64,000 nt of DNA from Bacteroidota bacterium (GTDB lineage: Bacteria; Bacteroidota; Bacteroidia; 2-12-FULL-35-15). Positions 1 to 64,000 of this stretch are shown in pieces. Where the stretch lies: positions 620,001 through 684,000 of the forward strand of contig JAOQAE010000006.1 of the NCBI GenBank assembly GCA_025963725.1, read 5' to 3'. Made by a program: the position numbers and the translations under genes. Position 1 is the stretch's first letter. Each line of letters starts with the position of its first letter. The notes below the pieces were generated by a model, which had not been told where the DNA came from, did not search any database, and saw only the letters and a list, made by a program, of their open reading frames with translations.

Positions 1-3000
1 CAGTTGAATCGCAGGCGGTGCAGCTCAATGCTGTTCCCGGCGACCATACATAGGAAACACCTCCGCTTGCAACAAGCAGCGTGCTGTTACCCGCCCAGAG
101 CACCTGGTCCGAAGTGGTAGCTATAACCGGCAGCGGGTTGATCGTTACCGTTGTAGTACCTGTTCCTGAGCCGGTGCACAAGCTGTCGACACCCGCTACG
201 GAATACGTAATAGTATATGTTCCGGGGTCGCTGGCCATTACATCGATCACACCTGTGCTGCTGTTGATGCTCAATACAGGGCTGGAGCTGTAAACACCGC
301 CCGGCGTGAATCCGGCACCGCCTGCAGGCGAAGCAATGGAATCATTATCACAGATGTTGGAAGGATACGAGAAGTTCACCACCGGCGGAATAACCGGGTT
401 GATGGTCACCGATGCGGTTGATGTTCCCGCAGGGCCGCAGGCTGTTGCAGGCACAAAATACGTTACAGTATAGGTTCCCGGCGTACTTAATGCCGGATCA
501 ATAACGCCCGTGGAGCTGTTGATGCTCAGGCCGCCGGAGCTTCCGCTGTAGGTACCGCCGGTTGTAAATCCTGCCGCCGGTAAGGGGCTGGCTAAGGTAT
601 CGAGCGGACAAATAGGGCTTGCCGGGTACGACATTGTGGTGACCGGTGTGGTGACTGAATTCACGGTAACATTTACAGTATCCTGTGAAGGACATAATCC
701 GCCAATGCTATAGGTTACAAGGTAAACGCCGGCAACGGAAGGATTGAATGTACCGTTGATGGAATCTGTAATTCCCGTACCTGACCAAACTCCGCCGGAT
801 GAAGCCGCAGTAATGTTGAATGGGCTCGTGCCCGCGCACACGGGCGCCGGCTGGCTAATGGTTGCGCTGTTGCTGTTCACCACCGTTACAAGCGCCGTAT
901 CGGCGCCGTTGCAGGATCCCGGTGAAGTATAGGTAATGGTATAGGTACCTCCCGATACGCTGCCCGGATCAAATATTCCAAGGCTGTCGTCGGCAATTCC
1001 GGGGCCTGTCCATACGCCACCCGGTGTGTTCACCGAAAGTGTGAATGGTGCATCGGATGTGCAGTGGTTCGGAACATTGGCAATGATCGGATTTACGCCG
1101 GTGAAAGGGAACACAGTAACGCTTACGGTATCCACATCGGTACATCCACCCGAAATGTCGGTAACGGTTACATAGTAATCCATGGTTCCCGGAGGCTGTG
1201 CCGTTGTGCTTTGCGCTGTTGAATCGGCGATCACTCCTGAGGAAGGTGTCCACAGGTAAGTGTAGTTTGCAGGGTTCGGAATGATGGAGCAATAATGGAA
1301 TACAATATCCGGATGCGCCATGTAGCCCGAGATCCAGCTCGCCGGGAAGGAACACTGATCCTGCGAATCGCTTAGCGACACAATAGAGCTGGTATTGGTA
1401 GTGGTGGTACCCGCACAGATGCTGTTCTGGGTATAGTTCGATCCCGGGTTCAGATTATTAAAACAAACCTCCACAATCACATTCGAAAGTCCGTCCCACT
1501 GGTAAGCAGTTGAAAAAACATGAGAGTTCATTCCAGGAAGAACGTTATATACCGGGGTGGAATATACCAGAGTAAGGCCGCTTTCGAAGGAGACAGGACT
1601 CACAGCAAACGAAGTAAGGTTTGTACATCCCATACTTATGGTAAAGTTGGAATAGGTGGTTGTACCCATGATAGAGATCACGTTGAAATCCAGCTGATCG
1701 ATCTTACCGCCTGTAATGCCGGCAGCATTCAGCTCAGCGGCAGTATACAGGAATTGTTGTTTTACAGAAGTATACCAGTTGCCGTATGGTGCAGGATAGG
1801 ATGTAGATGTGTTTGGTGCATTGTTCACTCCTACAGTACCTGTAAATGCTGCTCCTCCGCAACCACCGGACGGACTCGGGCCGCAGGTTGGCGGAACAGA
1901 AGAGCCGCCGAAGCTTACATTCAGCGGAATGGTTCCCGAGCCGCACATGGTAGTATCGCCGAGCGCTGTGATGGTAGGCGCAAATGCCGGCGCTGCTACG
2001 ATGGAAAGCGTGCTGGTTTGCGCGCAGCCGAATGAATTGGTAATGGTTACCGTATAGGTGTATGTTCCCGGTGCGATGAAAGTGGCAGTAGGATTAGCTA
2101 TCGTAGGATCGCTCAGGTATGCTGCCGGCGACCATTGATACGTATATGTGCCTGCAGGGCTTAACGAATTAACGGACAGCTGCACAGGATCCATCAGGCA
2201 GGAGTTGGTGGAGCTTTGCGTGACGGAATAGGTGAATGTAGGCACCACCGATACGGTAACAGTATCCTGGATAGGGCATGAACCGCCGAAAGCATAGGTA
2301 ATTACAGAAGTTCCTCCTACCGAAGGGTTGAACAAACCGGTAGCAGAATTGGTGATTCCCGTACCTGACCAAACCCCGCCGGAATCAATGGCTACAAGAT
2401 TGAATGGAGCCGAGCCCACACATATAATAGGCGGCTGCGTGATGGTTGCACTGTTGGCGCCGATCACGGTGACAAGCGCAGTATCGGTGCTGTTACAGCC
2501 TCCGGGGGTAGTATAGGTGATGACGTAGGTTCCCGGGACGACTGAGCCGGGGTTGAATGTTCCGGCTGTAGGGTTCGTGATGCCGCTGCCGCTCCAGACC
2601 CCGCCGGTACTATCGACGGTTAAATTGAAAGGCGGATAGGATGAACACTGGTCGGGTATGTAGCTGATGAACGGGTTTGCTCCCGCAGCCGGCGTTACAA
2701 TGACCCACACCTGCATGCTGGTGGCGCTGAGGCATGGGGAAAGCGGCGCGCCGGTAACGGTGTACAGCGTGCTTGTTGCAGGATTGGCAATAACAGCCGG
2801 GCCGGTGGTGGATGATAAGCCTGTTGCAGGCGACCATGTCCAGCTGTAATCATTCACAATGCTTCCCGAAACCTGGATAGGCACAGGCCCTCCGCAGGTA
2901 CTGATGGAATCGACAGAGGCATCACATTCGGATGGCGGCGTGCCGGAAGCACCGATGTATGTGAAATATAATAAATTATCGATCGCGTTTGCTGCTGCGG

Positions 3001-3937
3001 CATCATCGAGGATCACCACGAACTTGAATGTTTCGGTAGCTCCCGGTGCGAGGTTCACGATCTTATAGCTCAGTGAGATGGCCTCATCCGCAAAGTTGGT
3101 GGCACCGATCGTTTGTGTGAAGGTTCCTCCGCCACCTGTCCACAGGTCGGATGCATCGCGGTTGGTAAAGCCGCCGTATGAAACGCGGAAATTGGCGCCA
3201 ACGGCAGCCAGTCCGAGGTACGACATGGGCTGGGTAGACGGGGCAGTGGAAGTGGCTTTTACGTGTGCGAGATTACATCCGCCCGGCGCTCCCGATGGCT
3301 CGCTGACAATAGTATTCTGCGTAGTAAAGTCGAAGCTGATGGGCTCGTTGTTATCCGGATCGAGGTTCCTATGGTAATAAAGCTCGGGAATGTTGGCCGA
3401 TGTGTTATTGGTGATGGATACGGTAGTGGTGTAATAAAGGTCGGTGGTCCCGAGGTGGTAATTGATGTGAACACCGATGTTGGTTCCGCCGGTGGTCATT
3501 GTTCCCTGGTAATCGGCCTCCACGCAGGTGCCTGTCTGGTGCCAGGTAGTGGCGCCCGGAATATCCTGCACACCAAAGCCTGCGTTGGCGCAGTTGTTAT
3601 TCCCAACAATGCCGGAAGTTCCGCCAACCTCAAGCCCCCAGCCATTTTCAGGGCTTCCCGGCGTAAAAAAATCGCCATCGTAGGTTGCCCATGCATTTAT
3701 CTGCGGATTGGCCACAAAGCCGAAATAGTTTGTTCCGCCCGAGCGAAAATGCATTCCCGGAAGGATAGGCGAAGTGGTAACATCAAGCCCTTCATAGCCG
3801 TATGTACCGTCGATCCCGATCTCAACGCTGGTACCAACCAGGTATGTATTGACTCCCACCATCTGTGCATGAATGAGAGATGAACCGGAAAGGAACAGCC
3901 CTAAAAAAAGTAAAAATTTCTTCATCTTATTTTTCAT
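1..3937 (-). CDS. Giant secreted Ig/PKD-like repeat protein, N-terminal part
   Basis: Open frame entering from the left edge and starting near 3937, so the C-terminus is outside the window; about 1310 residues are visible. The start MKNKMKKFLLFL is followed by a hydrophobic stretch and a signal-peptidase-like site (SLIHAQ); an in-frame ATG at 3925 is an equally good start. Roughly residues 25-330 form a unique domain. Then come Ig/PKD-like modules with the recurring signature SGGVWSGTGI...GTFNPS...CPSQDTVTV, at least six copies. A different module with a YTAAELNAAGI motif lies between them. The last visible part, YVWSPGTALSCTACDST, is the repeat style seen just before gliding-motility/T9SS C-terminal domains. 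It is very rich in T, S, G and P, as expected of a surface adhesin. A -7-like box lies upstream at 4051-4058. The function (adhesion or gliding) is inference. Confidence 0.85.
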   Translation of the reverse strand, partial: MKNKMKKFLLFLGLFLSGSSLIHAQMVGVNTYLVGTSVEIGIDGTYGYEGLDVTTSPILPGMHFRSGGTNYFGFVANPQINAWATYDGDFFTPGSPENGWGLEVGGTSGIVGNNNCANAGFGVQDIPGATTWHQTGTCVEADYQGTMTTGGTNIGVHINYHLGTTDLYYTTTVSITNNTSANIPELYYHRNLDPDNNEPISFDFTTQNTIVSEPSGAPGGCNLAHVKATSTAPSTQPMSYLGLAAVGANFRVSYGGFTNRDASDLWTGGGGTFTQTIGATNFADEAISLSYKIVNLAPGATETFKFVVILDDAAAANAIDNLLYFTYIGASGTPPSECDASVDSISTCGGPVPIQVSGSIVNDYSWTWSPATGLSSTTGPAVIANPATSTLYTVTGAPLSPCLSATSMQVWVIVTPAAGANPFISYIPDQCSSYPPFNLTVDSTGGVWSGSGITNPTAGTFNPGSVVPGTYVITYTTPGGCNSTDTALVTVIGANSATITQPPIICVGSAPFNLVAIDSGGVWSGTGITNSATGLFNPSVGGTSVITYAFGGSCPIQDTVTVSVVPTFTYSVTQSSTNSCLMDPVQLSVNSLSPAGTYTYQWSPAAYLSDPTIANPTATFIAPGTYTYTVTITNSFGCAQTSTLSIVAAPAFAPTITALGDTTMCGSGTIPLNVSFGGSSVPPTCGPSPSGGCGGAAFTGTVGVNNAPNTSTSYPAPYGNWYTSVKQQFLYTAAELNAAGITGGKIDQLDFNVISIMGTTTYSNFTISMGCTNLTSFAVSPVSFESGLTLVYSTPVYNVLPGMNSHVFSTAYQWDGLSNVIVEVCFNNLNPGSNYTQNSICAGTTTTNTSSIVSLSDSQDQCSFPASWISGYMAHPDIVFHYCSIIPNPANYTYLWTPSSGVIADSTAQSTTAQPPGTMDYYVTVTDISGGCTDVDTVSVTVFPFTGVNPIIANVPNHCTSDAPFTLSVNTPGGVWTGPGIADDSLGIFDPGSVSGGTYTITYTSPGSCNGADTALVTVVNSNSATISQPAPVCAGTSPFNITAASSGGVWSGTGITDSINGTFNPSVAGVYLVTYSIGGLCPSQDTVNVTVNSVTTPVTTMSYPASPICPLDTLASPLPAAGFTTGGTYSGSSGGLSINSSTGVIDPALSTPGTYTVTYFVPATACGPAGTSTASVTINPVIPPVVNFSYPSNICDNDSIASPAGGAGFTPGGVYSSSPVLSINSSTGVIDVMASDPGTYTITYSVAGVDSLCTGSGTGTTTVTINPLPVIATTSDQVLWAGNSTLLVASGGVSYVWSPGTALSCTACDST

Positions 3938-4358
3938 TTAAAGCGGGCAACTATGGTTGCCGAGTACATGATGCAAAAAACCCATCGTTGGTTGCAGGGT
4001 AAACGCGGGGTATAAAAAATTTCACTGCCCCGTGTTTCACGTTTAGCTTTCAAAATTAGGACAAAATAGAATACCCTGCTCTATTTTTCTTCAATTTTAT
4101 TCCTCCCTGTTCCGGGGCCAACCCGCACCTATTGTCACTGAATACCAATCTTTTACGCTGCAAACCTGTTCCCTTCTGCCGCTGCAGCCTTCTTTAATTT
4201 AAAACCTATCTAAATTAGCCGCAAACGCCAATGCAGCAGGCAGATGCGGGGCGCCGCCATTTTTATTTGACAAATGGGCTTTTATTTACTTGATAGAAAG
4301 CGTTTTGAGTTTTACATTTGCCATCGCAAACAGAAATCGATCAAACAATCATATCATT
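3938..4358. other. Divergent intergenic region before the sdh operon
   Basis: About 420 bp without a credible gene, between the surface-protein gene (leftward) and sdhC (rightward). It holds a TAATTTTG box on the minus strand at 4051-4058 for the leftward gene and the sdhC promoter at 4289-4320. An imperfect inverted repeat (ACGCGGGG near 4010 and CCCCGTGT near 4028) has no clear role. Confidence 0.5.
4289..4320 (+). promoter_or_regulatory. Promoter of sdhCAB
   Basis: TACATTTG at 4313-4320 fits the Bacteroidota -7 consensus TAnnTTTG exactly, with CTTG at 4289-4292 as the -33 element and a 20-bp spacer. It lies 38 bp before the sdhC ATG. Confidence 0.6.
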
Positions 4359-5042
4359 ATGAGTAACACTTCAAAAAACTTCTTACTATCCTCCATCGGG
4401 AAAAAGCTGGTGATGGGCCTCACAGGCCTGTTCTTAATTTCATTCCTGCTGGTGCACTGCTTTCTCAACTCTTTTATCTTCTTTAATGACGGCGGGCTGA
4501 TGTTCAATATCGGCGCGGCGTTCATGGCAAAGAACTGGCTCATCCGGGCAATGGAGGTCGTTTTGTTCGTAGGCCTGGTATGGCACATGGTGCAGGCGCT
4601 GATCCTTACGATGGACAACAGCAAGGCAAGGCCGGTGAAATATGCGGTGAACAATGCCACTTCCAACACTAAATGGTATTCGCGTTCCATGGGCGTATTA
4701 GGCTCGCTGCTGCTGCTCTTCCTGGTGGTGCACCTGGCTAATTTCTGGGTTAAATCGAGGTTCACGGGCCTTCCGGGCGAGGATGCAAACGGCAACGAGA
4801 ACCTGTATGCCGTTATGCAGGAGACCTTCCGCATCGGCTGGATCATCGCGGTATACGTTGGCGGCTGCATCGCCCTTGCCTATCACCTGCTGCACGGCTT
4901 TCCGTCGGCATTCCAGACCATGGGATGGAACCACCCGAAATACAACCGCCTGATCCTGATCACAGGAACCCTTTTCTCGATCATCATTCCCCTGATCTTT
5001 GCCGCAATGCCGGTTTCCATGTATTTCGGATGGGTGAATTAA
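4359..5042 (+). CDS. sdhC: Succinate dehydrogenase cytochrome b subunit
   Basis: 227-residue membrane anchor of succinate:quinone oxidoreductase (complex II), passing electrons from the iron-sulfur subunit to menaquinone through haem b. It has five hydrophobic segments, as in B-type single-anchor enzymes. Histidines that could ligate two haems lie in LLVHCFLNS, LVWHMVQA, LVVHLANFW and AYHLLHG. The frame continues upstream to a TTG at 4290, but the ATG at 4359 (MSNTSKNFLL) is chosen because the upstream part overlaps the promoter. First gene of the operon; sdhA follows after 34 bp. Confidence 0.93.
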   Translation: MSNTSKNFLLSSIGKKLVMGLTGLFLISFLLVHCFLNSFIFFNDGGLMFNIGAAFMAKNWLIRAMEVVLFVGLVWHMVQALILTMDNSKARPVKYAVNNATSNTKWYSRSMGVLGSLLLLFLVVHLANFWVKSRFTGLPGEDANGNENLYAVMQETFRIGWIIAVYVGGCIALAYHLLHGFPSAFQTMGWNHPKYNRLILITGTLFSIIIPLIFAAMPVSMYFGWVN

Positions 5043-5076
5043 TTAATCATAAGCTGAACTTTAGAATTATCAAGAT

Positions 5077-7056
5077 ATGTCAAAATTAGATAGTAAAATA
5101 CCGGAAGGAAGCATCGAACAGAAATGGAGCAAATACAAATCCTCCGTGGCCCTGGTTAATCCGGCCAACAAGCGCAGCCTCGAGATCATTGTTGTAGGCT
5201 CCGGGCTTGCAGGCTCTTCTGCGGCTGCTTCCCTTGCGGAAATGGGTTACAAGGTAAAAGTGTTCTGCTTCCAGGATTCACCGCGCAGGGCGCATTCCAT
5301 TGCAGCGCAGGGCGGGATCAATGCAGCAAAGAACTACCAGAACGACGGCGACAGCACCTACCGCTTATTTTACGATACGATCAAAGGCGGCGATTACCGC
5401 GCACGCGAAGGAAATGTTCACCGCCTTGCAGAGGTGAGTGCAAGCATCATCGACCAGTGCGTGGCGCAGGGTGTGCCCCTGGCGCGCGAGTACGGCGGAA
5501 TGCTGAGCAACCGCTCATTCGGCGGAACACAGGTGCAGCGTACGTTTTATGCGGCCGGACAAACAGGACAACAATTATTACTTGGCGCATACAGCGCATT
5601 GGAACGCCAGATCGGCCTCGGCGCAGTTGAAATGTACTCCCGCCACGAAATGCTGGAAGTGGTGACCATTGAAGGAAAAGCGCGCGGGATCATTGCACGC
5701 GACCTGATCACGGGCAAGCTGGAGCGCCATTTCGGCCATGCGGTGCTGTTATGCACAGGCGGCTACGGAAACGTATTCTATCTTTCCACAAATGCCATGG
5801 GCAGCAACGTTACCGCTGCATGGAAAGCGCATAAAAAAGGAGCTTTCTTCGGAAACCCCTGCTACACACAAATTCACCCTACCTGTATTCCCGTATCGGG
5901 CGATCACCAGTCGAAGCTTACGCTGATGAGCGAATCGCTGCGTAACGACGGCCGCATCTGGGTGCCTAAAAAAGCGGGCGACACACGCAAGCCGAACGAG
6001 ATCCCGGAAGAAGAAAGAGATTATTACTTAGAGCGCAGGTACCCGGCATTTGGAAACCTTGTGCCACGCGATGTGGCTTCACGCGCCGCTAAAGAGCGCT
6101 GTGACGCAGGTTTCGGAGTAGGCGCTTCAAAAATGGCGGTGTACCTCGATTACAAAGCGGCGATCGACCGTTACGGAAAAACAAAAGCAAAAACGCTTGG
6201 CGTTGATAATCCAACTCCTGCACAGCTCCGTGATTTCGGAAAGCAGGTAGTGGAGGAAAAATACGGGAACTTATTCGAAATGTACGAGCAGATCACGGGT
6301 GAGAATCCGTATGAAGTGCCAATGCGCATTTACCCTGCGGTTCACTATACTATGGGCGGACTTTGGGTGGATTACAACCTGATGACAACCGTACCGGGAA
6401 TGTATGCGCTCGGAGAGGCGAACTTCTCCGACCACGGCGCGAACCGCCTCGGGGCATCCGCGCTGATGCAGGGGCTTGCCGACGGATATTTCGTGATCCC
6501 TTATACGATCGGCGCATACCTTGCCAACGAGATCAGGACAAAAGCGATCCCGACAGACCATGAAGCATTTGTAAATGCGGAGAAGGAAGTGCAGTCGCAG
6601 ATCGATAAGTTCTTCGCGATCAAAGGAACCAAATCGGTTGACCATTTTCACAAGCGCTTAGGAAAGATCATGTGGGACAAATGCGGAATGGCGCGTAATG
6701 AAAAAGGACTAAAAGAAGCGATCCAGGAGATCAGGGCGCTGCGCGAAGAGTTCTGGAAAGATCTGCGTGTAACAGGTGAACCGAATGAGCTGAACCCCGA
6801 ACTGGAGAAAGCCGGGCGTGTTGCCGATTTCCTCGAGCTGGGCGAGCTGATGTGCATCGATGCGCTGAACAGGAATGAATCATGCGGAGGGCACTTCCGT
6901 GAAGAGTTCCAGACGGAAGAAGGCGAAGCGAACCGCGATGATGTAAACTATTCATACGTTGCTGCATGGGAGAACAAAGGCAACAACGGCTGGGAGCTGC
7001 ACAAGGAAGAATTGAAATTTGAAGCGATCAAAATTGCTGCAAGAAGCTATAAATAA
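5077..7056 (+). CDS. sdhA: Succinate dehydrogenase/fumarate reductase flavoprotein subunit
   Basis: 659-residue catalytic subunit oxidising succinate to fumarate with covalently bound FAD, on the cytoplasmic face. The Rossmann GSGLAG is at residues 41-46 and [13 protein letters not shown] contains the flavin-linking histidine (about H73). The active-site region [12 protein letters not shown] is present. The length is normal for B-type enzymes of Bacteroidota, which often lack a separate SdhD. It is the middle gene of sdhCAB. A short GC-rich palindromic repeat (7056-7091) sits in the gap before sdhB. Confidence 0.97.
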
Positions 7057-7091
7057 TACCTCACCCCAGCCCTCTCCAAAGGAGAGGGAGC
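7056..7091. repeat. Palindromic repeat copy inside the sdh operon
   Basis: About 36 bp containing CCCTCTCC-AAA-GGAGAGGG, able to form a tight hairpin, within the sdhA-sdhB gap. A near-identical copy lies at 60265-60303, so this is a dispersed element rather than an sdh-specific signal. It could affect downstream expression of sdhB, but that is inference. Confidence 0.75.
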
Positions 7092-7127
7092 TATGGAGCG
7101 AATATTACAATTTTAAAATTAAACAGT

Positions 7128-7886
7128 ATGAGTCACGGAAACATGAAAATAACGCTGAAAGTATGGCGTCAGAAAAATGCAAAAATAAACGGGCAGCTGG
7201 TTACTTACCAGCTGAATGACATTTCTCCCGATATGTCGTTCCTCGAGATGTTCGATGTGCTGAACGAGCAGCTGATCACCAAAGGTGAGGACCCTGTTGC
7301 ATTTGACCACGACTGCCGCGAAGGCATCTGCGGGATGTGCAGCATGTTCATCAACGGACGTCCGCACGGGCCGAAAAATAAAGTAACTACCTGCCAGCTG
7401 CACATGCGCTCGTTCAAGGATGGTGATACCATTGTGGTGGAGCCATGGAGGGCAGCGGCGTTCCCGGTGATCAAGGATTTAACGGTTGACCGCACGGCAT
7501 TCGACCGCATCATTGCAAAAGGAGGATTTATCTCCGTGAATACCGGAAATGCACAGGATGCAAACAGCCTCCCGATCCCGAAACATGATGCCGACAAGTC
7601 ATTTGAAGCTGCAGCATGTATCGGCTGCGGAGCATGTGTGGCCACCTGCAAAAACTCATCGGCAATGCTCTTTGTTTCCGCGAAGATCTCCCAGCTGGCC
7701 TTATTGCCGCAGGGACAAGTGGAACGTGTTGCACGCGCGAAAAACATGGTGGCGCAGATGGATGCCGAAGGATTCGGAAACTGCAGCAACACCGGCGCCT
7801 GCGAGATCGAATGCCCGAAAGGAATTTCCCTCGAGAACATTGCACGCATGAACCGCGAGTTCTATGTAGCGAACCTTAAAGACTAA
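7128..7886 (+). CDS. sdhB: Succinate dehydrogenase iron-sulfur subunit
   Basis: 252-residue electron-transfer subunit of complex II. N-terminal plant-type ferredoxin domain with C63, C68, C71 ([10 protein letters not shown]) and C89 for the 2Fe-2S cluster. The C-terminal domain has [11 protein letters not shown] (C164, C167, C170, C174) and [12 protein letters not shown] (C219, C225, C229) for the 4Fe-4S and 3Fe-4S clusters. Last gene of the operon, followed by a clear intrinsic terminator at 7905-7946. The ATG at 7128 is used; an in-frame ATG five codons later would also work. Confidence 0.97.
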
Positions 7887-7904
7887 TTTAAAATTCATTT
7901 GATA

Positions 7905-7946
7905 AGAAGCCTTTCCGAAAAACCGGGAAGGCTTCTTTTTTTATTT
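7905..7946 (+). terminator. Intrinsic terminator of sdhCAB
   Basis: AGAAGCCTTTCC and GGGAAGGCTTCT form a 12-bp stem with one G-U pair and an 8-nt loop, followed by a T-rich tail, 18 bp after the sdhB stop. Confidence 0.85.
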
Positions 7947-7954
7947 TATCTTTG
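7947..7954 (+). promoter_or_regulatory. -7 promoter box of the 7964 lipoprotein gene
   Basis: TATCTTTG, a perfect TAnnTTTG match, directly after the sdh terminator and 9 bp before the ATG at 7964. No clear -33 element. The transcript would have almost no leader. Confidence 0.5.
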
Positions 7955-7963
7955 GTTTTGAAC

Positions 7964-8965
7964 ATGAACAAACAGCACTTTCTTTTTATCGGCATTGCCC
8001 TCCTGCTCTGCTCCTGTTTCCGGAGCCAACCCGCAGCGGAGAGCCCGCAGGCCCTGTCCTTCAAAACAGAAAGCAAATCGCCGCTGACCGATGAACGCTG
8101 CTTTACGCTGACGCTCGATTCTGCAGACCATACCTTATTCCTCAAATTGAATATCAATCTGCCGAAAGATTTTGCATTCCCTGTCAATAAGAAATACGGC
8201 GACAAGCTTACAAAAACAGCATTCGATTTTAGCTTTTATTTTAACGGTAAAATGATCGCATCCGATTATGCAGGAGCCGATTCGCCCGACCGGAATACAG
8301 AGTCCCCCGCCACGGGAACATTAAGCTTTTCCAGCGATACTGTTGACCTTCGCACAATGCAGAGCCTGCAGTTCCGGATCCCTTTTTATGCATTCCATGA
8401 ATTAAAAAAAGGAAAGAGAAGCATCGTGCTTAAAATTTCGGAGCGCCTGTTCACCGCCACGCATACCAAGGAAAAAAAGGGGAATGCAGGAACATACGAC
8501 TCCACCGTTTATTTAACAGACAGCAAGCCCCTGCTGAACATGAGCGTTCGCTTCGACCTCAATGTCCCACCTGTTTACAAAAGCATGATCTATGGCTACG
8601 GGCTTGTGCTGCGGAACGATTCCACCTTCTCTCCTTCCGGAATGGACAATACGGTACTGAAAAGCAGCCTGCCGGATATTTACTGGATGCTGTATTATCC
8701 CGTTGGCGAATTTTATGCAAAAACGAATTATGAAACGTCTACCGATGCATACCATGGAAGGGACACCTTCCGGCTGTATCATTATTATGCAAAGGACAGC
8801 CTCGGCATCGGGGTGTTTGATCACGACAACCTTTCGCGGGATGATGGATTAGGATTCTGGGCCGGCCCGATTGAAAAGATAAACGTTCCAAAGATCAGGA
8901 GGATCAGCTTCGGCTATGTGAAATCCTTCGATGTGAAAGCGGAAAATAAAGGAATAGTGAATTGA
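7964..8965 (+). CDS. Lipoprotein of unknown function
   Basis: 333 residues. MNKQHFLFIGIALLLCSCF gives a lipoprotein signal with lipobox LLCSC, so it is probably anchored to a membrane facing the periplasm or the outside. The rest is soluble and rich in beta-prone segments, with a repeated style of polar strands (LTLDSADHTLFLKLN, SVRFDLNVPPVYKS). The frame also opens at a TTG at 7952, but that lies inside the promoter box, so the ATG at 7964 is taken. The TPR gene follows 41 bp downstream on the same strand and may be co-transcribed. I recognise no family. Confidence 0.75.
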   Translation: MNKQHFLFIGIALLLCSCFRSQPAAESPQALSFKTESKSPLTDERCFTLTLDSADHTLFLKLNINLPKDFAFPVNKKYGDKLTKTAFDFSFYFNGKMIASDYAGADSPDRNTESPATGTLSFSSDTVDLRTMQSLQFRIPFYAFHELKKGKRSIVLKISERLFTATHTKEKKGNAGTYDSTVYLTDSKPLLNMSVRFDLNVPPVYKSMIYGYGLVLRNDSTFSPSGMDNTVLKSSLPDIYWMLYYPVGEFYAKTNYETSTDAYHGRDTFRLYHYYAKDSLGIGVFDHDNLSRDDGLGFWAGPIEKINVPKIRRISFGYVKSFDVKAENKGIVN

Positions 8966-9006
8966 ACCGGAGAATACTATAAAATTGATAACTCAAAAAT
9001 TGCCTT

Positions 9007-10269
9007 ATGAAAAAGATCATCCTTAGTTGTTTATTCGCACTGATTATTTGCGGGCCCGCTTTCTCACAGTCGAACAAGCTGGATAAAAAACTCGACAAAG
9101 CAGTTGAGCTTGCCAATAGCGGGAAACTTTCGGATGCAGACGACTACATGGTGAAGCTGCTGAAGGAAAACCCCGGATACGGCAATGGCTGGGACCTGCT
9201 TATAAAGATCCGCTACAAGGCATACAGGGACGCCAAAGCAATGGACGATATGCTGTTTAACGGGAACATTTCCGTTACTACGAAAGACAAGGACGGCAAC
9301 GAGGTAAAATCCGATAACGACAGCCTTTCATCTGCCGTGATGGCTATGCTTAACAGCGTGAAGCCTTCAAAAAAAGCATACGACAAATACATTTACACGC
9401 TTCGCAAAGCGCTCCTGTTCTCCAATGACGCTGAGAATTCTTCTTTCATTTTAAGAAGCACTCTTATCGACACTGAAGTGGACACAGCCGTTTCCAAAAA
9501 AGCGTTGAAATATTTCAACAGCGCAGAAGAAGAATTCGCTAAAAAAAATTATGACAAGGCTGCAGGCTATTATAAGCGTGCGATCTCAGAACAGCCCGAC
9601 TTTTACAAGGCAAGCCTGTATTTAGGCGACTGCTACTATTTTACCGGCAACTATGTGGAAGCGATCAATTCGTTCAAGGATGCGGTTAAAAAGTTTCCGA
9701 ACCTTCTCGAGCCCCGCAAATACCTGGTGGACGCCTATGCCAAGGAAAAGCTGTATAAGAATGCGCTTGACGAAGCGATCAATACCATGCTGATCTATCC
9801 CGATCTTTCTATGAATATCAAGCTGGAGGATGCCGCTTTCTTTAACGGTAAAAAAACAGATATGAAGTGGATGCCGCGCGGCGTTTTTCCGAACCAGGCA
9901 GGAGACCCGGCCAAAGACATGAATAAATATGAGGATCCGGATATGCCGCAGGCCAAAGGATGCTGGGTGTTCTACCAGGATGCGGCAGGCAAAATAAAAG
10001 AGTTCTGCAACGAAAAAGGGGTGATCACGAAAACAAACACGCTTACAAAATCAGGGTATATGGAAGTGTTCAGCTGGGAAGAGATGCTGAAGAACAGCAA
10101 TGACGCTTCACTTGATCAAGCCCGTAAAATGGAAAAGGATGGGTATCTGGATTGTTATGTGCTGATCACCTGCTTTCATTACGACCTGTATCCGCAATAT
10201 GCAGACTTCGTTTCAAAAAACAGGGAAAAGGTGATCGCTTATTATAACAAGTATATCATACCGCAGTAA
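9007..10269 (+). CDS. Secreted TPR-repeat protein
   Basis: 420 residues with a Sec signal peptide (MKKIILSCLFALIICG, cleavage near AFSQ). Two helical-repeat patches are visible: residues about 25-75 (VELANSGKLSDADDYMVKLL) and about 165-270, with canonical TPR spacing in YDKAAGYYKRAISEQPDFYKA and YVEAINSFKDAVKKFPN. The C-terminal 130 residues have no repeat pattern. It ends head-to-head with the sulfur operon, only 7 bp from the stop of the secreted rhodanese. Probably a periplasmic scaffold; no specific function can be assigned. Confidence 0.75.
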   Translation: MKKIILSCLFALIICGPAFSQSNKLDKKLDKAVELANSGKLSDADDYMVKLLKENPGYGNGWDLLIKIRYKAYRDAKAMDDMLFNGNISVTTKDKDGNEVKSDNDSLSSAVMAMLNSVKPSKKAYDKYIYTLRKALLFSNDAENSSFILRSTLIDTEVDTAVSKKALKYFNSAEEEFAKKNYDKAAGYYKRAISEQPDFYKASLYLGDCYYFTGNYVEAINSFKDAVKKFPNLLEPRKYLVDAYAKEKLYKNALDEAINTMLIYPDLSMNIKLEDAAFFNGKKTDMKWMPRGVFPNQAGDPAKDMNKYEDPDMPQAKGCWVFYQDAAGKIKEFCNEKGVITKTNTLTKSGYMEVFSWEEMLKNSNDASLDQARKMEKDGYLDCYVLITCFHYDLYPQYADFVSKNREKVIAYYNKYIIPQ

Positions 10270-10276
10270 GCGAAAA

Positions 10277-10672
10277 CTATTTCCCGATGGGGAAGCCTTT
10301 GGTGACCCATTCGGAAAAGCCTTTCTCAAGATTGTATACGCGCTTGAAGCCGTGCTTCTCCATATATTCCGCGCATTCGCCGCTTCTTCCGCCGCCGGCG
10401 CAATAGATGTAATACGTTTTGTTCTTATCGAGCTTGCCGATCTTCTGCTCTGCATCCTTCGCCAGGTAATCGATCTGCACTGCGCCTTTGATAGCGCCTT
10501 TTGAAGTGATCTCATCGGTAGTGCGAAGGTCGATGATCATGCTGTTCTTATCATTGGCTGAGCCTGCCTTGAAGCGCTCCGCCGACAGGTTCGTAACCAC
10601 CTTTGTATTGGTTTGCGCAATTGTATTCATTGCCATCAGGATCACACAGAATACTACAATATATTTTTTCAT
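10277..10672 (-). CDS. Secreted single-domain rhodanese
   Basis: 131 residues: a signal peptide (MKKYIVVFCVILMAMNTIAQ) then one rhodanese domain with IDLRTTDEI and the active-site loop YCAGGGRSGEC, whose cysteine would carry the persulfide. Likely periplasmic sulfur transfer. It is the last gene of the minus-strand operon, 4 bp after the cytoplasmic rhodanese gene. Having one cytoplasmic and one exported rhodanese in the same operon suggests sulfane-sulfur handling on both sides of the inner membrane (inference). Confidence 0.88.
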   Translation of the reverse strand: MKKYIVVFCVILMAMNTIAQTNTKVVTNLSAERFKAGSANDKNSMIIDLRTTDEITSKGAIKGAVQIDYLAKDAEQKIGKLDKNKTYYIYCAGGGRSGECAEYMEKHGFKRVYNLEKGFSEWVTKGFPIGK

Positions 10673-10676
10673 TTTC

Positions 10677-10979
10677 TTATTTTAAGTTGGTCCAGGGCCC
10701 GGCATTATAAGCCTCGATATCATATTTCGTGAGAATGGAAGTTGCCTTTGCGCTTCTCATTCCCGAAGCGCAGCAGAGCACTACAGGCTTATTGAACGCC
10801 TTTATTTTTTCTAAGTTCACGGGAATTGTGTCGAGGGGCATGTTCATCGCATTCGGCGGATGGCCTCCTGCAAATTCTTTTTCGGTTCGCACATCAATGA
10901 TCATTGCGCCATTGCTTAATGCTTCCTTTATTTTTTCCTGGTCTCCGGAGAGCCCCAACAATTTACCTAATAGTCCCAT
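10677..10979 (-). CDS. Cytoplasmic single-domain rhodanese
   Basis: 100 residues with IIDVRTEKEFAGGHPPNA and the catalytic loop CCASGMRSAKA; no signal peptide. The start is 1 bp beyond the stop of the upstream dioxygenase-rhodanese gene, so translation is probably coupled. The role is sulfurtransferase activity on persulfides. It is comparable with CstA/PspE-like small rhodaneses of cst-type operons, but the exact donor and acceptor cannot be read from sequence. Confidence 0.88.
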   Translation of the reverse strand: MGLLGKLLGLSGDQEKIKEALSNGAMIIDVRTEKEFAGGHPPNAMNMPLDTIPVNLEKIKAFNKPVVLCCASGMRSAKATSILTKYDIEAYNAGPWTNLK

Positions 10980-10980
10980 C

Positions 10981-12375
10981 TTATATTGCGCTAACCGGCT
11001 GCACCAGCTTAATACCCGTTTCCTTTATCTTGCCCATTCCACCATAAATATTGATCACGTGATCGAATCCTTTTTGCTTCATGATCGAAGCGGCCATCAT
11101 GGACCTGTATCCGCCGGCGCAATGCACGAAATAGTGCTTGCTCTGGTCGAGCGTATGCAGCTCTTTGAGCAGCCTCGACAGGCAAATGTGCTGGGCACCG
11201 TAGATCATGCCGCTTTCCACCTCGCCCGGCTTTCTTACATCGAGCACATTCAGCTCCGGGTTGCTGTTCATCCTTGCAGCAAGCTCATTGGCAGAAATGC
11301 TTTTCACCGTGTCCACATTCTTTCCTGCACTTCTCCATGCAGCGATCCCGCCATTGAGATAGCCATTTACATTTTCGTATCCGACACGTGCAAGGCGCAA
11401 CACCGCTTCCGCTTCTTTTCCTTCATCTGTTACCAGCACAAGGGGAACATTCGCATCGAGCAAAGCTCCCACCCATGGCGCGTACTGGCCATTCAGGCCG
11501 ATGTTCACCGAGTGAGGCACGAAACCTTTTTCGAAATCATCGGGCGTGCGCACATCGAGCACCATTGCGCCTTTGCGGATCTGTTCTTCGAACTCCTGCA
11601 CAGTGAGCGCTTTTGTATTTTTGGTGAGCACCTCATCAATGCTGGAATAGCCCTGCTTGTTGAGGGCCGCATCCATCATAAAATACTGCGGTGCGTCTGT
11701 TAATCCATTTGTTACAGCCTTCACAAACTCTTCCCTGCTCATCGGCTGCAGCGCATAATTCAGTTTTTTCTGCTGCCCTATCGTTGAAAAGGTTTCTTTC
11801 CCGATGTTCTTTCCGCAGGAGGATCCCGCTCCGTGCCCGGGATACACGATCACCTCATCGGCAAGCGGCTTTATCTTCACGTTCAGCGAATCGTACATCA
11901 TTCCCGCGAGGTCGTTGATGGTAAGATCGCTTTTGATGGCAAGGTCCGGCCTTCCTACATCTCCCACAAACAGCGTATCGCCGGTAAACACGGCATGCTC
12001 CTTCCCGTTCTCATCAATAAGCAGGTAGCACGACGATTCGAGCGTATGCCCCGGCGTATGCAATACTCTGATCTTTATTTTCCCGATCGTGAATTCTTCT
12101 CCATCCTTCGCCACATGCGTTTCATAGCCTGTTTGCGCAGTAGGGCCGTATACTATGCTTGCACCGGTCTTTCTTGCCAGGTCGATATGGCCGGAAACGA
12201 AATCGGCATGAAAATGCGTTTCAAAAACATAGTTGATCTTCGCATTGCGCTTCTCAGCCATTGCAATGTACGGCTCCGTTTCACGCAAAGGATCAATGAT
12301 GGCCGCTACGCCGTCGGATTCTATATAATAGGCTGCTTCTGCCAGGCAGGAAGTATAAAGCTGTTCGATATACAT
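10981..12375 (-). CDS. Persulfide dioxygenase-rhodanese fusion (CstB-like)
   Basis: 464 residues. An N-terminal metallo-beta-lactamase fold with THFHADFVSGH (residues 53-63), HTPGH (106-110), TGD (D133) and H181 is the iron-site pattern of ETHE1-type persulfide dioxygenases, which oxidise glutathione or other persulfides to sulfite. It is followed by a rhodanese domain at about 260-350 in which the active-site cysteine is replaced (VTDEGKEAEA, D317), so a pseudo-rhodanese. A second rhodanese at about 365-455 has an intact HCAGGYRS loop (C419). This order matches CstB of staphylococci. It sits between TauE/SafE and the two small rhodaneses: oxidise persulfide, then export sulfite or make thiosulfate. 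Confidence 0.9.
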   Translation of the reverse strand: MYIEQLYTSCLAEAAYYIESDGVAAIIDPLRETEPYIAMAEKRNAKINYVFETHFHADFVSGHIDLARKTGASIVYGPTAQTGYETHVAKDGEEFTIGKIKIRVLHTPGHTLESSCYLLIDENGKEHAVFTGDTLFVGDVGRPDLAIKSDLTINDLAGMMYDSLNVKIKPLADEVIVYPGHGAGSSCGKNIGKETFSTIGQQKKLNYALQPMSREEFVKAVTNGLTDAPQYFMMDAALNKQGYSSIDEVLTKNTKALTVQEFEEQIRKGAMVLDVRTPDDFEKGFVPHSVNIGLNGQYAPWVGALLDANVPLVLVTDEGKEAEAVLRLARVGYENVNGYLNGGIAAWRSAGKNVDTVKSISANELAARMNSNPELNVLDVRKPGEVESGMIYGAQHICLSRLLKELHTLDQSKHYFVHCAGGYRSMMAASIMKQKGFDHVINIYGGMGKIKETGIKLVQPVSAI

Positions 12376-12442
12376 GATGCGGTTATTTTATACAAAAATA
12401 CAACAATGATTTGATTTCCCGAAAACGGAGAGGCCCGGAATA

Positions 12443-13249
12443 TCAGATGGAGTTCAGCAGCAGCTCTTTTGCTATGATGTAAATACCCATCACAAACACA
12501 AACCAGCCAAATGCAGGCTTAAGCTTCACGCCGCTGATATACCGGCTCAGGTAGCTGCCGATGACGATGCCCGAAATGGCAAAGCCGGAGAATTTGAAGA
12601 GGAATGCCCAGTCGAAGTGGTGCGAGCCAAAATCGCTCAGGAAGCCGATGGTTGAGTTCAATGCAATGATGGCGAGCGAAGTGCCTATCGCCCTTTTCAT
12701 GGGAAGCCTGGCAAGCATCACCAGCGCAGGGATGATGAGAAATCCGCCGCCGGCTCCCACCAATCCCACAAGCACGCCCACTACAATGCCTTGCTGAAAG
12801 ATGAGGAAATAGCGGTATTCCTCATTGCTTTTTTCGCGGTTTACCCGGATGGCAGTTGTTTTCCGGAGCATGGAAAATGCAGCAACGATCATTAGTACGG
12901 CAAGGAGGATCATCAGCAAGCCATCTTTCGTTACTTCCATTCCGGCAATCTTAAACAGACGGTCTGGAATGGCATGCAGCAGGTATTTGCGGCTTATAAA
13001 GATACCGAATACCGATGGAAGCCCGAATACCAGCACAGTACGAAAGCAGACCAGCCTGTGCCTCACATAGCCTAACACGCCAATAAAAGCCGAAACACCT
13101 ACAATGAAAAGGGAATACGAAGTTGCGCTTACAGCCGGGATCCCTATCAGGTACACAAGCACCGGGATCGTAAGAATGGAGCCGCCGGCCCCGATCAGTC
13201 CAAGAGAAATCCCGATAAAAACAGCAGCAATAAAGCCAAGGTATTCCAT
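12443..13249 (-). CDS. TauE/SafE family sulfite/sulfur-anion exporter
   Basis: 268 residues with eight or so hydrophobic segments and the duplicated family signatures GLIGAGGSILTIPVLV near residue 17 and GLVGAGGGFLIIPALVML near residue 160. First gene of the minus-strand sulfur operon, 67 bp before the dioxygenase fusion. The context supports export of sulfite or thiosulfate made by the dioxygenase. A -7 box (TACTTTTG on the minus strand, 13269-13276) lies 19 bp upstream. No CstR/CsoR-type repressor gene is visible nearby. Confidence 0.88.
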   Translation of the reverse strand: MEYLGFIAAVFIGISLGLIGAGGSILTIPVLVYLIGIPAVSATSYSLFIVGVSAFIGVLGYVRHRLVCFRTVLVFGLPSVFGIFISRKYLLHAIPDRLFKIAGMEVTKDGLLMILLAVLMIVAAFSMLRKTTAIRVNREKSNEEYRYFLIFQQGIVVGVLVGLVGAGGGFLIIPALVMLARLPMKRAIGTSLAIIALNSTIGFLSDFGSHHFDWAFLFKFSGFAISGIVIGSYLSRYISGVKLKPAFGWFVFVMGIYIIAKELLLNSI

Positions 13250-13268
13250 CCCGAAGGTTTAGTTTTTG

Positions 13269-13276
13269 CAAAAGTA
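13269..13276 (-). promoter_or_regulatory. -7 promoter box of the sulfur operon
   Basis: TACTTTTG read on the minus strand matches TAnnTTTG exactly, 19 bp before the TauE/SafE ATG; no convincing -33 element. Confidence 0.5.
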
Positions 13277-13421
13277 ATTGTTTAGAAGGGCTTTTGCTGC
13301 TTAACTATCGGGCACTATTAGGAATTGAGGGATGTGAATTTTACATTACAAACCTACAACATACTGATTACAAGCGCTGTAATACAACATCTTCCCTGTT
13401 TAAGTTTGGGATTGCTTAAAG

Positions 13422-14210
13422 AATAATTCGCTCCTCCGGAGCTCTGTGATTGCTGCGCGGGATCTTTCTATTAATAATGTGCTCCTCCGGAGCAATGTAT
13501 GATGGTCTGTTGAACAGGCCGCTCCTATGGAGCTTGAATCGCAGCGGAATCGGGATGGTGTTATAAACAGGACGCCCCGCTGGGGCTTGCATGGTGTGGA
13601 GAGATCGCAATTTGAATCGCGGCGGAATCGGGACGGGCAATCGGGGGAAATTCGAATGTGTTACAAACAGCGCGCCGCGGAGACTTATATGACACGAAGA
13701 CTTTTCTTATTATAATCCTCGCCTTGGAACAATTTTGAATCGTAGTTGAATCAAATGGCAAATAATCGGGAATCGGGATAACGAATCGCCGGGAATTGGT
13801 ATGTTATTAATAATTCGCTCCTCCGGAGCTCTGTGGTTGGTGTGTGGGGACCTTACTATTAATAATGTGCTCCTCTGGAGCAATGTATGATATCTGTGAA
13901 GAGGCTGTTCCGATGGAATTTTGAATCGCCTGGGAATCGGGATGTGAATCGCCACAGAATCGGAATGTGTTACAAACAGAACGCACCGTGAGAATACATG
14001 CCCTGTGTGATGCATTCGGGAACAGGCCACTCCTATGGAGCTTGGATCGACCGGGGAACTCGGATGTTACAAACAGGTCGCTCCTATGGAGCGTCAATTC
14101 AGAAAAGCCCCAGCGGGGCGACCTGTTTGTAAAACGCAGCATCCACACACATCTTCAAGCTCCGTAGGAGCGGCCTGTTGCAAATAGCAGCCGTCCCACA
14201 GATACAGCCA
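13422..14210. repeat. Array of short palindromes and imperfect direct repeats
   Basis: Most of the 965-bp gene-free stretch 13250-14214. It contains many short palindromes: GCTCCTCCGGAGC (about 13430, 13480 and 13817, with a one-base variant near 13868), GCTCCTATGGAGC (about 13521, 14089, with a variant at about 14030) and GCCCCGCTGGGGC (13572, inverted variant near 14106). Between them GAATCG...GAATCGGGATG and TTACAAACAG phrases recur. A block of about 135 bp at 13422-13557 recurs at 13809-13944, roughly three quarters identical by eye. All reading frames are broken or made of repeats, so no gene is called. Confidence 0.85.
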
Positions 14211-14214
14211 TAAA

Positions 14215-14240
14215 AAAAAGCGCCGCAAAGGGCGCTTTTT
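14215..14240 (-). terminator. Terminator of the glutaryl-CoA dehydrogenase gene
   Basis: AAAAAGCGCC and GGCGCTTTTT form a perfect 10-bp stem with a 6-nt loop, 20 bp beyond the stop; A- and T-runs on both sides make it potentially bidirectional. Confidence 0.85.
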
Positions 14241-14259
14241 CAATATGATCTTTTATACT

Positions 14260-15438
14260 CTACTGGAATGCACTGATCCCGGTCACATCCATTCCTGTGA
14301 TCAGGAGATGGATATCGTGTGTGCCTTCATAGGTAATTACCGATTCGAGGTTCATCATGTGGCGCATGATCGGATATTCGCCCGTGATGCCCATTCCACC
14401 GTGGATCTGGCGTGCCTCACGCGCGATCTGCAATGCCATGTTCACATTGTTGCGCTTTGCCATCGAGATCTGTGCCGGTGTGGCACGGTGCTCGTTTTTC
14501 AGCACGCCTAATCTCCAGGTGAGCAATTGCGCTTTGGTGATCTCGGTGATCATTTCGGCCAGCTTCTTTTGTGTAAGCTGGAATCCGCCGATCGGCCTGC
14601 CGAACTGGATGCGCTCCTTGGAATAGCGCAGAGCTGAATCGTAACAATCCATTGCCGCGCCAATTGCGCCCCAGGCGATGCCGTAGCGTGCGCTATTGAG
14701 GCAGCCCAGAGGACCTTTCAGGCCTTTGATGGTCGGGAAAATATTTTCTTTCGGAACTTTTACATTTGCAAACACCAGCTCGCCTGTTGCGCTTGCGCGA
14801 AGGCTCCATTTTCCATGAGTTTCAGGCGTTGTAAAGCCTTCCATCCCTCTTTCAACTACCAGTCCGCGAATATCGCCTGCTTCATCTTTTGCCCAAACCA
14901 CTGCGATATCGGCAAAAGGAGCGTTGGAGATCCACATTTTGGCACCGTTCAGCAGGTAGTGATCGCCTTTATCCTTTATGTTGGTGATCATCCCGGAAGG
15001 GTTTGAACCGTGGTCAGGCTCGGTAAGGCCGAAGCAGCCCATCATTTCACCCGCAGCCAGCTTCGGAAGGTATTTGCGCTTCTGCTCTTCTGTCCCGTAA
15101 GTAAAGATCGGGAACATCACCAGCGAACTTTGCACGGATGCTGTTGAACGCAGTCCGCTATCGCCGCGCTCCAGCTCCTGCATGATAATTCCGTAGGAGA
15201 TCTGGTCGAGGCCCGGGCCGCCGTATTCAGCGGGAATATAAGGCCCGAAAGCACCGATCTCGGCTAAGCCTTTGATCCATTGCTTTGGAAATTTTGTTGA
15301 CTGACATGCTTCTTCCACGATCGGGGAAACTTCTTTTTTCACCCATGCACGCGCCGTTTCACGGATCAGTTTATGTTCATCGGTTAAGAGCTCGTCCATT
15401 AAATAATAATCATGAGCTTCAAATCTGTCTGTTGCCAT
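14260..15438 (-). CDS. gcdH: Glutaryl-CoA dehydrogenase-like acyl-CoA dehydrogenase
   Basis: 392-residue FAD enzyme. Family signatures: YIPAEYGGPGLDQISYG, CFGLTEPDHGSNPSGM, MWISNAPFADIAVVWA and the C-terminal YEGTHDIHLLITGMDVTG, whose glutamate (about E371) is the expected catalytic base. RSTASVQSSLVMFPI and SARYGIAWG are characteristic of glutaryl-CoA dehydrogenases rather than general short-chain enzymes. The reaction would be oxidative decarboxylation of glutaryl-CoA to crotonyl-CoA in lysine/tryptophan breakdown. Single gene with its own terminator at 14215-14240. Confidence 0.88.
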   Translation of the reverse strand: MATDRFEAHDYYLMDELLTDEHKLIRETARAWVKKEVSPIVEEACQSTKFPKQWIKGLAEIGAFGPYIPAEYGGPGLDQISYGIIMQELERGDSGLRSTASVQSSLVMFPIFTYGTEEQKRKYLPKLAAGEMMGCFGLTEPDHGSNPSGMITNIKDKGDHYLLNGAKMWISNAPFADIAVVWAKDEAGDIRGLVVERGMEGFTTPETHGKWSLRASATGELVFANVKVPKENIFPTIKGLKGPLGCLNSARYGIAWGAIGAAMDCYDSALRYSKERIQFGRPIGGFQLTQKKLAEMITEITKAQLLTWRLGVLKNEHRATPAQISMAKRNNVNMALQIAREARQIHGGMGITGEYPIMRHMMNLESVITYEGTHDIHLLITGMDVTGISAFQ

Positions 15439-15725
15439 TGTACCTGTTTTAAATTACGCGAACAAAAGTAAGGAAATAAATTCTAAAAAAACCGCTTTGC
15501 ATGTTTGTCGCTGAAAGCCCAGTATTGACCGATGCTTGGAGCTTCCTTCCTGACAAAGCAAACTGTTGGAAAATAATCACAGGTAATCTGCGCCGCGCTG
15601 AAACCTAATCCGGGATTCAGCGTTACAATATGTGATTGTTGAAAACGTTTGTTAAAAAGTTTGCGATCTTCCCCTGTGAATCTTAATTTTAGTGAGTTAC
15701 CTTTATTTAAATAAATTTCCAAGCA

Positions 15726-17138
15726 TTGAAAAAACATTCCATCATATCCTCCGCTTTCCTGATCGCCCTTCTTACAGCGGCTTTCAGCATTATTTCCTTC
15801 CAGGGTAAATCACAGGTGAGCACTATCGCGCGGTATGTGGTAGGCTACAATACCGTGGCACCGATGACCTTCATGAACGACGAGGTGCTGTTCCGCGAAG
15901 GCTGGCATCAGCTGCCGCAGGCGCGTTTCTGGCAGCAGATCATGAACCTGCCTCCCGATTCGGCGGTAGTGAATGTAGGCAGCACACGCCAGGTGCTTGA
16001 TAAGATTTATATCAAGCAATGGAGCAAATTAAGCGACATACAGAAAAGCCTGTATAAAGACAGCGTGCGCAAATTCAACGGTATTCCCGACAGCGTTTCC
16101 CTGCTTGTGACCACAGGCAAAAAAGATTTTTACGAATTTAAAAAAGTGATGCCGACCATCAGCCGGTCGATCGAGGTGTTCCGTGCAAACGGCGTGGATC
16201 CATGGTATGCGCAGGCGATCCTGCTGATCGAGAGCCCGGGAAAAAGCAATACAAAATCATGCGTTGGCGCCAACGGGCCTTTCCAGCTGATGAAATCGGT
16301 GGCACGCGCGCAGGGTTTAAAAGTGACTAAAACAATTGATGAGCGTACCGACATCGACCGTGCAGCTTATGGCGCATCACGCCTGCTGAGCCGCATCTGC
16401 ATTCCTTACACAAGAGCGATGCTCGACAGCGCGCATGTTGCATACAATGAAACAGACCTTTGGTTCCGCTTGCTGGTAATGCATTGCTACCATGCAGGCG
16501 CAGGAAATGTTGCCGGCGTGATCCGGAAGATCAATCCTACGGAAGGCGGAATGCAGCTGATCCAGCAGGTTTGGCAGACTACTTACGGCGGGTTCAAAAA
16601 CTCCTCGCAGAATTACTCACAGCTTGTGCTTGCAGCATTCAGCAACTTCGACGCGATCGTGATGCCTTCCGATTCGATCTACCTGATCGATGGCGACCGC
16701 ATGTACAACTCGTATGCACAGTGCAAATGCGCACCGTACGATGCATGCAGCTATTTGGGCAACTGCATTGCTGAATACGAGAGCGACCTTGTGGAAGGCG
16801 TGATCCCTTTCGATTATTTCATCACGAAAGTGAAAGCCGTGCAAACGGAATTAAGCGGCCTTGCCCCTTATGAATACCATTACCCGAACAGCGACAATCA
16901 TTACAATGACATTGCGTACCAGCTATTAAAGGCGAAAAAAACGGAAGATGCCTTCAAGATGTTCAAGCTGAACGAATCCCGCTACCCCGATTCATGGTCG
17001 GTATGCCACGGCCTTGGCGAAACTTACCGCATGATGGGACAAAAAGAGCAGGCACGCGCTTATTATAAGAAGTCGCTGCAGCTTAACCCCAACAACGAAG
17101 AAAGCCTGCGCGCAATGGCGAGGCTGAACGGGAAGTAG
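15726..17138 (+). CDS. Secreted lytic transglycosylase (SLT domain) with TPR tail
   Basis: 470 residues, TTG start at 15726 chosen because it supplies the basic n-region of the signal peptide (MKKHSIISSAFLIALL). The SLT/MltD-like domain is at about 150-290: AILLIESPGKS with the catalytic glutamate E169, then GANGPFQLMKSVARAQG and MHCYHAGAGNV. It would cleave the MurNAc-GlcNAc bond of peptidoglycan in the periplasm. Residues about 385-465 form one to two TPR units (DSWSVCHGLGETYRMMG). A cysteine-rich patch CKCAPYDACSYLGNC at about 338-352 is unusual and could bind metal or form disulfides. Confidence 0.85.
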   Translation: MKKHSIISSAFLIALLTAAFSIISFQGKSQVSTIARYVVGYNTVAPMTFMNDEVLFREGWHQLPQARFWQQIMNLPPDSAVVNVGSTRQVLDKIYIKQWSKLSDIQKSLYKDSVRKFNGIPDSVSLLVTTGKKDFYEFKKVMPTISRSIEVFRANGVDPWYAQAILLIESPGKSNTKSCVGANGPFQLMKSVARAQGLKVTKTIDERTDIDRAAYGASRLLSRICIPYTRAMLDSAHVAYNETDLWFRLLVMHCYHAGAGNVAGVIRKINPTEGGMQLIQQVWQTTYGGFKNSSQNYSQLVLAAFSNFDAIVMPSDSIYLIDGDRMYNSYAQCKCAPYDACSYLGNCIAEYESDLVEGVIPFDYFITKVKAVQTELSGLAPYEYHYPNSDNHYNDIAYQLLKAKKTEDAFKMFKLNESRYPDSWSVCHGLGETYRMMGQKEQARAYYKKSLQLNPNNEESLRAMARLNGK

Positions 17139-17200
17139 ACCGCATTCAAAGCCACAGATTCACTGATTTTTATTAGATGATGCATGAATTGCCGCGCGGC

Positions 17201-17300
17201 GTCAGTTCGAGTGCCCTTCCTTTTCGGAAGGGTGTATCGAGAACTGGCGAGGGCGAACACTTCTCGATACGCTCCACTGCGTTACGCAACGAAGTGACAT
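17201..17300. repeat. REP-like palindromic element (GTCAGTTCGAG family)
   Basis: Begins GTCAGTTCGAG and ends CGAAGTGACAT. It contains GTATCGAGAA (17234-17243) paired with TTCTCGATAC (17261-17270) and an inner CTTCC/GGAAG hairpin. Related copies lie at 31128-31196 and 33079-33194. Sits in the 256-bp gap before dnaG. Confidence 0.75.
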
Positions 17301-17394
17301 TGCTCTCCGCCGGAAAGAGGCAAATGAACATCAGAAAAAATCCCGCCCCTCCAAGCTCTATTTTTCGTAAATTAGCATTCCTTAAAAAATCCCC

Positions 17395-19413
17395 TTGATA
17401 AAGAAAGAAGACATAGACAAGATTTTTGATGCCGTTCGTATTGAAGAGGTGGTTGCCGACCATGTTTCCCTGAAAAAGCGCGGCGTCAACCTGATCGGCT
17501 GCTGTCCCTTTCACAACGAGAAGACGCCTTCCTTCTATGTTTCACCCGTGAAGGGCATTTACAAGTGCTTTGGCTGCGGAAAAGGCGGGCATGCGGTGAA
17601 CTTTATCATGGAGCTGGAAAAGCTTTCCTATCCTGAGGCATTGCGTGCGCTTGCAAAAAAATACAACATCGAAATTGTTGAAAAAGAGCTTACGCCGGAA
17701 GAAAGCCAGTTCCAGAGCGCCAAGGAAAGCCTCTTTGTTGTTTCATCCTTCGCACAAAAGCATTTTTCGGAAAACCTGTACAATACCGACGAAGGCAAAT
17801 CGGTAGGCCTCGGCTATTTCAAGGAACGGGGATTACGGGAAGACATCATCCAGCGCTTCCAGCTCGGCTACAGCATCAACCACCGTACAGCATTCACAGA
17901 CATTGCTGTTGCAACAGGATATAAAATAGAATACCTCGTGAAGAGCGGGCTTACCATTGAATACCGTAATGAGCCCGAGCCCGGCACAGCGCCGAACCCC
18001 AATGCAGCACCACCGGAAGCCCGGTATGTTGACCGCTTCTGGGGCCGTGTGATGTTCCCCATCCACAACAAGAGCGGAAGGGTGATCGCCTTTGGGGGAA
18101 GAACGCTCCGCACCGATAAAAAAACATCGAAATATGTGAACTCCCCGGAAACGGAGATCTATCACAAGAGCGACGTGTTGTACGGGCTGTATCAATCCAA
18201 AAGCGCGATCGCGAAAGAGAAATTCTGCTTTTTGGTGGAAGGCTATCTCGATGTGATCTCCCTGCACCAGGCCGGCGTGGAGAACGTAGTGGCCAGCAGC
18301 GGTACGGCATTAACTGCCGGGCACATCAAGGAGATCCAGCGCCTTACCAACGACATTACCATTTCCTTCGACGGCGATAAGGCCGGGATAGATGCCACCA
18401 TCAAGAGCATCGATCTGCTGCTCGAGGAAGGCATGAATGTGAAAGTGCTTTTATTTCCCGACGGGGATGATCCTGATTCGTACTCGAAGAAGGTGAGCAC
18501 GGAAGAGCTCAAAACATTCATCAAGGACAAGGCACAAACGTTCATCGCCTACAAGGCGGAGATCCTTACAAAAGACTCGCAGCATGATCCGTTAAAGAAA
18601 GCGGAAGCGATCGTAAGCATCGTGAAAAGCATTGCGCTCATCCCTGATGCGATCTACCGCTCGGTGTACATCCGCGAATGCAGCCGCATCATGGAAGTGG
18701 ATGAGCAGATCCTGCTGAGCGAGCTGAACAAGATCAGAAGCAAGCGCTTCAATGAAAAACAGCATACGAATAACCCGGCCCAGTCGAAAGACAATAACTA
18801 TCCGCCGGAGTATCCCGAAGAGCCGGTAATTGAGCCGAAAAGGGAAAATGAGTCTGCCAGCGCCGAATACCAGGAGCGCGATATCATCCGCATCATGATC
18901 AATTACGGCGACAGGATCATAAAGGTGCCGGGAGAAGATGAGGAAGGAAACCCCACCGAAGCGGAATTAACCGTTGCGGAGCTGATCCTTCACGAGATCC
19001 GCCACGATAATATTGTGCTTGAGAACTTAGTGTACAACAGTGTGCTGAATGAATTCATTCACAGCCTCGATACCTACCAGGTAATTCCCAGCCAGAAGCA
19101 TTTCATCAATCATGAGAACATCGCGATCTGCTCGCTTACCGTGGATCTGCTCAGCTCACCGTATCATTTGTCGAACTGGGAGCAGCACGACATCTTCATT
19201 ACCTTTGAAGAGGATGTGCTGAAGAAAAGCATTTACAATGCGATCTATGCGCTGAAAGCACGCAAGCTCGAGATCATGATCCAGGATAACCAGAAGCGCT
19301 TAAAGAAAAATCCGCCGGAAGAGGAAATGCTCACGCTCATGCAAACGCAGCAACAGCTGCTGGAGGCAAAAAAAGTATTCAATGCCCTGCTGGGAAGAAT
19401 TGTGGTGAAGTAA
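17395..19413 (+). CDS. dnaG: DNA primase
   Basis: 672 residues; TTG start at 17395. The N-terminal CHC2 zinc ribbon has C37, H40, C58 and C61 (CPFHNEKTPSF, KCFGCGKGGHA). Next comes the RNA polymerase domain with the Toprim core: LVEGYLDVISLHQAG, then ASSGTAL and ISFDGDKAGIDA for metal-dependent primer synthesis. The C-terminal third is charged and helical and should carry the DnaB-binding domain. It makes RNA primers at the replication fork. A REP-like element separates it from the transglycosylase gene. Confidence 0.96.
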   Translation: MIKKEDIDKIFDAVRIEEVVADHVSLKKRGVNLIGCCPFHNEKTPSFYVSPVKGIYKCFGCGKGGHAVNFIMELEKLSYPEALRALAKKYNIEIVEKELTPEESQFQSAKESLFVVSSFAQKHFSENLYNTDEGKSVGLGYFKERGLREDIIQRFQLGYSINHRTAFTDIAVATGYKIEYLVKSGLTIEYRNEPEPGTAPNPNAAPPEARYVDRFWGRVMFPIHNKSGRVIAFGGRTLRTDKKTSKYVNSPETEIYHKSDVLYGLYQSKSAIAKEKFCFLVEGYLDVISLHQAGVENVVASSGTALTAGHIKEIQRLTNDITISFDGDKAGIDATIKSIDLLLEEGMNVKVLLFPDGDDPDSYSKKVSTEELKTFIKDKAQTFIAYKAEILTKDSQHDPLKKAEAIVSIVKSIALIPDAIYRSVYIRECSRIMEVDEQILLSELNKIRSKRFNEKQHTNNPAQSKDNNYPPEYPEEPVIEPKRENESASAEYQERDIIRIMINYGDRIIKVPGEDEEGNPTEAELTVAELILHEIRHDNIVLENLVYNSVLNEFIHSLDTYQVIPSQKHFINHENIAICSLTVDLLSSPYHLSNWEQHDIFITFEEDVLKKSIYNAIYALKARKLEIMIQDNQKRLKKNPPEEEMLTLMQTQQQLLEAKKVFNALLGRIVVK

Positions 19414-19454
19414 GCGGTTGTTTTATATTCTTACCGTATTTTAGCTGAGCTAAC

Positions 19455-20195
19455 ATGATACACACATACCGTTTCAACTATTATCTCCTGTTTTTTTTAT
19501 CGGCATCCGTTTTAAGCGGCTGCATGAACTATAGAAAGCTGCTGACGGATGAGGTTGTTCTGAAAGACGGGAACTCCCAGACAGGCACTATCCTGAAATG
19601 CGACTCTGTTATTCTGAAGATCAAGCAAATTGATGAATCCATCCGCATCATTCCATGGACTGCAGTTGATACCGTACAGGGGAAAAAACTAAAAACATTG
19701 TGGCTGGGCGCCAACCTTGGCTATTACAAAGCCCCTTATTTTTCGGTGTTCCGGAACACGCCCGAAGCTGCCGAAGGTATCGGCTTTCAGCTGAAGGCCG
19801 GGATAGCCCTGAGAGGAACCAACCTGTACTATCTCCACCTGGAACACATCCCGGGAAGGCCTTACCCTGTTACCAAATATGGCTTCGGCTGGCAGCATTA
19901 CCTCGGGCAAAGCACGTACATCCGGAAAAATACTTTTTTCACCGGCGCAGAGCTGAACCTTCTGAATGCAAAATTCAACAACGGGCCGCAGCTTACGCTC
20001 GAGCCTTTTACCGGCTATGAAAGAAGGCTGAACCAGCAGCTTCGCATCCATTTTAAGTTCGGACTCCAGTTCAACCTTGCGAACAAGAACAGCCAGGCGG
20101 GAGTAAACCTTACCGTCGGACTGCATTTCATGAAGCGGAACTTTAAAAAATATTACGAGACCCTGAACCGGGAGCACAGGTTGCCACGAAAGTGA
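19455..20195 (+). CDS. Lipoprotein with beta-rich C-terminus, unknown
   Basis: 246 residues. A lipoprotein signal with lipobox VLSGC (residues about 19-23) is followed by a small beta domain (VLKDGNSQTGTILKCDSVILKI). The C-terminal half has alternating hydrophobic and polar strands (LGANLGYYKA, LKAGIALRG, FKFGLQFNLA, VNLTVGLHF) resembling an outer-membrane barrel. The last 4 bases overlap the start of the CotH-like gene (GTGA), so the two are translationally coupled and probably act together at the cell surface (inference). Confidence 0.7.
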   Translation: MIHTYRFNYYLLFFLSASVLSGCMNYRKLLTDEVVLKDGNSQTGTILKCDSVILKIKQIDESIRIIPWTAVDTVQGKKLKTLWLGANLGYYKAPYFSVFRNTPEAAEGIGFQLKAGIALRGTNLYYLHLEHIPGRPYPVTKYGFGWQHYLGQSTYIRKNTFFTGAELNLLNAKFNNGPQLTLEPFTGYERRLNQQLRIHFKFGLQFNLANKNSQAGVNLTVGLHFMKRNFKKYYETLNREHRLPRK

Positions 20196-21778
20196 AAAAA
20201 TTACTCGCACATATTATTTTTTTCTTCAGCCTCGGCGCAACCGCTCAAACCGGCGCGCTGGTGTTCAACGATTCCATCCTGCACAACCTTACCATCCAAA
20301 CGGATCTCGGTGCAAACTGGTTTGATACCCTTGAACATGATTTCGCACAGAACTTTGCGAACCCTTCGCTTTATCCTGAAATCTACCATACATGCGATGT
20401 TTCCTGGGACGGGATCGCACTCAGCAACTGCGGCTTCCGTGAAAAAGGAAATGCGTCGAATTCGCTGACCACCTTCGGGCGAAAAAAACCATTGAAAATT
20501 TCCTTTGATGAATTCAGCAACCAGGAGCTCGACGGCTTAAAGAAGATCAATCTCAATAATTTCACCAACGACCCTTCGCTGGTCCACGATGCTCTTTCAC
20601 TCAGGCTTTTCAGGGATGCAGGGCTGATAGCGCCGAGAACATCCTACGCCAAAGTATGGATCAACGGAGAATACATCGGGGTATATGCTGTGATCGAGAA
20701 CGTGGATAAAACATTTCTTAAGTTCCAGTTCGGCAGCAGCAATAACGATGGCAACCTCTACAAAACAGACAGGGGCGCCGGCGTTCCGCTGAACTGGCTG
20801 GGGCCCGATCCGGCAGGATACAAAGAGCAGGGCATGAAGCTGACAACAAATGAAAGCACCGATGACTGGACAAAGCTGATCAGCTTCATCGACCTGCTCA
20901 ACAACGACCATTCCGATGATTTCAGGCAAAAGCTGGAAAGTGTTTTTGATGTTCATTCTTATTTAAAGGTGCTGGCCATTGAAAAATGCATCAGGAGCTG
21001 GGACAGCTATTGGGGAGGCGGTAATAATTTTTACCTGTATGAGCATCCAGATGGAAAGATCCGCTGGATCCCCTGGGATATGAATGAAACATTCCAGGAT
21101 ATAAAAATAATAGGCGGCCTCACTCCCCTGCTGGACGGATATCTTGTGCCCACCAACAAATTTGATGAGCGCCCTTTGCTGAAGCGCATCTTTGAAATTG
21201 AAGAATACCGCAACGAATACCTTGACTATGCATGCAGGCTGATCCAGACCGATTTTACACTGCACCATCTCGGAAACTATATCCTCGGACAGCACAACCT
21301 GGTGGATGAAGCCTATAAGGCCGACCCGAACAAATACAACACCTATGGCGCATTCGAGCGTTCGCTCACCGATTACAACCAGGATGCGGTTTCGCTTACC
21401 CATTCGGGGTATGTGCTCAGGATCAACTACCCGGGTATTTATCCGTTCATCCAGTCGCAACGGGAATGGGCATCGGAACAGCTGGGCGGCTGGGACTATG
21501 ATTGCAGGATCGAAGACAATACGGTTTACAGCCTGTTCATTTATCCCAACCCGGCTAATGGTTATGTGAATATACAGAGCGACTCCGCTTCCGATTTTGA
21601 ATACGCACAATTCAGGCTTTACGACTTCACAGGAAAATTATACAGGAGCACAAAGTACGAGCTCATCACAGGAAGTTATTATACATTACCGCTGGAAGAG
21701 ATCCCCTCCGGCATTTATCTGCTGATCAAAAACTCCGCAGACGGCCGCATAGGCAGGGCAAGGCTGGTGATCCCGTAA
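20192..21778 (+). CDS. CotH-like kinase domain protein with T9SS sorting domain
   Basis: 528 residues, GTG start overlapping the previous stop by 4 bp. Signal peptide MKKLLAHIIFFFSLGATAQ. The CotH fold spans about 60-400: FREKGNASNSLTTFGRKKPL, LNNFTNDPSLVHDALSLRLF, VWINGEYIGVYAVIENVDKTF and RWIPWDMNETF, all typical of CotH spore-coat-kinase relatives. The C-terminal 80 residues (YPNPANGYVNIQS to SGIYLLIK) form a type A T9SS sorting domain. In spores CotH phosphorylates coat proteins. Here a secreted enzyme or structural role is inferred. A bidirectional terminator follows. Confidence 0.85.
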   Translation: MKKLLAHIIFFFSLGATAQTGALVFNDSILHNLTIQTDLGANWFDTLEHDFAQNFANPSLYPEIYHTCDVSWDGIALSNCGFREKGNASNSLTTFGRKKPLKISFDEFSNQELDGLKKINLNNFTNDPSLVHDALSLRLFRDAGLIAPRTSYAKVWINGEYIGVYAVIENVDKTFLKFQFGSSNNDGNLYKTDRGAGVPLNWLGPDPAGYKEQGMKLTTNESTDDWTKLISFIDLLNNDHSDDFRQKLESVFDVHSYLKVLAIEKCIRSWDSYWGGGNNFYLYEHPDGKIRWIPWDMNETFQDIKIIGGLTPLLDGYLVPTNKFDERPLLKRIFEIEEYRNEYLDYACRLIQTDFTLHHLGNYILGQHNLVDEAYKADPNKYNTYGAFERSLTDYNQDAVSLTHSGYVLRINYPGIYPFIQSQREWASEQLGGWDYDCRIEDNTVYSLFIYPNPANGYVNIQSDSASDFEYAQFRLYDFTGKLYRSTKYELITGSYYTLPLEEIPSGIYLLIKNSADGRIGRARLVIP

Positions 21779-21783
21779 TAAAA

Positions 21784-21809
21784 AAAGGGATAAGTTTCCT
21801 TATCCCTTT
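21784..21809. terminator. Bidirectional terminator between convergent genes
   Basis: AAAGGGATAAG and CTTATCCCTTT, a perfect 11-bp stem with a TTTC loop, lying between the CotH-like gene and the leftward miniprotein gene. Confidence 0.85.
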
Positions 21810-21828
21810 CTCATACCTCATTATTCGT

Positions 21829-22155
21829 TTAATAGCAATTAACTCCGATCAGCTCACCTTCGCATCCGAAATCAACAGAGGCCACAAGCACCTGGAAGAA
21901 AGGGCATGGACCTGTTCCGCTGCACTTCGGGCGGGCAGTGAATGTTACCCTGTAGGTAAATCCCTGCACGAAGCAAATTCCCGTTACATCGGTGGTTGCT
22001 GAAATATCGTAATCACCGTTGTACTGCTGCAGGCATTCGTGCGCCGCACCGCGGGCCCTGCCTTCAAGCGAATTTTCGTTGGTAGATTGCGCACGCGCAG
22101 TTGTTAAGAACAACAGCATACATAAAACGGATATCACTACATTGATCTTTTTCAT
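21829..22155 (-). CDS. Secreted six-cysteine miniprotein, copy A
   Basis: 108 residues: signal peptide MKKINVVISVLCMLLFLTTA with cleavage near ARAQ, then an 85-residue mature domain. Six cysteines (HEC, GIC, PKC, GPC, FGC and the penultimate NCY) could form three disulfides. Shared phrases with copy B include SLEGRARGAAHECLQ, CFVQGF and VDFGCEGE. Two in-frame paralogues side by side show that it is a real gene. I recognise no known family; the size, export and Cys pattern resemble small secreted effectors or inhibitors, but that is only a resemblance. Confidence 0.8.
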   Translation of the reverse strand: MKKINVVISVLCMLLFLTTARAQSTNENSLEGRARGAAHECLQQYNGDYDISATTDVTGICFVQGFTYRVTFTARPKCSGTGPCPFFQVLVASVDFGCEGELIGVNCY

Positions 22156-22202
22156 GATTTTAAGTTTTAGAGGGTTAGATTAGTTGTATTCCAGTGTAAT
22201 TT

Positions 22203-22532
22203 TTAATAGCAGGTAACGGCAAGGATCTCACCTTCGCAGCCGAAATCAACTGTTGCAACAAGCCTTGTAGGGAATGCAGGACAAGGGCCCTGTCCGTTGC
22301 ATTTAGGGCCGGCATAAAAGGATACCCTGTAGATAAAGCCCTGCACAAAGCAAATGCTTACAGGATCGGTGGAGGCTGTGATCTCGTACGTGCCGTTGTG
22401 GTAAGGCTGAAGACATTCGTGCGCCGCACCGCGGGCCCTGCCTTCGAGTGAATTGTCGTTTGATTGCGCTTTGGCAGTTGTTAAGAACAGCAACATGCAC
22501 AGAACTGATAATACTGAAGTGATCTTTTTCAT
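22203..22532 (-). CDS. Secreted six-cysteine miniprotein, copy B
   Basis: 109 residues, roughly two thirds identical to the neighbour at 21829-22155, with the same signal peptide style, the same six cysteines and the same Tyr C-terminus. The gap between the two is 47 bp, so they form a tandem pair, probably co-transcribed with copy B first. Differences cluster in the segment between the second and fourth cysteines, the likely recognition loop (inference). Origin by tandem duplication. Confidence 0.8.
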   Translation of the reverse strand: MKKITSVLSVLCMLLFLTTAKAQSNDNSLEGRARGAAHECLQPYHNGTYEITASTDPVSICFVQGFIYRVSFYAGPKCNGQGPCPAFPTRLVATVDFGCEGEILAVTCY

Positions 22533-22615
22533 GGGAATTGTGTTTAAGGGTTAGTATAAATTTATTTATAGCTAAGTTATTGAACACACACTCCCTTTCA
22601 AAATAGTTGCCTGAA

Positions 22616-22635
22616 AATGGGTATTTCTACCCATT
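22616..22635 (-). terminator. Hairpin after the TraB/GumN gene
   Basis: AATGGGTA and TACCCATT with a TTTC loop, a perfect 8-bp stem followed on the minus strand by TTTT; 36 bp beyond the stop at 22672. A weak intrinsic terminator. Confidence 0.5.
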
Positions 22636-22671
22636 AAAACGTCCTGATATACACATTGCAACATACAAGGC

Positions 22672-25600
22672 CTAATCGTCACCTTCATAGGAATAATCAT
22701 CATAAGAATTCCAATACGAGGTCTTTACACGTTTCCTTCCGTTCATGCTCAGCTCATAGCAGACCTCATTTACAATTTTATCGATATCGTCATTGGCATA
22801 GATGATCTTTGAGCTGGCGCTGCTTCTCTGTTCAAACACGGTGCTGTCCTTCGGCTGGTAAACAAGGAAATTCAGCTTCACACGGCTTCCATCCTTGTTT
22901 GCCGAGCGGTAAAAATATACGTAGCCCGACTGCTCTTTCCCCTGGATATAACGGGATCCGATAAAGCGGATGCTGTCGGAAGGAATATCCGTATCGCCGA
23001 AAAGCTGCGCCTTTACCAGCTCCTGCTGGCTGCGGTATTCCGGGCTGATCCTGCCGAGCTGCCCGATCCTCTTCAATGCCGTATAGATCCCCACTCTTGT
23101 TTTAAGGTCCTTCGCCAGGTTATTGATCATTGTATCCGGCACGTCCTGCTTATTTTTCAGCAGGATGCCGACCAGCGCGAGCTTAAACTCATCGCTCTTT
23201 GTTTTCATTGCCTTGCTAAAGAATGCCTTCACTGAAGGATCGGCATAAGAAGGCGCGAGCAGGTTGCAGTAATCCACCAGCAACGAATTAACGGAAACAC
23301 TATAGTTTGTGCTCCTTGCGGCCTCTTCGGCAGCTATTGCTGCGGCTAATGCAGCCTCGTACATCGCCTTTGATTCGGAATCGCCGCCACTGTAATTGCC
23401 GTAATCGATGTTGCTGCCGCTGCTGCCGTTATTCTGCCCGTTCTCCTCCTGGGTGATCTGTCTTTTCAGCTCTTCATTGGCCTGGCGGAGCATGTCTTTT
23501 TTTGATGCTTCGTAAAGCTTCGGAGAGATCATTGCCGAATCCAGCAACACGCTCATCAGGCTGTAAATGCCGGCCTTGTATTCGGGATAGCGCGCAATGT
23601 CGAGCAGCTGCGGGAACAGCGAACGCGCCAGCTTCAGTGAATCATAAAAAGGGCTGAAAATACCCGCTATGGCGTACTCGTTATTCGACAGGGGGCTGTC
23701 GCCGGCAAGCGACAGCATAAAGGCCTTTGTTGCCGCTTCTGTTTTCTGGGCGGAAAGCGCACGGAGTATGGCAAGCTGCAGCGAAGCAGAATCCGTGTAC
23801 TTCTGGTACTCATTTTTCAGGAAGCCTGCAATAGCAGGATCCTTAAGGCTTCCAAGCTCCTCCAGCAATGTTACCTTCACATCGGAGGACACATTATTGA
23901 AGTCCGGCCCGCCGATGAATTTAATAAGTAATGGCGCGTGCTTGTCCTCAAATACAATGCTTGAAGCGAGGGCATTCACTTTTTCACGCGTAGCGCTGTC
24001 CTTTGAAACGGCATTTTCCAGGAACTCCGCTGTTTTATCCTCAAAGATCGACCTGCCGATCACCGTATCGGCAGGCATAAATGTATCATAGAATGTGCTT
24101 ATCCAGGGGCTTGGGCCGGAAACGGAATCGATCGTTGTCTGAAGCGTATACAGCAGCCCGCTCTTCAGCAGAATCCTCGTTTTGATCTGTTTGAACGAGT
24201 TGGTATCGCTGAGAATGAGATCGAGGCCCTGCACGCCATTCTTTTCAAAACGCTTTTTTTCACGGATGTGCAGTGAAGTGCTTTCGAGGTAATAATCGGT
24301 GCGGGTTTTCCAGAACGCATCCGGCGACTTATCCATCCTGTAATCGTTGCATTTCATCAGGCTGACCTCTACGGATTCAGGCGTTCCCGGCGACTCGACC
24401 GTTTGGCTTCGGTTCCAGCTTAAATAGGGCGCAGGCCTCAGCGCAGCATAGCGCATCGGGTTGGCAAGGCCTTCGAGAACTGATCTCTGCCTTTCCTTAT
24501 AATCGGTGGTAACGCTGTAATAAAACGCCGTATCCTTATACGTTGCCATTGAATCGTGTTTGAATTCCTTAAACTTCAGGGAATTAAAGAACGGAAGAGG
24601 GCTTTGCTTTTCGTTGGAGCTGCGGGCCAGCAAAAAATACTCAGGGCCTTTCATCACGATCCGGAAATGAAGGTATGCGCCGCTGCTTTTTTTCTTTGCA
24701 GTTACATCGATGCTTGGCAGGGAAAGATAGGTACCTGTTTTTTTATCCTGCAGCTCGTACCCGAGTGATTTGCAGAACTCATTTGAAAGCTGGGAAAGCT
24801 CGAACGTATCTTCTTCTATGTAGTAATAATCATTGAGGAGCGAGCGGGTGAACATATAAAAATTATATCCTTCGCCGGCTGTTACGCGTTCCTGCTGGTA
24901 GCCTGCCGCCGCCGGCTTTTCAACTGCATAATTTGCCGGAAGTGAAAGCTCGTAGCCGCCGGAAGCCGGCGCATACGCCACCCAGTTGCTGCTTTTTGAC
25001 CGTTCCTTAAACGTGATGGATTTAAAGAAGCGGTCGATCTCCGGGCTTTTCACATACTCGCCGGTACCGGACACTTTAAATATGGAGATGTACTGGTTGG
25101 AAACAAAGATGCGGTAGCGCTGCAGGTCGCCCCTTCTGGTCCTGTTCATGATCTCGAAGCCGGGATCGCCATTGTTGGCGGTGATCGCTTCTTTCTTAAG
25201 GATCTTGCCCGGGATGCTTTCATAAAGAAGGCTGTCGATCCTCCTCACCTGGAATGCCTGGTCCTGCTCCATCAGCAGCCCGTAATTCCGGATGCGCTTC
25301 ACCATGTAATACGAGCCGTTCACCATATCCGTATAGAGATAGGAATCCATCTGGTCGAAACCGGCCATTGCAAACAGCTTTCCGGGCGCTTCCACCCTGA
25401 ATGACGAATCGCTTGCAGTTATTGTTTGGTACGTGAGCGGCGTATGCTCGTTCTCGAAGCGGCCCATTTCCTTAATGCTCTTTTTCGAAACGCTGCTTAT
25501 CACAGGCTTCACGGTATAGCCCATTTTCCTGAGAAGGCTGATCACGCCTGCGTTGCCGGGAAGGTGCGCAGCGCCAATGGCTGTGAACAGCGTTTTCATC

Positions 25601-26385
25601 TTCATGAGGGAATCCATGTGGTTAGCCATGATCACATTCCGCTCGGTAAGCATGTATTTTTCGAAGTTCTTCGACTGGTACGACAGCTTGTTGAGCGAAT
25701 CCAGCGCATCGAGGTCGCCATTCCTGTAGGCATCCTCAATTTTATCCCCCATACCGTAGGATGATACCGAGCGCTGCCTGATCACGCCGTCCTCATCGGG
25801 CATGGACGCCTTTACAAGCATTTCCATGCTTGTTTTAAAATCCTCGAGCGCCACTACCTTGCGGTTCGATTTTTTCGCTGCCTGGAAAATGAACAGGTCG
25901 AGGTAGGTTTGCTCCTCGAAATTTTCGGAATAACCGCCATTGAAGCGGTACAGCAGGCTGTTCACATTTTCGGGCTCGCGGGCGATCTGCCCCTTGATGA
26001 ATTTGTTGCGTGGAACGGTAAAATCAAACGCCTTTTCATAAAAGCCGGTATTGTTGCTTCCTGTGAAGTAACTGCCGAGGTAATTCCTGTTCATCATCGA
26101 CATGCCTTCCGACATGATCTCCGAAAGCCAGGTTTCGGGATTTGTTTCGAGCGCCACCACCTCTGCGCTTTTGAGGCCTTCAAAAAATGCATCGCTCAGG
26201 TGGAATGCCACTTTCTTGCTCACATGCATGGTGCCATACAGGTAAGAGGGCTTTGAAAGGCCGTTGCCGGAGATCTCCCACAAAAGCGAAGGATAGGCGC
26301 CCGTTTGCGACCTCGCAGAAAGCTGGGTGCAGGCAATGAGCAGGAACAGGAATGCGGAACGCAGGGAGAAGCGGAATAATTTCAT
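22672..26385 (-). CDS. Giant TraB/GumN-domain secreted protein
   Basis: 1237 residues with a signal peptide (MKLFRFSLRSAFLFLLIACT). Residues about 30-310 form a TraB/GumN domain: the GTMH motif at 51-54, VVALETNPE near E80 and the closing FTAIGAAHLPGNAGVISLLRK. These conserved acidic and histidine residues are those proposed for metal-dependent proteolysis in the TIKI/TraB family. TraB/GumN proteins are usually near 300 residues. The extra 900 here contain repeated beta-rich segments (about 310-790) and a helical HEAT-like part (about 800-1200) with an AAAIAAEEAA stretch. Ends in an acidic tail. Role unknown. Confidence 0.8.
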   Translation of the reverse strand: MKLFRFSLRSAFLFLLIACTQLSARSQTGAYPSLLWEISGNGLSKPSYLYGTMHVSKKVAFHLSDAFFEGLKSAEVVALETNPETWLSEIMSEGMSMMNRNYLGSYFTGSNNTGFYEKAFDFTVPRNKFIKGQIAREPENVNSLLYRFNGGYSENFEEQTYLDLFIFQAAKKSNRKVVALEDFKTSMEMLVKASMPDEDGVIRQRSVSSYGMGDKIEDAYRNGDLDALDSLNKLSYQSKNFEKYMLTERNVIMANHMDSLMKMKTLFTAIGAAHLPGNAGVISLLRKMGYTVKPVISSVSKKSIKEMGRFENEHTPLTYQTITASDSSFRVEAPGKLFAMAGFDQMDSYLYTDMVNGSYYMVKRIRNYGLLMEQDQAFQVRRIDSLLYESIPGKILKKEAITANNGDPGFEIMNRTRRGDLQRYRIFVSNQYISIFKVSGTGEYVKSPEIDRFFKSITFKERSKSSNWVAYAPASGGYELSLPANYAVEKPAAAGYQQERVTAGEGYNFYMFTRSLLNDYYYIEEDTFELSQLSNEFCKSLGYELQDKKTGTYLSLPSIDVTAKKKSSGAYLHFRIVMKGPEYFLLARSSNEKQSPLPFFNSLKFKEFKHDSMATYKDTAFYYSVTTDYKERQRSVLEGLANPMRYAALRPAPYLSWNRSQTVESPGTPESVEVSLMKCNDYRMDKSPDAFWKTRTDYYLESTSLHIREKKRFEKNGVQGLDLILSDTNSFKQIKTRILLKSGLLYTLQTTIDSVSGPSPWISTFYDTFMPADTVIGRSIFEDKTAEFLENAVSKDSATREKVNALASSIVFEDKHAPLLIKFIGGPDFNNVSSDVKVTLLEELGSLKDPAIAGFLKNEYQKYTDSASLQLAILRALSAQKTEAATKAFMLSLAGDSPLSNNEYAIAGIFSPFYDSLKLARSLFPQLLDIARYPEYKAGIYSLMSVLLDSAMISPKLYEASKKDMLRQANEELKRQITQEENGQNNGSSGSNIDYGNYSGGDSESKAMYEAALAAAIAAEEAARSTNYSVSVNSLLVDYCNLLAPSYADPSVKAFFSKAMKTKSDEFKLALVGILLKNKQDVPDTMINNLAKDLKTRVGIYTALKRIGQLGRISPEYRSQQELVKAQLFGDTDIPSDSIRFIGSRYIQGKEQSGYVYFYRSANKDGSRVKLNFLVYQPKDSTVFEQRSSASSKIIYANDDIDKIVNEVCYELSMNGRKRVKTSYWNSYDDYSYEGDD

Positions 26386-26487
26386 AAAAGCGGCTGATAA
26401 AAGTTTGAGATCAAAAAAACCAGGATTGTTATCGGAAGGGTGTAATGATCAGCCCCAAATATCCGGATTTTTTCGCAATAAATAAAG

Positions 26488-28194
26488 CTATTCGAGCTTC
26501 ATATCTTTCACATTCAGCTGCAGGGAAACGCTTCCGTTGAACATATTTTCTTCAATGGCATAGCAGGCGCTGAACGGTTTTTTACGCAGCACATCATCAA
26601 AATGCTTTGCCTGTGAGAAGGCGATGGAAGGAAAGCAGGGCTCTTCATTTCCGTTTGGGACAATGTCCATTTTAAGGTGGTTGTTGCCTACAATGCGCAC
26701 GGTACCTTTATCAACGAGGCCCTTCGTCATGAACACCGGCGCCATGTTGCCCGGGCCGAAGGGTGAAAACTGGTTAAGGATGCGGAAGAACTTGGGCGTG
26801 ATATCACTCAGGCGGATCTCCTCGTCGATCTCGATCTCGGGCACCAGCATGTGGTCCTGGATGGTGGCGCTTACCACCTCCTCGAACTTTTGCTGGAAAG
26901 CGGCAAGGTTCTCGAGCTTCAGGGTTAGCCCGGCCGCGTATTTGTGACCGCCAAACTGCTCCAGCAGGTCGCTGCAGGCTTCAATGGCATCGTACACGTC
27001 AAAGTCCTTCACGCTGCGCGCGGAGCCTGTGGCCTTGCCGTTGGATTCGGTGAGGATGATGGTGGGGCGGTAATATTTTTCGATGAGGCGCGATGCAACA
27101 ATTCCCACAACGCCCTTGTGCCATTCGGAATGGAACAGCACGGTGCTTTTGCGCGTGGTGAGCTCGAGGTTCCCTTCGATCATGCTCAGCGCATGCTGCG
27201 TAATGGTGACGTCGATGCTCCTTCTTTCGGTGTTGGTGATGTTGATGTTCCTGCCGTTCTCCGCGGCGCCGGCATGGTCGTCGCAAATGAGCAGGTCCAC
27301 GGCGTTGCGCCCTGTTTCCAGCCGTCCTGCGGCATTGATGCGGGGGCCGATGGTAAACACCAGCTCGTTGATGGTGACTTCCTTTTTAATGTTCGCCAGC
27401 TCGAGGATAGCTTTGATGCCTTTACGCGGCGCCTTGTTGATCTGCTGCAGCCCGAAATAGCAGAGGATGCGGTTCTCCCCGACGATGGGCACAAGGTCGG
27501 AGGCGATGGAGATCGCGGTAAGGTCTAAATACTGCTCCAGCTCCGAAAAAGGGATATTGTTCCTGAGCGCATAGGCCTGCACCAGCTTGAACCCCACTCC
27601 GCAGCCGCAAAGCTCATCGAATGGATAGTTACAATCGCTGCGCTTCGGATCGAGCACGGCCGCTGCATCCGGCAGGGTATCGCCCGGACGGTGGTGGTCG
27701 CAGATGATAAAATCGATCCCGCGCTCTTTTGCATACGCCACCTTGTCGATGGCCTTGATGCCGCAGTCGAGCGCGATGATCAGGCTGAAATTATTTTCTT
27801 TCGCAAAGTCGATTCCCATGAAGGAAATGCCATATCCTTCGGCATAGCGGTCAGGAATGTAAAAGTCGATGGCGGGATGGTAATTTTTCAGAAAGGTATA
27901 CACGAGGGAAACGGCAGTGGTGCCGTCCACATCATAATCGCCGTACACAAGGATCTTCTCGTTGTTCCTTATTGCCCGCTCCAAACGCTCAATGGCCTTG
28001 TCCATATCCTTCATTAAAAAAGGGTCGTGCAGGGAGTCGAGGGAAGGACGGAAAAACTTCTTTGCTTCTTCGAATGTATGAATGCCGCGCTGCACCAGCA
28101 GGTTGGCCAGCACTTTATCGATACCGAGCTCTTTTGCCAGGCTGCTTACAATTGCTTCATCGGCACCCGGCTTTACTACCCACCTTTTTTCCAT
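26488..28194 (-). CDS. recJ: Single-stranded-DNA-specific exonuclease RecJ
   Basis: 568 residues, degrading single-stranded DNA 5' to 3' in recombination and mismatch repair. DHH phosphoesterase motifs: VYGDYDVDGTTA (about 84-95), IIALDCG, ICDHHRPGD; a DHHA1 domain with FGGHKYAAGLTL; and a C-terminal OB-fold part (GPGNMAPVF). The ATG at 28194 (MEKRWVVKPG) is preferred over an in-frame GTG at 28218, which adds eight residues of no value. Length normal for the family. Confidence 0.95.
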   Translation of the reverse strand: MEKRWVVKPGADEAIVSSLAKELGIDKVLANLLVQRGIHTFEEAKKFFRPSLDSLHDPFLMKDMDKAIERLERAIRNNEKILVYGDYDVDGTTAVSLVYTFLKNYHPAIDFYIPDRYAEGYGISFMGIDFAKENNFSLIIALDCGIKAIDKVAYAKERGIDFIICDHHRPGDTLPDAAAVLDPKRSDCNYPFDELCGCGVGFKLVQAYALRNNIPFSELEQYLDLTAISIASDLVPIVGENRILCYFGLQQINKAPRKGIKAILELANIKKEVTINELVFTIGPRINAAGRLETGRNAVDLLICDDHAGAAENGRNINITNTERRSIDVTITQHALSMIEGNLELTTRKSTVLFHSEWHKGVVGIVASRLIEKYYRPTIILTESNGKATGSARSVKDFDVYDAIEACSDLLEQFGGHKYAAGLTLKLENLAAFQQKFEEVVSATIQDHMLVPEIEIDEEIRLSDITPKFFRILNQFSPFGPGNMAPVFMTKGLVDKGTVRIVGNNHLKMDIVPNGNEEPCFPSIAFSQAKHFDDVLRKKPFSACYAIEENMFNGSVSLQLNVKDMKLE

Positions 28195-28379
28195 ACGTTT
28201 TTCGCCAGTTACAATCACAGAGATCCGTTAATTAAAGTATTGTTGTGTTCTTAGCGTAAAATTAAGAAAATTGGAGCGGTTATGCGGTGATGTTGATAAT
28301 TTGCTACTATTCATAGTACAAATTCCGTGATGTAGCCTGTGGCACAAACTTGTTCCCCGGAACATTAAAATCCACCGGC

Positions 28380-30065
28380 ATGAACAAACATCTCCTTTTT
28401 TACCTTTTCCTGATCGGCATGAATGTGAATGCCCAGCCCAACCTCGCATGGGCAAAGCAAACCGGTGGACATTCGGGGGATATCGCAAAAGACCTGGTGA
28501 CAGACAAATGGGGAAATGTGTATACTACCGGGATATTTAGTGATACTGTTGATTTTGATCCGGGGCCGGGTATTTATAACTTAACCGCTGCCGGCAATAC
28601 TGATATCTTTATTTTAAAACAGGATGCTTCAGGAGCTTTTCTCTGGGCCAAAAGCCTGGGCGGGAATATGCAGGATGAAGCACGCTCCATTACCATTGAT
28701 TCCTCGGGCAACCTTTACCTGGCAGGCTCCTTCGAAGGCAGCGCCGATTTTGACCCGGGGCCGCCTGCCGCTGTTCTTATTTCTTCCGGCCACACTGATA
28801 TATTTATTTCGAAGTTTGACAACAATGGGAGCTTACTATGGGTGCGGAAGGCAGGCGGAAGATCTGATGACGGCGCCTGCTCAGTGCAGGCAGGCCCCCG
28901 CGGCTCGGTAGTGGTGGCGGGCATGTTCAGGGATACTGTCGACTTTGACCCGGGGCCGGGAATAGCCGACCTGTTATCACCCGGCTATGAAGATGCATTT
29001 ATCATGAACCTCAACAGTTCGGGTGATCTTACCTGGGTGAAACAATTACACGGCCCGGCCGATGATATCGGTTTTTCCATTGCCCTTGATGCCCCGGGAA
29101 ACTGCTATATAACCGGGTATTTTAACGGCAGTGTTGATTTCAACCCGGATCCCGGTGTTTTTAATATGAGTTCAATGGATGAAGAAGATATTTTTATTTT
29201 AAAACTGGATACAGCCGGTAGTTTCGTATGGGCGCGAAGCATGGGAGGCAGCCTTAGCAACATGGGGCTTTCAATTGCCACCGATCCTTATGGCAACGTG
29301 TACACCACCGGTATGTTCTGGGGTACTGTTGATTTTGATCCCGGCGCCGGGACCTGTTCAATTACTTCTCCGGGAAGCTTTGATGTTTTCATTTCAAAGC
29401 TCGATGCGGCGGGAAACTTTGTTTGGGCAAAAGCCATGCAAGGCCCATCCGTTGGAGAGGGATATTCCATAGCGGTAGACGCGTATTCCAACGTGTTTGT
29501 AACCGGTGTTTTCTGGGGCACGGTTGATTTTGATCCGGGAGTAGGGGTATATGAGCTTAATCCTGTTGGGAATTGCGATATTTATATCTTAAAGCTGGAT
29601 GCTTCAGGAAATTTTTCCTGGGCAGCATCCATGGGTTCCACGGGAGTTGATGCAGGATACGCAATCAGTGTTGACGGCTACGGAAACATCTATCTTTGCG
29701 GCATGTTCAGTAATGCCATGGACGCTGATCCCGGCTCCGGGCTGTTCACCCTAACCCCCACAGGAGGCTACGATATTTTTATCCAAAAGCTGTACCAGGG
29801 AACTGCAGCTATCGGGGAAGCAAATGCGGCCGCTGCTGTTTCAGTTTTTCCAAATCCTTCACCGGGTATTTTTTACATCAGCCTGCCTCAGTATGAAGAA
29901 TCAACCATACATGTGTACGATGCAACAGGGAACTGTGTATGGAGCGCGGGGCCTCAATGCTGGGGAAACTTGCAGATCGACCTGTCTGTGCAGAAACAGG
30001 GAATTTACTTTATTGAAGTTCTGACCCGAAAGGGAAAATCGGTGCGAAAACTTGTATTGCAGTAA
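28380..30065 (+). CDS. Secreted seven-repeat propeller-like protein with T9SS domain
   Basis: 562 residues with signal peptide MNKHLLFYLFLIGMNVNAQ. Seven repeats of about 65 residues each carry a phrase like GTVDFDPGPG followed by DIFILKLDASGNFVWAKSMGG, the SBBP/beta-propeller style; seven copies suit a closed seven-bladed propeller. The Asp-rich DFDPG loops could bind calcium. The C-terminal 80 residues (VFPNPSPGIFYIS to KLVLQ) form a type A T9SS sorting domain. The start at 28380 is the ATG giving the signal peptide; a TTG at 28350 is in frame but extends nothing useful. Confidence 0.85.
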   Translation: MNKHLLFYLFLIGMNVNAQPNLAWAKQTGGHSGDIAKDLVTDKWGNVYTTGIFSDTVDFDPGPGIYNLTAAGNTDIFILKQDASGAFLWAKSLGGNMQDEARSITIDSSGNLYLAGSFEGSADFDPGPPAAVLISSGHTDIFISKFDNNGSLLWVRKAGGRSDDGACSVQAGPRGSVVVAGMFRDTVDFDPGPGIADLLSPGYEDAFIMNLNSSGDLTWVKQLHGPADDIGFSIALDAPGNCYITGYFNGSVDFNPDPGVFNMSSMDEEDIFILKLDTAGSFVWARSMGGSLSNMGLSIATDPYGNVYTTGMFWGTVDFDPGAGTCSITSPGSFDVFISKLDAAGNFVWAKAMQGPSVGEGYSIAVDAYSNVFVTGVFWGTVDFDPGVGVYELNPVGNCDIYILKLDASGNFSWAASMGSTGVDAGYAISVDGYGNIYLCGMFSNAMDADPGSGLFTLTPTGGYDIFIQKLYQGTAAIGEANAAAAVSVFPNPSPGIFYISLPQYEESTIHVYDATGNCVWSAGPQCWGNLQIDLSVQKQGIYFIEVLTRKGKSVRKLVLQ

Positions 30066-30106
30066 AATACCTCTTTGTAGGTATTGTGATCCCGCAGCAG
30101 TCCCGG

Positions 30107-30114
30107 TATATTTG
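30107..30114 (+). promoter_or_regulatory. -7 promoter box of the 30133 small gene
   Basis: TATATTTG, a perfect TAnnTTTG, 18 bp before the ATG, with ATTG at 30083-30086 as a -33 candidate at 20-bp spacing. Confidence 0.55.
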
Positions 30115-30132
30115 TTGTATCAATAAAAAGCA

Positions 30133-30288
30133 ATGCAGCAGCCGTTTTACATATCACCCGCAATTACCGAGCAGCCAAACGGCCTCTGGGGATTTTACCC
30201 GCAGGTGATCGAGCTGAAAAAAAAGAAGAAGTGCTGCAAAAAATTCAAGACGGAAAAGCGCTGCAAAAAGTGTCCGGCCAACTCCTGA
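30133..30288 (+). CDS. Basic cysteine-rich miniprotein (51 residues)
   Basis: ATG at 30133, TGA at 30286-30288. The first 28 residues include ITEQPNGLWGFYPQVIEL; the C-terminal 23 are strongly basic with C34, C35, C44 and C47 (KKCCKKF and KRCKKCPAN). The paired cysteines could make a small zinc knuckle. No signal peptide. It has its own well-formed promoter, which supports a real gene. Short proteins ending in this KKCC...RCKKCP pattern occur, as I recall, across Bacteroidota, without known function. Role: unknown, perhaps nucleic-acid or ribosome binding. Confidence 0.65.
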   Translation: MQQPFYISPAITEQPNGLWGFYPQVIELKKKKKCCKKFKTEKRCKKCPANS

Positions 30289-30307
30289 TGGCCATTTCGC
30301 AGGATCG

Positions 30308-31087
30308 CTAAAGCTTTATTTCAAAACTGTCGGCATCCTTAAACGCGGGGAATCCTTTTCTGAACTCCTCCAGCTCCCCATAGCTTAAAGAAATTGTTTC
30401 GGTGGCTTCCTCATGTGCGGGAATACTGCTGATGATCTCGCCCCTGAAGTTAATAAGGGCCGAATCACCGGAATGGTAGATCCTATTCCCATCGTTGCCC
30501 ACCCTGTTTAGTCCGGCAACATAACACTGGTTCTCGATGGCGCGCGCAAGCAATAATGTTTTCCAGGGATGCGACCTTCTTTCGGGCCAGTTGGCCACAT
30601 AGACCAGCACATCATAATTCCCTGTGTTACGGCTCCATACGGGAAAGCGCAGGTCGTAGCACACGAGCGGACAGATCTTCCAGCCCTTGATCTCCTCCAC
30701 TATTTTTTTTGTTCCGGGAGTATAATGATTGTTCTCATCGCCCATGCTGAAGAGATGGCGCTTGTCGTAAAACGAATGAGTTCCATCTGCACGCATCCAT
30801 ACGAGGCGGTTGTAATGTTTTCCGTTCTCTTCACAGATGATGCTGCCCGTGATCACGCAATTTTTTTTCTTCGCCTCCTCCTTCATCCAGCTCACTGTTC
30901 TCCCGTTCATCGGCTCTGCAAAGCGCTCCGGCTTCATGCTAAAGCCCGTTGTGAACATTTCCGGAAGGATCACAAGGTCGGTTTCGCCGGAAATGGCGTC
31001 GATCTTTTTGGAGAACATGGCAAGGTTCTCTTCAATGTTTTCCCAGTGGAGGCTGGACTGTATGAGGGTGATGTTGAGGTTTTGCAT
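30308..31087 (-). CDS. Omega-amidase (nitrilase family, YafV-like)
   Basis: 259 residues with the nitrilase triad: Glu in VILPEMFTTGF, Lys in FYDKRHLFSMG and Cys in PLVCYDLRFPVWS. The HLFSMGDE and FPVWSRN phrases point to the YafV/omega-amidase group, which hydrolyses alpha-ketoglutaramate and alpha-ketosuccinamate. It lies directly downstream of a methionine aminotransferase gene on the same strand. These enzymes are known to pair: the transaminase uses glutamine as amino donor and the omega-amidase removes the keto-amide. A 28-bp perfect inverted repeat separates the two genes. Confidence 0.9.
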   Translation of the reverse strand: MQNLNITLIQSSLHWENIEENLAMFSKKIDAISGETDLVILPEMFTTGFSMKPERFAEPMNGRTVSWMKEEAKKKNCVITGSIICEENGKHYNRLVWMRADGTHSFYDKRHLFSMGDENNHYTPGTKKIVEEIKGWKICPLVCYDLRFPVWSRNTGNYDVLVYVANWPERRSHPWKTLLLARAIENQCYVAGLNRVGNDGNRIYHSGDSALINFRGEIISSIPAHEEATETISLSYGELEEFRKGFPAFKDADSFEIKL

Positions 31088-31127
31088 GATAGACTATGAT
31101 AAATTTGTGATTGAAGTACTGTGTGGT

Positions 31128-31196
31128 TGTCAGTTCGAGCGGAGTCGAGAACGTGGGCCGGCAATACACACGTTCTCGACTCCGCTCGAACTGACA
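31128..31196. repeat. Perfect 28-bp inverted repeat (REP-like)
   Basis: Arms 31128-31155 and 31169-31196 are exact reverse complements around a 13-nt loop, beginning TGTCAGTTCGAGCGGAGTCG. It belongs to the same family as 17201-17300 and 33079-33194. Located between two co-directional genes, it would form a very stable RNA hairpin. Confidence 0.9.
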
Positions 31197-31209
31197 GCGC
31201 TCAAACGAA

Positions 31210-32364
31210 CTATATCTTATTAATGATCGCGATCGCCTTGTCGAGCGTTTCTTCCTTTTTCGCAAAGCAGAAACGAAGCACATTGTGATCCGTTCGTTCA
31301 TGATAAAAAGCAGAAACGGGAATAGAGGCGAGCCCGAATTCCTTCGTTAAGCGGGTGGCAAATTCGGTATCTTTTTCCTTGCTGATCTTTTTATAGCTGA
31401 GCAGCTGGAAATAAGTGCCCGCTGCGGGCGTGAACGAGAATTTCGAATTGCGGATCGCCTTCGCGAAATAATCGCGCTTATCTTGGTAGAACTTACCAAG
31501 CTGCAGGTAATTCTCCCTTTTCTGCAGGTACTCCGCAAGCGCATGCTGGATGGGCGTATTACAGGCAAACACAAGGAACTGGTGTACCTTCCGGAATTCC
31601 GCCATCAGGTTCTTAGGAGCCACGCAGTAACCCATTTTCCACCCGGTGGTGTGGTATGTTTTTCCAAAAGAGGAAATGATAAAGCTGCGCTCCGCAAGCT
31701 TCGGGAAACGCGCTACGCTCTGGTGCGGCTTGCCGTCGAAAATAATATGCTCATACACCTCATCGCTGATGATCACGATGCCGGTGCCTGCGGTGAGCTT
31801 TTCGAGCTGCTTCATGTCTTCTGCCGACATCATGCTTCCCGTTGGATTGTGCGGCGTATTGATAATGATCATTTTGGTGCGGTGGCTGATCACTTTTTTC
31901 ACCTCGTCCCAGCTGATGCAATATCCCGGCGCCTTCAGCTGCAGGTAAATGGTTTTACCGCCGTTGAGCTCGATGGCAGGCTGGTAGCAATCATAGGCAG
32001 GCTCAAAGATGATGACCTCGTCCTCCTCGCGGATGATCGCCGAAATGGCAGTAAATATCGCCTGTGTGGCACCTGCCGTAATTGTGATTTCCGTTTCCGG
32101 ATCGTATTTCGCACCGTATAATTCTTCTGTTTTCTGCGCAAGCACCTCGCGAAGGCTCATCAACCCGGGCATTGGCGCGTACTGATTATTCCCGGCCTGC
32201 ATGTGCTTGTTCACGAGCGCGATCATTTCCTCATCGGCATGAAAATCAGGAAAGCCCTGTGAAAGGTTGATGGCATTGTGCTCGGCTGCCAGCTTGCTCA
32301 TGACAGTAAAAATGGTGGTGCCTACATTGGGTAATTTACTTTGGATCAGGTCGGGATAATGCAT
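31210..32364 (-). CDS. Methionine aminotransferase (YbdL-like, PLP-dependent)
   Basis: 384-residue class I/II aminotransferase. INLSQGFPDF and NTPHNPTG bind substrate, SDEVYEHIIFDG positions the PLP ring, and SSFGKTYHTTGWK contains the Schiff-base lysine. The sequence flavour (NNQYAPMPG, ITAGATQAIF) matches the YbdL/kynurenine-aminotransferase-like group that transaminates 2-oxo-4-methylthiobutyrate to methionine. First gene of the pair with the omega-amidase. Divergent from the FKBP gene. Confidence in the exact substrate is moderate. Confidence 0.88.
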   Translation of the reverse strand: MHYPDLIQSKLPNVGTTIFTVMSKLAAEHNAINLSQGFPDFHADEEMIALVNKHMQAGNNQYAPMPGLMSLREVLAQKTEELYGAKYDPETEITITAGATQAIFTAISAIIREEDEVIIFEPAYDCYQPAIELNGGKTIYLQLKAPGYCISWDEVKKVISHRTKMIIINTPHNPTGSMMSAEDMKQLEKLTAGTGIVIISDEVYEHIIFDGKPHQSVARFPKLAERSFIISSFGKTYHTTGWKMGYCVAPKNLMAEFRKVHQFLVFACNTPIQHALAEYLQKRENYLQLGKFYQDKRDYFAKAIRNSKFSFTPAAGTYFQLLSYKKISKEKDTEFATRLTKEFGLASIPVSAFYHERTDHNVLRFCFAKKEETLDKAIAIINKI

Positions 32365-32463
32365 ACAGGTTTTATTTCAGGCTTAAAGTTAAAACTTCCG
32401 CATTAACGACGTGCAGAATGGAAAATAAATCACATTTTACGAGGTTTAATTAGGTGATTGACT

Positions 32464-32471
32464 TATTTTTG
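32464..32471 (+). promoter_or_regulatory. -7 promoter box of the SlyD-like gene
   Basis: TATTTTTG, a perfect TAnnTTTG match, 33 bp before the ATG at 32505. Confidence 0.5.
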
Positions 32472-32504
32472 CGCGAAATCAGTAAAAAATTAAAATATTT
32501 TAAA

Positions 32505-33011
32505 ATGACAGTCGGACAAAACAAAGTGGTTTCGGTAAATTATACACTTAAAAATAAAGGCACCGGAGAACAGGTAGAACAAACAAGCAAGGAACATCCG
32601 TTCGTATTCATCTTCGGAACCGGTGGCCTGTTACCTGATTTTGAATCTAATTTAAACGGCAAAAAAACCGGTGATACATTCGATTTCTTTATCGATGCGG
32701 CAAACGGTTATGGCACCCGCCAGGAAGACCACGTGGTGATGATCCCGATCGGGGCATTCCAGGGCGAGGACGGGAAGCTGGATGATGAAAATGTAAAGGT
32801 TGGCGTTACACTGCCAATGGTTGATAACGAAGGAAACCGCATGTACGGACAGGTGCTGGAGATCAACAGCGAATTTGTGAAAATGGACTTTAACCATCCT
32901 TTGGCCGGACAGGACCTGCATTTCAAAGGTGAGATCCTTGAGATCCGCGAAGCAACCGAGGATGAGATCGCACACGGGCACGTTCACGGTCCGGGCGGAC
33001 ACCATCACTAA
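32505..33011 (+). CDS. SlyD-like FKBP peptidyl-prolyl isomerase
   Basis: 168 residues. FKBP fold with an inserted flap domain: KVVSVNYTLKNKGTGEQVEQ, the PFVFIFGTGGLLPDFESNL active-site rim and NHPLAGQDLHFKGEILEIRE. This is the SlyD type, which acts as prolyl isomerase and chaperone. The tail HGHVHGPGGHHH resembles the nickel-binding His-rich tail of SlyD. The ATG at 32505 is used; upstream codons back to 32454 lie in the promoter. A hairpin at 33033-33071 follows. Confidence 0.9.
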   Translation: MTVGQNKVVSVNYTLKNKGTGEQVEQTSKEHPFVFIFGTGGLLPDFESNLNGKKTGDTFDFFIDAANGYGTRQEDHVVMIPIGAFQGEDGKLDDENVKVGVTLPMVDNEGNRMYGQVLEINSEFVKMDFNHPLAGQDLHFKGEILEIREATEDEIAHGHVHGPGGHHH

Positions 33012-33032
33012 TCGTTGATGCAAATAATTATG

Positions 33033-33071
33033 AATTCGGCTCTGCTCAGTATTACTGGACGGAGCCGAATT
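33033..33071 (+). terminator. Hairpin downstream of the SlyD-like gene
   Basis: AATTCGGCTC and GAGCCGAATT make a perfect 10-bp stem with a long loop 21 bp after the stop; no good T-run, so termination is tentative. Confidence 0.4.
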
Positions 33072-33078
33072 GTATTAT

Positions 33079-33194
33079 GTCAGTTCGAGTTTTCGCCTTT
33101 TTTTGGCGAAAGTATCGAGAACTGGCCCACTTCTCGAGCAGTTTATCCTGAGCGGAGTCGAAGGGCTTCACTTTGTTCCGCACTCGAAGTGACG
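33079..33194. repeat. REP-like palindromic element
   Basis: Starts TGTCAGTTCGAG and ends CACTCGAAGTGACG, with an inner TTCGCC/GGCGAA hairpin and a GAGCGGAGTCGAAGGG phrase. Same family as 17201-17300 and 31128-31196. Confidence 0.75.
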
Positions 33195-33239
33195 CAGTTT
33201 TAAAAGCGTAGGATATTATTAAAAAATAAGGCTAAGCCA

Positions 33240-33656
33240 TTGAACCTAACCTTCAGAACCCCTTCCGGAAAAGAGTTTGAACAGATCTGCGGCCACATCC
33301 GCGAATTTGAGCTGGATGATCGCGGCCTGCAGCCGGAGCAGTTTACGGCAGCTTTCCGCGATGGGGAGCTTGTGGGCTTCGGACGACTGAGAAAGCATGC
33401 CGATTGCACTGAACTCTGCTCGCTGGGCGTTGTGGCTTCGCAACGGCGCAAAGGCATTGGCAAAGCGCTGGTGGCGGAACTCATCCGAACCGGCCCTGTC
33501 ACCATTTACCTCTCCTGTATCATCCCCGGTTTCTTCAGCAGCTTGGGATTCCGCATCACCAACACCTACCCTGCATCCATGCGGGAAAAACTGAACTATT
33601 GCTCCAGCGAACTGCCGGTACCGGAAACGTATGTAGTGATGGTATTCGAAAAATGA
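33240..33656 (+). CDS. GNAT-family N-acetyltransferase
   Basis: 138 residues, TTG start at 33240. The acetyl-CoA binding motif A is clear: CSLGVVASQRRKGIGKALVAE, with the pyrophosphate loop RRKGIG. A second strand, VTIYLSC, leads to FFSSLGFRIT, the usual C-terminal motif of small GNAT enzymes. The substrate cannot be told. It is flanked on both sides by REP-like elements, so it is probably a monocistronic gene. Confidence 0.83.
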   Translation: MNLTFRTPSGKEFEQICGHIREFELDDRGLQPEQFTAAFRDGELVGFGRLRKHADCTELCSLGVVASQRRKGIGKALVAELIRTGPVTIYLSCIIPGFFSSLGFRITNTYPASMREKLNYCSSELPVPETYVVMVFEK

Positions 33657-33679
33657 GCCCTAATTGTATAATTACGGAA

Positions 33680-33750
33680 CGTCGTTGCGAGCACAGCGAA
33701 GCAATCCCGTTCTATATAGCAGATTGCTTCGCTGCCGCTCGCAATGACAT
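33680..33750. repeat. Palindromic dispersed repeat (TTGCGAGC family)
   Basis: TTGCGAGCacAGCGAAGCAATC pairs, with one small bulge, with GATTGCTTCGCTgccGCTCGCAA. A widespread intergenic hairpin type; distinct from the GTCAGTTCGAG family. Confidence 0.75.
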
Positions 33751-33913
33751 TTCCAAACATACATTTACTACATAAAGCGATTTTTCGTGCTTTAAATCCA
33801 AGCGGAGAGATTTAGCAACATTTAAACAATAGTTAAAGAATAATTAAACAGGACATATACAGGTCAAATAGGTATTTAATTTACATTTAATAGCTAAATT
33901 CTCGGATTTTTCA

Positions 33914-33921
33914 TAGTTTTG
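33914..33921 (+). promoter_or_regulatory. -7 promoter box of the 33952 operon
   Basis: TAGTTTTG, a perfect TAnnTTTG, 30 bp before the ATG at 33952. Three TTAAA(C/G) words at 33822, 33833 and 33844 lie upstream at exact 11-bp spacing. Confidence 0.5.
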
Positions 33922-33951
33922 AATAGTTTTAAACATGAAATCAACCGGTTT

Positions 33952-34464
33952 ATGAAGAAACTAACCGCTGAAGAATACGAGCAATTGCCCCTGAAAGGCA
34001 AGGGCAGAAGCTCTCATGTATTCAATTCCATCATCAATTTAAAGCCGGGAGAAGCCGTGCTGATCGAAAAAAAGGACTGGAAGCGCAAAGCCGCTCCCGG
34101 AACGCTGGTGCGCTACGTTGAAAAGAAGCACAGCATGAAGCTGAGCTGCGGAGCGCTCAACGATGGCTCGGGCTGGGCGGTGAAACGGATCGACACGCAG
34201 GCGGTGCCAACCGGGCACAAAACCGTGTTTACAGATGAACGCCTGCAGCTGAAATCGGATGTGCTGATCTTTTACATCGGCCGCATGGGCTTTCACAAGA
34301 TCGAACGCATCGAGGATTCGGTGAAGGCCGCAGTGAACCATTTCTGGAAGAACGACAATGTGCTCGTTAAAGAACTGTTCTTCGAGATCATCCAGGGACT
34401 TGCGGAGCAGGGACACATTGTGATCGAAAATGAGAAGACGTACATTCCCTTAAGAAAAAACTAA
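33952..34464 (+). CDS. Conserved-looking protein of unknown function
   Basis: 170 residues starting MKKLTAEEYEQLPLKGKGRS. The first 80 residues are basic (LKPGEAVLIEKKDWKRKAAPG) and compatible with nucleic-acid binding. The last 60 look helical with a winged-helix-like end (VLVKELFFEIIQGLAEQGHIVIE). No signal peptide or membrane segment. Its stop directly abuts the ATG of the HEAT-repeat gene, so the two are surely co-translated. I recognise no family. Confidence 0.7.
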   Translation: MKKLTAEEYEQLPLKGKGRSSHVFNSIINLKPGEAVLIEKKDWKRKAAPGTLVRYVEKKHSMKLSCGALNDGSGWAVKRIDTQAVPTGHKTVFTDERLQLKSDVLIFYIGRMGFHKIERIEDSVKAAVNHFWKNDNVLVKELFFEIIQGLAEQGHIVIENEKTYIPLRKN

Positions 34465-35220
34465 ATGGCATTTTACGACCTGAGCAAGGAAAAGCGCATT
34501 GTACTCGTAGAGCTGATGAACAGGGAGATCGTTTCGGAGATCAGCTCCGGCAAGCTGAACATGCTCCCGGCTTATTTCGCCGATGAAGATACCTACATCC
34601 GGAAAACGGCGTATCTCGCAACCGGCCGCATTTACAAAGCGAACGAGGGACTGCAGAAAAAGATCCTTGTCCTGCTCAACAAGCTTTTCACTTCCGAAAA
34701 TGAGAAGGTGCGGCAAAGCACCATCAATGCTGCCGGCGAGATCGGCATGCTGCACTTCGAAGCCATTTCAGAACTGATGGAAAAAGGGTTGTTTGATGAG
34801 CATCACATTGTACGCAACGCAGTGATCGGCTCCATCAAAAAAATGGGTGAGAAAAATCCAGTCCCAACGCTCGCTTTCGCGAAGCAATTCCTGCATCATG
34901 AGAACAAGGAGATCAGGAGGGAGATCTGCCACGGGATCGAGCTGCGCGGAAGAACGCACCCGCAGGACATTTTACCGCTGCTGCGTGAGCTGCAGTTCGA
35001 TAAAACCGCGCGCGTTAGAAATACGCTGGTGCATGTGCTCGGACAGATCGCCTATAAAAAAGGCTGCCTGGAAACTGTTGTAGCCGACCTGAAGAAGTGG
35101 GAAAACCAAGCGCTTGCTGCGGATGCGCTGGAAGAGATCATTGATGTGCATGAGCGCTATAAAAATTTTTCGGTAAAAACACAGGAGGAAGCCATCGCGT
35201 ATATTGAGAAGCATTTCTAA
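34465..35220 (+). CDS. HEAT-repeat protein
   Basis: 251 residues, no export signal. Successive helix pairs with HEAT spacing: EDTYIRKTAYLATGRIYKA, SENEKVRQSTINAAGEIGM, DEHHIVRNAVIGSIKKMGE, HENKEIRREICHGIELRG and KTARVRNTLVHVLGQIAYKK, about five repeats. Such alpha-solenoids serve as protein or DNA-binding scaffolds (AlkD-type DNA glycosylases are built this way), but no catalytic residue can be named. Coupled to the preceding gene; its stop abuts that of the convergent deacetylase gene with no gap. Confidence 0.8.
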   Translation: MAFYDLSKEKRIVLVELMNREIVSEISSGKLNMLPAYFADEDTYIRKTAYLATGRIYKANEGLQKKILVLLNKLFTSENEKVRQSTINAAGEIGMLHFEAISELMEKGLFDEHHIVRNAVIGSIKKMGEKNPVPTLAFAKQFLHHENKEIRREICHGIELRGRTHPQDILPLLRELQFDKTARVRNTLVHVLGQIAYKKGCLETVVADLKKWENQALAADALEEIIDVHERYKNFSVKTQEEAIAYIEKHF

Positions 35221-35847
35221 TTAACGCAGCAGCCCGAATGAAAAGCCTTCTGCCAAAGCCGCATCAATAAAGCGCGGCAACGCATACTCCATATTCTTCT
35301 GCGCTTTGAGGCTGTCGTGAAAAACAATGATGGAGCCATTGCGCATATTGCCGGTCACGTTCTCCAGGCATTGCTGGGGAGAAGTGTTTTTATCGTAATC
35401 GCCGCTCAGCACATCCCACATCACAATGCTGTAGAGCTTTTGCAGCTGCCTGTACTGCGAGCGCTTAAGCTTTCCGTAAGGCGGCCTGAACAAGGGCATG
35501 CTGCTCCCCTCCTGCCCGATCAATTGCCTGCAGCGCTCTATATTCTCGAGATAGCCGGCGGTATGTGTATTCCATCCGTTCACATGACTGAAGGAGTGGT
35601 TGCCGGTTGCATGCCCTTCTTCCGAGATCTTCCTGAAAACATCGGGATGCTTCTCCACATTTTCACCGACGCAAAAAAAGGTGGCCTTCACGTTCTTTTC
35701 CTTCAGCAGGTTCAGCACTGCTGTGGTAACTCCGGGAAGCGGGCCGTCATCAAACGTAAGGTACAGCTTTTTCTCTGCGGCATCGCCTCTCCATAAAGCC
35801 TTTGGATAAAGCTTCCTGATCAGCCATGAAGAGCGCGCGAGGTACAT
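35221..35847 (-). CDS. Polysaccharide deacetylase (NodB homology domain)
   Basis: 208 residues. The five NodB motifs are readable: LTFDDGPLPG (catalytic and metal Asp), HATGNHSFSH (metal His pair), FRPPYG, VMWDVLSGDY and IIVFHDS. It would remove N- or O-acetyl groups from peptidoglycan or another cell-wall/surface polysaccharide. The N-terminus (MYLARSSWLIRKLYPK) has no clear signal peptide, so the location is uncertain. Confidence 0.9.
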   Translation of the reverse strand: MYLARSSWLIRKLYPKALWRGDAAEKKLYLTFDDGPLPGVTTAVLNLLKEKNVKATFFCVGENVEKHPDVFRKISEEGHATGNHSFSHVNGWNTHTAGYLENIERCRQLIGQEGSSMPLFRPPYGKLKRSQYRQLQKLYSIVMWDVLSGDYDKNTSPQQCLENVTGNMRNGSIIVFHDSLKAQKNMEYALPRFIDAALAEGFSFGLLR

Positions 35848-35911
35848 TTTTTACCGTGTTAAACAAATTCGCCCCCGGGATACGGAGGCGAATGTTGTGA
35901 ATTATTTCCTG

Positions 35912-38900
35912 TTATCTTCTTTTCTGGAATACCGATTCCATCTGGTATTTCTGCATCATATCGTTGTAACGCGCGGTGAACTCCTTGTTCAGCGCTGTTT
36001 GCTTGAACATGTCGGTGAAGTACACGAGGCGCTCGATGGTTTCCTGCGCGCGCTCCACATCGCTTCCGAACTCAGCACGCTCCTTGCCCCTGAATGAATA
36101 GAAGTAATCGATGTTCTTCGCGGCATTGTCAAACACCTTCTTCGCGATCGTATTTGCTTTTTCAAATGCATCGGCCTGGTAGTATCCGAGCACTATGGAG
36201 AACATTGTTCCATCGTAAGGCACATTGTATTCCGGCGTGATCGCCACACACTTATCAAGCACTTTCACCGCTTTGTCCTTTTTGCCTTCTCCCGCAAGGG
36301 CCGTTGCAAGGGCTCCCATGCGCTGGCGCATGTTCAGGGCACAGGACTGAAGGAATACGTTATCAAGGTACATATCCGGCTTATCCATTCCGCCCCACTG
36401 GAATTTTTTCTCATCCATGATGTTCTTATACATGATCTCCGTAGCGATCCTGGTTTCCTGCTGCGATTCCTGCTCGTTCTGCTTCACCGGTACAAGGCGG
36501 TATGCAAGTCCTTCGAGCTGCAGATAAGGCGCAAGGTTGAGGTATGAGCTTGCAGGCGCTGTAGCGGCGAAATAGATCGGGCGCTTCCAGTTGTTATGTG
36601 CAAGAATGTCGAGGATCATCAGGTCGTTCTTCTGAACCCAGCTGCCGGTGAGTGTCCAGTCGATGCTCTTCACGATCCGGCCGGCCAGCTCTTTCGGAAC
36701 AGTACCGTTATTTACAACCGTTGCGCTGTCAACAGGCACGCTCACATTCTTGGTAGGGAAATAATTGTAGAACGATCCCGAAGCCATCTCCAGCTTGTCT
36801 TCACGCCTTTCGCTTTTCGAGAATTCGATCAGGTCTTTCACAGGAATGTATCCCTGGATCTTCCGGTCGTGGAACAATACCACTTCCCTCACACCCTGGT
36901 GATACTGCTCTTTTGTAAAGGAGATCGGCAGCGGATCAGAATCGTATGCTTTGTGCACCAGCTGATCGATGCACCAGTCGGTATTGAGGAGCTCGAGACA
37001 AACCACGCGCACATCGGTGCGGATGCCTTCTACCTCCTGCGCATACCAGAGCGGGAATGTATCGTTATCGCCGTTGGTGAACAGGATTGCGTTCGGTGCG
37101 CAGGATTCGAGGTAATTCCTTGCAAAATCGCGTGCGATGTACCTTCCGGAGCGGTCGTGATCGTTCCACTCTTCTTTCGCCATAATTGCGGGAACGGCGA
37201 GCAGGCAGACAACCGAAGCTGTTACCGCGCTGGTTACCTGGTTAGCCTTGCGCTGCAGGAAATCGAAGATCGCAAGCACGCCGAGGCCGATCCAGATCGA
37301 ATAGGCGTAGAAGGACCCGGCGTATGCGTAATCACGCTCGCGTGGCTCAAACGGCTTCTGGTTCAGGTAAATTACGATGGCGATACCGGTGAGCAGGAAT
37401 AAGAATCCTACAACGGTCGCATTTTTATTGTCCTTTTTGAACTGGTACCAGATCCCGAGCAAGCCGAGGATAAATGGCAATCCGTACAATGCATTTTTTG
37501 CCTTGTTATTATCTGCGGAATCAGGAAGGCCCTCCTGCGGCCCGAGGCGGGCTTCATCAATGAAAGGTATTCCGGTGATCCAGTTCCCGTCGGTTGAATT
37601 TCCATATCCCTGGATGTCGTTCTGGCGGCCCACGAAATTCCAGAGGAAATAGCGTGAGTACATTTGTCCGACCTGGTACCTGAAGAAGAAGCCAAGGTTC
37701 TGTGAGAAGGTTGGCTTCGCGATCATGGTCTGCTCACCGGTCTGCGAATCCATCCCTGCAACTTTCTGGTATTTCGAAGGGTCAGTCCACTGCTTGTAGC
37801 CGGCTACGTGGTTCGACTGGCTGCTCCACATCCTTGGGAAGATGGTGCAGAATTTAGGGTCGTAATTGGCAATGGTGTTTTTCCTGTCGTCGATCACCAC
37901 GTATTTTCCCGTTTTCTCATCCTGTCCGTATACAGGATTTCCATCGAGGTAAGGGCGCTGCGGATCGTTCGGTGCGCAGAAATATTGTCCGTACAGCAAC
38001 GGCCACGTACCATACTGCTCGCGGTTAAGATAAGAGAGAAGGTTTACGGCATTCTCCGGGTTATTTTCATCCATAGGCGGGTTGGCCTGTGAACGGATCA
38101 CCAGCACGAGGAATGAAGAGTATCCGATGAGGATCACGGTAAAGCAGAGGATCACGGTATTGAGGACCGGCTTCACCTTTTTAGAGGTATAATGCAGCCC
38201 CCAAACGATCCCGCCAATAAGAAGGACGCCGTAAATAATAGTCCCGCTGTTGAAAGGCAGGCCCAACCCGTTCACAGCCTTAAGCTCGAACCATGCAGCC
38301 AGCTTCACGATCATCGGGATCACGCCTCCCTGGATCCCGCCAAGGATCGCGATGGAGACGATACCGGTGATGATAAACCCTTTGCGGGTAACGTTCTGGT
38401 ATTTTTTGAAATAATAGATATACACTACCGCCGGGATTACCAGCAAGTTCAGGAGGTGGACACCCACGGCAAGGCCGATAAGGTAAGCGATAAGGATGAG
38501 CCAGCGGTGCGAATGAGGATCTTCGGCTTCACGCTCCCAGCGGAGGATGGCCCAGAAAGAGATGGCGGTGAAAAAGCTGGACATTGCGTAAACCTCGCCT
38601 TCCACAGCGGAAAACCAGAATGAATCGCTGAATGTGTATGCAAGGGCACCAACAGCTCCGGCACCTAATACTGCGTACATTTTGCCCTGTGTGAGCTCGC
38701 CGGTTTTATCCATGATCTTACGGGCAAGGGCGGTGATGGTCCAGAAGAGGAAAAGAATGGTGAAGGCACTGCAGATGGCGGACATGGCGTTTACCATCAT
38801 TCCCACTTTGCTGGTATCGCCGAACGCGAAAAGGCTGAAAAAGCGGCCGATAAGGAGGAACAGAGGAGCTCCGGGAGGGTGCCCAACCTCCAGCTTGTAT

Positions 38901-39037
38901 GCACAGGCAATGTACTCGCCGCAATCCCAGAAAGATGCGGTTGATTCGATGGTGCTCAGGTATGTAAAGGATGCAATGAGGAAAACAAGCCAGCCTGTTA
39001 TGTTGTTGAGGCGCTGATAATTGGCGGTACTATTCAT
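35912..39037 (-). CDS. DUF2723/GT117 family membrane protein (putative O-mannosyltransferase)
   Basis: 1041 residues. The N-terminal half is a polytopic GT-C-like membrane domain beginning with the family hallmark STIESTASFWDCGEYIACAY, then GHPPGAPLFLLIGR and AVEGEVYAMSSFFTA. The acidic residues DCGE are candidates for the catalytic site. The C-terminal half is soluble, with NGDNDTFPLWYAQEVEGIR and TPR-like helices near 930-1000. Family members include eukaryotic TMEM260, a protein O-mannosyltransferase; in Bacteroidota a role in glycosylating exported proteins is plausible. Transcribed leftward, away from tRNA-Gln. Confidence 0.9.
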   Translation of the reverse strand: MNSTANYQRLNNITGWLVFLIASFTYLSTIESTASFWDCGEYIACAYKLEVGHPPGAPLFLLIGRFFSLFAFGDTSKVGMMVNAMSAICSAFTILFLFWTITALARKIMDKTGELTQGKMYAVLGAGAVGALAYTFSDSFWFSAVEGEVYAMSSFFTAISFWAILRWEREAEDPHSHRWLILIAYLIGLAVGVHLLNLLVIPAVVYIYYFKKYQNVTRKGFIITGIVSIAILGGIQGGVIPMIVKLAAWFELKAVNGLGLPFNSGTIIYGVLLIGGIVWGLHYTSKKVKPVLNTVILCFTVILIGYSSFLVLVIRSQANPPMDENNPENAVNLLSYLNREQYGTWPLLYGQYFCAPNDPQRPYLDGNPVYGQDEKTGKYVVIDDRKNTIANYDPKFCTIFPRMWSSQSNHVAGYKQWTDPSKYQKVAGMDSQTGEQTMIAKPTFSQNLGFFFRYQVGQMYSRYFLWNFVGRQNDIQGYGNSTDGNWITGIPFIDEARLGPQEGLPDSADNNKAKNALYGLPFILGLLGIWYQFKKDNKNATVVGFLFLLTGIAIVIYLNQKPFEPRERDYAYAGSFYAYSIWIGLGVLAIFDFLQRKANQVTSAVTASVVCLLAVPAIMAKEEWNDHDRSGRYIARDFARNYLESCAPNAILFTNGDNDTFPLWYAQEVEGIRTDVRVVCLELLNTDWCIDQLVHKAYDSDPLPISFTKEQYHQGVREVVLFHDRKIQGYIPVKDLIEFSKSERREDKLEMASGSFYNYFPTKNVSVPVDSATVVNNGTVPKELAGRIVKSIDWTLTGSWVQKNDLMILDILAHNNWKRPIYFAATAPASSYLNLAPYLQLEGLAYRLVPVKQNEQESQQETRIATEIMYKNIMDEKKFQWGGMDKPDMYLDNVFLQSCALNMRQRMGALATALAGEGKKDKAVKVLDKCVAITPEYNVPYDGTMFSIVLGYYQADAFEKANTIAKKVFDNAAKNIDYFYSFRGKERAEFGSDVERAQETIERLVYFTDMFKQTALNKEFTARYNDMMQKYQMESVFQKRR

Positions 39038-39134
39038 ATCCGGGATATTTGTTTTATTATTTAATGACGTTTGCGAAGTTAGAAAATTAATTGAACCCGA
39101 AGACGTTAAAAAATTACAAGTTTTGCCAAAAAGT

Positions 39135-39164
39135 TTTGTGTATCAGGATAATTTCCTATTTTTG
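39135..39164 (+). promoter_or_regulatory. Promoter of tRNA-Gln
   Basis: TTTG at 39135-39138, 18-bp spacer, TATTTTTG at 39157-39164: both elements fit the Bacteroidota consensus perfectly, 18 bp before the tRNA. Confidence 0.75.
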
Positions 39165-39182
39165 CAACCCAATAATCAAAAC

Positions 39183-39255
39183 TGTCCGATGGTGTAACTG
39201 GCAACACAACTGATTTTGGTTCAGTAGAGTCTAGGTTCGAGCCCTAGTCGGACAA
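39183..39255 (+). tRNA. tRNA-Gln (anticodon UUG)
   Basis: Acceptor stem TGTCCGA/TCGGACA, anticodon stem ACTGA/TCAGT around the loop TTTTGGT giving anticodon TTG, and a T-arm CTAGGTTCGAGCCCTAG. CCA is not encoded. A terminator follows directly. Its last 17 bases are duplicated at 39333-39349. Confidence 0.95.
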
Positions 39256-39256
39256 C

Positions 39257-39287
39257 AAAAAGCTTCCACGAAAGTGGAGGCTTTTTT
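39257..39287 (+). terminator. Terminator of tRNA-Gln
   Basis: AAAAAGCTTCCAC, GAAA loop, GTGGAGGCTTTTTT: 13-bp stem with one G-U pair and a T-tail. An almost identical hairpin recurs at 39351-39381. Confidence 0.85.
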
Positions 39288-39332
39288 GTTTGTGATCATT
39301 CGCGAGAAGTTTACCCTGAGCGAAGTCGAAGG

Positions 39333-39387
39333 GAGCCCTAGTCGGACAACAAAAAGCCTTCACGAAAGTGGAGGCTTTTTTGTTTGT
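39333..39387 (+). repeat. Duplicated tRNA-Gln 3' end plus terminator (candidate att site)
   Basis: 55 bp matching 39239-39293 at 53 positions: the last 17 bases of the tRNA (GAGCCCTAGTCGGACAA) and the whole terminator, 94 bp downstream. The 39 bp between the copies contain a CCTGAGCGAAGTCGAAGG phrase of the REP-like type. Such a partial tRNA duplicate is the usual trace of an element integrated at a tRNA gene. The rest of 39388-39640 is AT-rich, with no gene that I can support. Confidence 0.8.
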
Positions 39388-39640
39388 ATATGTAAGTGGA
39401 CTACTTATGCGTTCGCGAGGAAGGCGGATCTCAATTGGAACTTCTATTTATCATTAATTGTCATGGTTAATTCGAACAATAGCTTTTCTATATTAATAAT
39501 GGTTGTTTCAACTTTATTCATTTGCTTTTAGGAATCGTTCAAATTTCAATTTTACTTAATTTGTTCAATTAGCAGTCTAAAGGGAATTTGGACTTAACTG
39601 TACATCAACGGAATAATTTTTTGTAAAAATATTTGCATTT

Positions 39641-39659
39641 AATCGGATAATTTCCGATT
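39641..39659 (+). promoter_or_regulatory. Palindromic operator before the AbiE genes
   Basis: AATCGGA and TCCGATT, a perfect 7-bp inverted repeat with a 5-bp centre, just 5 bp before the AbiEi ATG. A near-consensus -7 box (AATATTTG at 39628-39635) lies directly upstream. AbiEi proteins are known to repress their own operon by binding inverted repeats, so this is a likely autoregulatory site. Confidence 0.6.
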
Positions 39660-39664
39660 TTTAC

Positions 39665-40318
39665 ATGAAAATATTACAAATGGAGTTCCGGAAATTAGTA
39701 AAGGATTTTGGAGATGCCCCATTTTCCCGGCACCTGATCCTCGAGATGCTCAAGGATTATAAGCGTCCGAATGATAAAATAAGTGAATTGATAAAGAGTG
39801 GAGAACTGATTTCCATCAGAAGAGGATTGTACATGCCTTCACCCGGAAATGATCAGCCGGTGCCCGAACCCTTTCTAATTGCCAACCATCTGCTTGGACC
39901 AAGCTACGTATCACTGGAAGCTGCATTATCTTATTGGGGATTGATACCCGAACGCGTATATGAGATCACTTCTGCGACACTTAAACCTTCCAGGAATTAC
40001 AACACCCCTGTTGGCCGGTTCAGCTATCAGCACCTGCCTTCACCTTATTATTCCTTCGGAATAGAAAGCCTTTCATTGGCTCCTAAACAAACGGCTTTAA
40101 TTGCTTCACGCGAAAAAGCTGTTTGTGATAAAGTGATCCTCACCTCGGGAATTAATCTCCGAAGTACACGACAAACAAAAACCCTCCTACTGGAAGATCT
40201 CCGGATGGATGAAAGCATCCTGCAAACATTAGATACATCTGTCATGCATTCGTGGCTGAACGATGCGCCTAAAAAAAGCAGTCTTGCTGTGCTTATTAAA
40301 ACATTGAATGAACTATGA
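39665..40318 (+). CDS. AbiEi-family antitoxin/transcriptional regulator
   Basis: 217 residues. The N-terminal winged helix is at about 15-60 (DKISELIKSGELISIRRGLYM), followed by the AbiEi body with LGPSYVSLEAALSYWGLIPE and ASREKAVCDKVIL. In type IV toxin-antitoxin systems this protein counteracts the nucleotidyltransferase toxin and represses the operon. The TGA overlaps the ATG of the partner gene by 4 bp (ATGA). An ATG six codons downstream is an alternative start. The base composition is more AT-rich than the housekeeping genes around it, suggesting transfer. Confidence 0.85.
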   Translation: MKILQMEFRKLVKDFGDAPFSRHLILEMLKDYKRPNDKISELIKSGELISIRRGLYMPSPGNDQPVPEPFLIANHLLGPSYVSLEAALSYWGLIPERVYEITSATLKPSRNYNTPVGRFSYQHLPSPYYSFGIESLSLAPKQTALIASREKAVCDKVILTSGINLRSTRQTKTLLLEDLRMDESILQTLDTSVMHSWLNDAPKKSSLAVLIKTLNEL

Positions 40319-41166
40319 TCAAAGAATGGATAGCAGAATATAAGCCAAAGAACGAGGAGGAAACATTAGCTGCCCTGCGTGAAATTATGCAGGAAATAGC
40401 CCTGGCAGGATTATCGCGAACCGACTTTTTTGAAAAGGCGGCTTTTTATGGAGGTACTGCGCTCCGGATCTTTTACGGACTTGACCGTTTTTCAGAAGAC
40501 CTGGATTTTTCGTTACTGGCACCGGATCCTGGCTTTTCTTTAGAGCCCTACTTTTCTTCGATCGTATCAGAATTCGAGGCGCTTGGAATCACTGTGAGCA
40601 TCAAGGAAAAAGATAAGAAAGTACAATCGAATGTTGAGTCGGCTTTTCTGAAATCAGAAACTGTATGGAAGGAGTTAGTGCTGGAGGATATTGTTAAACA
40701 GGCAGGCGTACGCTCAGCCAAGCATATAAAAATCAAAATAGAAGTGGACCGAAAGCCTCCGCAAGGTTTTGAAACGGAAGAAAAACTGTTGCTGCGGCCC
40801 TTCTCTTTTTATGTGAAGTGTTTCACACAGCCAAGCTTGTTTGCGGGAAAAATGCATGCGCTTTTATTCAGGAAATGGCAAAACAGGGTAAAAGGGCGCG
40901 ACTGGTATGACCTGGAATGGTATATCAAAAAAGGCATTCCTGTAGATGTCGGCCATTTTTTACTCAGGGCCAAAGATACGGGAGACTGGAAGGAGGATAA
41001 TATCGTTGCGGAGCAGGTCACGGGATTGCTCCGGAACAAGATCAACACAGTTTCGTTCGACAATATAAAAGAGGATGTTGTTCGCTTTATAAAAGACGAT
41101 AAAGCTCTGAAAATATGGTCTCCTGCCTATTTCAATGACCTGATCGAAAAACTCAGATTTGCATAA
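40315..41166 (+). CDS. AbiEii-family nucleotidyltransferase toxin
   Basis: 283 residues. The nucleotidyltransferase core FYGGTALRIFYGLDRFSEDLDFSLL holds the Gly-Gly pair and the catalytic Asp residues (DLDFS). A second signature, LFAGKMHALLFRKWQNRVKGRDWYDL, is the AbiEii motif with Lys and Asp expected in the active site. Relatives transfer nucleotides to tRNA 3' ends and arrest growth, giving phage abortive infection. All motifs look intact, so the toxin is probably functional. Coupled to the antitoxin gene; a leftward-facing terminator hairpin follows at 41165-41192. Confidence 0.88.
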   Translation: MIKEWIAEYKPKNEEETLAALREIMQEIALAGLSRTDFFEKAAFYGGTALRIFYGLDRFSEDLDFSLLAPDPGFSLEPYFSSIVSEFEALGITVSIKEKDKKVQSNVESAFLKSETVWKELVLEDIVKQAGVRSAKHIKIKIEVDRKPPQGFETEEKLLLRPFSFYVKCFTQPSLFAGKMHALLFRKWQNRVKGRDWYDLEWYIKKGIPVDVGHFLLRAKDTGDWKEDNIVAEQVTGLLRNKINTVSFDNIKEDVVRFIKDDKALKIWSPAYFNDLIEKLRFA

Positions 41167-41192
41167 AAAAAGCCTCCACCTACGTGAAGGCT
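41165..41192 (-). terminator. Terminator of the leftward 41218 gene
   Basis: On the minus strand AGCCTTCAC, GTAG loop, GTGGAGGCT then seven T. The stem arms are identical to those of the hairpin at 39351-39381 on the opposite strand. Confidence 0.75.
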
Positions 41193-41217
41193 GACTATAT
41201 ATATTATGAAGCAGTGA

Positions 41218-41487
41218 TCAATTCACCCCATTCTGATCATTCCCTAAAAGAATGCTGAGATCCATATTACGGGTATACAGGTCGAGCCGCTGATGATCCT
41301 CCAGCACTTTAATGTCTTCGATCTTATTATAGGCAATGGAATAATACAGCTCTATATATTCCCCGTCGAGCGCATAGAGGGAAATATCGTAATTGGTTGT
41401 TGCCACTGCTGCTATGAGCTCTCCCCTGCTGCAAAGCAGGTATGCTTTTTCCTCTATGGGAAGCATATTATAATATGGATTGTTCAT
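41218..41487 (-). CDS. Small cytoplasmic protein, unknown
   Basis: 89 residues (MNNPYYNMLPIEEKAYLLC...). Start at 41487 is favoured because a strong Shine-Dalgarno GAGGAGG lies 8 bp upstream of it; an ATG at 41493 is only 2 bp from that site. Predicted beta strands with HQRLDLYTRNMDLSILLGN at the end. No family recognised. It follows the receiver-only regulator gene on the same strand after a 30-bp gap carrying a 17-bp tandem repeat, so it may be an accessory to that regulator. Confidence 0.65.
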   Translation of the reverse strand: MNNPYYNMLPIEEKAYLLCSRGELIAAVATTNYDISLYALDGEYIELYYSIAYNKIEDIKVLEDHQRLDLYTRNMDLSILLGNDQNGVN

Positions 41488-41502
41488 TTTCATGTCCTCC
41501 TC

Positions 41503-41536
41503 AGTATTTAAGGTTCACTAGTATTTAAGGTTCACT
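41503..41536. repeat. Perfect 17-bp tandem duplication at a stop codon
   Basis: AGTATTTAAGGTTCACT occurs twice in direct succession, spanning the last codons of the response-regulator gene and the gap after it. Confidence 0.95.
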
Positions 41537-41973
41537 GCCTGCGTTGCACCCACCGGCTGGCTGTACATCGGTGCTGCAAACTCTGCGGTATGCTCTTCAA
41601 GCAGCTGCCTGATGGTGTTCACAGTTTCGCCGAAAGCGATCGGCTTTCTCACAAATTGCTTGGCTCCAAGGCCCATCACTTCCACCTTATCGCAGGTGCT
41701 CAGGAATGAAGAATAGATCACTACAGGAATATCGCGGAAGCGGTTCGATGCTTTCAGCTCCTGGAGGAACTCCACACCATTCATGCGTGGCATATTAAGG
41801 TCAAGGAGAATAATATCGGGTGTTCTTACGATCAGCTGATCGATGGCATCGATTCCATCCTTGGCTGTATATAAGCAGATGGAGCTATCCACCAGCTTTA
41901 AGGCTTCTTCAAAAAATCGCTGATCATCCAGATCATCGTCTACAAGCAGAATTGATTTGATACAAGTTTTCAT
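41518..41973 (-). CDS. Receiver-only response regulator
   Basis: 151 residues, one REC domain: acidic pocket LLVDDDLDDQ, phosphoacceptor D58 in DIILLDLNMP, switch residue in VVIYSSFLS and the lysine in FVRKPIAFGE. No output domain, as in CheY-like relays or the Rcp1-type partners of phytochrome-like kinases. Different from the two other REC-only proteins at 44815 and 48134. Transcribed away from the 42289 gene. Confidence 0.9.
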   Translation of the reverse strand: MKTCIKSILLVDDDLDDQRFFEEALKLVDSSICLYTAKDGIDAIDQLIVRTPDIILLDLNMPRMNGVEFLQELKASNRFRDIPVVIYSSFLSTCDKVEVMGLGAKQFVRKPIAFGETVNTIRQLLEEHTAEFAAPMYSQPVGATQAVNLKY

Positions 41974-42183
41974 AGGTCGTTTAGTTTTATAAGGCTAAAA
42001 TTATTATGGTGCCGCTCGTTTTTTAGCATTTTTCGGTGAGCACCGCTTTATTATCGCCGGGAATCGCTTTTTCTCTATCGGGATGCTTTCTGAGCATCTG
42101 CAACGGTTTCAGCTCCCTTCTCCTCCTCGTTTAAAAGTTTATGCCAAGTGTTGGGAGCCCCAAAATTCAGCGACCGGGGAATT

Positions 42184-42209
42184 TTACAAATTCCGCCAAA
42201 ATCTTACAT
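42184..42209 (+). promoter_or_regulatory. Shared 26-bp upstream element, copy 1
   Basis: Begins TTACAAA and ends AAAATCTTACAT. It matches copy 2 (48023-48048) at 20 and copy 3 (50795-50820, minus) at 21 of 26 positions without gaps. 48 bp separate it from the TATGTTTG box. Confidence 0.6.
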
Positions 42210-42257
42210 CTGTGATCCCCGCAATGAAATGGGCTGGCATAGCGCCTCAAACCGGGA

Positions 42258-42265
42258 TATGTTTG
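42258..42265 (+). promoter_or_regulatory. -7 promoter box of the 42289 operon
   Basis: TATGTTTG, perfect TAnnTTTG, 23 bp before the ATG at 42289. Confidence 0.55.
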
Positions 42266-42288
42266 TTGCGGATTTAAAACTAACCCCC

Positions 42289-43560
42289 ATGAAAGCACCC
42301 TTAAACAAAATCATCATCAGCATCCTTGCCAGCTTCGCCTTATGCATGAATGCAAACGCCATCTCCGATGCCCTTAAAGTAAAGATCAGCAGCGGCAGCA
42401 CCACCGATGAAACCGTGATCCGCTTCCTGCCCACAGCAAGCACCGGCTTCGACGGCAGCTATGATGCTTACAAGCTGTTCAGCACCAGCCCAACCGTTCC
42501 GGCTATCTACACCCGCCTGGATTCGGTTACTGAATTGTCCATCAACGCATTGCCTTCTTTTACCGCACAGAACAATGTACCATTATATACCCATATCAAG
42601 GTTGCAGGCAACTATACCTTACAGTCGATAGAGCTGGGAACGGGATTCCAGCCCAATATCGAGATCACGCTGGAAGACCTTGAAACAGGCATGCTGTACA
42701 GCTTCAGGAACGGACAATCGGTTACCCTGCCGATGACTGTGAATACTGTGGCTTCCCATAACCGCTTTGTGGTGCATGTTTCCCCACCTATGACGGTGAC
42801 TGTTTCGGATGCCACCTGTCATGGATCGGGCACCGGGAGCGTGATCGTATCTAAACCGGGCAACAGCAGCTGGAACTGCCAGCTGAAAGATGCAGCCGGC
42901 ACTCTTGTGAATGCCGTTTCTGGGATCAATGAATCCGTTCAGATCGATAACCTGTTTGCAGGCAGCTACACTATTTATACGTCGAGCAGCAGCAGCCTGC
43001 CCGATTCGGCAGCGATCATGATCAGCGAGCCTGCCGCAGCCGCTGTGCTTTCCGCTTCTTTTACAACCAGCGGGGATACTGTTCTTCTGTCGCAGGCTAC
43101 TATCCAATTCACCAATACCAGCACCAGCGCTGTTTATTACAGCTGGGATTTCGGGGATGGCATCGGCACCGACAGTGTTTCGCCTTTTCACCAGTACACA
43201 TCCAGCGGCGTATTTACAGTAAGCCTTGTTGTGGCTGATTCGGCAGGCAACAGCACCTCTTACTCGAAGATCATTACCGTAACCAATGATCTTACCACCG
43301 GGATAGCCGATCTGGATCAGGCAGCTACCACACAGGCATACCAGTACGACGGCGCACTGCAGATCCGCCTTCGCTCCGTAAGTGCGGCAGGCATGACAGT
43401 GGAAGTATACAACAGCCTCGGGCAATCCATTGCAGCCTTTTCGGCAGGCAATTCCACAAGCCTTTCAGAATCGGTATACCTGCCTTCTTCCGGAACCTAC
43501 ATTGTACGTTCATTCATTAACAATAAAGTAAGCTCACAACAAATCTCTTTTATTAAATAA
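42289..43560 (+). CDS. Secreted PKD-domain protein with T9SS-type C-terminus
   Basis: 423 residues. Signal peptide MKAPLNKIIISILASFALCM with cleavage near NANA. The N-terminal 170 residues resemble a beta-rich domain of Bacteroidota surface proteins. Around residues 260-330 is a PKD domain (IQFTNTSTSAVYYSWDFGDG, FHQYTSSGVFTVSL). The last 75 residues (ALQIRLRSVSAAGMTVEVYN to VSSQQISFIK) form a T9SS sorting-like domain. The ATG at 42289 is chosen for the signal peptide; codons upstream cover the promoter. First gene of a three-gene run with 43577 and 44104. Confidence 0.85.
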   Translation: MKAPLNKIIISILASFALCMNANAISDALKVKISSGSTTDETVIRFLPTASTGFDGSYDAYKLFSTSPTVPAIYTRLDSVTELSINALPSFTAQNNVPLYTHIKVAGNYTLQSIELGTGFQPNIEITLEDLETGMLYSFRNGQSVTLPMTVNTVASHNRFVVHVSPPMTVTVSDATCHGSGTGSVIVSKPGNSSWNCQLKDAAGTLVNAVSGINESVQIDNLFAGSYTIYTSSSSSLPDSAAIMISEPAAAAVLSASFTTSGDTVLLSQATIQFTNTSTSAVYYSWDFGDGIGTDSVSPFHQYTSSGVFTVSLVVADSAGNSTSYSKIITVTNDLTTGIADLDQAATTQAYQYDGALQIRLRSVSAAGMTVEVYNSLGQSIAAFSAGNSTSLSESVYLPSSGTYIVRSFINNKVSSQQISFIK

Positions 43561-43576
43561 TATAACACTCATTCAA

Positions 43577-44086
43577 ATGAAGATCAAAACAACCACACTC
43601 GATAAGATCGCCGCACTGCTGTTCTTTGCCCTGCTCACTGTAGCAACGCTGTGCCTGGGCATTAACAACAAGGGCAGCCATACACTTTTCCTTCACAAAG
43701 AGTCCGCTCCGACCTCACCGTACGAGCTCATTTCCTTCAGCGCGCAGCAAAAGGACAATAACAAATACCTTAACTGGAGCATGACGAGCAGCCACGATAA
43801 TTTTTATTTCGCGCTGGAAAGATCCGTTGACGGGGAGCATTTCCTGGTGGTAGACCTAAAAAGAGGCGCTTCTTCACCCATCCAGGGACAGGAACTCCGC
43901 TATTCCTTTATCGACAGGGAACAGGTTACCGGCGAAAAGATCTATTACAGGCTCAGGCTGCTGGAGATCCAGGCAACGGACATGGCCAACAAAAAGGCGA
44001 TCCTCTCGGAAGAGGATATGTTCCAGAACAACCCGATGGCAGCCATCACTCTTACGAACAAGCAAACCACGATCAATAATAACTAA
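43577..44086 (+). CDS. Exported/anchored protein with a LERSxDG module
   Basis: 169 residues. A single hydrophobic segment near 12-29 (IAALLFFALLTVATLCLGI) acts as signal peptide or anchor. Residues about 50-140 form a fibronectin-like beta module, with NFYFALERSVDGEHFLVVDL being the usual phrase of T9SS-cargo linker domains in Bacteroidota. No sorting domain is present. It follows the PKD protein by 16 bp and precedes the next gene by 17 bp, so the three form one transcript. Function unknown. Confidence 0.75.
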   Translation: MKIKTTTLDKIAALLFFALLTVATLCLGINNKGSHTLFLHKESAPTSPYELISFSAQQKDNNKYLNWSMTSSHDNFYFALERSVDGEHFLVVDLKRGASSPIQGQELRYSFIDREQVTGEKIYYRLRLLEIQATDMANKKAILSEEDMFQNNPMAAITLTNKQTTINNN

Positions 44087-44103
44087 CATAAAAAAAAGAA
44101 ACC

Positions 44104-44670
44104 ATGAGATCCATTTTCCATAAAACAATTTTCGCAGCAGCAGTTCTTTTCAGCACCTTCAACCATAGCTTCGCCGGGAACGGCAGCAAGGCCGACACAT
44201 CGCAGGCCAAACCCTGCCTGGAAGTGCTGGGCATTGCAATGGACGCCAACAACAAGCCGATCGACGGTGTAGAGGTGAGGTTGTACAGGGAGAACGATGA
44301 ACAGGAATGGACAGAGATCACAAACGTGATGCACCATGAACACAGCTTCATATTTAAGCTCGAAGCGAATGAATATTATACGATCGAGGTATCGAAGCCG
44401 GGCTTTGTAACACGCTCGGTTGGCATTTCAACTGCGATCCCGAAAGATGTATCCCTTGACCAGATCTTCCGCTACGAATTTGAAGTGGAGCTTTTCAAAG
44501 AGAAGAAGAACATGAACGATTATTACCTGGATTTCCCGGTTGCGTTGATCAGCTATGATGCCGAAAGGGATGTTTTCGACAACAACTACGCCTATACACG
44601 CCATATCAAAACAATGATCGTACAACCGGTGGATGAAGCCAGCACAAAGGCAATGAAGACTGCAAGATAG
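44104..44670 (+). CDS. Exported carboxypeptidase-regulatory-like domain protein
   Basis: 188 residues. Signal peptide MRSIFHKTIFAAAVLF, cleavage near SFAGN. A CarboxypepD_reg-like beta sandwich follows (GIAMDANNKPIDGVEVRLYR, FKLEANEYYTIEVSKPGFVTR). The remaining 70 residues are polar and unassigned (FEVELFKEKKNMNDYYLDFP). Last gene of the 42289-44670 run; a hairpin terminator at 44713-44755 follows. Probably periplasmic or outer-membrane associated; no enzymatic motif. Confidence 0.8.
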   Translation: MRSIFHKTIFAAAVLFSTFNHSFAGNGSKADTSQAKPCLEVLGIAMDANNKPIDGVEVRLYRENDEQEWTEITNVMHHEHSFIFKLEANEYYTIEVSKPGFVTRSVGISTAIPKDVSLDQIFRYEFEVELFKEKKNMNDYYLDFPVALISYDAERDVFDNNYAYTRHIKTMIVQPVDEASTKAMKTAR

Positions 44671-44712
44671 AGGCTTGTCGCCTGCCCTGCGCTCAGCGGC
44701 AAAAAAAAATGT

Positions 44713-44755
44713 GGAAGCCCGCCGGTTTTACCGGTGAGTTTCCTCATTTTTGCAT
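44713..44755 (+). terminator. Hairpin terminator after the 42289-44670 genes
   Basis: GGAAGCCCGCCGG and CCGGTGAGTTTCC pair with two G-U pairs and one mismatch around TTTTA; followed by TCATTTTTG. Confidence 0.55.
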
Positions 44756-44814
44756 TTACTGATAAATTAGAGTAATTTAGACAACCAAATTGTTACTTTT
44801 TGTATCAAAAAAAC

Positions 44815-45234
44815 ATGAAAACCAAAGCTCCCAAGTGTAAAAATAAAAGCATTATGCTCATTGATGATAATGACATCGATAACTTCATCAACGAAAAGCT
44901 GATCAAGGCATATTACTTTGCTGAGAACGTATACGTTCATACCAGCACCAAAAGCGCCCTTGAATTTTTAAAGAACATCGAGGTGACCCTCCAGGAAATT
45001 CCTGAAGATCTTATTCCTTCACATTTACTCCTCGACATCAATATGCCTATCCTCGACGGATTTCATTTCCTGGATGAGTTCGAGAAGTTTGCACCTGAAC
45101 TGAAGAAGAAGATCAAGATCATTATGCTGACCACTTCCCTCAATCCAATGGATATTGAAAAGAGCAAGAACTACAAGCATGTGGTGAAATTCCTGCACAA
45201 GCCACTTACCGAATCGGAGCTCGCACAGCTTTAA
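44815..45234 (+). CDS. Receiver-only response regulator
   Basis: 139 residues. REC domain with IMLIDDNDIDNF, phosphoacceptor D74 in LLLDINMPILDG, the threonine in IIMLTTSLNP and the lysine in VKFLHKPLT. Clear paralogue of the regulator at 48134 (both share IDNF near the start and FLHKPL near the end). The ATG at 44815 is used; a TTG at 44800 would add five residues. Convergent with the PAS-kinase gene, so it may serve as its phospho-acceptor. Confidence 0.9.
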   Translation: MKTKAPKCKNKSIMLIDDNDIDNFINEKLIKAYYFAENVYVHTSTKSALEFLKNIEVTLQEIPEDLIPSHLLLDINMPILDGFHFLDEFEKFAPELKKKIKIIMLTTSLNPMDIEKSKNYKHVVKFLHKPLTESELAQL

Positions 45235-45283
45235 TTCCGGAATAACTGCATTCAAAAATCCACTCAAATTATTCCAACGAAGC

Positions 45284-45365
45284 ATTTCCCTCCTCCCAGG
45301 AGGGGCTAGGGGTGGTCAAACGAATCTTCATACCACTCCAACCCTCCTAAGAGGAGGGAGCTGAT
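45284..45365. repeat. GC-rich palindromic dispersed repeat
   Basis: CCCTCCTCCCAGGAGGGG and CCCTCCTAAGAGGAGGG hairpins flank a GGGGTGGT...ACCACTCC inverted pair, between the convergent 44815 and 45434 genes. Similar in kind to the repeats at 7056 and 60265. Confidence 0.65.
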
Positions 45366-45433
45366 CCTGCGAGCGATCTTAGCACAGGATGACGAACCGC
45401 AAAAGCACTCTCCCGGAAATCCACGTCAAGACC

Positions 45434-47971
45434 TTACACCTTCAGGTTCGGCAGCGTGATGTAAATGGAAGTGCCTTCCGATTCCTTGCTTGCGAGGGAG
45501 ATCTTCCCGCCCATTTTTTCAACGGCTGTCTTTACAATGTAGAGCCCAAGGCCTGTGCCGGAGGAGATGGTTGCCGCCCTGTAAAACATATCGAATACCT
45601 TTTCCTGCGAGTGGCCTTCGATCCCGATCCCGTTATCAATGATGTTGATCACCGCCGACTGCTCACTGCATTCCACGATCACAGAAATGACGGATTCAAC
45701 TGAGCCGCTCACCCGGCGGTATTTTATGGCATTATCGATCAGGTTCTGCATTACGGAATACAGCAGCTTGTCATCGTTATAAAAAGGAACATCAGCATTG
45801 AATTTCTTACGGACCCTGATCTTATCAAAATTGGGATAATGACTGAGGGAATCCATAATATCGTCCGTCATCTTAGCGAAGTCGACCTTATTCACCATCA
45901 GCTTCCCCTGGGAAACATTGGTGATGCTCACGAGGTCGATCAGCAGCTTGTCCATTTTATTCACGCTCTTGCCGATCATGTCGAAATAATTGGCGAGGCC
46001 GGGATTGTTAACTTCCGCTTCGCCTTTGGCCAGGTGCACCAGCCCCATCAGTGAAACCAGTGGTGCGCGCAGGTCGTGCGTGGCTTTGTACATGAACGTA
46101 TTGAGCTCGTTCACCTTGTACCTCAGCTGCCTTTCAGCTTTTTTCCGTGATGTGATGTCCCTTGCAAAAACGGCAACCCCTTCCACCCGTGCATTGATAA
46201 GAATTGGATTAAAGGACACATCATAATAATGATCCTCCATTTTGTACATGAGCTTCATCTCCATCGAAAAGTATTCTCCGGAAAGCGCCCTGATATAATG
46301 CCTCTGCCACTCGTCAAGCGAATGGCTGTCGGAAAGCTCCAATACGTTCATGGAAATGGAAATGGAAGAGCCGTAAAATTTGGAAAGCATAGCGCTGCAG
46401 GAGGCATTAAAATCCATTACGCTGAGGTCCCTGTTCACCGACCAGATGGGATCGCTGGAATTTTGCAGGAGCGCCAGCAGCTTTGCCTTTGAATCGGAGA
46501 TCTCCTTCTGCGCAAGCTTATGCTGTGTAATATCGGTGCCTATTCCGCAGATAGCATACACCTGCGAGCGGTCATCGTAAAGCGGAAACTTGGTGAATGA
46601 ATAATCTTTCATCACATTATTTACCGCGAGCTGCATCTCAAACTCCACTCCTTTGTTGGCTGAAACGATCTCATGGTCCCTCTGCCTTTCCTTGTGAAGC
46701 ATTTCCACCGGCAGGATCTCCTCCATCCGTTTTCCTTTGCTGACTTCCTCTGTGCTGTCAACTAATGCGAAATGCTTTTCAAACTGCCTGTTCACAAGCA
46801 GGTACTCTCCGTTGAGGCTGCGGATAAAAATAATATTTTGCGTATTGTCGAGAATGCCCTGCAGCATTTGCTGGTGCTCTTTCAGGGCATGCTCCGTTTT
46901 CACCCTTCCGGAGATGTCGCGGGTACAGGCGATGATGCTTTCAAACCTGCCGGTGGCATCCTTTACCACATTGGCAATGGACTCCACCCAAAAATATTCG
47001 CCGCTTTTTTTCCGGAAGCGGAAATTAACAGCATTGGTATCCGGCTTCCCGGAAAGCAGGTTCCGGTGCGCCTGCTGCACACGCGGCAGGTCTTCGGGAT
47101 GAATGTAATCATAGCCCGTGCCGCCGATGAGCTCCTGCGGATCGTACCCCGACATGTTCCTGCATGATTCGGAAATATAGGTATAGCTGCCATCCCGCGC
47201 ATGCAAGGTGATCACATCCATGATGTTATCGGCAAGGAAGCGGTATTTCTGCGAGCTTTTGATGAGGGCCTCTGTGCGCAGGCGTACTTTGTTTTCCAGC
47301 GTTTCATTCATCCTGTGCAGCTCTGCCTTCACCCTTTTCCGCTCGGTAAGGTCTTTTTCGAAACAATAATATACAATGGAGAGCACCACCAGGATGGAGA
47401 GCACCAGCAGCACAAAGGAGCTGATGGTCCTGTTGGCCGCTTCAATATTATTTTCAAAAGCTTGAAGGGCCTGCGTACGCTGCTCATCTTCAATTTCCTG
47501 CAGCGAGGCCATGATCCTGTTCCCGTATTCGGCAACCTTTCCATTCAGCAGGATCGCAAGCGCCTGGCTGTCGCTGTACTTTTGCCTCGTGAGGATGATC
47601 TCGTCATTTACTTTCCGCAGCAGCCTGAAACAGGTGCTGAACTCCTCCTCCTGCCTGCCGTATGCCCCTGTGTTGAGCTGCTGTTTGATCACATCCAGCA
47701 GCTTCTCCACCCTGTTCATGGAATAGTTATAGGAAGTGTAGGGCTTCTCCGAACCCGATAAAATATATTCGCGGCAGGAGGCTGTTGCCTTCATCAGCTG
47801 TTGCTGCACTTCGTCAACCGACTTAAGGATGACCTGCATCTGGCGGTGCCTGTTATTTTCATTGATCAGCGAGCGCATTCCGAAAAAAGCATTCACTGAA
47901 AACAGGATGATGATGAGGAGCGACAAAATAAATCCGGCCGCGACCTTTGATTCGATGGATAATTTTTTCAT
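45434..47971 (-). CDS. Membrane sensor histidine kinase with three PAS domains
   Basis: 845 residues. TM1 at about 12-32 and TM2 at about 185-205 enclose a helical CHASE3-like periplasmic domain. A HAMP-like/coiled segment (ERKRVKAELHRMNETLENKV) leads to three PAS/PAC units: about 240-360 (FLADNIMDVITLHARDGSYT), 365-485 (ILDNTQNIIFIRSLNGEYLL) and 495-610 (NSSDPIWSVNRDLSVMDFNA). The HisKA phospho-site is THDLRAPLVSLMG (about H632), followed by HATPase boxes NLIDNAIKYR, IIDNGIGIEG and SGTGLGLYIVK. Start at the ATG 47971. Its -7 box is TATATTTG (minus, 47993-48000). Flanked by two receiver-only regulators, its likely partners. Confidence 0.93.
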   Translation of the reverse strand: MKKLSIESKVAAGFILSLLIIILFSVNAFFGMRSLINENNRHRQMQVILKSVDEVQQQLMKATASCREYILSGSEKPYTSYNYSMNRVEKLLDVIKQQLNTGAYGRQEEEFSTCFRLLRKVNDEIILTRQKYSDSQALAILLNGKVAEYGNRIMASLQEIEDEQRTQALQAFENNIEAANRTISSFVLLVLSILVVLSIVYYCFEKDLTERKRVKAELHRMNETLENKVRLRTEALIKSSQKYRFLADNIMDVITLHARDGSYTYISESCRNMSGYDPQELIGGTGYDYIHPEDLPRVQQAHRNLLSGKPDTNAVNFRFRKKSGEYFWVESIANVVKDATGRFESIIACTRDISGRVKTEHALKEHQQMLQGILDNTQNIIFIRSLNGEYLLVNRQFEKHFALVDSTEEVSKGKRMEEILPVEMLHKERQRDHEIVSANKGVEFEMQLAVNNVMKDYSFTKFPLYDDRSQVYAICGIGTDITQHKLAQKEISDSKAKLLALLQNSSDPIWSVNRDLSVMDFNASCSAMLSKFYGSSISISMNVLELSDSHSLDEWQRHYIRALSGEYFSMEMKLMYKMEDHYYDVSFNPILINARVEGVAVFARDITSRKKAERQLRYKVNELNTFMYKATHDLRAPLVSLMGLVHLAKGEAEVNNPGLANYFDMIGKSVNKMDKLLIDLVSITNVSQGKLMVNKVDFAKMTDDIMDSLSHYPNFDKIRVRKKFNADVPFYNDDKLLYSVMQNLIDNAIKYRRVSGSVESVISVIVECSEQSAVINIIDNGIGIEGHSQEKVFDMFYRAATISSGTGLGLYIVKTAVEKMGGKISLASKESEGTSIYITLPNLKV

Positions 47972-47992
47972 GGGTTCTGTTATTTGACGGAT

Positions 47993-48000
47993 CAAATATA
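47993..48000 (-). promoter_or_regulatory. -7 promoter box of the PAS-kinase gene
   Basis: TATATTTG on the minus strand, perfect TAnnTTTG, 21 bp before the ATG at 47971. The shared 26-bp element (48023-48048) lies directly upstream and could serve both directions. Confidence 0.5.
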
Positions 48001-48022
48001 GCAGCGTGCATTTTCACCGCAA

Positions 48023-48048
48023 TTACAAAATTCCGTAAAACCTTACAT
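48023..48048 (+). promoter_or_regulatory. Shared 26-bp upstream element, copy 2
   Basis: Begins TTACAAAATTCC and ends CCTTACAT; 49 bp precede the TATCTTTG box at 48098-48105. See copies at 42184-42209 and 50795-50820. Confidence 0.6.
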
Positions 48049-48097
48049 TGGAAACGAATTGCGGGAGGATGGCAAAAATATACAGCATAGGCGCCTG

Positions 48098-48105
48098 TAT
48101 CTTTG
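48098..48105 (+). promoter_or_regulatory. -7 promoter box of the 48134 regulator gene
   Basis: TATCTTTG, perfect TAnnTTTG, 28 bp before the ATG at 48134. Confidence 0.55.
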
Positions 48106-48133
48106 CGGCACACAAAACATAAAACTATTCAAC

Positions 48134-48583
48134 ATGACTCCTCTCAATATAAGAAACACACATCCATTGGTAATGCTTGTGGATGACAGCTCCATCGACA
48201 ATTTTGTAAACAAGAAGGTGATCAGCCGCTATGAATTTGCCACAACAGTGCTTGAATTCACAAAGGCAAGAGACGCGCTGAAATACCTGCTGCAGCTGAA
48301 TGCCGATACGGAAGCCACTATTCCCGCGGTGATGTTCCTCGACCTTGACATGCCGGAGATCAACGGGTTTGAATTCCTGGATGCATTTTCCCTGCTTTCG
48401 GAAAAGGTCAGGAGAAACATGAAGATCGTTATTCTCACCAGCTCCATTAATCCTGCCGATATGGAATTCTGCTCCAAAAACAAGTCGGTGCTTACCTTCC
48501 TGCACAAACCATTAATGAAAAATAATTTAGAATCAATTGATGCGATGTTGTCAGAAAAAAGCTTTAAATTAGTAAAGTATTAG
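48134..48583 (+). CDS. Receiver-only response regulator
   Basis: 149 residues. REC domain with LVMLVDDSSIDNF, phosphoacceptor D70 in VMFLDLDMPEING, the switch position in IVILTSSINP and lysine in LTFLHKPLM. Paralogue of the 44815 protein; the two flank the PAS kinase. Divergent from the kinase across a 162-bp region that holds the shared 26-bp element. Start at 48134; upstream codons cover the promoter. Confidence 0.9.
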   Translation: MTPLNIRNTHPLVMLVDDSSIDNFVNKKVISRYEFATTVLEFTKARDALKYLLQLNADTEATIPAVMFLDLDMPEINGFEFLDAFSLLSEKVRRNMKIVILTSSINPADMEFCSKNKSVLTFLHKPLMKNNLESIDAMLSEKSFKLVKY

Positions 48584-48610
48584 CCGGGGAATGCTCCGCT
48601 CCGTCCGAAA

Positions 48611-48630
48611 AAGGTAGTACTCACTACCTT
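48611..48630 (+). promoter_or_regulatory. Inverted repeat before the 48651 gene
   Basis: AAGGTAGT and ACTACCTT form a perfect 8-bp inverted repeat with a 4-bp centre between the 48134 stop and the 48651 start. It may be an operator or a weak terminator; the sequence alone does not decide. Confidence 0.45.
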
Positions 48631-48650
48631 ACAATTATTTGTCCGCATTT

Positions 48651-50081
48651 ATGAAGATAGAAAAGATCGTAGCCCAGCTAAATGAAAAGGATTATTCCAC
48701 ACTTTGTGAAAAATTCACCCAGAGTAAAGCCGATAAATACCTGATGCTTTTAAATCATTACCGGAACAATAAATCTTCCGACAGTGATATTCAAAAAGAG
48801 CTGGATATAAAGTCGGCGGCATTCTATACATTAAAGTCGAGGCTGTACGATAAGATCCAGGAATACCTTTATAAATCCACGCAGGACACACGGGTGGAGC
48901 TTCTGCAGAATGTTGCCAACATCGAGCACCTGATCTACAAGGCGCCGAAGGAAACTGCCATCGGGCTGATCCGCAAGATGGAAGCCGAGCTGCTGAAGAA
49001 TGACATGCCGAATGAGCTGATCATTGTATACAAAGCCCTGAAGAAGCTGCATGTGTACTCCCCGAAATATTACGATTACCAGCAGCTGTACAATAAATTT
49101 GTGGCCTACAACCTGGCGCAGGACAAAGCGGAAGAGGCATTATCCTCTTTCTGCAAAACGCTCACGATGCTGCACATTACACGCGACCCGAAATATTTCG
49201 ACATACTTGTACTGTATAAGCGGGAAATGCAGAACCTCTGCAGGATCCACCAGTCGCACCGCTTAACGGCACATAAGAACATACTCAACATTCATTTTGC
49301 CCTCTTCTGCCCTGTGCCCGAAGAGATGACAAACGATGCCACGATCGAGGATATGCTCCGCGAAACCTACGAGATCATTGATAACAACCCGGAGGACAGC
49401 ACGTATATCCATCTCGTGTACGCGATCCATTTTCTTTCTTTTGAATATTACAACCAGCTGAAGCTGTATAAGAACGCCGCCGTTTATTTTGAAAAGGTGG
49501 ACGACGACAACGGCTCGATCCTGCTGTACAATCACACCTGCTTCGCGCTGCATTTCCTTGTTTCAAAGATCCGCTGGCATTATGTGAACAAAACAACGGA
49601 GATGCTGAATGAAAAGGAAGAGCTGATCTATGAGCCGGGGCCGGACAACATCACCGAGCACATCATCTTCAAACAATACAAAGCCTTCGTATATTTTTAT
49701 AAGGGAAAGATAGCGGAAGCAACACAAACGCTGAACAAGCTGATCAACGATGTAAGCTTTAAGGACATCCTGCATGCCGAGATCGAAGTGAAGCTCTTCC
49801 AGGTATTTTTATTCCTGCTGTCGGAAAAATCGGACCAGGCCGAGATCACCCTGCGGAGCATCAGCAGGAAAATTGCCGATGAGGACAATGAGAGCAAATA
49901 TCATGTGGCACTGTTATATGTTAAGCTTTTCAAAACGGCGCTTGCCAACAAAACTGCCGGCAAGCTTGCTAAGCTCACCGAGACCTGGAAGCTTATTACC
50001 GTTAGCAACAACGGGCCCGACAGCATCCTTTCAAACCTTCATCTCAGCGACGAGCATCTGCTGAGGCTGTCAAAGCTCTGA
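48651..50081 (+). CDS. Helical-repeat protein with HTH-like N-terminus, unknown
   Basis: 476 residues, cytoplasmic. Residues about 30-72 (DSDIQKELDIKSAAFYTLKS) look like a helix-turn-helix: a short helix, a turn at ELDI, then a recognition-like helix. The rest is an alpha-solenoid of TPR-like helices (ENELIIVYKALKKL-type pairs, FYKGKIAEATQTLNKLIND). ATG at 48651; a TTG at 48639 is in frame. Its stop abuts the stop of the convergent outer-membrane gene. The arrangement resembles HTH-plus-solenoid regulators, and the signalling context fits, but the DNA-binding role is inference. Confidence 0.75.
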   Translation: MKIEKIVAQLNEKDYSTLCEKFTQSKADKYLMLLNHYRNNKSSDSDIQKELDIKSAAFYTLKSRLYDKIQEYLYKSTQDTRVELLQNVANIEHLIYKAPKETAIGLIRKMEAELLKNDMPNELIIVYKALKKLHVYSPKYYDYQQLYNKFVAYNLAQDKAEEALSSFCKTLTMLHITRDPKYFDILVLYKREMQNLCRIHQSHRLTAHKNILNIHFALFCPVPEEMTNDATIEDMLRETYEIIDNNPEDSTYIHLVYAIHFLSFEYYNQLKLYKNAAVYFEKVDDDNGSILLYNHTCFALHFLVSKIRWHYVNKTTEMLNEKEELIYEPGPDNITEHIIFKQYKAFVYFYKGKIAEATQTLNKLINDVSFKDILHAEIEVKLFQVFLFLLSEKSDQAEITLRSISRKIADEDNESKYHVALLYVKLFKTALANKTAGKLAKLTETWKLITVSNNGPDSILSNLHLSDEHLLRLSKL

Positions 50082-50720
50082 TCAGAAATCCGACCTGCCC
50101 TGCCTGCCAAATTGCCAGGAGAGGCCCGTACGCACGAGCAATCCGAGCCCTTTGCTGTTATAGAACAATCCTTCCGGCGAGTTAAAAACGCTGTATCCTC
50201 CCAATGCAACTCCATTGAACCATTTCAGGTTTTTGCCGAGCACAATGCGCACCCCAAAACCCGCATAGGCATCGAGGCTTTTCAGCCGCACCTGTGAAAG
50301 GTCGACTGACAGCTCGGAATTGCTCCGCTGCTCTTCCTCGCATACCGCTTTTCCAAGAGTAGCGCGGTGATAATACGTGAGGTTCGCAAATGAATACAGC
50401 TCCAGCCAGTCGATGTAACAACCGGCATTCCGGTCGAGCAACGTGTACTCGTAATTGAGCTGGAAGCCCGAGCTGCTGAAGCTGTGCTTCTGGAAAGCGA
50501 CGCCAAAGGCTATTGTGCTGTTTCCGCGTTTGTAAAACAGCGAGGGACATAAAATAGTACCGAAGCCATTTGCCGAAACACTTGCGGCGCCCCTGATACC
50601 CACATACGCCAGCGGGCGGTTACGCGCCTGCAGGCCGCTGCCGAGCAGGAAGAAAAGAAGAAGAGGAATAATAAGAAAAGATGATCTTTTAAGGGTTGAA
50701 ACAGGAGTAATGTTTTTCAT
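50082..50720 (-). CDS. Small outer-membrane beta-barrel-like protein
   Basis: 212 residues. Signal peptide (SSFLIIPLLLFFLLGSGLQA), then alternating strands typical of an eight-strand barrel (LAYVGIRGAASVSANGFG, STIAFGVAFQKHSF, LNYEYTLLD, AYAGFGVRIVLG), ending near GLSWQFG. Start at the ATG 50720. It lies downstream of the RprXY-like genes on the same strand but has its own promoter with the shared 26-bp element (50795-50820) and a near-consensus -7 box (TTTCTTTG, 50739-50746). Confidence 0.8.
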   Translation of the reverse strand: MKNITPVSTLKRSSFLIIPLLLFFLLGSGLQARNRPLAYVGIRGAASVSANGFGTILCPSLFYKRGNSTIAFGVAFQKHSFSSSGFQLNYEYTLLDRNAGCYIDWLELYSFANLTYYHRATLGKAVCEEEQRSNSELSVDLSQVRLKSLDAYAGFGVRIVLGKNLKWFNGVALGGYSVFNSPEGLFYNSKGLGLLVRTGLSWQFGRQGRSDF

Positions 50721-50794
50721 ATCGTTTTTTTTACGACACAAAGAAACACTTCCATTACGCCATTGCACTTACAATTGAAATGCGAACATCGCAC

Positions 50795-50820
50795 ATGTAA
50801 GATTTTGGCTGTTTTTACAA
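50795..50820 (-). promoter_or_regulatory. Shared 26-bp upstream element, copy 3
   Basis: Read on the minus strand it begins TTGTAAAAA and ends GCCAAAATCTTACAT; the last 15 bases equal those of copy 1. 48 bp separate it from TTTCTTTG (50739-50746) of the 50720 gene. Confidence 0.6.
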
Positions 50821-50824
50821 AAAA

Positions 50825-51526
50825 TTATTTTCCCATCAGCAACTTGAATCCTTTTCCATGCACATTGATGATCTCCACGGAAGGATCGTCCTTCAGGTAT
50901 TTGCGCAGCTTTGCAATGTATACATCCATGCTTCGCCCGTTAAAATAATTATCATCGTTCCAGATCGCCTTCAGTGCAAAGTTCCTGTCGAGAATATCAT
51001 TCGCATGCAGGCAGAGCAGTTTCAGCAGGTCGGCTTCCTTGGTGGTAAGCTTTTGCTGGCTGCCTTTAATATCAAGGGTCTGGTGCTGGTAATCAAATTT
51101 ATAGCTGCCGATCTTAAATTCGGCCTGGCTGTCGTTCGCGTTCACCTTGATCTCGGTGCGGCGAAGGATCGCCTTGATGCGCGCAAGCAGCTCTTCCATG
51201 CTGAAAGGCTTGGTGATGTAATCGTCGGCGCCCGCATTAAAGCCTTCGATCGTATCTTCCTTCATCGACTTGGCGGTAAGGAACACCACCGGCACATTGG
51301 CGTCGACCGCGCGGATCTCCTTTGCCAGCGTGTAGCCATCCTTCACAGGCATCATTACATCGAGGATACAGATGTTGAACTTTTCCTTTGAGAAAAGGTC
51401 GAAGCCCTGCTTGCCGTTCACAGCCAGCGAAGTGCTGTATCCTTTTGCCTCGAGGTATTCCCTTAAGAGCGTTCCCAGGTTGGCGTCGTCCTCTACCAAC
51501 AGGATCTTTAATTTTTCTGCCTGCAT
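50825..51526 (-). CDS. OmpR-family response regulator (RprY-like)
   Basis: 233 residues. REC domain with LLVEDDANLG, D56 in CILDVMMPVKDG, FLTAKS and ITKPFSMEELLARI. The winged-helix Trans_reg_C domain follows, with LTTKEADLLKLLCLHAND and RSMDVYIAKLRKYLKDDPSVEI. It binds DNA as a dimer on direct repeats. The start is 3 bp after the kinase stop, so the two form one operon with the kinase first. The TTAACA repeats at 53179-53218 are candidate binding sites. Confidence 0.93.
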   Translation of the reverse strand: MQAEKLKILLVEDDANLGTLLREYLEAKGYSTSLAVNGKQGFDLFSKEKFNICILDVMMPVKDGYTLAKEIRAVDANVPVVFLTAKSMKEDTIEGFNAGADDYITKPFSMEELLARIKAILRRTEIKVNANDSQAEFKIGSYKFDYQHQTLDIKGSQQKLTTKEADLLKLLCLHANDILDRNFALKAIWNDDNYFNGRSMDVYIAKLRKYLKDDPSVEIINVHGKGFKLLMGK

Positions 51527-51529
51527 ATT

Positions 51530-53137
51530 TTAGTGTGTGTTTGTTTCTGAATGATATGGTAAATAAACGGTAAACCTGCTGCCTTTCCCCGGCTCGCTGG
51601 CTACGCTGATAGAGCCGCCGTGCTTCTCTACCACTGCCTTCACATAGCTTAAGCCGAGGCCGAAGCCTTTAACATTGTGAATATTTCCTGTAGGCACGCG
51701 GTACATGGTATCAAAGATACGCTTTTGATTTTCCTTGCTGATGCCGATGCCGTTATCCTGCACCGAAATGAAGATCCCCTCATTATCGCTGCTGGTCATG
51801 ATCCTGATCTTCGGATGGTCGTTGGAATATTTCAGCGCATTGTCGATCAGGTTAAAGATGATGTTGGTGATGTGGATGCGGTCGCCGCGCAGCACAGGAA
51901 TAGCCGCTTTCAGGTCCCTGCTGATCTCTCCTTCCTTGTTCTCCACCTGCAGCTTGATGTTAATGATCGTTTGCTCGATGAGGCTGTGAATATCGATGTC
52001 CTGCATCTTCAGCTTCAGCTGCCCTTTATCAAGGATCGCTGTCTGCAGGATATTCTCCACCAGCAGGCTCAGGCGCTTGTTCTCATCGCCGATCATTTTC
52101 ACGTAAGTATTTACACGCTCCGGCGATTTCTCAATGCTTACATCGTTCAGCACTTCGCAGGCAAGGGAAATGGTGGAGATGGGCGTTTTGAACTCATGCG
52201 TCATATTGCTGATGAAATCGTTCTTGATCTCCGATAATTTTTTTTGCTTTAAGATGGTAGAGATGGTGTAGTAAAAAGAGAAGATGAGCACGAGCATGAA
52301 GGTAAGCGACACAAGGAGCATCACCCACATCGATCCCAGCAGGTAGCGTTTCTGCGAGGGAAAATAAACGGAAAGGTATTGCGGCTTGATGAAGATATTT
52401 TCAGGCGAAAGATTCACCTTGTACGGCGAGAGGTAGAGCTTCACGCTCTTTTCGGTAAGCTTGCTGGAATCGGGCGGAAGCACCTGGGAAGCAAGCACCC
52501 CGAACTCATATTCGGTTGTTACGCCCTTTTCGAGCAGCTCCGCCTTCAGCACCGAATCGAGGATCTTAGGGTCGTACTTATGGTCGAAATCATTGTAGAT
52601 GTTCACGCTCACGAGCTCATCAAAAATATCGTTCACCATCGCATCCTGGTGCGAGAACCAATTCTTCTTCAGGTCGAGTGAATCGGTAAGGGAAGGCTGC
52701 AGCGGCCCATCGCTTTGCACCCGCGCCCTCAGCTCCGGCGAAGTGCTGTCGCTCGCATAGCTTTTCTCCCGCGATCTTTTGGTGACCACGCCATTGGAAT
52801 CGGCGCTGATCTCTTCATACACCTTTACCTTCACTTTGTTCTTCGGGAAAGAATAGGACTGCTTATCATCGAGCGAGATCCCGGGTTGTGCAGAATCTGC
52901 AGGCGAATAATAGCGCATGCCCTGCTTCCTGAAATTGAATTTCTTCGTAAGGCGCGCAGCGGCCATCTGCTTTTCCATCCGCGCCACCACATTGGTGAGC
53001 GCCGCGTTCACATTCTGCTCAAAACGCTCCCTTCCTATCTCCACGGAATTATTGATCCAGTATACCTGGATCGTGATCAGCCCGATCAGCGCCAGGCTGG
53101 CCATAATGGTTATAATTCCTGTGTTTCCTTTATGCAT
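51530..53137 (-). CDS. Membrane sensor histidine kinase (RprX-like)
   Basis: 535 residues. TM1 at about 8-28, a 235-residue periplasmic sensor region, TM2 at about 266-292. HisKA: ISNMTHEFKTPISTISLA with H314. HATPase: NLIDNALKYSND, VQDNGIGISKEN, GFGLGLSYVKAVVEKHGG. Start at the ATG 53137 (MHKGNTGIITIMAS); upstream codons run into the operator region. Partner of the regulator 3 bp downstream. Divergent from the secreted protein at 53310, which is a likely target. Confidence 0.93.
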   Translation of the reverse strand: MHKGNTGIITIMASLALIGLITIQVYWINNSVEIGRERFEQNVNAALTNVVARMEKQMAAARLTKKFNFRKQGMRYYSPADSAQPGISLDDKQSYSFPKNKVKVKVYEEISADSNGVVTKRSREKSYASDSTSPELRARVQSDGPLQPSLTDSLDLKKNWFSHQDAMVNDIFDELVSVNIYNDFDHKYDPKILDSVLKAELLEKGVTTEYEFGVLASQVLPPDSSKLTEKSVKLYLSPYKVNLSPENIFIKPQYLSVYFPSQKRYLLGSMWVMLLVSLTFMLVLIFSFYYTISTILKQKKLSEIKNDFISNMTHEFKTPISTISLACEVLNDVSIEKSPERVNTYVKMIGDENKRLSLLVENILQTAILDKGQLKLKMQDIDIHSLIEQTIINIKLQVENKEGEISRDLKAAIPVLRGDRIHITNIIFNLIDNALKYSNDHPKIRIMTSSDNEGIFISVQDNGIGISKENQKRIFDTMYRVPTGNIHNVKGFGLGLSYVKAVVEKHGGSISVASEPGKGSRFTVYLPYHSETNTH

Positions 53138-53178
53138 CACAAACAAAAATAAGTCATTCCACCCGACTGCAAAACAGC

Positions 53179-53218
53179 TTAACATATTTTAACAGCGATT
53201 AACAGCGCATTAACAGCG
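53179..53218. promoter_or_regulatory. Four TTAACA-type direct repeats (OmpR-family operator)
   Basis: TTAACATAT at 53179 and TTAACAGCG at 53189, 53199 and 53210: steps of 10, 10 and 11 bp, one DNA turn each. OmpR/PhoB-type regulators bind such same-face repeats; the B. subtilis PhoP box also uses TTAACA units. The array starts 42 bp upstream of the kinase ATG and ends 18 bp before the TATGTTTG box of the 53310 gene. Confidence 0.65.
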
Positions 53219-53236
53219 GGGCACGAAAACCTGCGC

Positions 53237-53260
53237 TATGTTTGCCTCCTACTAATTTTG
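53237..53260 (+). promoter_or_regulatory. Two -7 boxes before the 53310 gene
   Basis: TATGTTTG (53237-53244) and TAATTTTG (53253-53260) both match TAnnTTTG. With the first, the TTAACA repeats would occupy the -33 region and beyond, as for an activator. Confidence 0.5.
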
Positions 53261-53309
53261 CAAAATTGTACGACAACTCAAAAATCAATTCATCTAAAAA
53301 GGAGGCCCA

Positions 53310-53855
53310 ATGAAATTACCATACAAACAATCCATGGCTGTGCTCACCGTAATAGCGCTTACCGGCGTTGCCTGCGGACAAAACGCCAAAGTAAAAACCA
53401 TCACCATTATCAATGGCGATACCACCGTTAGCGAAAAAGAGGCCGGTGATGCAGACATTGAAAAGCAGATCACCATGGTGATCAACCACGACGGCGACTC
53501 AGCGGGGAAAAAAGTGGTCAAAAAGATCATCATCAACGGCGACGGCCAAAAGGATGGAGATGCGCTGGCATACGCTTACACCATAAATGACGGAAAGGAC
53601 GAAGATGAGCCCGAAAAAGCAAGCATGAAGCTGAACATCCGCGTTACCGGCAACATGGCGAAGGTGGAAGCGGAAAGCAGCAGCAAGGAGCAGCTGAACA
53701 TCAGCATCCTGGATGAGAACGGCAAGCAGGTGTTTTACGACAGCCAGAAGAGCGGCGGCAAATACAGCAAAGAGATCAAGCTGGAAAAAGGAACTTATTT
53801 CCTGAACCTGGTGCAGGATAAAAAATCGACCACGGATAAGATCGTGATCCGGTAA
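53310..53855 (+). CDS. Small secreted protein with T9SS-type C-terminal domain
   Basis: 181 residues. Signal peptide MKLPYKQSMAVLTVIALTG, ending near VACGQ. The middle is very rich in Asp, Lys and Glu (NGDGQKDGDALAYAYTINDG). The last 60 residues (QLNISILDENGKQVFYDSQK to IVIR) form a T9SS type A-like sorting domain. A strong Shine-Dalgarno AAAAAGGAGG at 53296-53305, unusual in this genome, lies just before the ATG. Divergent from the RprX-like kinase and preceded by its putative operator, so it is probably a regulated envelope protein. Confidence 0.82.
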   Translation: MKLPYKQSMAVLTVIALTGVACGQNAKVKTITIINGDTTVSEKEAGDADIEKQITMVINHDGDSAGKKVVKKIIINGDGQKDGDALAYAYTINDGKDEDEPEKASMKLNIRVTGNMAKVEAESSSKEQLNISILDENGKQVFYDSQKSGGKYSKEIKLEKGTYFLNLVQDKKSTTDKIVIR

Positions 53856-53878
53856 ACAAAACACATCCCCATGTGCTG

Positions 53879-53907
53879 AAAGAGGTTCCGGAAGGGCCTC
53901 TTTTTTT
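53879..53907 (+). terminator. Terminator of the 53310 gene
   Basis: AAAGAGG and CCTCTTT stem extended by a GGTTCCGGAAG inner pairing, then seven T. Confidence 0.75.
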
Positions 53908-53908
53908 G

Positions 53909-53916
53909 TATCTTTG
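53909..53916 (+). promoter_or_regulatory. -7 promoter box of the GxxExxY gene
   Basis: TATCTTTG, perfect TAnnTTTG, just before the left inverted repeat of the GxxExxY element and 44 bp before its ATG. Confidence 0.5.
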
Positions 53917-53917
53917 G

Positions 53918-54369
53918 AACGCGGATAATACGGATTAATCGGATAGCAACGGATTTATTTATGGAATTAATACACAAAGAAATCACGGATGTGATTTTAG
54001 CTTCTTATTACAATGTTTATAATACTTTAGGTTATGGATTCCTGGAGAAAGTTTATGAAAATGCGTTACTGCTCGAACTTACGGAGGCCGGCCTGATCTG
54101 TGAGAAACAGAAGCCAATTGAAGTATTTTATAAAGGAATTAAAGTCGGGAGCTATTTTGCCGATATTGTAGTTAATAATAAAGTTATACTTGAATTAAAA
54201 GCTGCTGAATCCATCGCACAAGAACATGAATTTCAATTATTGAACTACCTAAGAGCTACAGAAATGGAAATCGGGCTTTTACTTAATTTTGGAAAAAGCC
54301 CGCAATTCAAAAGAAAAATATACAGAAATAAATCCGTTTTAAATCAGTAAAATCCGCGTCATCAGCGTT
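53918..54369 (+). mobile_element. GxxExxY element with degenerate inverted-repeat ends
   Basis: Left end 53918-53956 and right end 54330-54369 are imperfect reverse complements of about 40 bp, each built from GGAT-type words about 10 bp apart and both ending in ACGGATTT on the inner side. The right end overlaps the last seven codons of the gene. No transposase is present. Confidence 0.5.
53961..54350 (+). CDS. GxxExxY protein (PD-(D/E)XK-like fold)
   Basis: 129 residues. The naming motif is GFLEKVYENAL (G, E and Y at fixed spacing). A nuclease-type core follows: FADIVVNNKVILELKA, with D and E-x-K in the positions of PD-(D/E)XK nucleases, and a Gln-Leu-rich helix, HEFQLLNYLRAT. The biochemical role of this widespread family is unknown to me; nuclease activity is inferred from the fold. 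All motifs intact. Confidence 0.88.
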   Translation: MELIHKEITDVILASYYNVYNTLGYGFLEKVYENALLLELTEAGLICEKQKPIEVFYKGIKVGSYFADIVVNNKVILELKAAESIAQEHEFQLLNYLRATEMEIGLLLNFGKSPQFKRKIYRNKSVLNQ

Positions 54370-54374
54370 CCAAC

Positions 54375-55820
54375 ATGCAGAAAATTAAAAACTACATCAA
54401 CGGCGAGCTCATCGAGCCTTCCGGAAAACAATACATCGATAACTACAATCCTGCAACCGGAAAAGTTTATTCACTCATTCCCGATTCGGACGAGAAGGAT
54501 GTTGAGCTCGCTACGGAAGCTGCATTAAAGGCATTTCCTTCCTGGAGCAATACGCCAAAGGACGAGCGCTCCCGCATCATGCTAAAAATTTCGGAGCTGA
54601 TCGAAAAGAACCTCGACAGGCTGGCCATTGCGGAATCAACGGATAACGGGAAGCCGGTGGCGCTTGCGAAGATGGTGGACATTCCGCGTGCTGCCAGCAA
54701 CTTTCATTTTTACGCTACCGGGATCCTGCATTACGCAGCAGAAAGCCATTCCATGGAAGATACCGCCATCAATTATACATTGCGCAGCCCGGTTGGCGTT
54801 GCGGGCTGCATTTCCCCATGGAACCTGCCTTTGTACCTGTTCACCTGGAAGATCGCGCCCGCTATTGCTTCCGGAAACTGCGTGGTGGCAAAGCCTTCGG
54901 AGATCACACCGATGACGGCTTATCTTTTATCGGAACTATGCATCGAAGCGGGATTGCCGAAAGGCGTGCTGAACATTGTGCACGGCTACGGGCATAAAGT
55001 GGGCGCCGCGATTACCGCACACCCGAAGATCCCCCTGATCTCCTTTACCGGCGGCACAAAAACCGGGGCGGAGATCGCAAGGGTTGCAGCGCCGATGTTC
55101 AAAAAGCTTTCGCTGGAATTGGGTGGAAAGAACCCAAACATCATTTTCGCGGATTGCGATTTTGAGAAGATGATCAAAACAACGCTGAACTCTTCCTTCG
55201 CTAACCAAGGGCAGATCTGCCTTTGCGGATCGCGTATCATGGTGGAGCGCAGCATTTACGATAAGTTCAAAGCCGAATTTGTGGCGCGTGTGAAAAAGAT
55301 GAAGGTGGGCAACCCGGCAGATGCTGAAAGCCGTCTCGGAGCGGTGGTTTCAAAGGCACACATGGAAAAGGTATTATCGTATGTTGAGCTGGCGAAGCAG
55401 GAAGGCGGAACCGTGCTTTGCGGCGGGCACCAGGTAAAATTAGAAGGAGAATTTTCAGAAGGATATTACATTGCACCAACGGTGATCGAAGGATTGCTGC
55501 ATGATTGCAGGACGAACCAGGAAGAGATCTTCGGGCCCGTGGTAACGATCATGCCATTTGATACGGAAGAGGAAGCGCTGAAGTACGCGAACAGCACGCA
55601 ATACGGACTGGCCTCCATCCTCTGGACGGAAAACCTGACGCGCGCGCACCGCATCGCAGGCGAGCTTCATGCAGGTATCGTATGGATCAACTGCTGGCTG
55701 CTGCGCGACCTGCGCACGCCATTTGGCGGTGTGAAGGGCTCCGGCGTAGGACGTGAAGGCGGTTTTGAAGCCCTGAACTTTTTTACGGAACCGAAGAACG
55801 TGTGTATTAAGCTGAAATAA
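54375..55820 (+). CDS. Aldehyde dehydrogenase (aminomuconate-semialdehyde-like)
   Basis: 481-residue NAD-dependent aldehyde dehydrogenase. SPWNLPLYLFTWKIAPAIAS and GNCVVAKPSEITP bind NAD; ISFTGGTKTGAEIA follows. The catalytic glutamate is in LELGGKNPN, and the catalytic cysteine is in ANQGQICLCGSRI. The ICLCGSRI phrase and the C-terminal FGGVKGSGVGREGG resemble ALDH8A1/2-aminomuconate-semialdehyde dehydrogenases of the kynurenine pathway. Together with the glutaryl-CoA dehydrogenase at 14260 this would fit aromatic amino-acid breakdown, but the two genes are 40 kb apart. Substrate assignment is moderate. Confidence 0.9.
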   Translation: MQKIKNYINGELIEPSGKQYIDNYNPATGKVYSLIPDSDEKDVELATEAALKAFPSWSNTPKDERSRIMLKISELIEKNLDRLAIAESTDNGKPVALAKMVDIPRAASNFHFYATGILHYAAESHSMEDTAINYTLRSPVGVAGCISPWNLPLYLFTWKIAPAIASGNCVVAKPSEITPMTAYLLSELCIEAGLPKGVLNIVHGYGHKVGAAITAHPKIPLISFTGGTKTGAEIARVAAPMFKKLSLELGGKNPNIIFADCDFEKMIKTTLNSSFANQGQICLCGSRIMVERSIYDKFKAEFVARVKKMKVGNPADAESRLGAVVSKAHMEKVLSYVELAKQEGGTVLCGGHQVKLEGEFSEGYYIAPTVIEGLLHDCRTNQEEIFGPVVTIMPFDTEEEALKYANSTQYGLASILWTENLTRAHRIAGELHAGIVWINCWLLRDLRTPFGGVKGSGVGREGGFEALNFFTEPKNVCIKLK

Positions 55821-55822
55821 TT

Positions 55823-55903
55823 TTACCGCAAAGGCGCGGAGACGCTAAGAACAGCTAAGCCTTTGCGATCTTTGCGAAAACCTTTGCGGCCTTTGCGGTT
55901 AAA
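55823..55903. repeat. Inverted-repeat element (ACCGCAAAGGCGC family)
   Basis: ACCGCAAAGGCGC at the left and GGCCTTTGCGGTTA at the right form an imperfect inverted repeat; CTTTGCG words recur between them. Dispersed hairpin repeat between convergent genes. Confidence 0.65.
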
Positions 55904-55912
55904 AACGTATGA

Positions 55913-58900
55913 TCACTGATCGAGCTTCCCCGCAAGCACGCAGGTCTTTTTGTAATGCTTCACTTTCCCTGAAACATCAAACACCTCTATGAAAATAATG
56001 TAGATGCCGATGCGGGCTTTTTCGCGCTCTTCATTAATGCCATCCCAGCTGAAGGTGCCGCTGATGCCCAGCAATTCATTGCGGACAAGGTTCTTCACCA
56101 CTCGTCCTTTGCTGTCGTAGATCGTTACATTTCCCACATATCCCGGCGTATCGAAATGATAGTTGATGTTCACCACATCGTTGGCGCCATCTTCATCCGG
56201 CGAGAAAAGCTCCGGCGTTATTTCAATGGAATTATCCGCCACGCCTGCATCGTTGTACTGCGAATTTTTATATCCCGGCGTTGCATAGCCAACCGCTTCC
56301 GATGCCGAATGCCAGTTGGTGAGGTCCTGCGTTGGCCGGTCAAAATCGATGCGCTCCAGCGATACGCCTTTGGTTACATTGAGTAAAGGAAATTGCATGT
56401 AATCGTAATACGTGAAATGATCGATAACGAAAAAGCCGACAGAAAGGCTGATCGTGCCGCCGGAAATGTTCATGGAAGGAAGATTGTCCACATCGAGGAA
56501 TGCCTCGGGATCAGTTGTTGTGTACTGGCTTTTAACAATGTTACCGTTCTCGCTCAGCACAAGGTAATCGCCGGGGAAAAGAAGATAGCCATCGTTGCTG
56601 ATGATCTCGGGGAACACGGGAATGTTATTCACCGTATCAAACTGCGAGATGATCATTGTGCCCAGGTCGATCACCTTATTTGAACGGTTGTATATTTCCA
56701 CAAAGTCGACACCGCCTGTATTCGGGTCATACAAAATTTCATTGATCACCACATCATTCGCCACAGCAGGCTCGGGAATGGCGAAGCGCGCCGAGTTATC
56801 TGTCCCAACGGGATTTCCCACACAATCGGTAATGGTATTGTTCACCGTTACTTTGTAGATGATGCCCTGCTGCAAGGCTGTTCCCAATGCGAGGCGAACG
56901 CTTTTAAAATCGGGCCCCACTGGCTTTGCCTGTGTTGGCAAACCAATGCTGTTATCAATAGTATAAAGCGCAGGGCTTGCCATGGATGCGCTATCGAGCG
57001 GCTCATTGAAATGAAGGAGGATGGTATCATTTGCAATGATCGAAACGCGCAGCACCTGCGGAACAATGTTATCGGGGTTCACAGCATTCACCGAGTTCAG
57101 GGCGCCCGGAGTTCCGCCGTTCACATTCACGGAAGCGCGCCAGTTGTCCATTCCTTCGCAGGGATTGTTCGGATCAACCTGCTCGAGGCTCCAGCCGCCG
57201 TTCTTTTTCACCGCATCCTTGTACCATGCATCGGTGTACGACACAGTGGAGATCACCACTCCGACAGGTGTTCGCAGCGTAAGCGTTTGTCCTGTGTTTG
57301 TAAGGCCCGGAAAGCTGGTTACACCAACCGCATTGGCGCTTGCAGGAAATAAAGGTGCATTGGTGGTAGTAGCAAGCACGATGTACCCGTTGGCAGCAAT
57401 GTTCACATCCGGGAGCAGCTTTGTGCTTGTTCCGGCGGTGTATCTCCAGTTGCTGAGATTGATGGCGTATGCGGTGCGGTTGTGCAGCTCCACATACTCA
57501 TACTCTATCGCAGGCAATCCGACGGTTCCGTCGGGATCCGCCATGATCTCGTTGATCACCACATCAAAAGGCTTTACCCTGTAGTAATCGAAAGCGGCAG
57601 TAACAGGGCTTACGGTATTGCCGGAGCAATCTGAAAGGCTGCTGATGGTCAATGTATATGCTGTTGCTGAATTCAATACAGTTCCCAATGTAAGTGTGAC
57701 ACAGGTATATGTCGCATTCGCCACTGCGGAAACAGGTGTCCCGATGCCATTGTCGATACCGTAATTACTTAGCAATGCGATCTGTGTTACATCGATGGCT
57801 TCACTGAAGCAAACAGAGATATGCGTTGAATCCACCGCAGAAACAGAAGCCACGTAAGGAGCTATCACATCCATCACAGTTGAAAAAACGCTGTTGATCA
57901 CACCCGGTGTTCCGCCGTTTGTATTGTTGGATGCGATCCAGTTGTTGGAGCCCGGACAGCCGGCAGGCGCATTCGGATTGATGAGCTCGAGCGTCCAGCC
58001 GCCATCTTTTTTCACAGCATCCTGGTACCAGGTATCTGTGTAATTCACAGAGTCGATCAGTGTGAGCGCGCTGTTCTTCAAATAAAGATTATCGCCGGCA
58101 TTGTTCAGGGAAGGAAAGCTGCTCAACCCCATCACCGCGCCAAATCCGCTCCAGGAGGCGGTATCCGCAAGCGGACAAAGGATCAGGTATTGATTCGGCA
58201 ATAAATTATAATTGCTGAGCGTAGCTGTGGAAGAACCATCCATGAATTTCCATCCGTTAAGGCTGAAGGTGCTGGAGCTGTTGTTGTAGATCTCAACAAA
58301 TTCCGTTAAAGGCAAGCCCACCTGTGGTGAAGGATCGGCAAAGATCTCGTTAATGATCACATTTTTATATGCAGCAACGGCCGGCACTGTGTAGGTGAAT
58401 GTTGCGGTGGCCGGACTCAGCGCATTTCCCGAGCAATCGGCCATGTTGCTGATCGTTAATGTGTAGCTCGTGGCCGGTGTCATTGCTGTTCCAAGCGTAA
58501 GGTCGGCACAGGTAAGCACTGCATTTGCTGTTGCAGAAACAGGCGAGCCAATTCCTCCACTCAGGCTGTAATTGCCTGTGAGCGCTATTTGTGAAGCATC
58601 CACCGCTTCGGTATAGCATACCGTGATGTGTGTTGCATCTATGATGGTAACACCGGAAATCCCGGGAGCTGTAACATCCGCAGCTGTTGAATAAACGCTG
58701 TTCACGGTTCCGGGCGTGCCGCCATTCACATTGTTAGAAGCGGTCCAGTTGCCGGATGGCGGGCAACCTGCCGGCGCATTCGGATTGATGAGCTCGAGCG
58801 ACCAGCCACCGGCCTGCTTCACAGCATCGCGGTACCAGGTATCGGAATAGCTTACCGAATCGATGAAAGCAAGCGTGTTGTCCTTCAGGTAAAGATTATC

Positions 58901-60136
58901 GCCGGCGTTATTCAGCGAAGGAAATGTGCTTACTCCCATTGTTGGCCCGTAAGGCGTAAAGGAAGCGGTATCTGCAACCGGGCAGATGATCAGGTATTGC
59001 CCCGGAGCAAGGCTATAGCTGCCCAGCGTTGCCGTGGAAGAGCCGTCGGTAAATTTCCAGCCGTTGAGGTTGAAGGTGTTTGTGCCGCGGTTATAGAGCT
59101 CGATGAACTCAAACAGAGGCAATGCAACCTGCGGGGTTGGATCGGCAAAGATCTCGTTGATGATGATGTCCTTATAAGCGGGAACTACCGGCGCGAAATA
59201 CGTGAATGTGCTTGTTGCGCTGCTGATGGCATTTGCGCTGAGGTCCTGAACACCGCTCACCGTAAGCGTATTCATCAATGCGCTGGTGAAAGCTGTTCCA
59301 AAGGTAAGGTGCACAAGGCTAAGGCTGCTTGCATCGCGTAAGGCAGCAGAAGGATTTCCCAATCCGTTATCTGCGCTGTAGTTTGTTAATGTTTGCGAGC
59401 TGGCAAGATCAACGGGCTCGTTGAATTGCACATCCAGCTGCGTAGCTGAGATCACAGTGGAAGAAACGATGGCAGGCGGAGTGGTATCCACTACGATGGC
59501 GCCGTTGAAAAAATCGTCGAAGAAAAATTTGGTCGCGGAGCTGATCGTGTACACACAGGCGACACCGAAAAAGCTGGTTGTTGTGTAGGTGTTGTCTGTT
59601 CCGGTAGCTTCCAAGGCATAGGTTGTGCCTCCTGCGGGATCAACAAACAGGCTCCAGCTGCCCGAGGCATTCCGGGTTACTTTTACACCGATAGCGAAGG
59701 ATGCTGAAATTTCCCCGTTGGTTCCCCTTGCCACGGAAGTGCTGGTCATTCCGGTCTGGCGGAACAGCTCCACCGCATCGAGGCTTCCTGCCTCGCCAAA
59801 CTGCAGGTAATAGCCATTGAGCGGGCCTTCCAGGTTGGCCTGGTCGGAAGCGAGGTATACTCTCCCGTAATTGCTGCCAGAAGGTGCAAAGGTTTGCTTG
59901 ATATAAAAGCGCCATTCAATATTGTTGAGGGATGCCGTGGGGCTTGCTGTGGATAAATAAGAAGCGCCGGCAACCGTGTTGTTCAGCTGCAATTGCTGGG
60001 AAGCATTCACTATAAATTCGGTTCCATCACCCGACCATGAAGGTGCCGCAGTAAAATTTCCGTCGGAAAAATTATCCGTTACCTGTGCGCCTGCAAGTGA
60101 TGAGATCAGAAGAAAAAGAAAAAGAATTTTACGCAT
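55913..60136 (-). CDS. Giant secreted lamin-tail-domain protein with gliding-type C-terminus
   Basis: 1407 residues with signal peptide MRKILFLFLLISSLAGA. Residues about 20-230 form a LamG-like domain (FSDGNFTAAPSWSG). Then SbsA-type Ig modules (DLTLGTAMTPATSYTLTIS) alternate with four lamin-tail domains, each opened by INEIFADP or a variant (IIINEIFADPTPQ, VIINEIFADPSPQ, VVINEIMADPDGT, VVINEILYDPNTG). The modules recur almost unchanged at DNA level. The C-terminal 100 residues (ITPELFSPDEDGANDVVNIN to TCVLAGKLDQ) are a gliding-motility-associated/T9SS C-terminal domain. Lamin-tail domains in such proteins often accompany secreted nucleases or surface coats; no catalytic domain is seen here. 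Confidence 0.88.
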   Translation of the reverse strand: MRKILFLFLLISSLAGAQVTDNFSDGNFTAAPSWSGDGTEFIVNASQQLQLNNTVAGASYLSTASPTASLNNIEWRFYIKQTFAPSGSNYGRVYLASDQANLEGPLNGYYLQFGEAGSLDAVELFRQTGMTSTSVARGTNGEISASFAIGVKVTRNASGSWSLFVDPAGGTTYALEATGTDNTYTTTSFFGVACVYTISSATKFFFDDFFNGAIVVDTTPPAIVSSTVISATQLDVQFNEPVDLASSQTLTNYSADNGLGNPSAALRDASSLSLVHLTFGTAFTSALMNTLTVSGVQDLSANAISSATSTFTYFAPVVPAYKDIIINEIFADPTPQVALPLFEFIELYNRGTNTFNLNGWKFTDGSSTATLGSYSLAPGQYLIICPVADTASFTPYGPTMGVSTFPSLNNAGDNLYLKDNTLAFIDSVSYSDTWYRDAVKQAGGWSLELINPNAPAGCPPSGNWTASNNVNGGTPGTVNSVYSTAADVTAPGISGVTIIDATHITVCYTEAVDASQIALTGNYSLSGGIGSPVSATANAVLTCADLTLGTAMTPATSYTLTISNMADCSGNALSPATATFTYTVPAVAAYKNVIINEIFADPSPQVGLPLTEFVEIYNNSSSTFSLNGWKFMDGSSTATLSNYNLLPNQYLILCPLADTASWSGFGAVMGLSSFPSLNNAGDNLYLKNSALTLIDSVNYTDTWYQDAVKKDGGWTLELINPNAPAGCPGSNNWIASNNTNGGTPGVINSVFSTVMDVIAPYVASVSAVDSTHISVCFSEAIDVTQIALLSNYGIDNGIGTPVSAVANATYTCVTLTLGTVLNSATAYTLTISSLSDCSGNTVSPVTAAFDYYRVKPFDVVINEIMADPDGTVGLPAIEYEYVELHNRTAYAINLSNWRYTAGTSTKLLPDVNIAANGYIVLATTTNAPLFPASANAVGVTSFPGLTNTGQTLTLRTPVGVVISTVSYTDAWYKDAVKKNGGWSLEQVDPNNPCEGMDNWRASVNVNGGTPGALNSVNAVNPDNIVPQVLRVSIIANDTILLHFNEPLDSASMASPALYTIDNSIGLPTQAKPVGPDFKSVRLALGTALQQGIIYKVTVNNTITDCVGNPVGTDNSARFAIPEPAVANDVVINEILYDPNTGGVDFVEIYNRSNKVIDLGTMIISQFDTVNNIPVFPEIISNDGYLLFPGDYLVLSENGNIVKSQYTTTDPEAFLDVDNLPSMNISGGTISLSVGFFVIDHFTYYDYMQFPLLNVTKGVSLERIDFDRPTQDLTNWHSASEAVGYATPGYKNSQYNDAGVADNSIEITPELFSPDEDGANDVVNINYHFDTPGYVGNVTIYDSKGRVVKNLVRNELLGISGTFSWDGINEEREKARIGIYIIFIEVFDVSGKVKHYKKTCVLAGKLDQ

Positions 60137-60148
60137 GTCCTGTTTTTA

Positions 60149-60156
60149 CAAAGCTA
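60149..60156 (-). promoter_or_regulatory. -7 promoter box of the lamin-tail protein gene
   Basis: TAGCTTTG on the minus strand, perfect TAnnTTTG, 12 bp before the ATG at 60136. Confidence 0.5.
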
Positions 60157-60264
60157 TCTGTAAATATAAAAAAAATGAAGCTATGAAGGCTTTTCCGCAG
60201 ATTAAATAATGGATAAACCACAATTTTTTTGGGCGATCAAAAAAAATCGCTTAGGTTTGTTTTT

Positions 60265-60303
60265 ATACCTCACCCCGGCCCTCTCCAAAGGGAGAGGGAG
60301 CAG
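60265..60303. repeat. Palindromic repeat copy before asd
   Basis: Almost identical to 7056-7091 (one extra G and one substitution), with the CCCTCTCC/GGAGAGGG hairpin. A second GC-rich hairpin, CCCTCTCCTTCGGAGAGG, follows at about 60371-60388. Confidence 0.75.
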
Positions 60304-60416
60304 ATAAAGGGCTGAATAAAAATGTGAATTAAAAACAATCCTCTCCTTCAGGGCACCGTTGTGCCACGCCCCTCTCCTTCGGAGAGGCATAAAGGCTGAG
60401 GTCTAACAAAAGGTTT

Positions 60417-61406
60417 ATGAAAGTAGCAGTAGTTGGCGCCACCGGCCTGGTAGGCACAAAAATGATCCAGGTGCTTGAAGAACGTAATTTCCCTATCACA
60501 GAGCTGATCCCGGTAGCTTCGGAAAAATCGGTAGGCAAGGAAGTTTCCTACAAAGGAAAAAAATTCAAGGTGGTGGGTATGCAAACCGCGATCGACATGA
60601 AGCCGGCTATTGCCCTGTTTTCGGCCGGCGGCAGCACTTCGCTCGAATGGGCGCCGAAATTTGCCGCAGCAGGTATCACCGTGATTGATAATTCATCGGC
60701 ATGGCGCATGGACCCTACTAAAAAATTAGTGGTACCGGAGATCAATGCGGATACGCTTACCGCCTCCGACAAGGTGATCGCGAACCCGAACTGCTCTACG
60801 ATCCAAATGGTGGTTGCTTTAAACCCATTGCATAAAAAATACAAGATCACACGCATTGTTGTTTCCACGTATCAATCGGTTACCGGCACCGGCGTAAAGG
60901 CGGTTGACCAGATGATGAACGAGCGCAAGGGAATAAAAGGGGAAATGGCTTATGCCTACCCCATCGATATGAACGCGATCCCGCACATCGATGTGTTCAC
61001 CGACAATGGCTATACGAAAGAGGAGATGAAGATGGTGAACGAAACGAAGAAGATCATGGGCGACGACAGCATCCGCTTAACGGCTACCACTGTGCGAATC
61101 CCGGTAATGGGCGGACACAGCGAGAGTGTGAACGTTGAGTTTGAGAATGAATTTGAGATGAATGATGTACGCCACATCCTCGGGAATGAGCCGGGAGTGA
61201 TCCTCGTGGATGATGTGAAGAACCTGAAATACCCGATGCCGATGGATGCCCACGATAAGGACGAAGTGTTTGTAGGCCGCCTTCGCAGGGATGAAACACA
61301 GCCGAAAACACTGAACATGTGGATCGTTTCGGATAACCTCCGGAAAGGCGCTGCCACCAACGCGATCCAAATCGCGGAGTATTTGGTGAAGAAGAAGCTG
61401 GTGTAG
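60417..61406 (+). CDS. asd: Aspartate-semialdehyde dehydrogenase
   Basis: 329 residues, NADPH-dependent reduction of aspartyl phosphate to aspartate semialdehyde, the branch point to lysine, threonine, methionine and diaminopimelate. The nucleotide loop GATGLVGTKM is at residues 8-17, FSAGGSTSLEWAP follows, the catalytic Cys is in ANPNCSTIQ, and the catalytic His is in IPVMGGHSESVNVEF. Length typical. Monocistronic, convergent with the 2TM gene whose stop is only 1 bp away. Confidence 0.96.
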   Translation: MKVAVVGATGLVGTKMIQVLEERNFPITELIPVASEKSVGKEVSYKGKKFKVVGMQTAIDMKPAIALFSAGGSTSLEWAPKFAAAGITVIDNSSAWRMDPTKKLVVPEINADTLTASDKVIANPNCSTIQMVVALNPLHKKYKITRIVVSTYQSVTGTGVKAVDQMMNERKGIKGEMAYAYPIDMNAIPHIDVFTDNGYTKEEMKMVNETKKIMGDDSIRLTATTVRIPVMGGHSESVNVEFENEFEMNDVRHILGNEPGVILVDDVKNLKYPMPMDAHDKDEVFVGRLRRDETQPKTLNMWIVSDNLRKGAATNAIQIAEYLVKKKLV

Positions 61407-61407
61407 G

Positions 61408-61860
61408 TTATAATTTCTTTTTGGAAGACTTCTTTTCAGGCGCGGAATTGGTGTGAAACAAATATTTCATAACCAAAATGAAAAAACCAAAGAAGTTAAC
61501 CGTGGTGGATGTTATCAGCGTTATCAGAATCTTATCGGAAAGGTGAAACTTATTATGAATTAAATACCCTTCCGCAGCAGCGAGCACAACTATAAAAATG
61601 AACAGGCACCAGGTACAAGTAAGAATAAAGGTAAGTAAAGCGTATCGTTTTCTGGCTTCCCTGTCTTGTTTAAGGGTCTCGTTCCGGTGCCGCCTCTCTA
61701 TCAGGTCTTCCGTCTGGATTAGGCGGTCCAGTTCATCGGTAAGGTATATGGACTCCTTTTCTACACGCTCCTTTTCTTCAACAACATGATCTGCGGCTTT
61801 GCCTTCTGCCTCTATAAGGCTTCTTATGGAGGAAGATGAAAAGTTACTGAACAAACTCAT
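61408..61860 (-). CDS. Two-TM protein, candidate partner toxin of the Panacea gene
   Basis: 150 residues. The charged N-terminal helix at about 15-72 (VVEEKERVEKESIYLTDELD) is probably a coiled coil. TM1 is at about 74-97 (LLTFILTCTWCLFIFIVVLA), TM2 at about 111-133 (ILITLITSTTVNFFGFFILV), with a basic tail KKSSKKKL. The ATG overlaps the TGA of the upstream Panacea gene by 4 bp, so the two are translated together. Small membrane proteins in this position of Panacea operons are candidate toxins that would depolarise the membrane. I recognise no toxin family by sequence, so this is inference from context. Confidence 0.7.
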   Translation of the reverse strand: MSLFSNFSSSSIRSLIEAEGKAADHVVEEKERVEKESIYLTDELDRLIQTEDLIERRHRNETLKQDREARKRYALLTFILTCTWCLFIFIVVLAAAEGYLIHNKFHLSDKILITLITSTTVNFFGFFILVMKYLFHTNSAPEKKSSKKKL

Positions 61861-62342
61861 TTAGAAACAGATGCTGATTTAAACTGCTGAAGGAAGTACT
61901 CACCTATTTCTTCATTTGGCATTGTGCCATTTTTATAGTGAAGCTTCCAGGGGGATCCATCTTTATGTGTCCATGCAGAGAGTGTAATAGCATCAATGTC
62001 TTTTAACGTTTCCCATGTTAGATCAATAGCGCTTCTTGCATCCCTGCTTAAGGAGTTTTTTTCCAATTCCTTTTTTTGCCCCTCCGACAAAAACAAAAAC
62101 AAATGATCCGTATCCACTATGGGATCGCTACCATATATTTTGTAAGAAGCATAAATTTCAGGCACAACTGGTCCATATTCCCATGCCTGGAATTTTTCAT
62201 TAATTAAAGGGGAGTTATATTGAGCTAAATGGATGCCGTGAGCAAAATAAACGAGCTTTTGCAGCTTCATCTGGGTTACGGGATTCTTATCCTCGATCCC
62301 CTTTCTCACGAATTCAAATGCTATGGCTATTGCTGGGTACAT
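61857..62342 (-). CDS. Panacea-domain protein (DUF4065), candidate antitoxin
   Basis: 161 residues. MKLQKLVYFAHGIHLAQYN and FQAWEYGPVVPEIYASYKIY are the hallmark segments of the Panacea/SocA-like family (the YGPVV motif included); a predicted all-helical fold. In the PanAT toxin-antitoxin systems a Panacea protein neutralises many unrelated small toxins encoded next to it. Here the downstream overlapping gene encodes a two-TM protein. The upstream region has an AACATA/TATGTT inverted repeat (62366-62388) that could be an operator, but it is weak. Phage or other roles cannot be excluded. Confidence 0.85.
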   Translation of the reverse strand: MYPAIAIAFEFVRKGIEDKNPVTQMKLQKLVYFAHGIHLAQYNSPLINEKFQAWEYGPVVPEIYASYKIYGSDPIVDTDHLFLFLSEGQKKELEKNSLSRDARSAIDLTWETLKDIDAITLSAWTHKDGSPWKLHYKNGTMPNEEIGEYFLQQFKSASVSK

Positions 62343-62488
62343 GCTAAATAAATTTACACTACTAGAACATACAAACTAACTATATGTTTAATTTTTACGA
62401 GTGAATTGCTTATTACTATTCGCTTGTTAAAGATACAAAAAAATTATCTGAACATTTCAAACAAGCTACGAAACATAGCACACAGGAG

Positions 62489-63997
62489 CTATTCCGGCCA
62501 CTGTTTTTTAGACATTAATTGCATAACCGAAAACAAGGATGATACCAACCCCGCCAGCAATAGTGGCAGTACAGGCAGAGTGTAGCGCTCCTCCACTCCT
62601 CTCTGGAAATAGCAGAGATAAAAAAGATACATAAAGGGAAGCCAGCCGAACACAAGGCTGATCAAGCGGTGCCGGCGGAAGAAGAAAAGATGAAGGAAAA
62701 CCGCGAGAAAGCAGGAAACATGCAGCAGGTAGCTCAGCAGCCGCAGCGCCTCCATCCACAGCCTCCCGCGAAATGTTACCTGGAACATGTACAGGGAAAG
62801 ATTTGAATTGAACGCCAGTAAGTACAATACCCTGAGCGGCGCGATCACATGATACTGCAGAGGAAATTCGCTTTTGTATTCCGAAGTAAGCTTCCCGAAA
62901 CCGGCGATCACTTTTTGCTCCTCCTCCGAAAGCTCCATCGGCATTGCAAGTCCCTTGTCGTAATAAGGCTTTTGATACAGCACTGCCGACTGGTAATCGC
63001 GGAACACAGCGCTGAGCCGTTGCTTCCCAAAATAAGAAACCACCTCAGCAGGCATCTGATTTAACGCAAACGCGACATAACTTATCGATGTATCACCTTT
63101 GATGGCCGCATCCCACATGGGCACCATGTAGGAAAATCCCACATCGCCCCTTTCAGCCCAGCAGCCAGCAAACTCCCAGTATGCTTTAAAAGGCGCGCGG
63201 TAAATTGTGTTTCCGTCGGCATAATAAATGGGATGCAATCCTACATATCTTCCCGCGATATTATAATTCCGGACCTGCCATACCAACATAAAGCTGAGCG
63301 CAACAACTGTGAAAGCCGTTAGTTTTAAAACCCGCCTGGCAAAGGGCAATCCCCTGGAATCAGCGAGCAGGAAGGCCGGCAGCAGCAGTATAAAAACACC
63401 AAGCACCGGTCGCACAATGAACAAAAATGCAAACACAAGCGCTGCGAAAAAGTAATAGCTATTTTTACCGCGTGCAGTTAGCGCTGCTCTTGCTTTGAAC
63501 AGCAGGTAAACGTAATACAACAAAAGCGCGGGTGTGATGCCTTCGGTAAGCGTGTAGGATAAAAAGCCGATGGCGAAAGGACTGCAGCCGTAAATGAAGC
63601 TACAGATAAGCGTAGCCTTCCTGTTTTTCACAAGCAGCAATAAAATGGAATAAAACCAGAAAACGGAAAAGGCAAAGAGCAGGTATTGAAAGAATTTCAG
63701 CGCCGTGATGGAAGCAGGAACCCCAAACACCTTTAAAAATGGCAGGTACAGGAGCCCGTAGCCGGGCGGACGGATAAACCTTCCCAGCTTTGAAGCGCCA
63801 TAATCTTCGCCCCATGAATTGCTTTCAAGGTAATTCCGGGGCGGATTGATGTAGCTCGCATCGTCGTTCGTGATGATGGTGCCGCCGCTTCGCACCACAT
63901 CAGCAGGAGCTTTGCGCAGGCTGAGCTCATTGTAAAAAAGCGCCGCAAAAAAGGAAAGGATACACAGGATATAAATGGCAATGTCCTTCTTTTTCAA
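62489..63997 (-). CDS. GT39-like membrane glycosyltransferase (possibly 5'-truncated)
   Basis: 502 residues from a TTG at 63997 (MKKKDIAIYILCILSFFAAL); the frame stays open to the window edge, so the true start could be farther right. About ten hydrophobic segments and a GT-C-type first loop, TNDDASYINPPRNYLESN, with an Asp pair as candidate catalytic base; then GRFIRPPGYGLLYLPF. This is the organisation of GT39/ArnT-like polyprenyl-phosphate-sugar transferases working on the periplasmic face. Acceptor unknown. Confidence 0.75.
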   Translation of the reverse strand: MKKKDIAIYILCILSFFAALFYNELSLRKAPADVVRSGGTIITNDDASYINPPRNYLESNSWGEDYGASKLGRFIRPPGYGLLYLPFLKVFGVPASITALKFFQYLLFAFSVFWFYSILLLLVKNRKATLICSFIYGCSPFAIGFLSYTLTEGITPALLLYYVYLLFKARAALTARGKNSYYFFAALVFAFLFIVRPVLGVFILLLPAFLLADSRGLPFARRVLKLTAFTVVALSFMLVWQVRNYNIAGRYVGLHPIYYADGNTIYRAPFKAYWEFAGCWAERGDVGFSYMVPMWDAAIKGDTSISYVAFALNQMPAEVVSYFGKQRLSAVFRDYQSAVLYQKPYYDKGLAMPMELSEEEQKVIAGFGKLTSEYKSEFPLQYHVIAPLRVLYLLAFNSNLSLYMFQVTFRGRLWMEALRLLSYLLHVSCFLAVFLHLFFFRRHRLISLVFGWLPFMYLFYLCYFQRGVEERYTLPVLPLLLAGLVSSLFSVMQLMSKKQWPE

Positions 63998-64000
63998 AAA

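Follow-up and report, generated by a model that had tools for sequence, protein, structure and literature searches.

A conserved control site 48 bp before sigma-A promoter boxes in Bacteroidia and TF480, its likely activator

Related regulatory systems

In Bacillus thuringiensis, the RRNPP-family regulator NprR combines a helix-turn-helix (HTH) domain with TPR repeats, and is reported to act as a tetramer on DNA and to bind the stand-alone receiver Spo0F (PMC4970707). NprR and the DNA-binding RRNPP members carry an XRE-type N-terminal HTH. TF480, the candidate regulator described here, likewise appears to have an HTH-like and a TPR-like part, with NprR and Rap chains ranking among the closest structures to its model. 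However, sequence comparison of TF480 with solved structures returned nothing usable, and its N-terminal domain resembles, weakly, sigma region 4 and NarL, whereas that of NprR is XRE-type. In addition, NprR acts on Spo0F in place of DNA, while in TF480 the receiver is proposed to work together with the DNA-binding function.

In class I activation by CRP-type activators, the operator is placed near -60 and can be used by divergent promoters. The element reported here is alike in its fixed distance near -60 and in its possible divergent use, but the protein, the motif and the sigma-A promoter type differ. As with the OmpR/NarL two-component response regulators, kinase and receiver genes would here lie under the same operator; unlike in them, the DNA-binding output proposed here is a protein separate from the receiver. 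Bacteroidetes commonly have stand-alone receivers that lack an output domain, for most of which the output is unknown. No account of the element or of TF480 was found in the literature searched, which does not cover most subscription journals.

The element and its gene cluster

The window, i.e., the whole stretch of 64,000 nts analysed from a Bacteroidota bacterium, contains three copies of a 26-bp element within the following cluster.

42184..42209, + strand: putative operator copy 1 (left arm), with a weak right inner half, CTGTGAT, at 42210-42216
42258..42265, + strand: -7 box TATGTTTG, starting 48 bp past the end of copy 1
42289..43560, + strand: secreted PKD-domain protein with a T9SS sorting tail (Pfam PKD_4, 8.8e-13; TIGR04183, 1.4e-5, 25 bits for a cutoff of 23)
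44104..44670, + strand: CarboxypepD_reg-like protein (below the Pfam cut-off)
44815..45234, + strand: stand-alone receiver of the REC1 type, the receiver type commonest beside TF480 in other families
45434..47971, - strand: CHASE3-PAS histidine kinase (Pfam; ATG start), divergent from the receiver gene
47993..48000, - strand: -7 box TATATTTG on the opposite strand, preceding the histidine kinase and at 48 bp from the operator centre
48023..48048, + strand: putative operator copy 2, which may serve two divergent promoters
48098..48105, + strand: -7 box TATCTTTG, 49 bp past copy 2, preceding the receiver and TF480
48134..48583, + strand: stand-alone receiver REC2 (Pfam Response_reg, 3.7e-11)
48651..50081, + strand: TF480, a 476-aa HTH-TPR-like protein of no named family, candidate regulator
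50082..50720, - strand: 212-aa protein, labelled outer-membrane in the preliminary description (no family match in Pfam or NCBIfam)
50739..50746, - strand: -7 box TTTCTTTG, 48 bp past copy 3
50795..50820, - strand: putative operator copy 3 (left arm)
50825..51526, - strand: RprY-type OmpR response regulator (NCBIfam NF051850, 361.9 bits for a cutoff of 370)
51530..53185, - strand: histidine kinase beside the RprY-type gene, RprX by position

The preliminary description, made from sequence alone, had reported these three positions, 20 and 21 matches of 26 between copy 1 and copies 2 and 3, respectively, and spacings of 48, 49 and 48 bp; all were re-measured and held. Copies 2 and 3, whose comparison it did not give, match at 17/26. 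Besides copy 1 itself, two sites in the real window reach 20/26 or more against copy 1, the next best reaching 18/26, while order-1 Markov resampling of the window (n=60) produced one such site in total.

Occurrence and spacing in the genome and the genus

The pattern TTACAA-N8-AAAANCTTACAT has four exact matches in the whole 4.79-Mb genome: copies 1 and 2, a site at C5:79156 with a box at 48, and C6:387516, which has no box. Profile R1, which describes box plus element, was trained on 26 promoters, among them copy 1, copy 3 and the site on C5 but not copy 2, and has the 48-49 bp spacing built in. Scanning the whole genome with R1 gave four strong matches (E between 4.2e-16 and 7.5e-6, with 0.03 for the next among 11 listed), namely the three window copies and one on contig C5, each 48-49 bp before a -7 box and outside genes as read in this analysis. 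Such a genome scan was the test proposed in the preliminary description, and the outcome was largely as predicted, the strong matches being noncoding and at the expected distance from boxes.

In the genus-mates, a pattern allowing 21 spacings gave a single sharp peak: 33 of the 150 listed matches lie at spacing 48, against a mean of 5.85 at each of the 20 other spacings (p 1.5e-13). The count covers genomes up to G040, the last perhaps only in part, and leaves out later ones. The strict pattern matched 20 times in 9/36 genomes of the genus, with none in the reversed control. Orthologous PKD, receiver and outer-membrane genes in G009, G033 and G035 retain the element at 48 bp. The orthologue of the CarboxypepD_reg-like gene also has the element, at 48 bp in loci L104 and L123 and at 47 bp in L130.

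Without the box, the element pattern (up to 2 mismatches, 31 genomes) gave 142 matches against 147 reversed and thus does not exceed its control, which places much of the signal in the distance to the box. The motif without a box at 48 was seen at L070 (C6:387516 and C6:387337), L072, L080-L082 and L084-L088. The element is a real control site, widely conserved in Bacteroidia, 48 bp before a promoter box. In the source genome, the regulon is small and mostly local.

Among the other patterns tried, a broad initial one was useless (62 matches against 83 in the reversed control), and the exact CTTACAT-N33-63-TAnnTTTG gave 8 matches in the source genome against 4 reversed, copies 1 and 2 being the only convincing ones among the 8. 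The boxless pattern was useful through its exact matches and through sites subsequently checked for a box.

A probable inverted-repeat operator, possibly shared by divergent promoters

The 26-mer appears to form one arm of an inverted repeat, the motif continuing into CTGT-N-A-T. The arm reads TTACAAA-N7-AAAATCTTACAT and ends, on its inner side, at 48 bp from the -7 box, and TTACAW repeats 20 bp apart within the arm. In one relative (L179), 25/26 bases are mirrored in the second arm, and the inner bases are mirrored at 7/7 positions in L179, L188, L197 and L202. In the window, agreement between the right arm and the mirror image of the left is limited to 9, 13 and 10 of 26 bases, for a random mean of 6.5. 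The palindrome TCTTACAYRTGTAAGA was found in 8/395 Bacteroidia genomes, 7 of them TF480-positive (p 1.6e-4), and in one genome in the reversed control; in three other families (G160, G166 and G282), TCTTACAYRTGTAAGA sites lie about 140-210 bp upstream of TF480. For the right arm, the count is 7 of 29 at spacing 48 (p 3.4e-4), one of the seven being in G002, which is without TF480. The right-arm lengths were entered by hand, and of the six matches at spacing 50, four seem to represent a single orthologous stretch.

Copy 2 may serve two promoters, given that TATATTTG lies at a distance of exactly 48 bp from it on the opposite strand, in front of the divergent histidine-kinase gene. The opposite-strand box at 48 from copy 2 scores 8/8 in the window and L076, 7/8 in L095 and L101, and 6/8 in L103; in L094, where no kinase gene is present at that place, the best opposite-strand box scores only 5/8, at 47. 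L071 and L074 had already been inspected by eye before the loci were checked for a box at 48. Use of the copy 2 operator by two divergent promoters remains a possibility.

The promoters concerned share the -7 box TAnnTTTG of the Bacteroidetes sigma-A promoter (PMC7366714), but appear to differ from it in carrying a conserved T-N-GG at -28..-25 where no clear TTTG -33 motif is seen. Across 29 aligned promoters, the box reads T in 28, A in 17 (T in 12), then T in 29, T in 29, T in 27 and G in 27, and upstream of it, T (22/29), G (24/29) and G (19/29) are found at -28, -26 and -25 from the box start. Box and core conservation are partly built in, since all 29 promoters were taken at 48 bp; they were partly picked by box, and 26 of them trained R1.

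Association with TF480

TF480 is encoded in 89/395 sampled Bacteroidia genomes. The element was found in 28/89 TF480-positive against 3/306 TF480-negative genomes (Fisher 4.5e-17), while the reversed control gave 4 matches in 395 genomes. The strict pattern is absent from 61/89 TF480-positive genomes. Within ten mixed families, the association was 19/20 against 10.0 expected, and none of 200,000 permutations was as high. In this family test, TF480-negative means not among the 89 positives, the ten families were entered by hand from tables, and two mixed families without the element (f5 and f53) were left out.

In 40 regions, nearly all around TF480, the element matched 27 times against 0 reversed at the strictest threshold, and 35 against 2 and 47 against 8 at laxer ones. 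This set was not blind, as some genomes were picked because the element had already been found there; L177, L196 and L202 were selected, or lengthened, so as to contain the element, and L202 is not a TF480 region. At L147, where TF480 is only 33% identical, two sites lie nearby with boxes of 7/8 and 6/8 at 48. The region around TF480 in G043 yielded no element. G016 (80% complete) and G018 (64% complete) have elements and no TF480 was found in them, which is explained only by genome incompleteness. Stand-alone receivers flank the TF480 gene in 43/62 loci and none lies within 1 kb in 19/62, these loci including some places counted under two names (L102/L144 at least). The association by itself does not point to TF480 alone, since further genes of the cluster occur together with it.

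The TF480 protein

Comparison of TF480 with Pfam, NCBIfam and PDB sequences returned nothing usable, and no XRE family appeared in the Pfam scans, although neither a missing nor a weak match rules one out. Its AF2 model (pLDDT 83.6) is all helical, and structure comparison suggests an HTH-like N-terminus followed by TPR-like repeats. The N-terminal model best matches sigma region 4 and NarL-type chains (Z up to 7.6), in a list that also includes unrelated chains, e.g., Ebola VP30. The full-length model matches Rap chains with Z 13.4-16.2 over 260-297 residues and NprR chains with 14.3-14.5; these Rap and NprR values are tied with or near those of separase, which ties at the top Z of 16.2. Both 7.6 and 16.2 fall within or near the range which the tool deems unspecific for helical folds. 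Foldseek gave no significant E-value (at best 0.77 with the N-terminal model and 0.0059 with the full one), and its full-length list consists mostly of generic TPR and other solenoids.

Alternative explanations

The element could be bound by a third regulator, whose gene lies elsewhere and is inherited along with the cluster, TF480 having another role. The association is indeed correlative, and TF480 is inherited alongside the receivers and other cluster genes. Against this explanation, palindromic sites lie 140-210 bp before TF480 in three other families, as in autoregulation, and among the cluster genes compared it is TF480 and the RprY-type gene that bear a DNA-binding or DNA-binding-like domain. 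A third regulator is thus held to be unlikely.

Alternatively, the element could be an operator for repression. Repressors, too, typically have palindromes in front of their own genes. However, at its one fixed distance of 48 bp upstream of the -7 box, the centre falls outside the core site of the polymerase, and the conserved T-N-GG at -28..-25 of these promoters departs from TTTG. Repression is also considered improbable.

The adjacent OmpR-type RprY, with its neighbouring kinase, was the other candidate to bind the element. RprY is directly behind copy 3, a place kept in G009, G033 and G035, and OmpR-type regulators often bind direct repeats, TTACAW recurring 20 bp apart in the arm. However, RprY orthologues are present in 33/36 genus genomes and in 26/26 near-complete ones, against 9/36 and 6/26 for the strict element, and in G031, G040, G015 and G036 RprY is on another contig while elements nonetheless remain at hub promoters. 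The element does not follow RprY in its distribution, and because of this and of its position, RprY is a poor candidate and an RprY regulon was rejected as very unlikely.

Lastly, chance resemblance or a repeat relic is suggested by the small number of window copies (three), the AT-rich motif and the boxless pattern not exceeding its control, but is all but excluded by the peak at one spacing, the reversed controls of the strict pattern, the retention of the element at orthologous promoters and the Markov resampling.

A model for TF480 and its receivers

The conserved site, its position at 48 bp, its genomic association with TF480 and the sites upstream of the receiver-TF480 pair are established. 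In the absence of binding or expression data, the element is likely the operator of a transcription activator, TF480, in which a sigma4/NarL-like HTH is carried on a TPR-like superhelix. TF480 would bind the site as a dimer or a dimer of dimers, contact the sigma-A RNA polymerase from about -60, a class I-like position, drive promoters having weak -33 regions and regulate its own gene. The common activator proposed in the preliminary description is thus supported, activation and DNA binding remaining inferred, with the corrections that the element appears to be one arm of an inverted repeat, that the motif extends further, that copy 2 is possibly divergent and that the regulon is small and mostly local.

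Stand-alone receivers are inferred to be the likely input to TF480. Phosphorylated REC1/REC2 would probably dock on the TPR part of TF480 and switch it; kinase, receiver and DNA-binding output would therefore be separate proteins. Copy 2 would turn on the divergent kinase and receiver-TF480 genes together. Predicted targets in the source genome are the T9SS-tailed PKD protein, the predicted outer-membrane protein, a predicted secreted C5 protein and the signalling genes themselves.

A bolder reading, which may equally prove right or wrong, is that TF480 and stand-alone receivers form a split response regulator, present in about a fifth of the sampled Bacteroidia. A phosphorylated receiver on the Rap-like TPR superhelix would let the attached sigma4/NarL-like HTH bind the inverted-repeat operator, which would drive one or two promoters at 48 bp.

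For the stand-alone receivers of Bacteroidetes, the present finding supplies a defined operator, a DNA-binding candidate that belongs to no named family, a small set of surface and signalling targets, and a circuit of kinase, receiver and regulator whose own genes appear to be under its control. If true, the bolder reading would join an RRNPP-like architecture to two-component signalling outside Gram-positives and would define a regulator family unnamed in Pfam or NCBIfam.

The element and its distance from the promoter box

The preliminary description had reported three copies of a 26-bp element at a near-constant distance from a -7 promoter box (TAnnTTTG or a near-match), and the copies, their match counts and their box distances all held when the window sequence was re-checked. 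The features concerned are:

42184-42209, + strand, copy 1, PKD protein promoter
48023-48048, + strand, copy 2, promoter of the receiver and TF480
48651-50081, + strand, TF480, a 476-aa protein of no named family
50795-50820, - strand, copy 3, promoter of a predicted outer-membrane protein

Across 60 order-1 Markov resamplings of the window, a single site in total agreed with copy 1 at 20 or more positions. Over 36 genomes of the genus, the pattern WWWNCTTACAT-N38-58-TWNNTTTG gave at least 150 matches; of the 150 counted, which do not cover all of the later genomes, 33 lie at 48 bp, every other spacing having 2 to 13 (mean 5.85). A stricter pattern gave 20 matches in 9 of the 36 genomes and none in the reversed control. 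In three relatives (G009, G033 and G035) the element is conserved before the PKD, receiver and outer-membrane orthologues, 48 bp from a box that matches at 7/8 or 8/8 positions, and a PKD homologue (36% identical) from a different family (G023) also carries it. The element is almost certainly a real, conserved operator of fixed geometry.

In G035, copies stand in tandem before the PKD orthologue (L095:7083 and L095:7158, 75 bp apart). Copy 3 starts 4 bp beyond the end of the rprY-type gene (copy and gene together span window 50795-51526), so the next gene after rprY is served by a separate promoter with the element; G009, G033 and G035 share this layout.

Sites in the rest of the genome

In the 4.79-Mb genome containing the window (G000:C6:620001-684000), TTACAA-N8-AAAANCTTACAT occurs exactly four times. 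Copy 1, copy 2 and C5:79156 have a box at 48-49 bp; the fourth, C6:387516, has no box at that distance. Allowing up to two mismatches gives seven matches, four with a box and a fifth, C7:712765, with a box on the other strand. A 90-position profile, trained on a set that included copy 1, copy 3 and the C5 site but not copy 2, found four sites at E <= 7.5e-6, followed after a gap by the C7 site (E 0.03). The predicted regulon in this genome is therefore small, with three of the four strong sites within one cluster. Downstream of the C5 site lies an ORF of 598 aa, which by eye, without a family search, looks secreted and repetitive.

Some sites match the 26-mer well, in the form TTACAATTTTG-N-AAAATCTTACAT, yet have no box 48 bp away on one strand or the other: L070 (C6:387516 and C6:387337, two copies 179 bp apart) and L072 of G018. 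A similar site is thereby present in two species. Separately, two near-identical stretches 110 bp apart (L027/L028, C5:45810 and 45920) contain CAAAAAAGCCTTACATTTCTGTAAGGCTT, a hairpin-like sequence beside apparent tRNA ends.

Symmetry and possible two-way use

The consensus of 29 promoters is TTACAAAWW-N5-AAAATCTTACAT-CTGT-N-A-T, followed by T-N-GG at -28 to -25 from the box and then TAnCTTTG. Other families have a palindromic inner part (CTTACAT-ATGTAAG, CTTACAC-GTGTAAG), and one site of locus L179 mirrors 25 of 26 arm bases. For these reasons the 26-bp element is probably one arm, its inner end being the symmetry centre, though the mirrored arm is weak in the window (9, 13 and 10 of 26 bases, where random sequence averages 6.5). 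The 48 bp would then likely be the distance from symmetry centre to box.

On the other strand of copy 2, TATATTTG lies 48 bp from the centre, and a kinase gene start codon follows 21 bp later. Orthologous copies have an other-strand box at 48 bp matching 8/8 in L076, 7/8 in L095 and L101 (the contig there stops short of the neighbouring gene) and 6/8 in L103. L094 has no kinase gene between the receivers, and its best box on that side is 5/8, at 47 bp. The C7:712765 site, which has a counterpart in G018, carries the arm in right-hand orientation 48 bp before TATATTTG, with kinase and receiver genes downstream in its own genome. Within the genus, 7 of 29 right-arm matches are at 48 bp (p = 3.4e-4).

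TF480 or RprY as the regulator

The RprY-type regulator, whose gene adjoins copy 3, is an alternative candidate. It is present in 33 of 36 genus genomes, and in the TF480 gene clusters of G031, G040, G015 and G036 the elements and TF480 are kept with no RprY nearby. TF480 occurs in 13 of the 36, the strict element occurs in 9, and 7 have both (p = 0.005). Of the near-complete genomes, 6/10 with TF480 carry the element versus 0/16 without TF480 (p = 9e-4). The association extends to 395 Bacteroidia (28/89 versus 3/306, p = 4.5e-17; reversed control, 4 matches) and holds inside ten mixed families, where 19 of the 20 genomes with the element also carry TF480, against an expectation of 10.0. A palindrome search independent of the box retrieved 8 genomes, 7 with TF480 (p = 1.6e-4; reversed control, 1 genome), and the palindrome precedes the TF480 gene by about 140-210 bp in G160, G166 and G282. 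TF480 is the probable regulator, an inference from association and position, and the element probably acts in activation, which is likewise inferred. The TF480 reading frame is interrupted by one in-frame TAA in L126 (G032) and split into two ORFs in L145 (a Sphingobacteriales MAG).

TF480 and its possible input

No family in Pfam or NCBIfam reached its cut-off with TF480, which also had no useful match among PDB sequences. Its most conserved stretch over 8 sequences is AAxYTLKSRLxDKxQ, and across 48 diverse N-termini only L61, R64 and L65 join M1 in being invariant. The N-terminal model has five helices (pLDDT 86.7); in structural comparison it comes closest to YlxM-type proteins, sigma region 4 and NarL-type domains, with Z reaching 7.6, in a list that also includes unrelated chains, and Foldseek returned no significant E-value for it. 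The remainder is a helical superhelix to which Rap proteins give the best matches, with Z reaching 16.2, a value that separase equals. The tool itself warns that Z values in either range are no more than suggestive.

A stand-alone receiver lies within 1 kb of TF480 in 43 of 62 loci, often overlapping or abutting its gene tail to tail. NprR, an HTH-TPR protein acting on DNA as a tetramer, binds the receiver Spo0F (PMC4970707). By analogy with NprR alone, the stand-alone receiver is slightly more likely than not to be the input to TF480, itself proposed to join an HTH-like domain to a TPR-like part.
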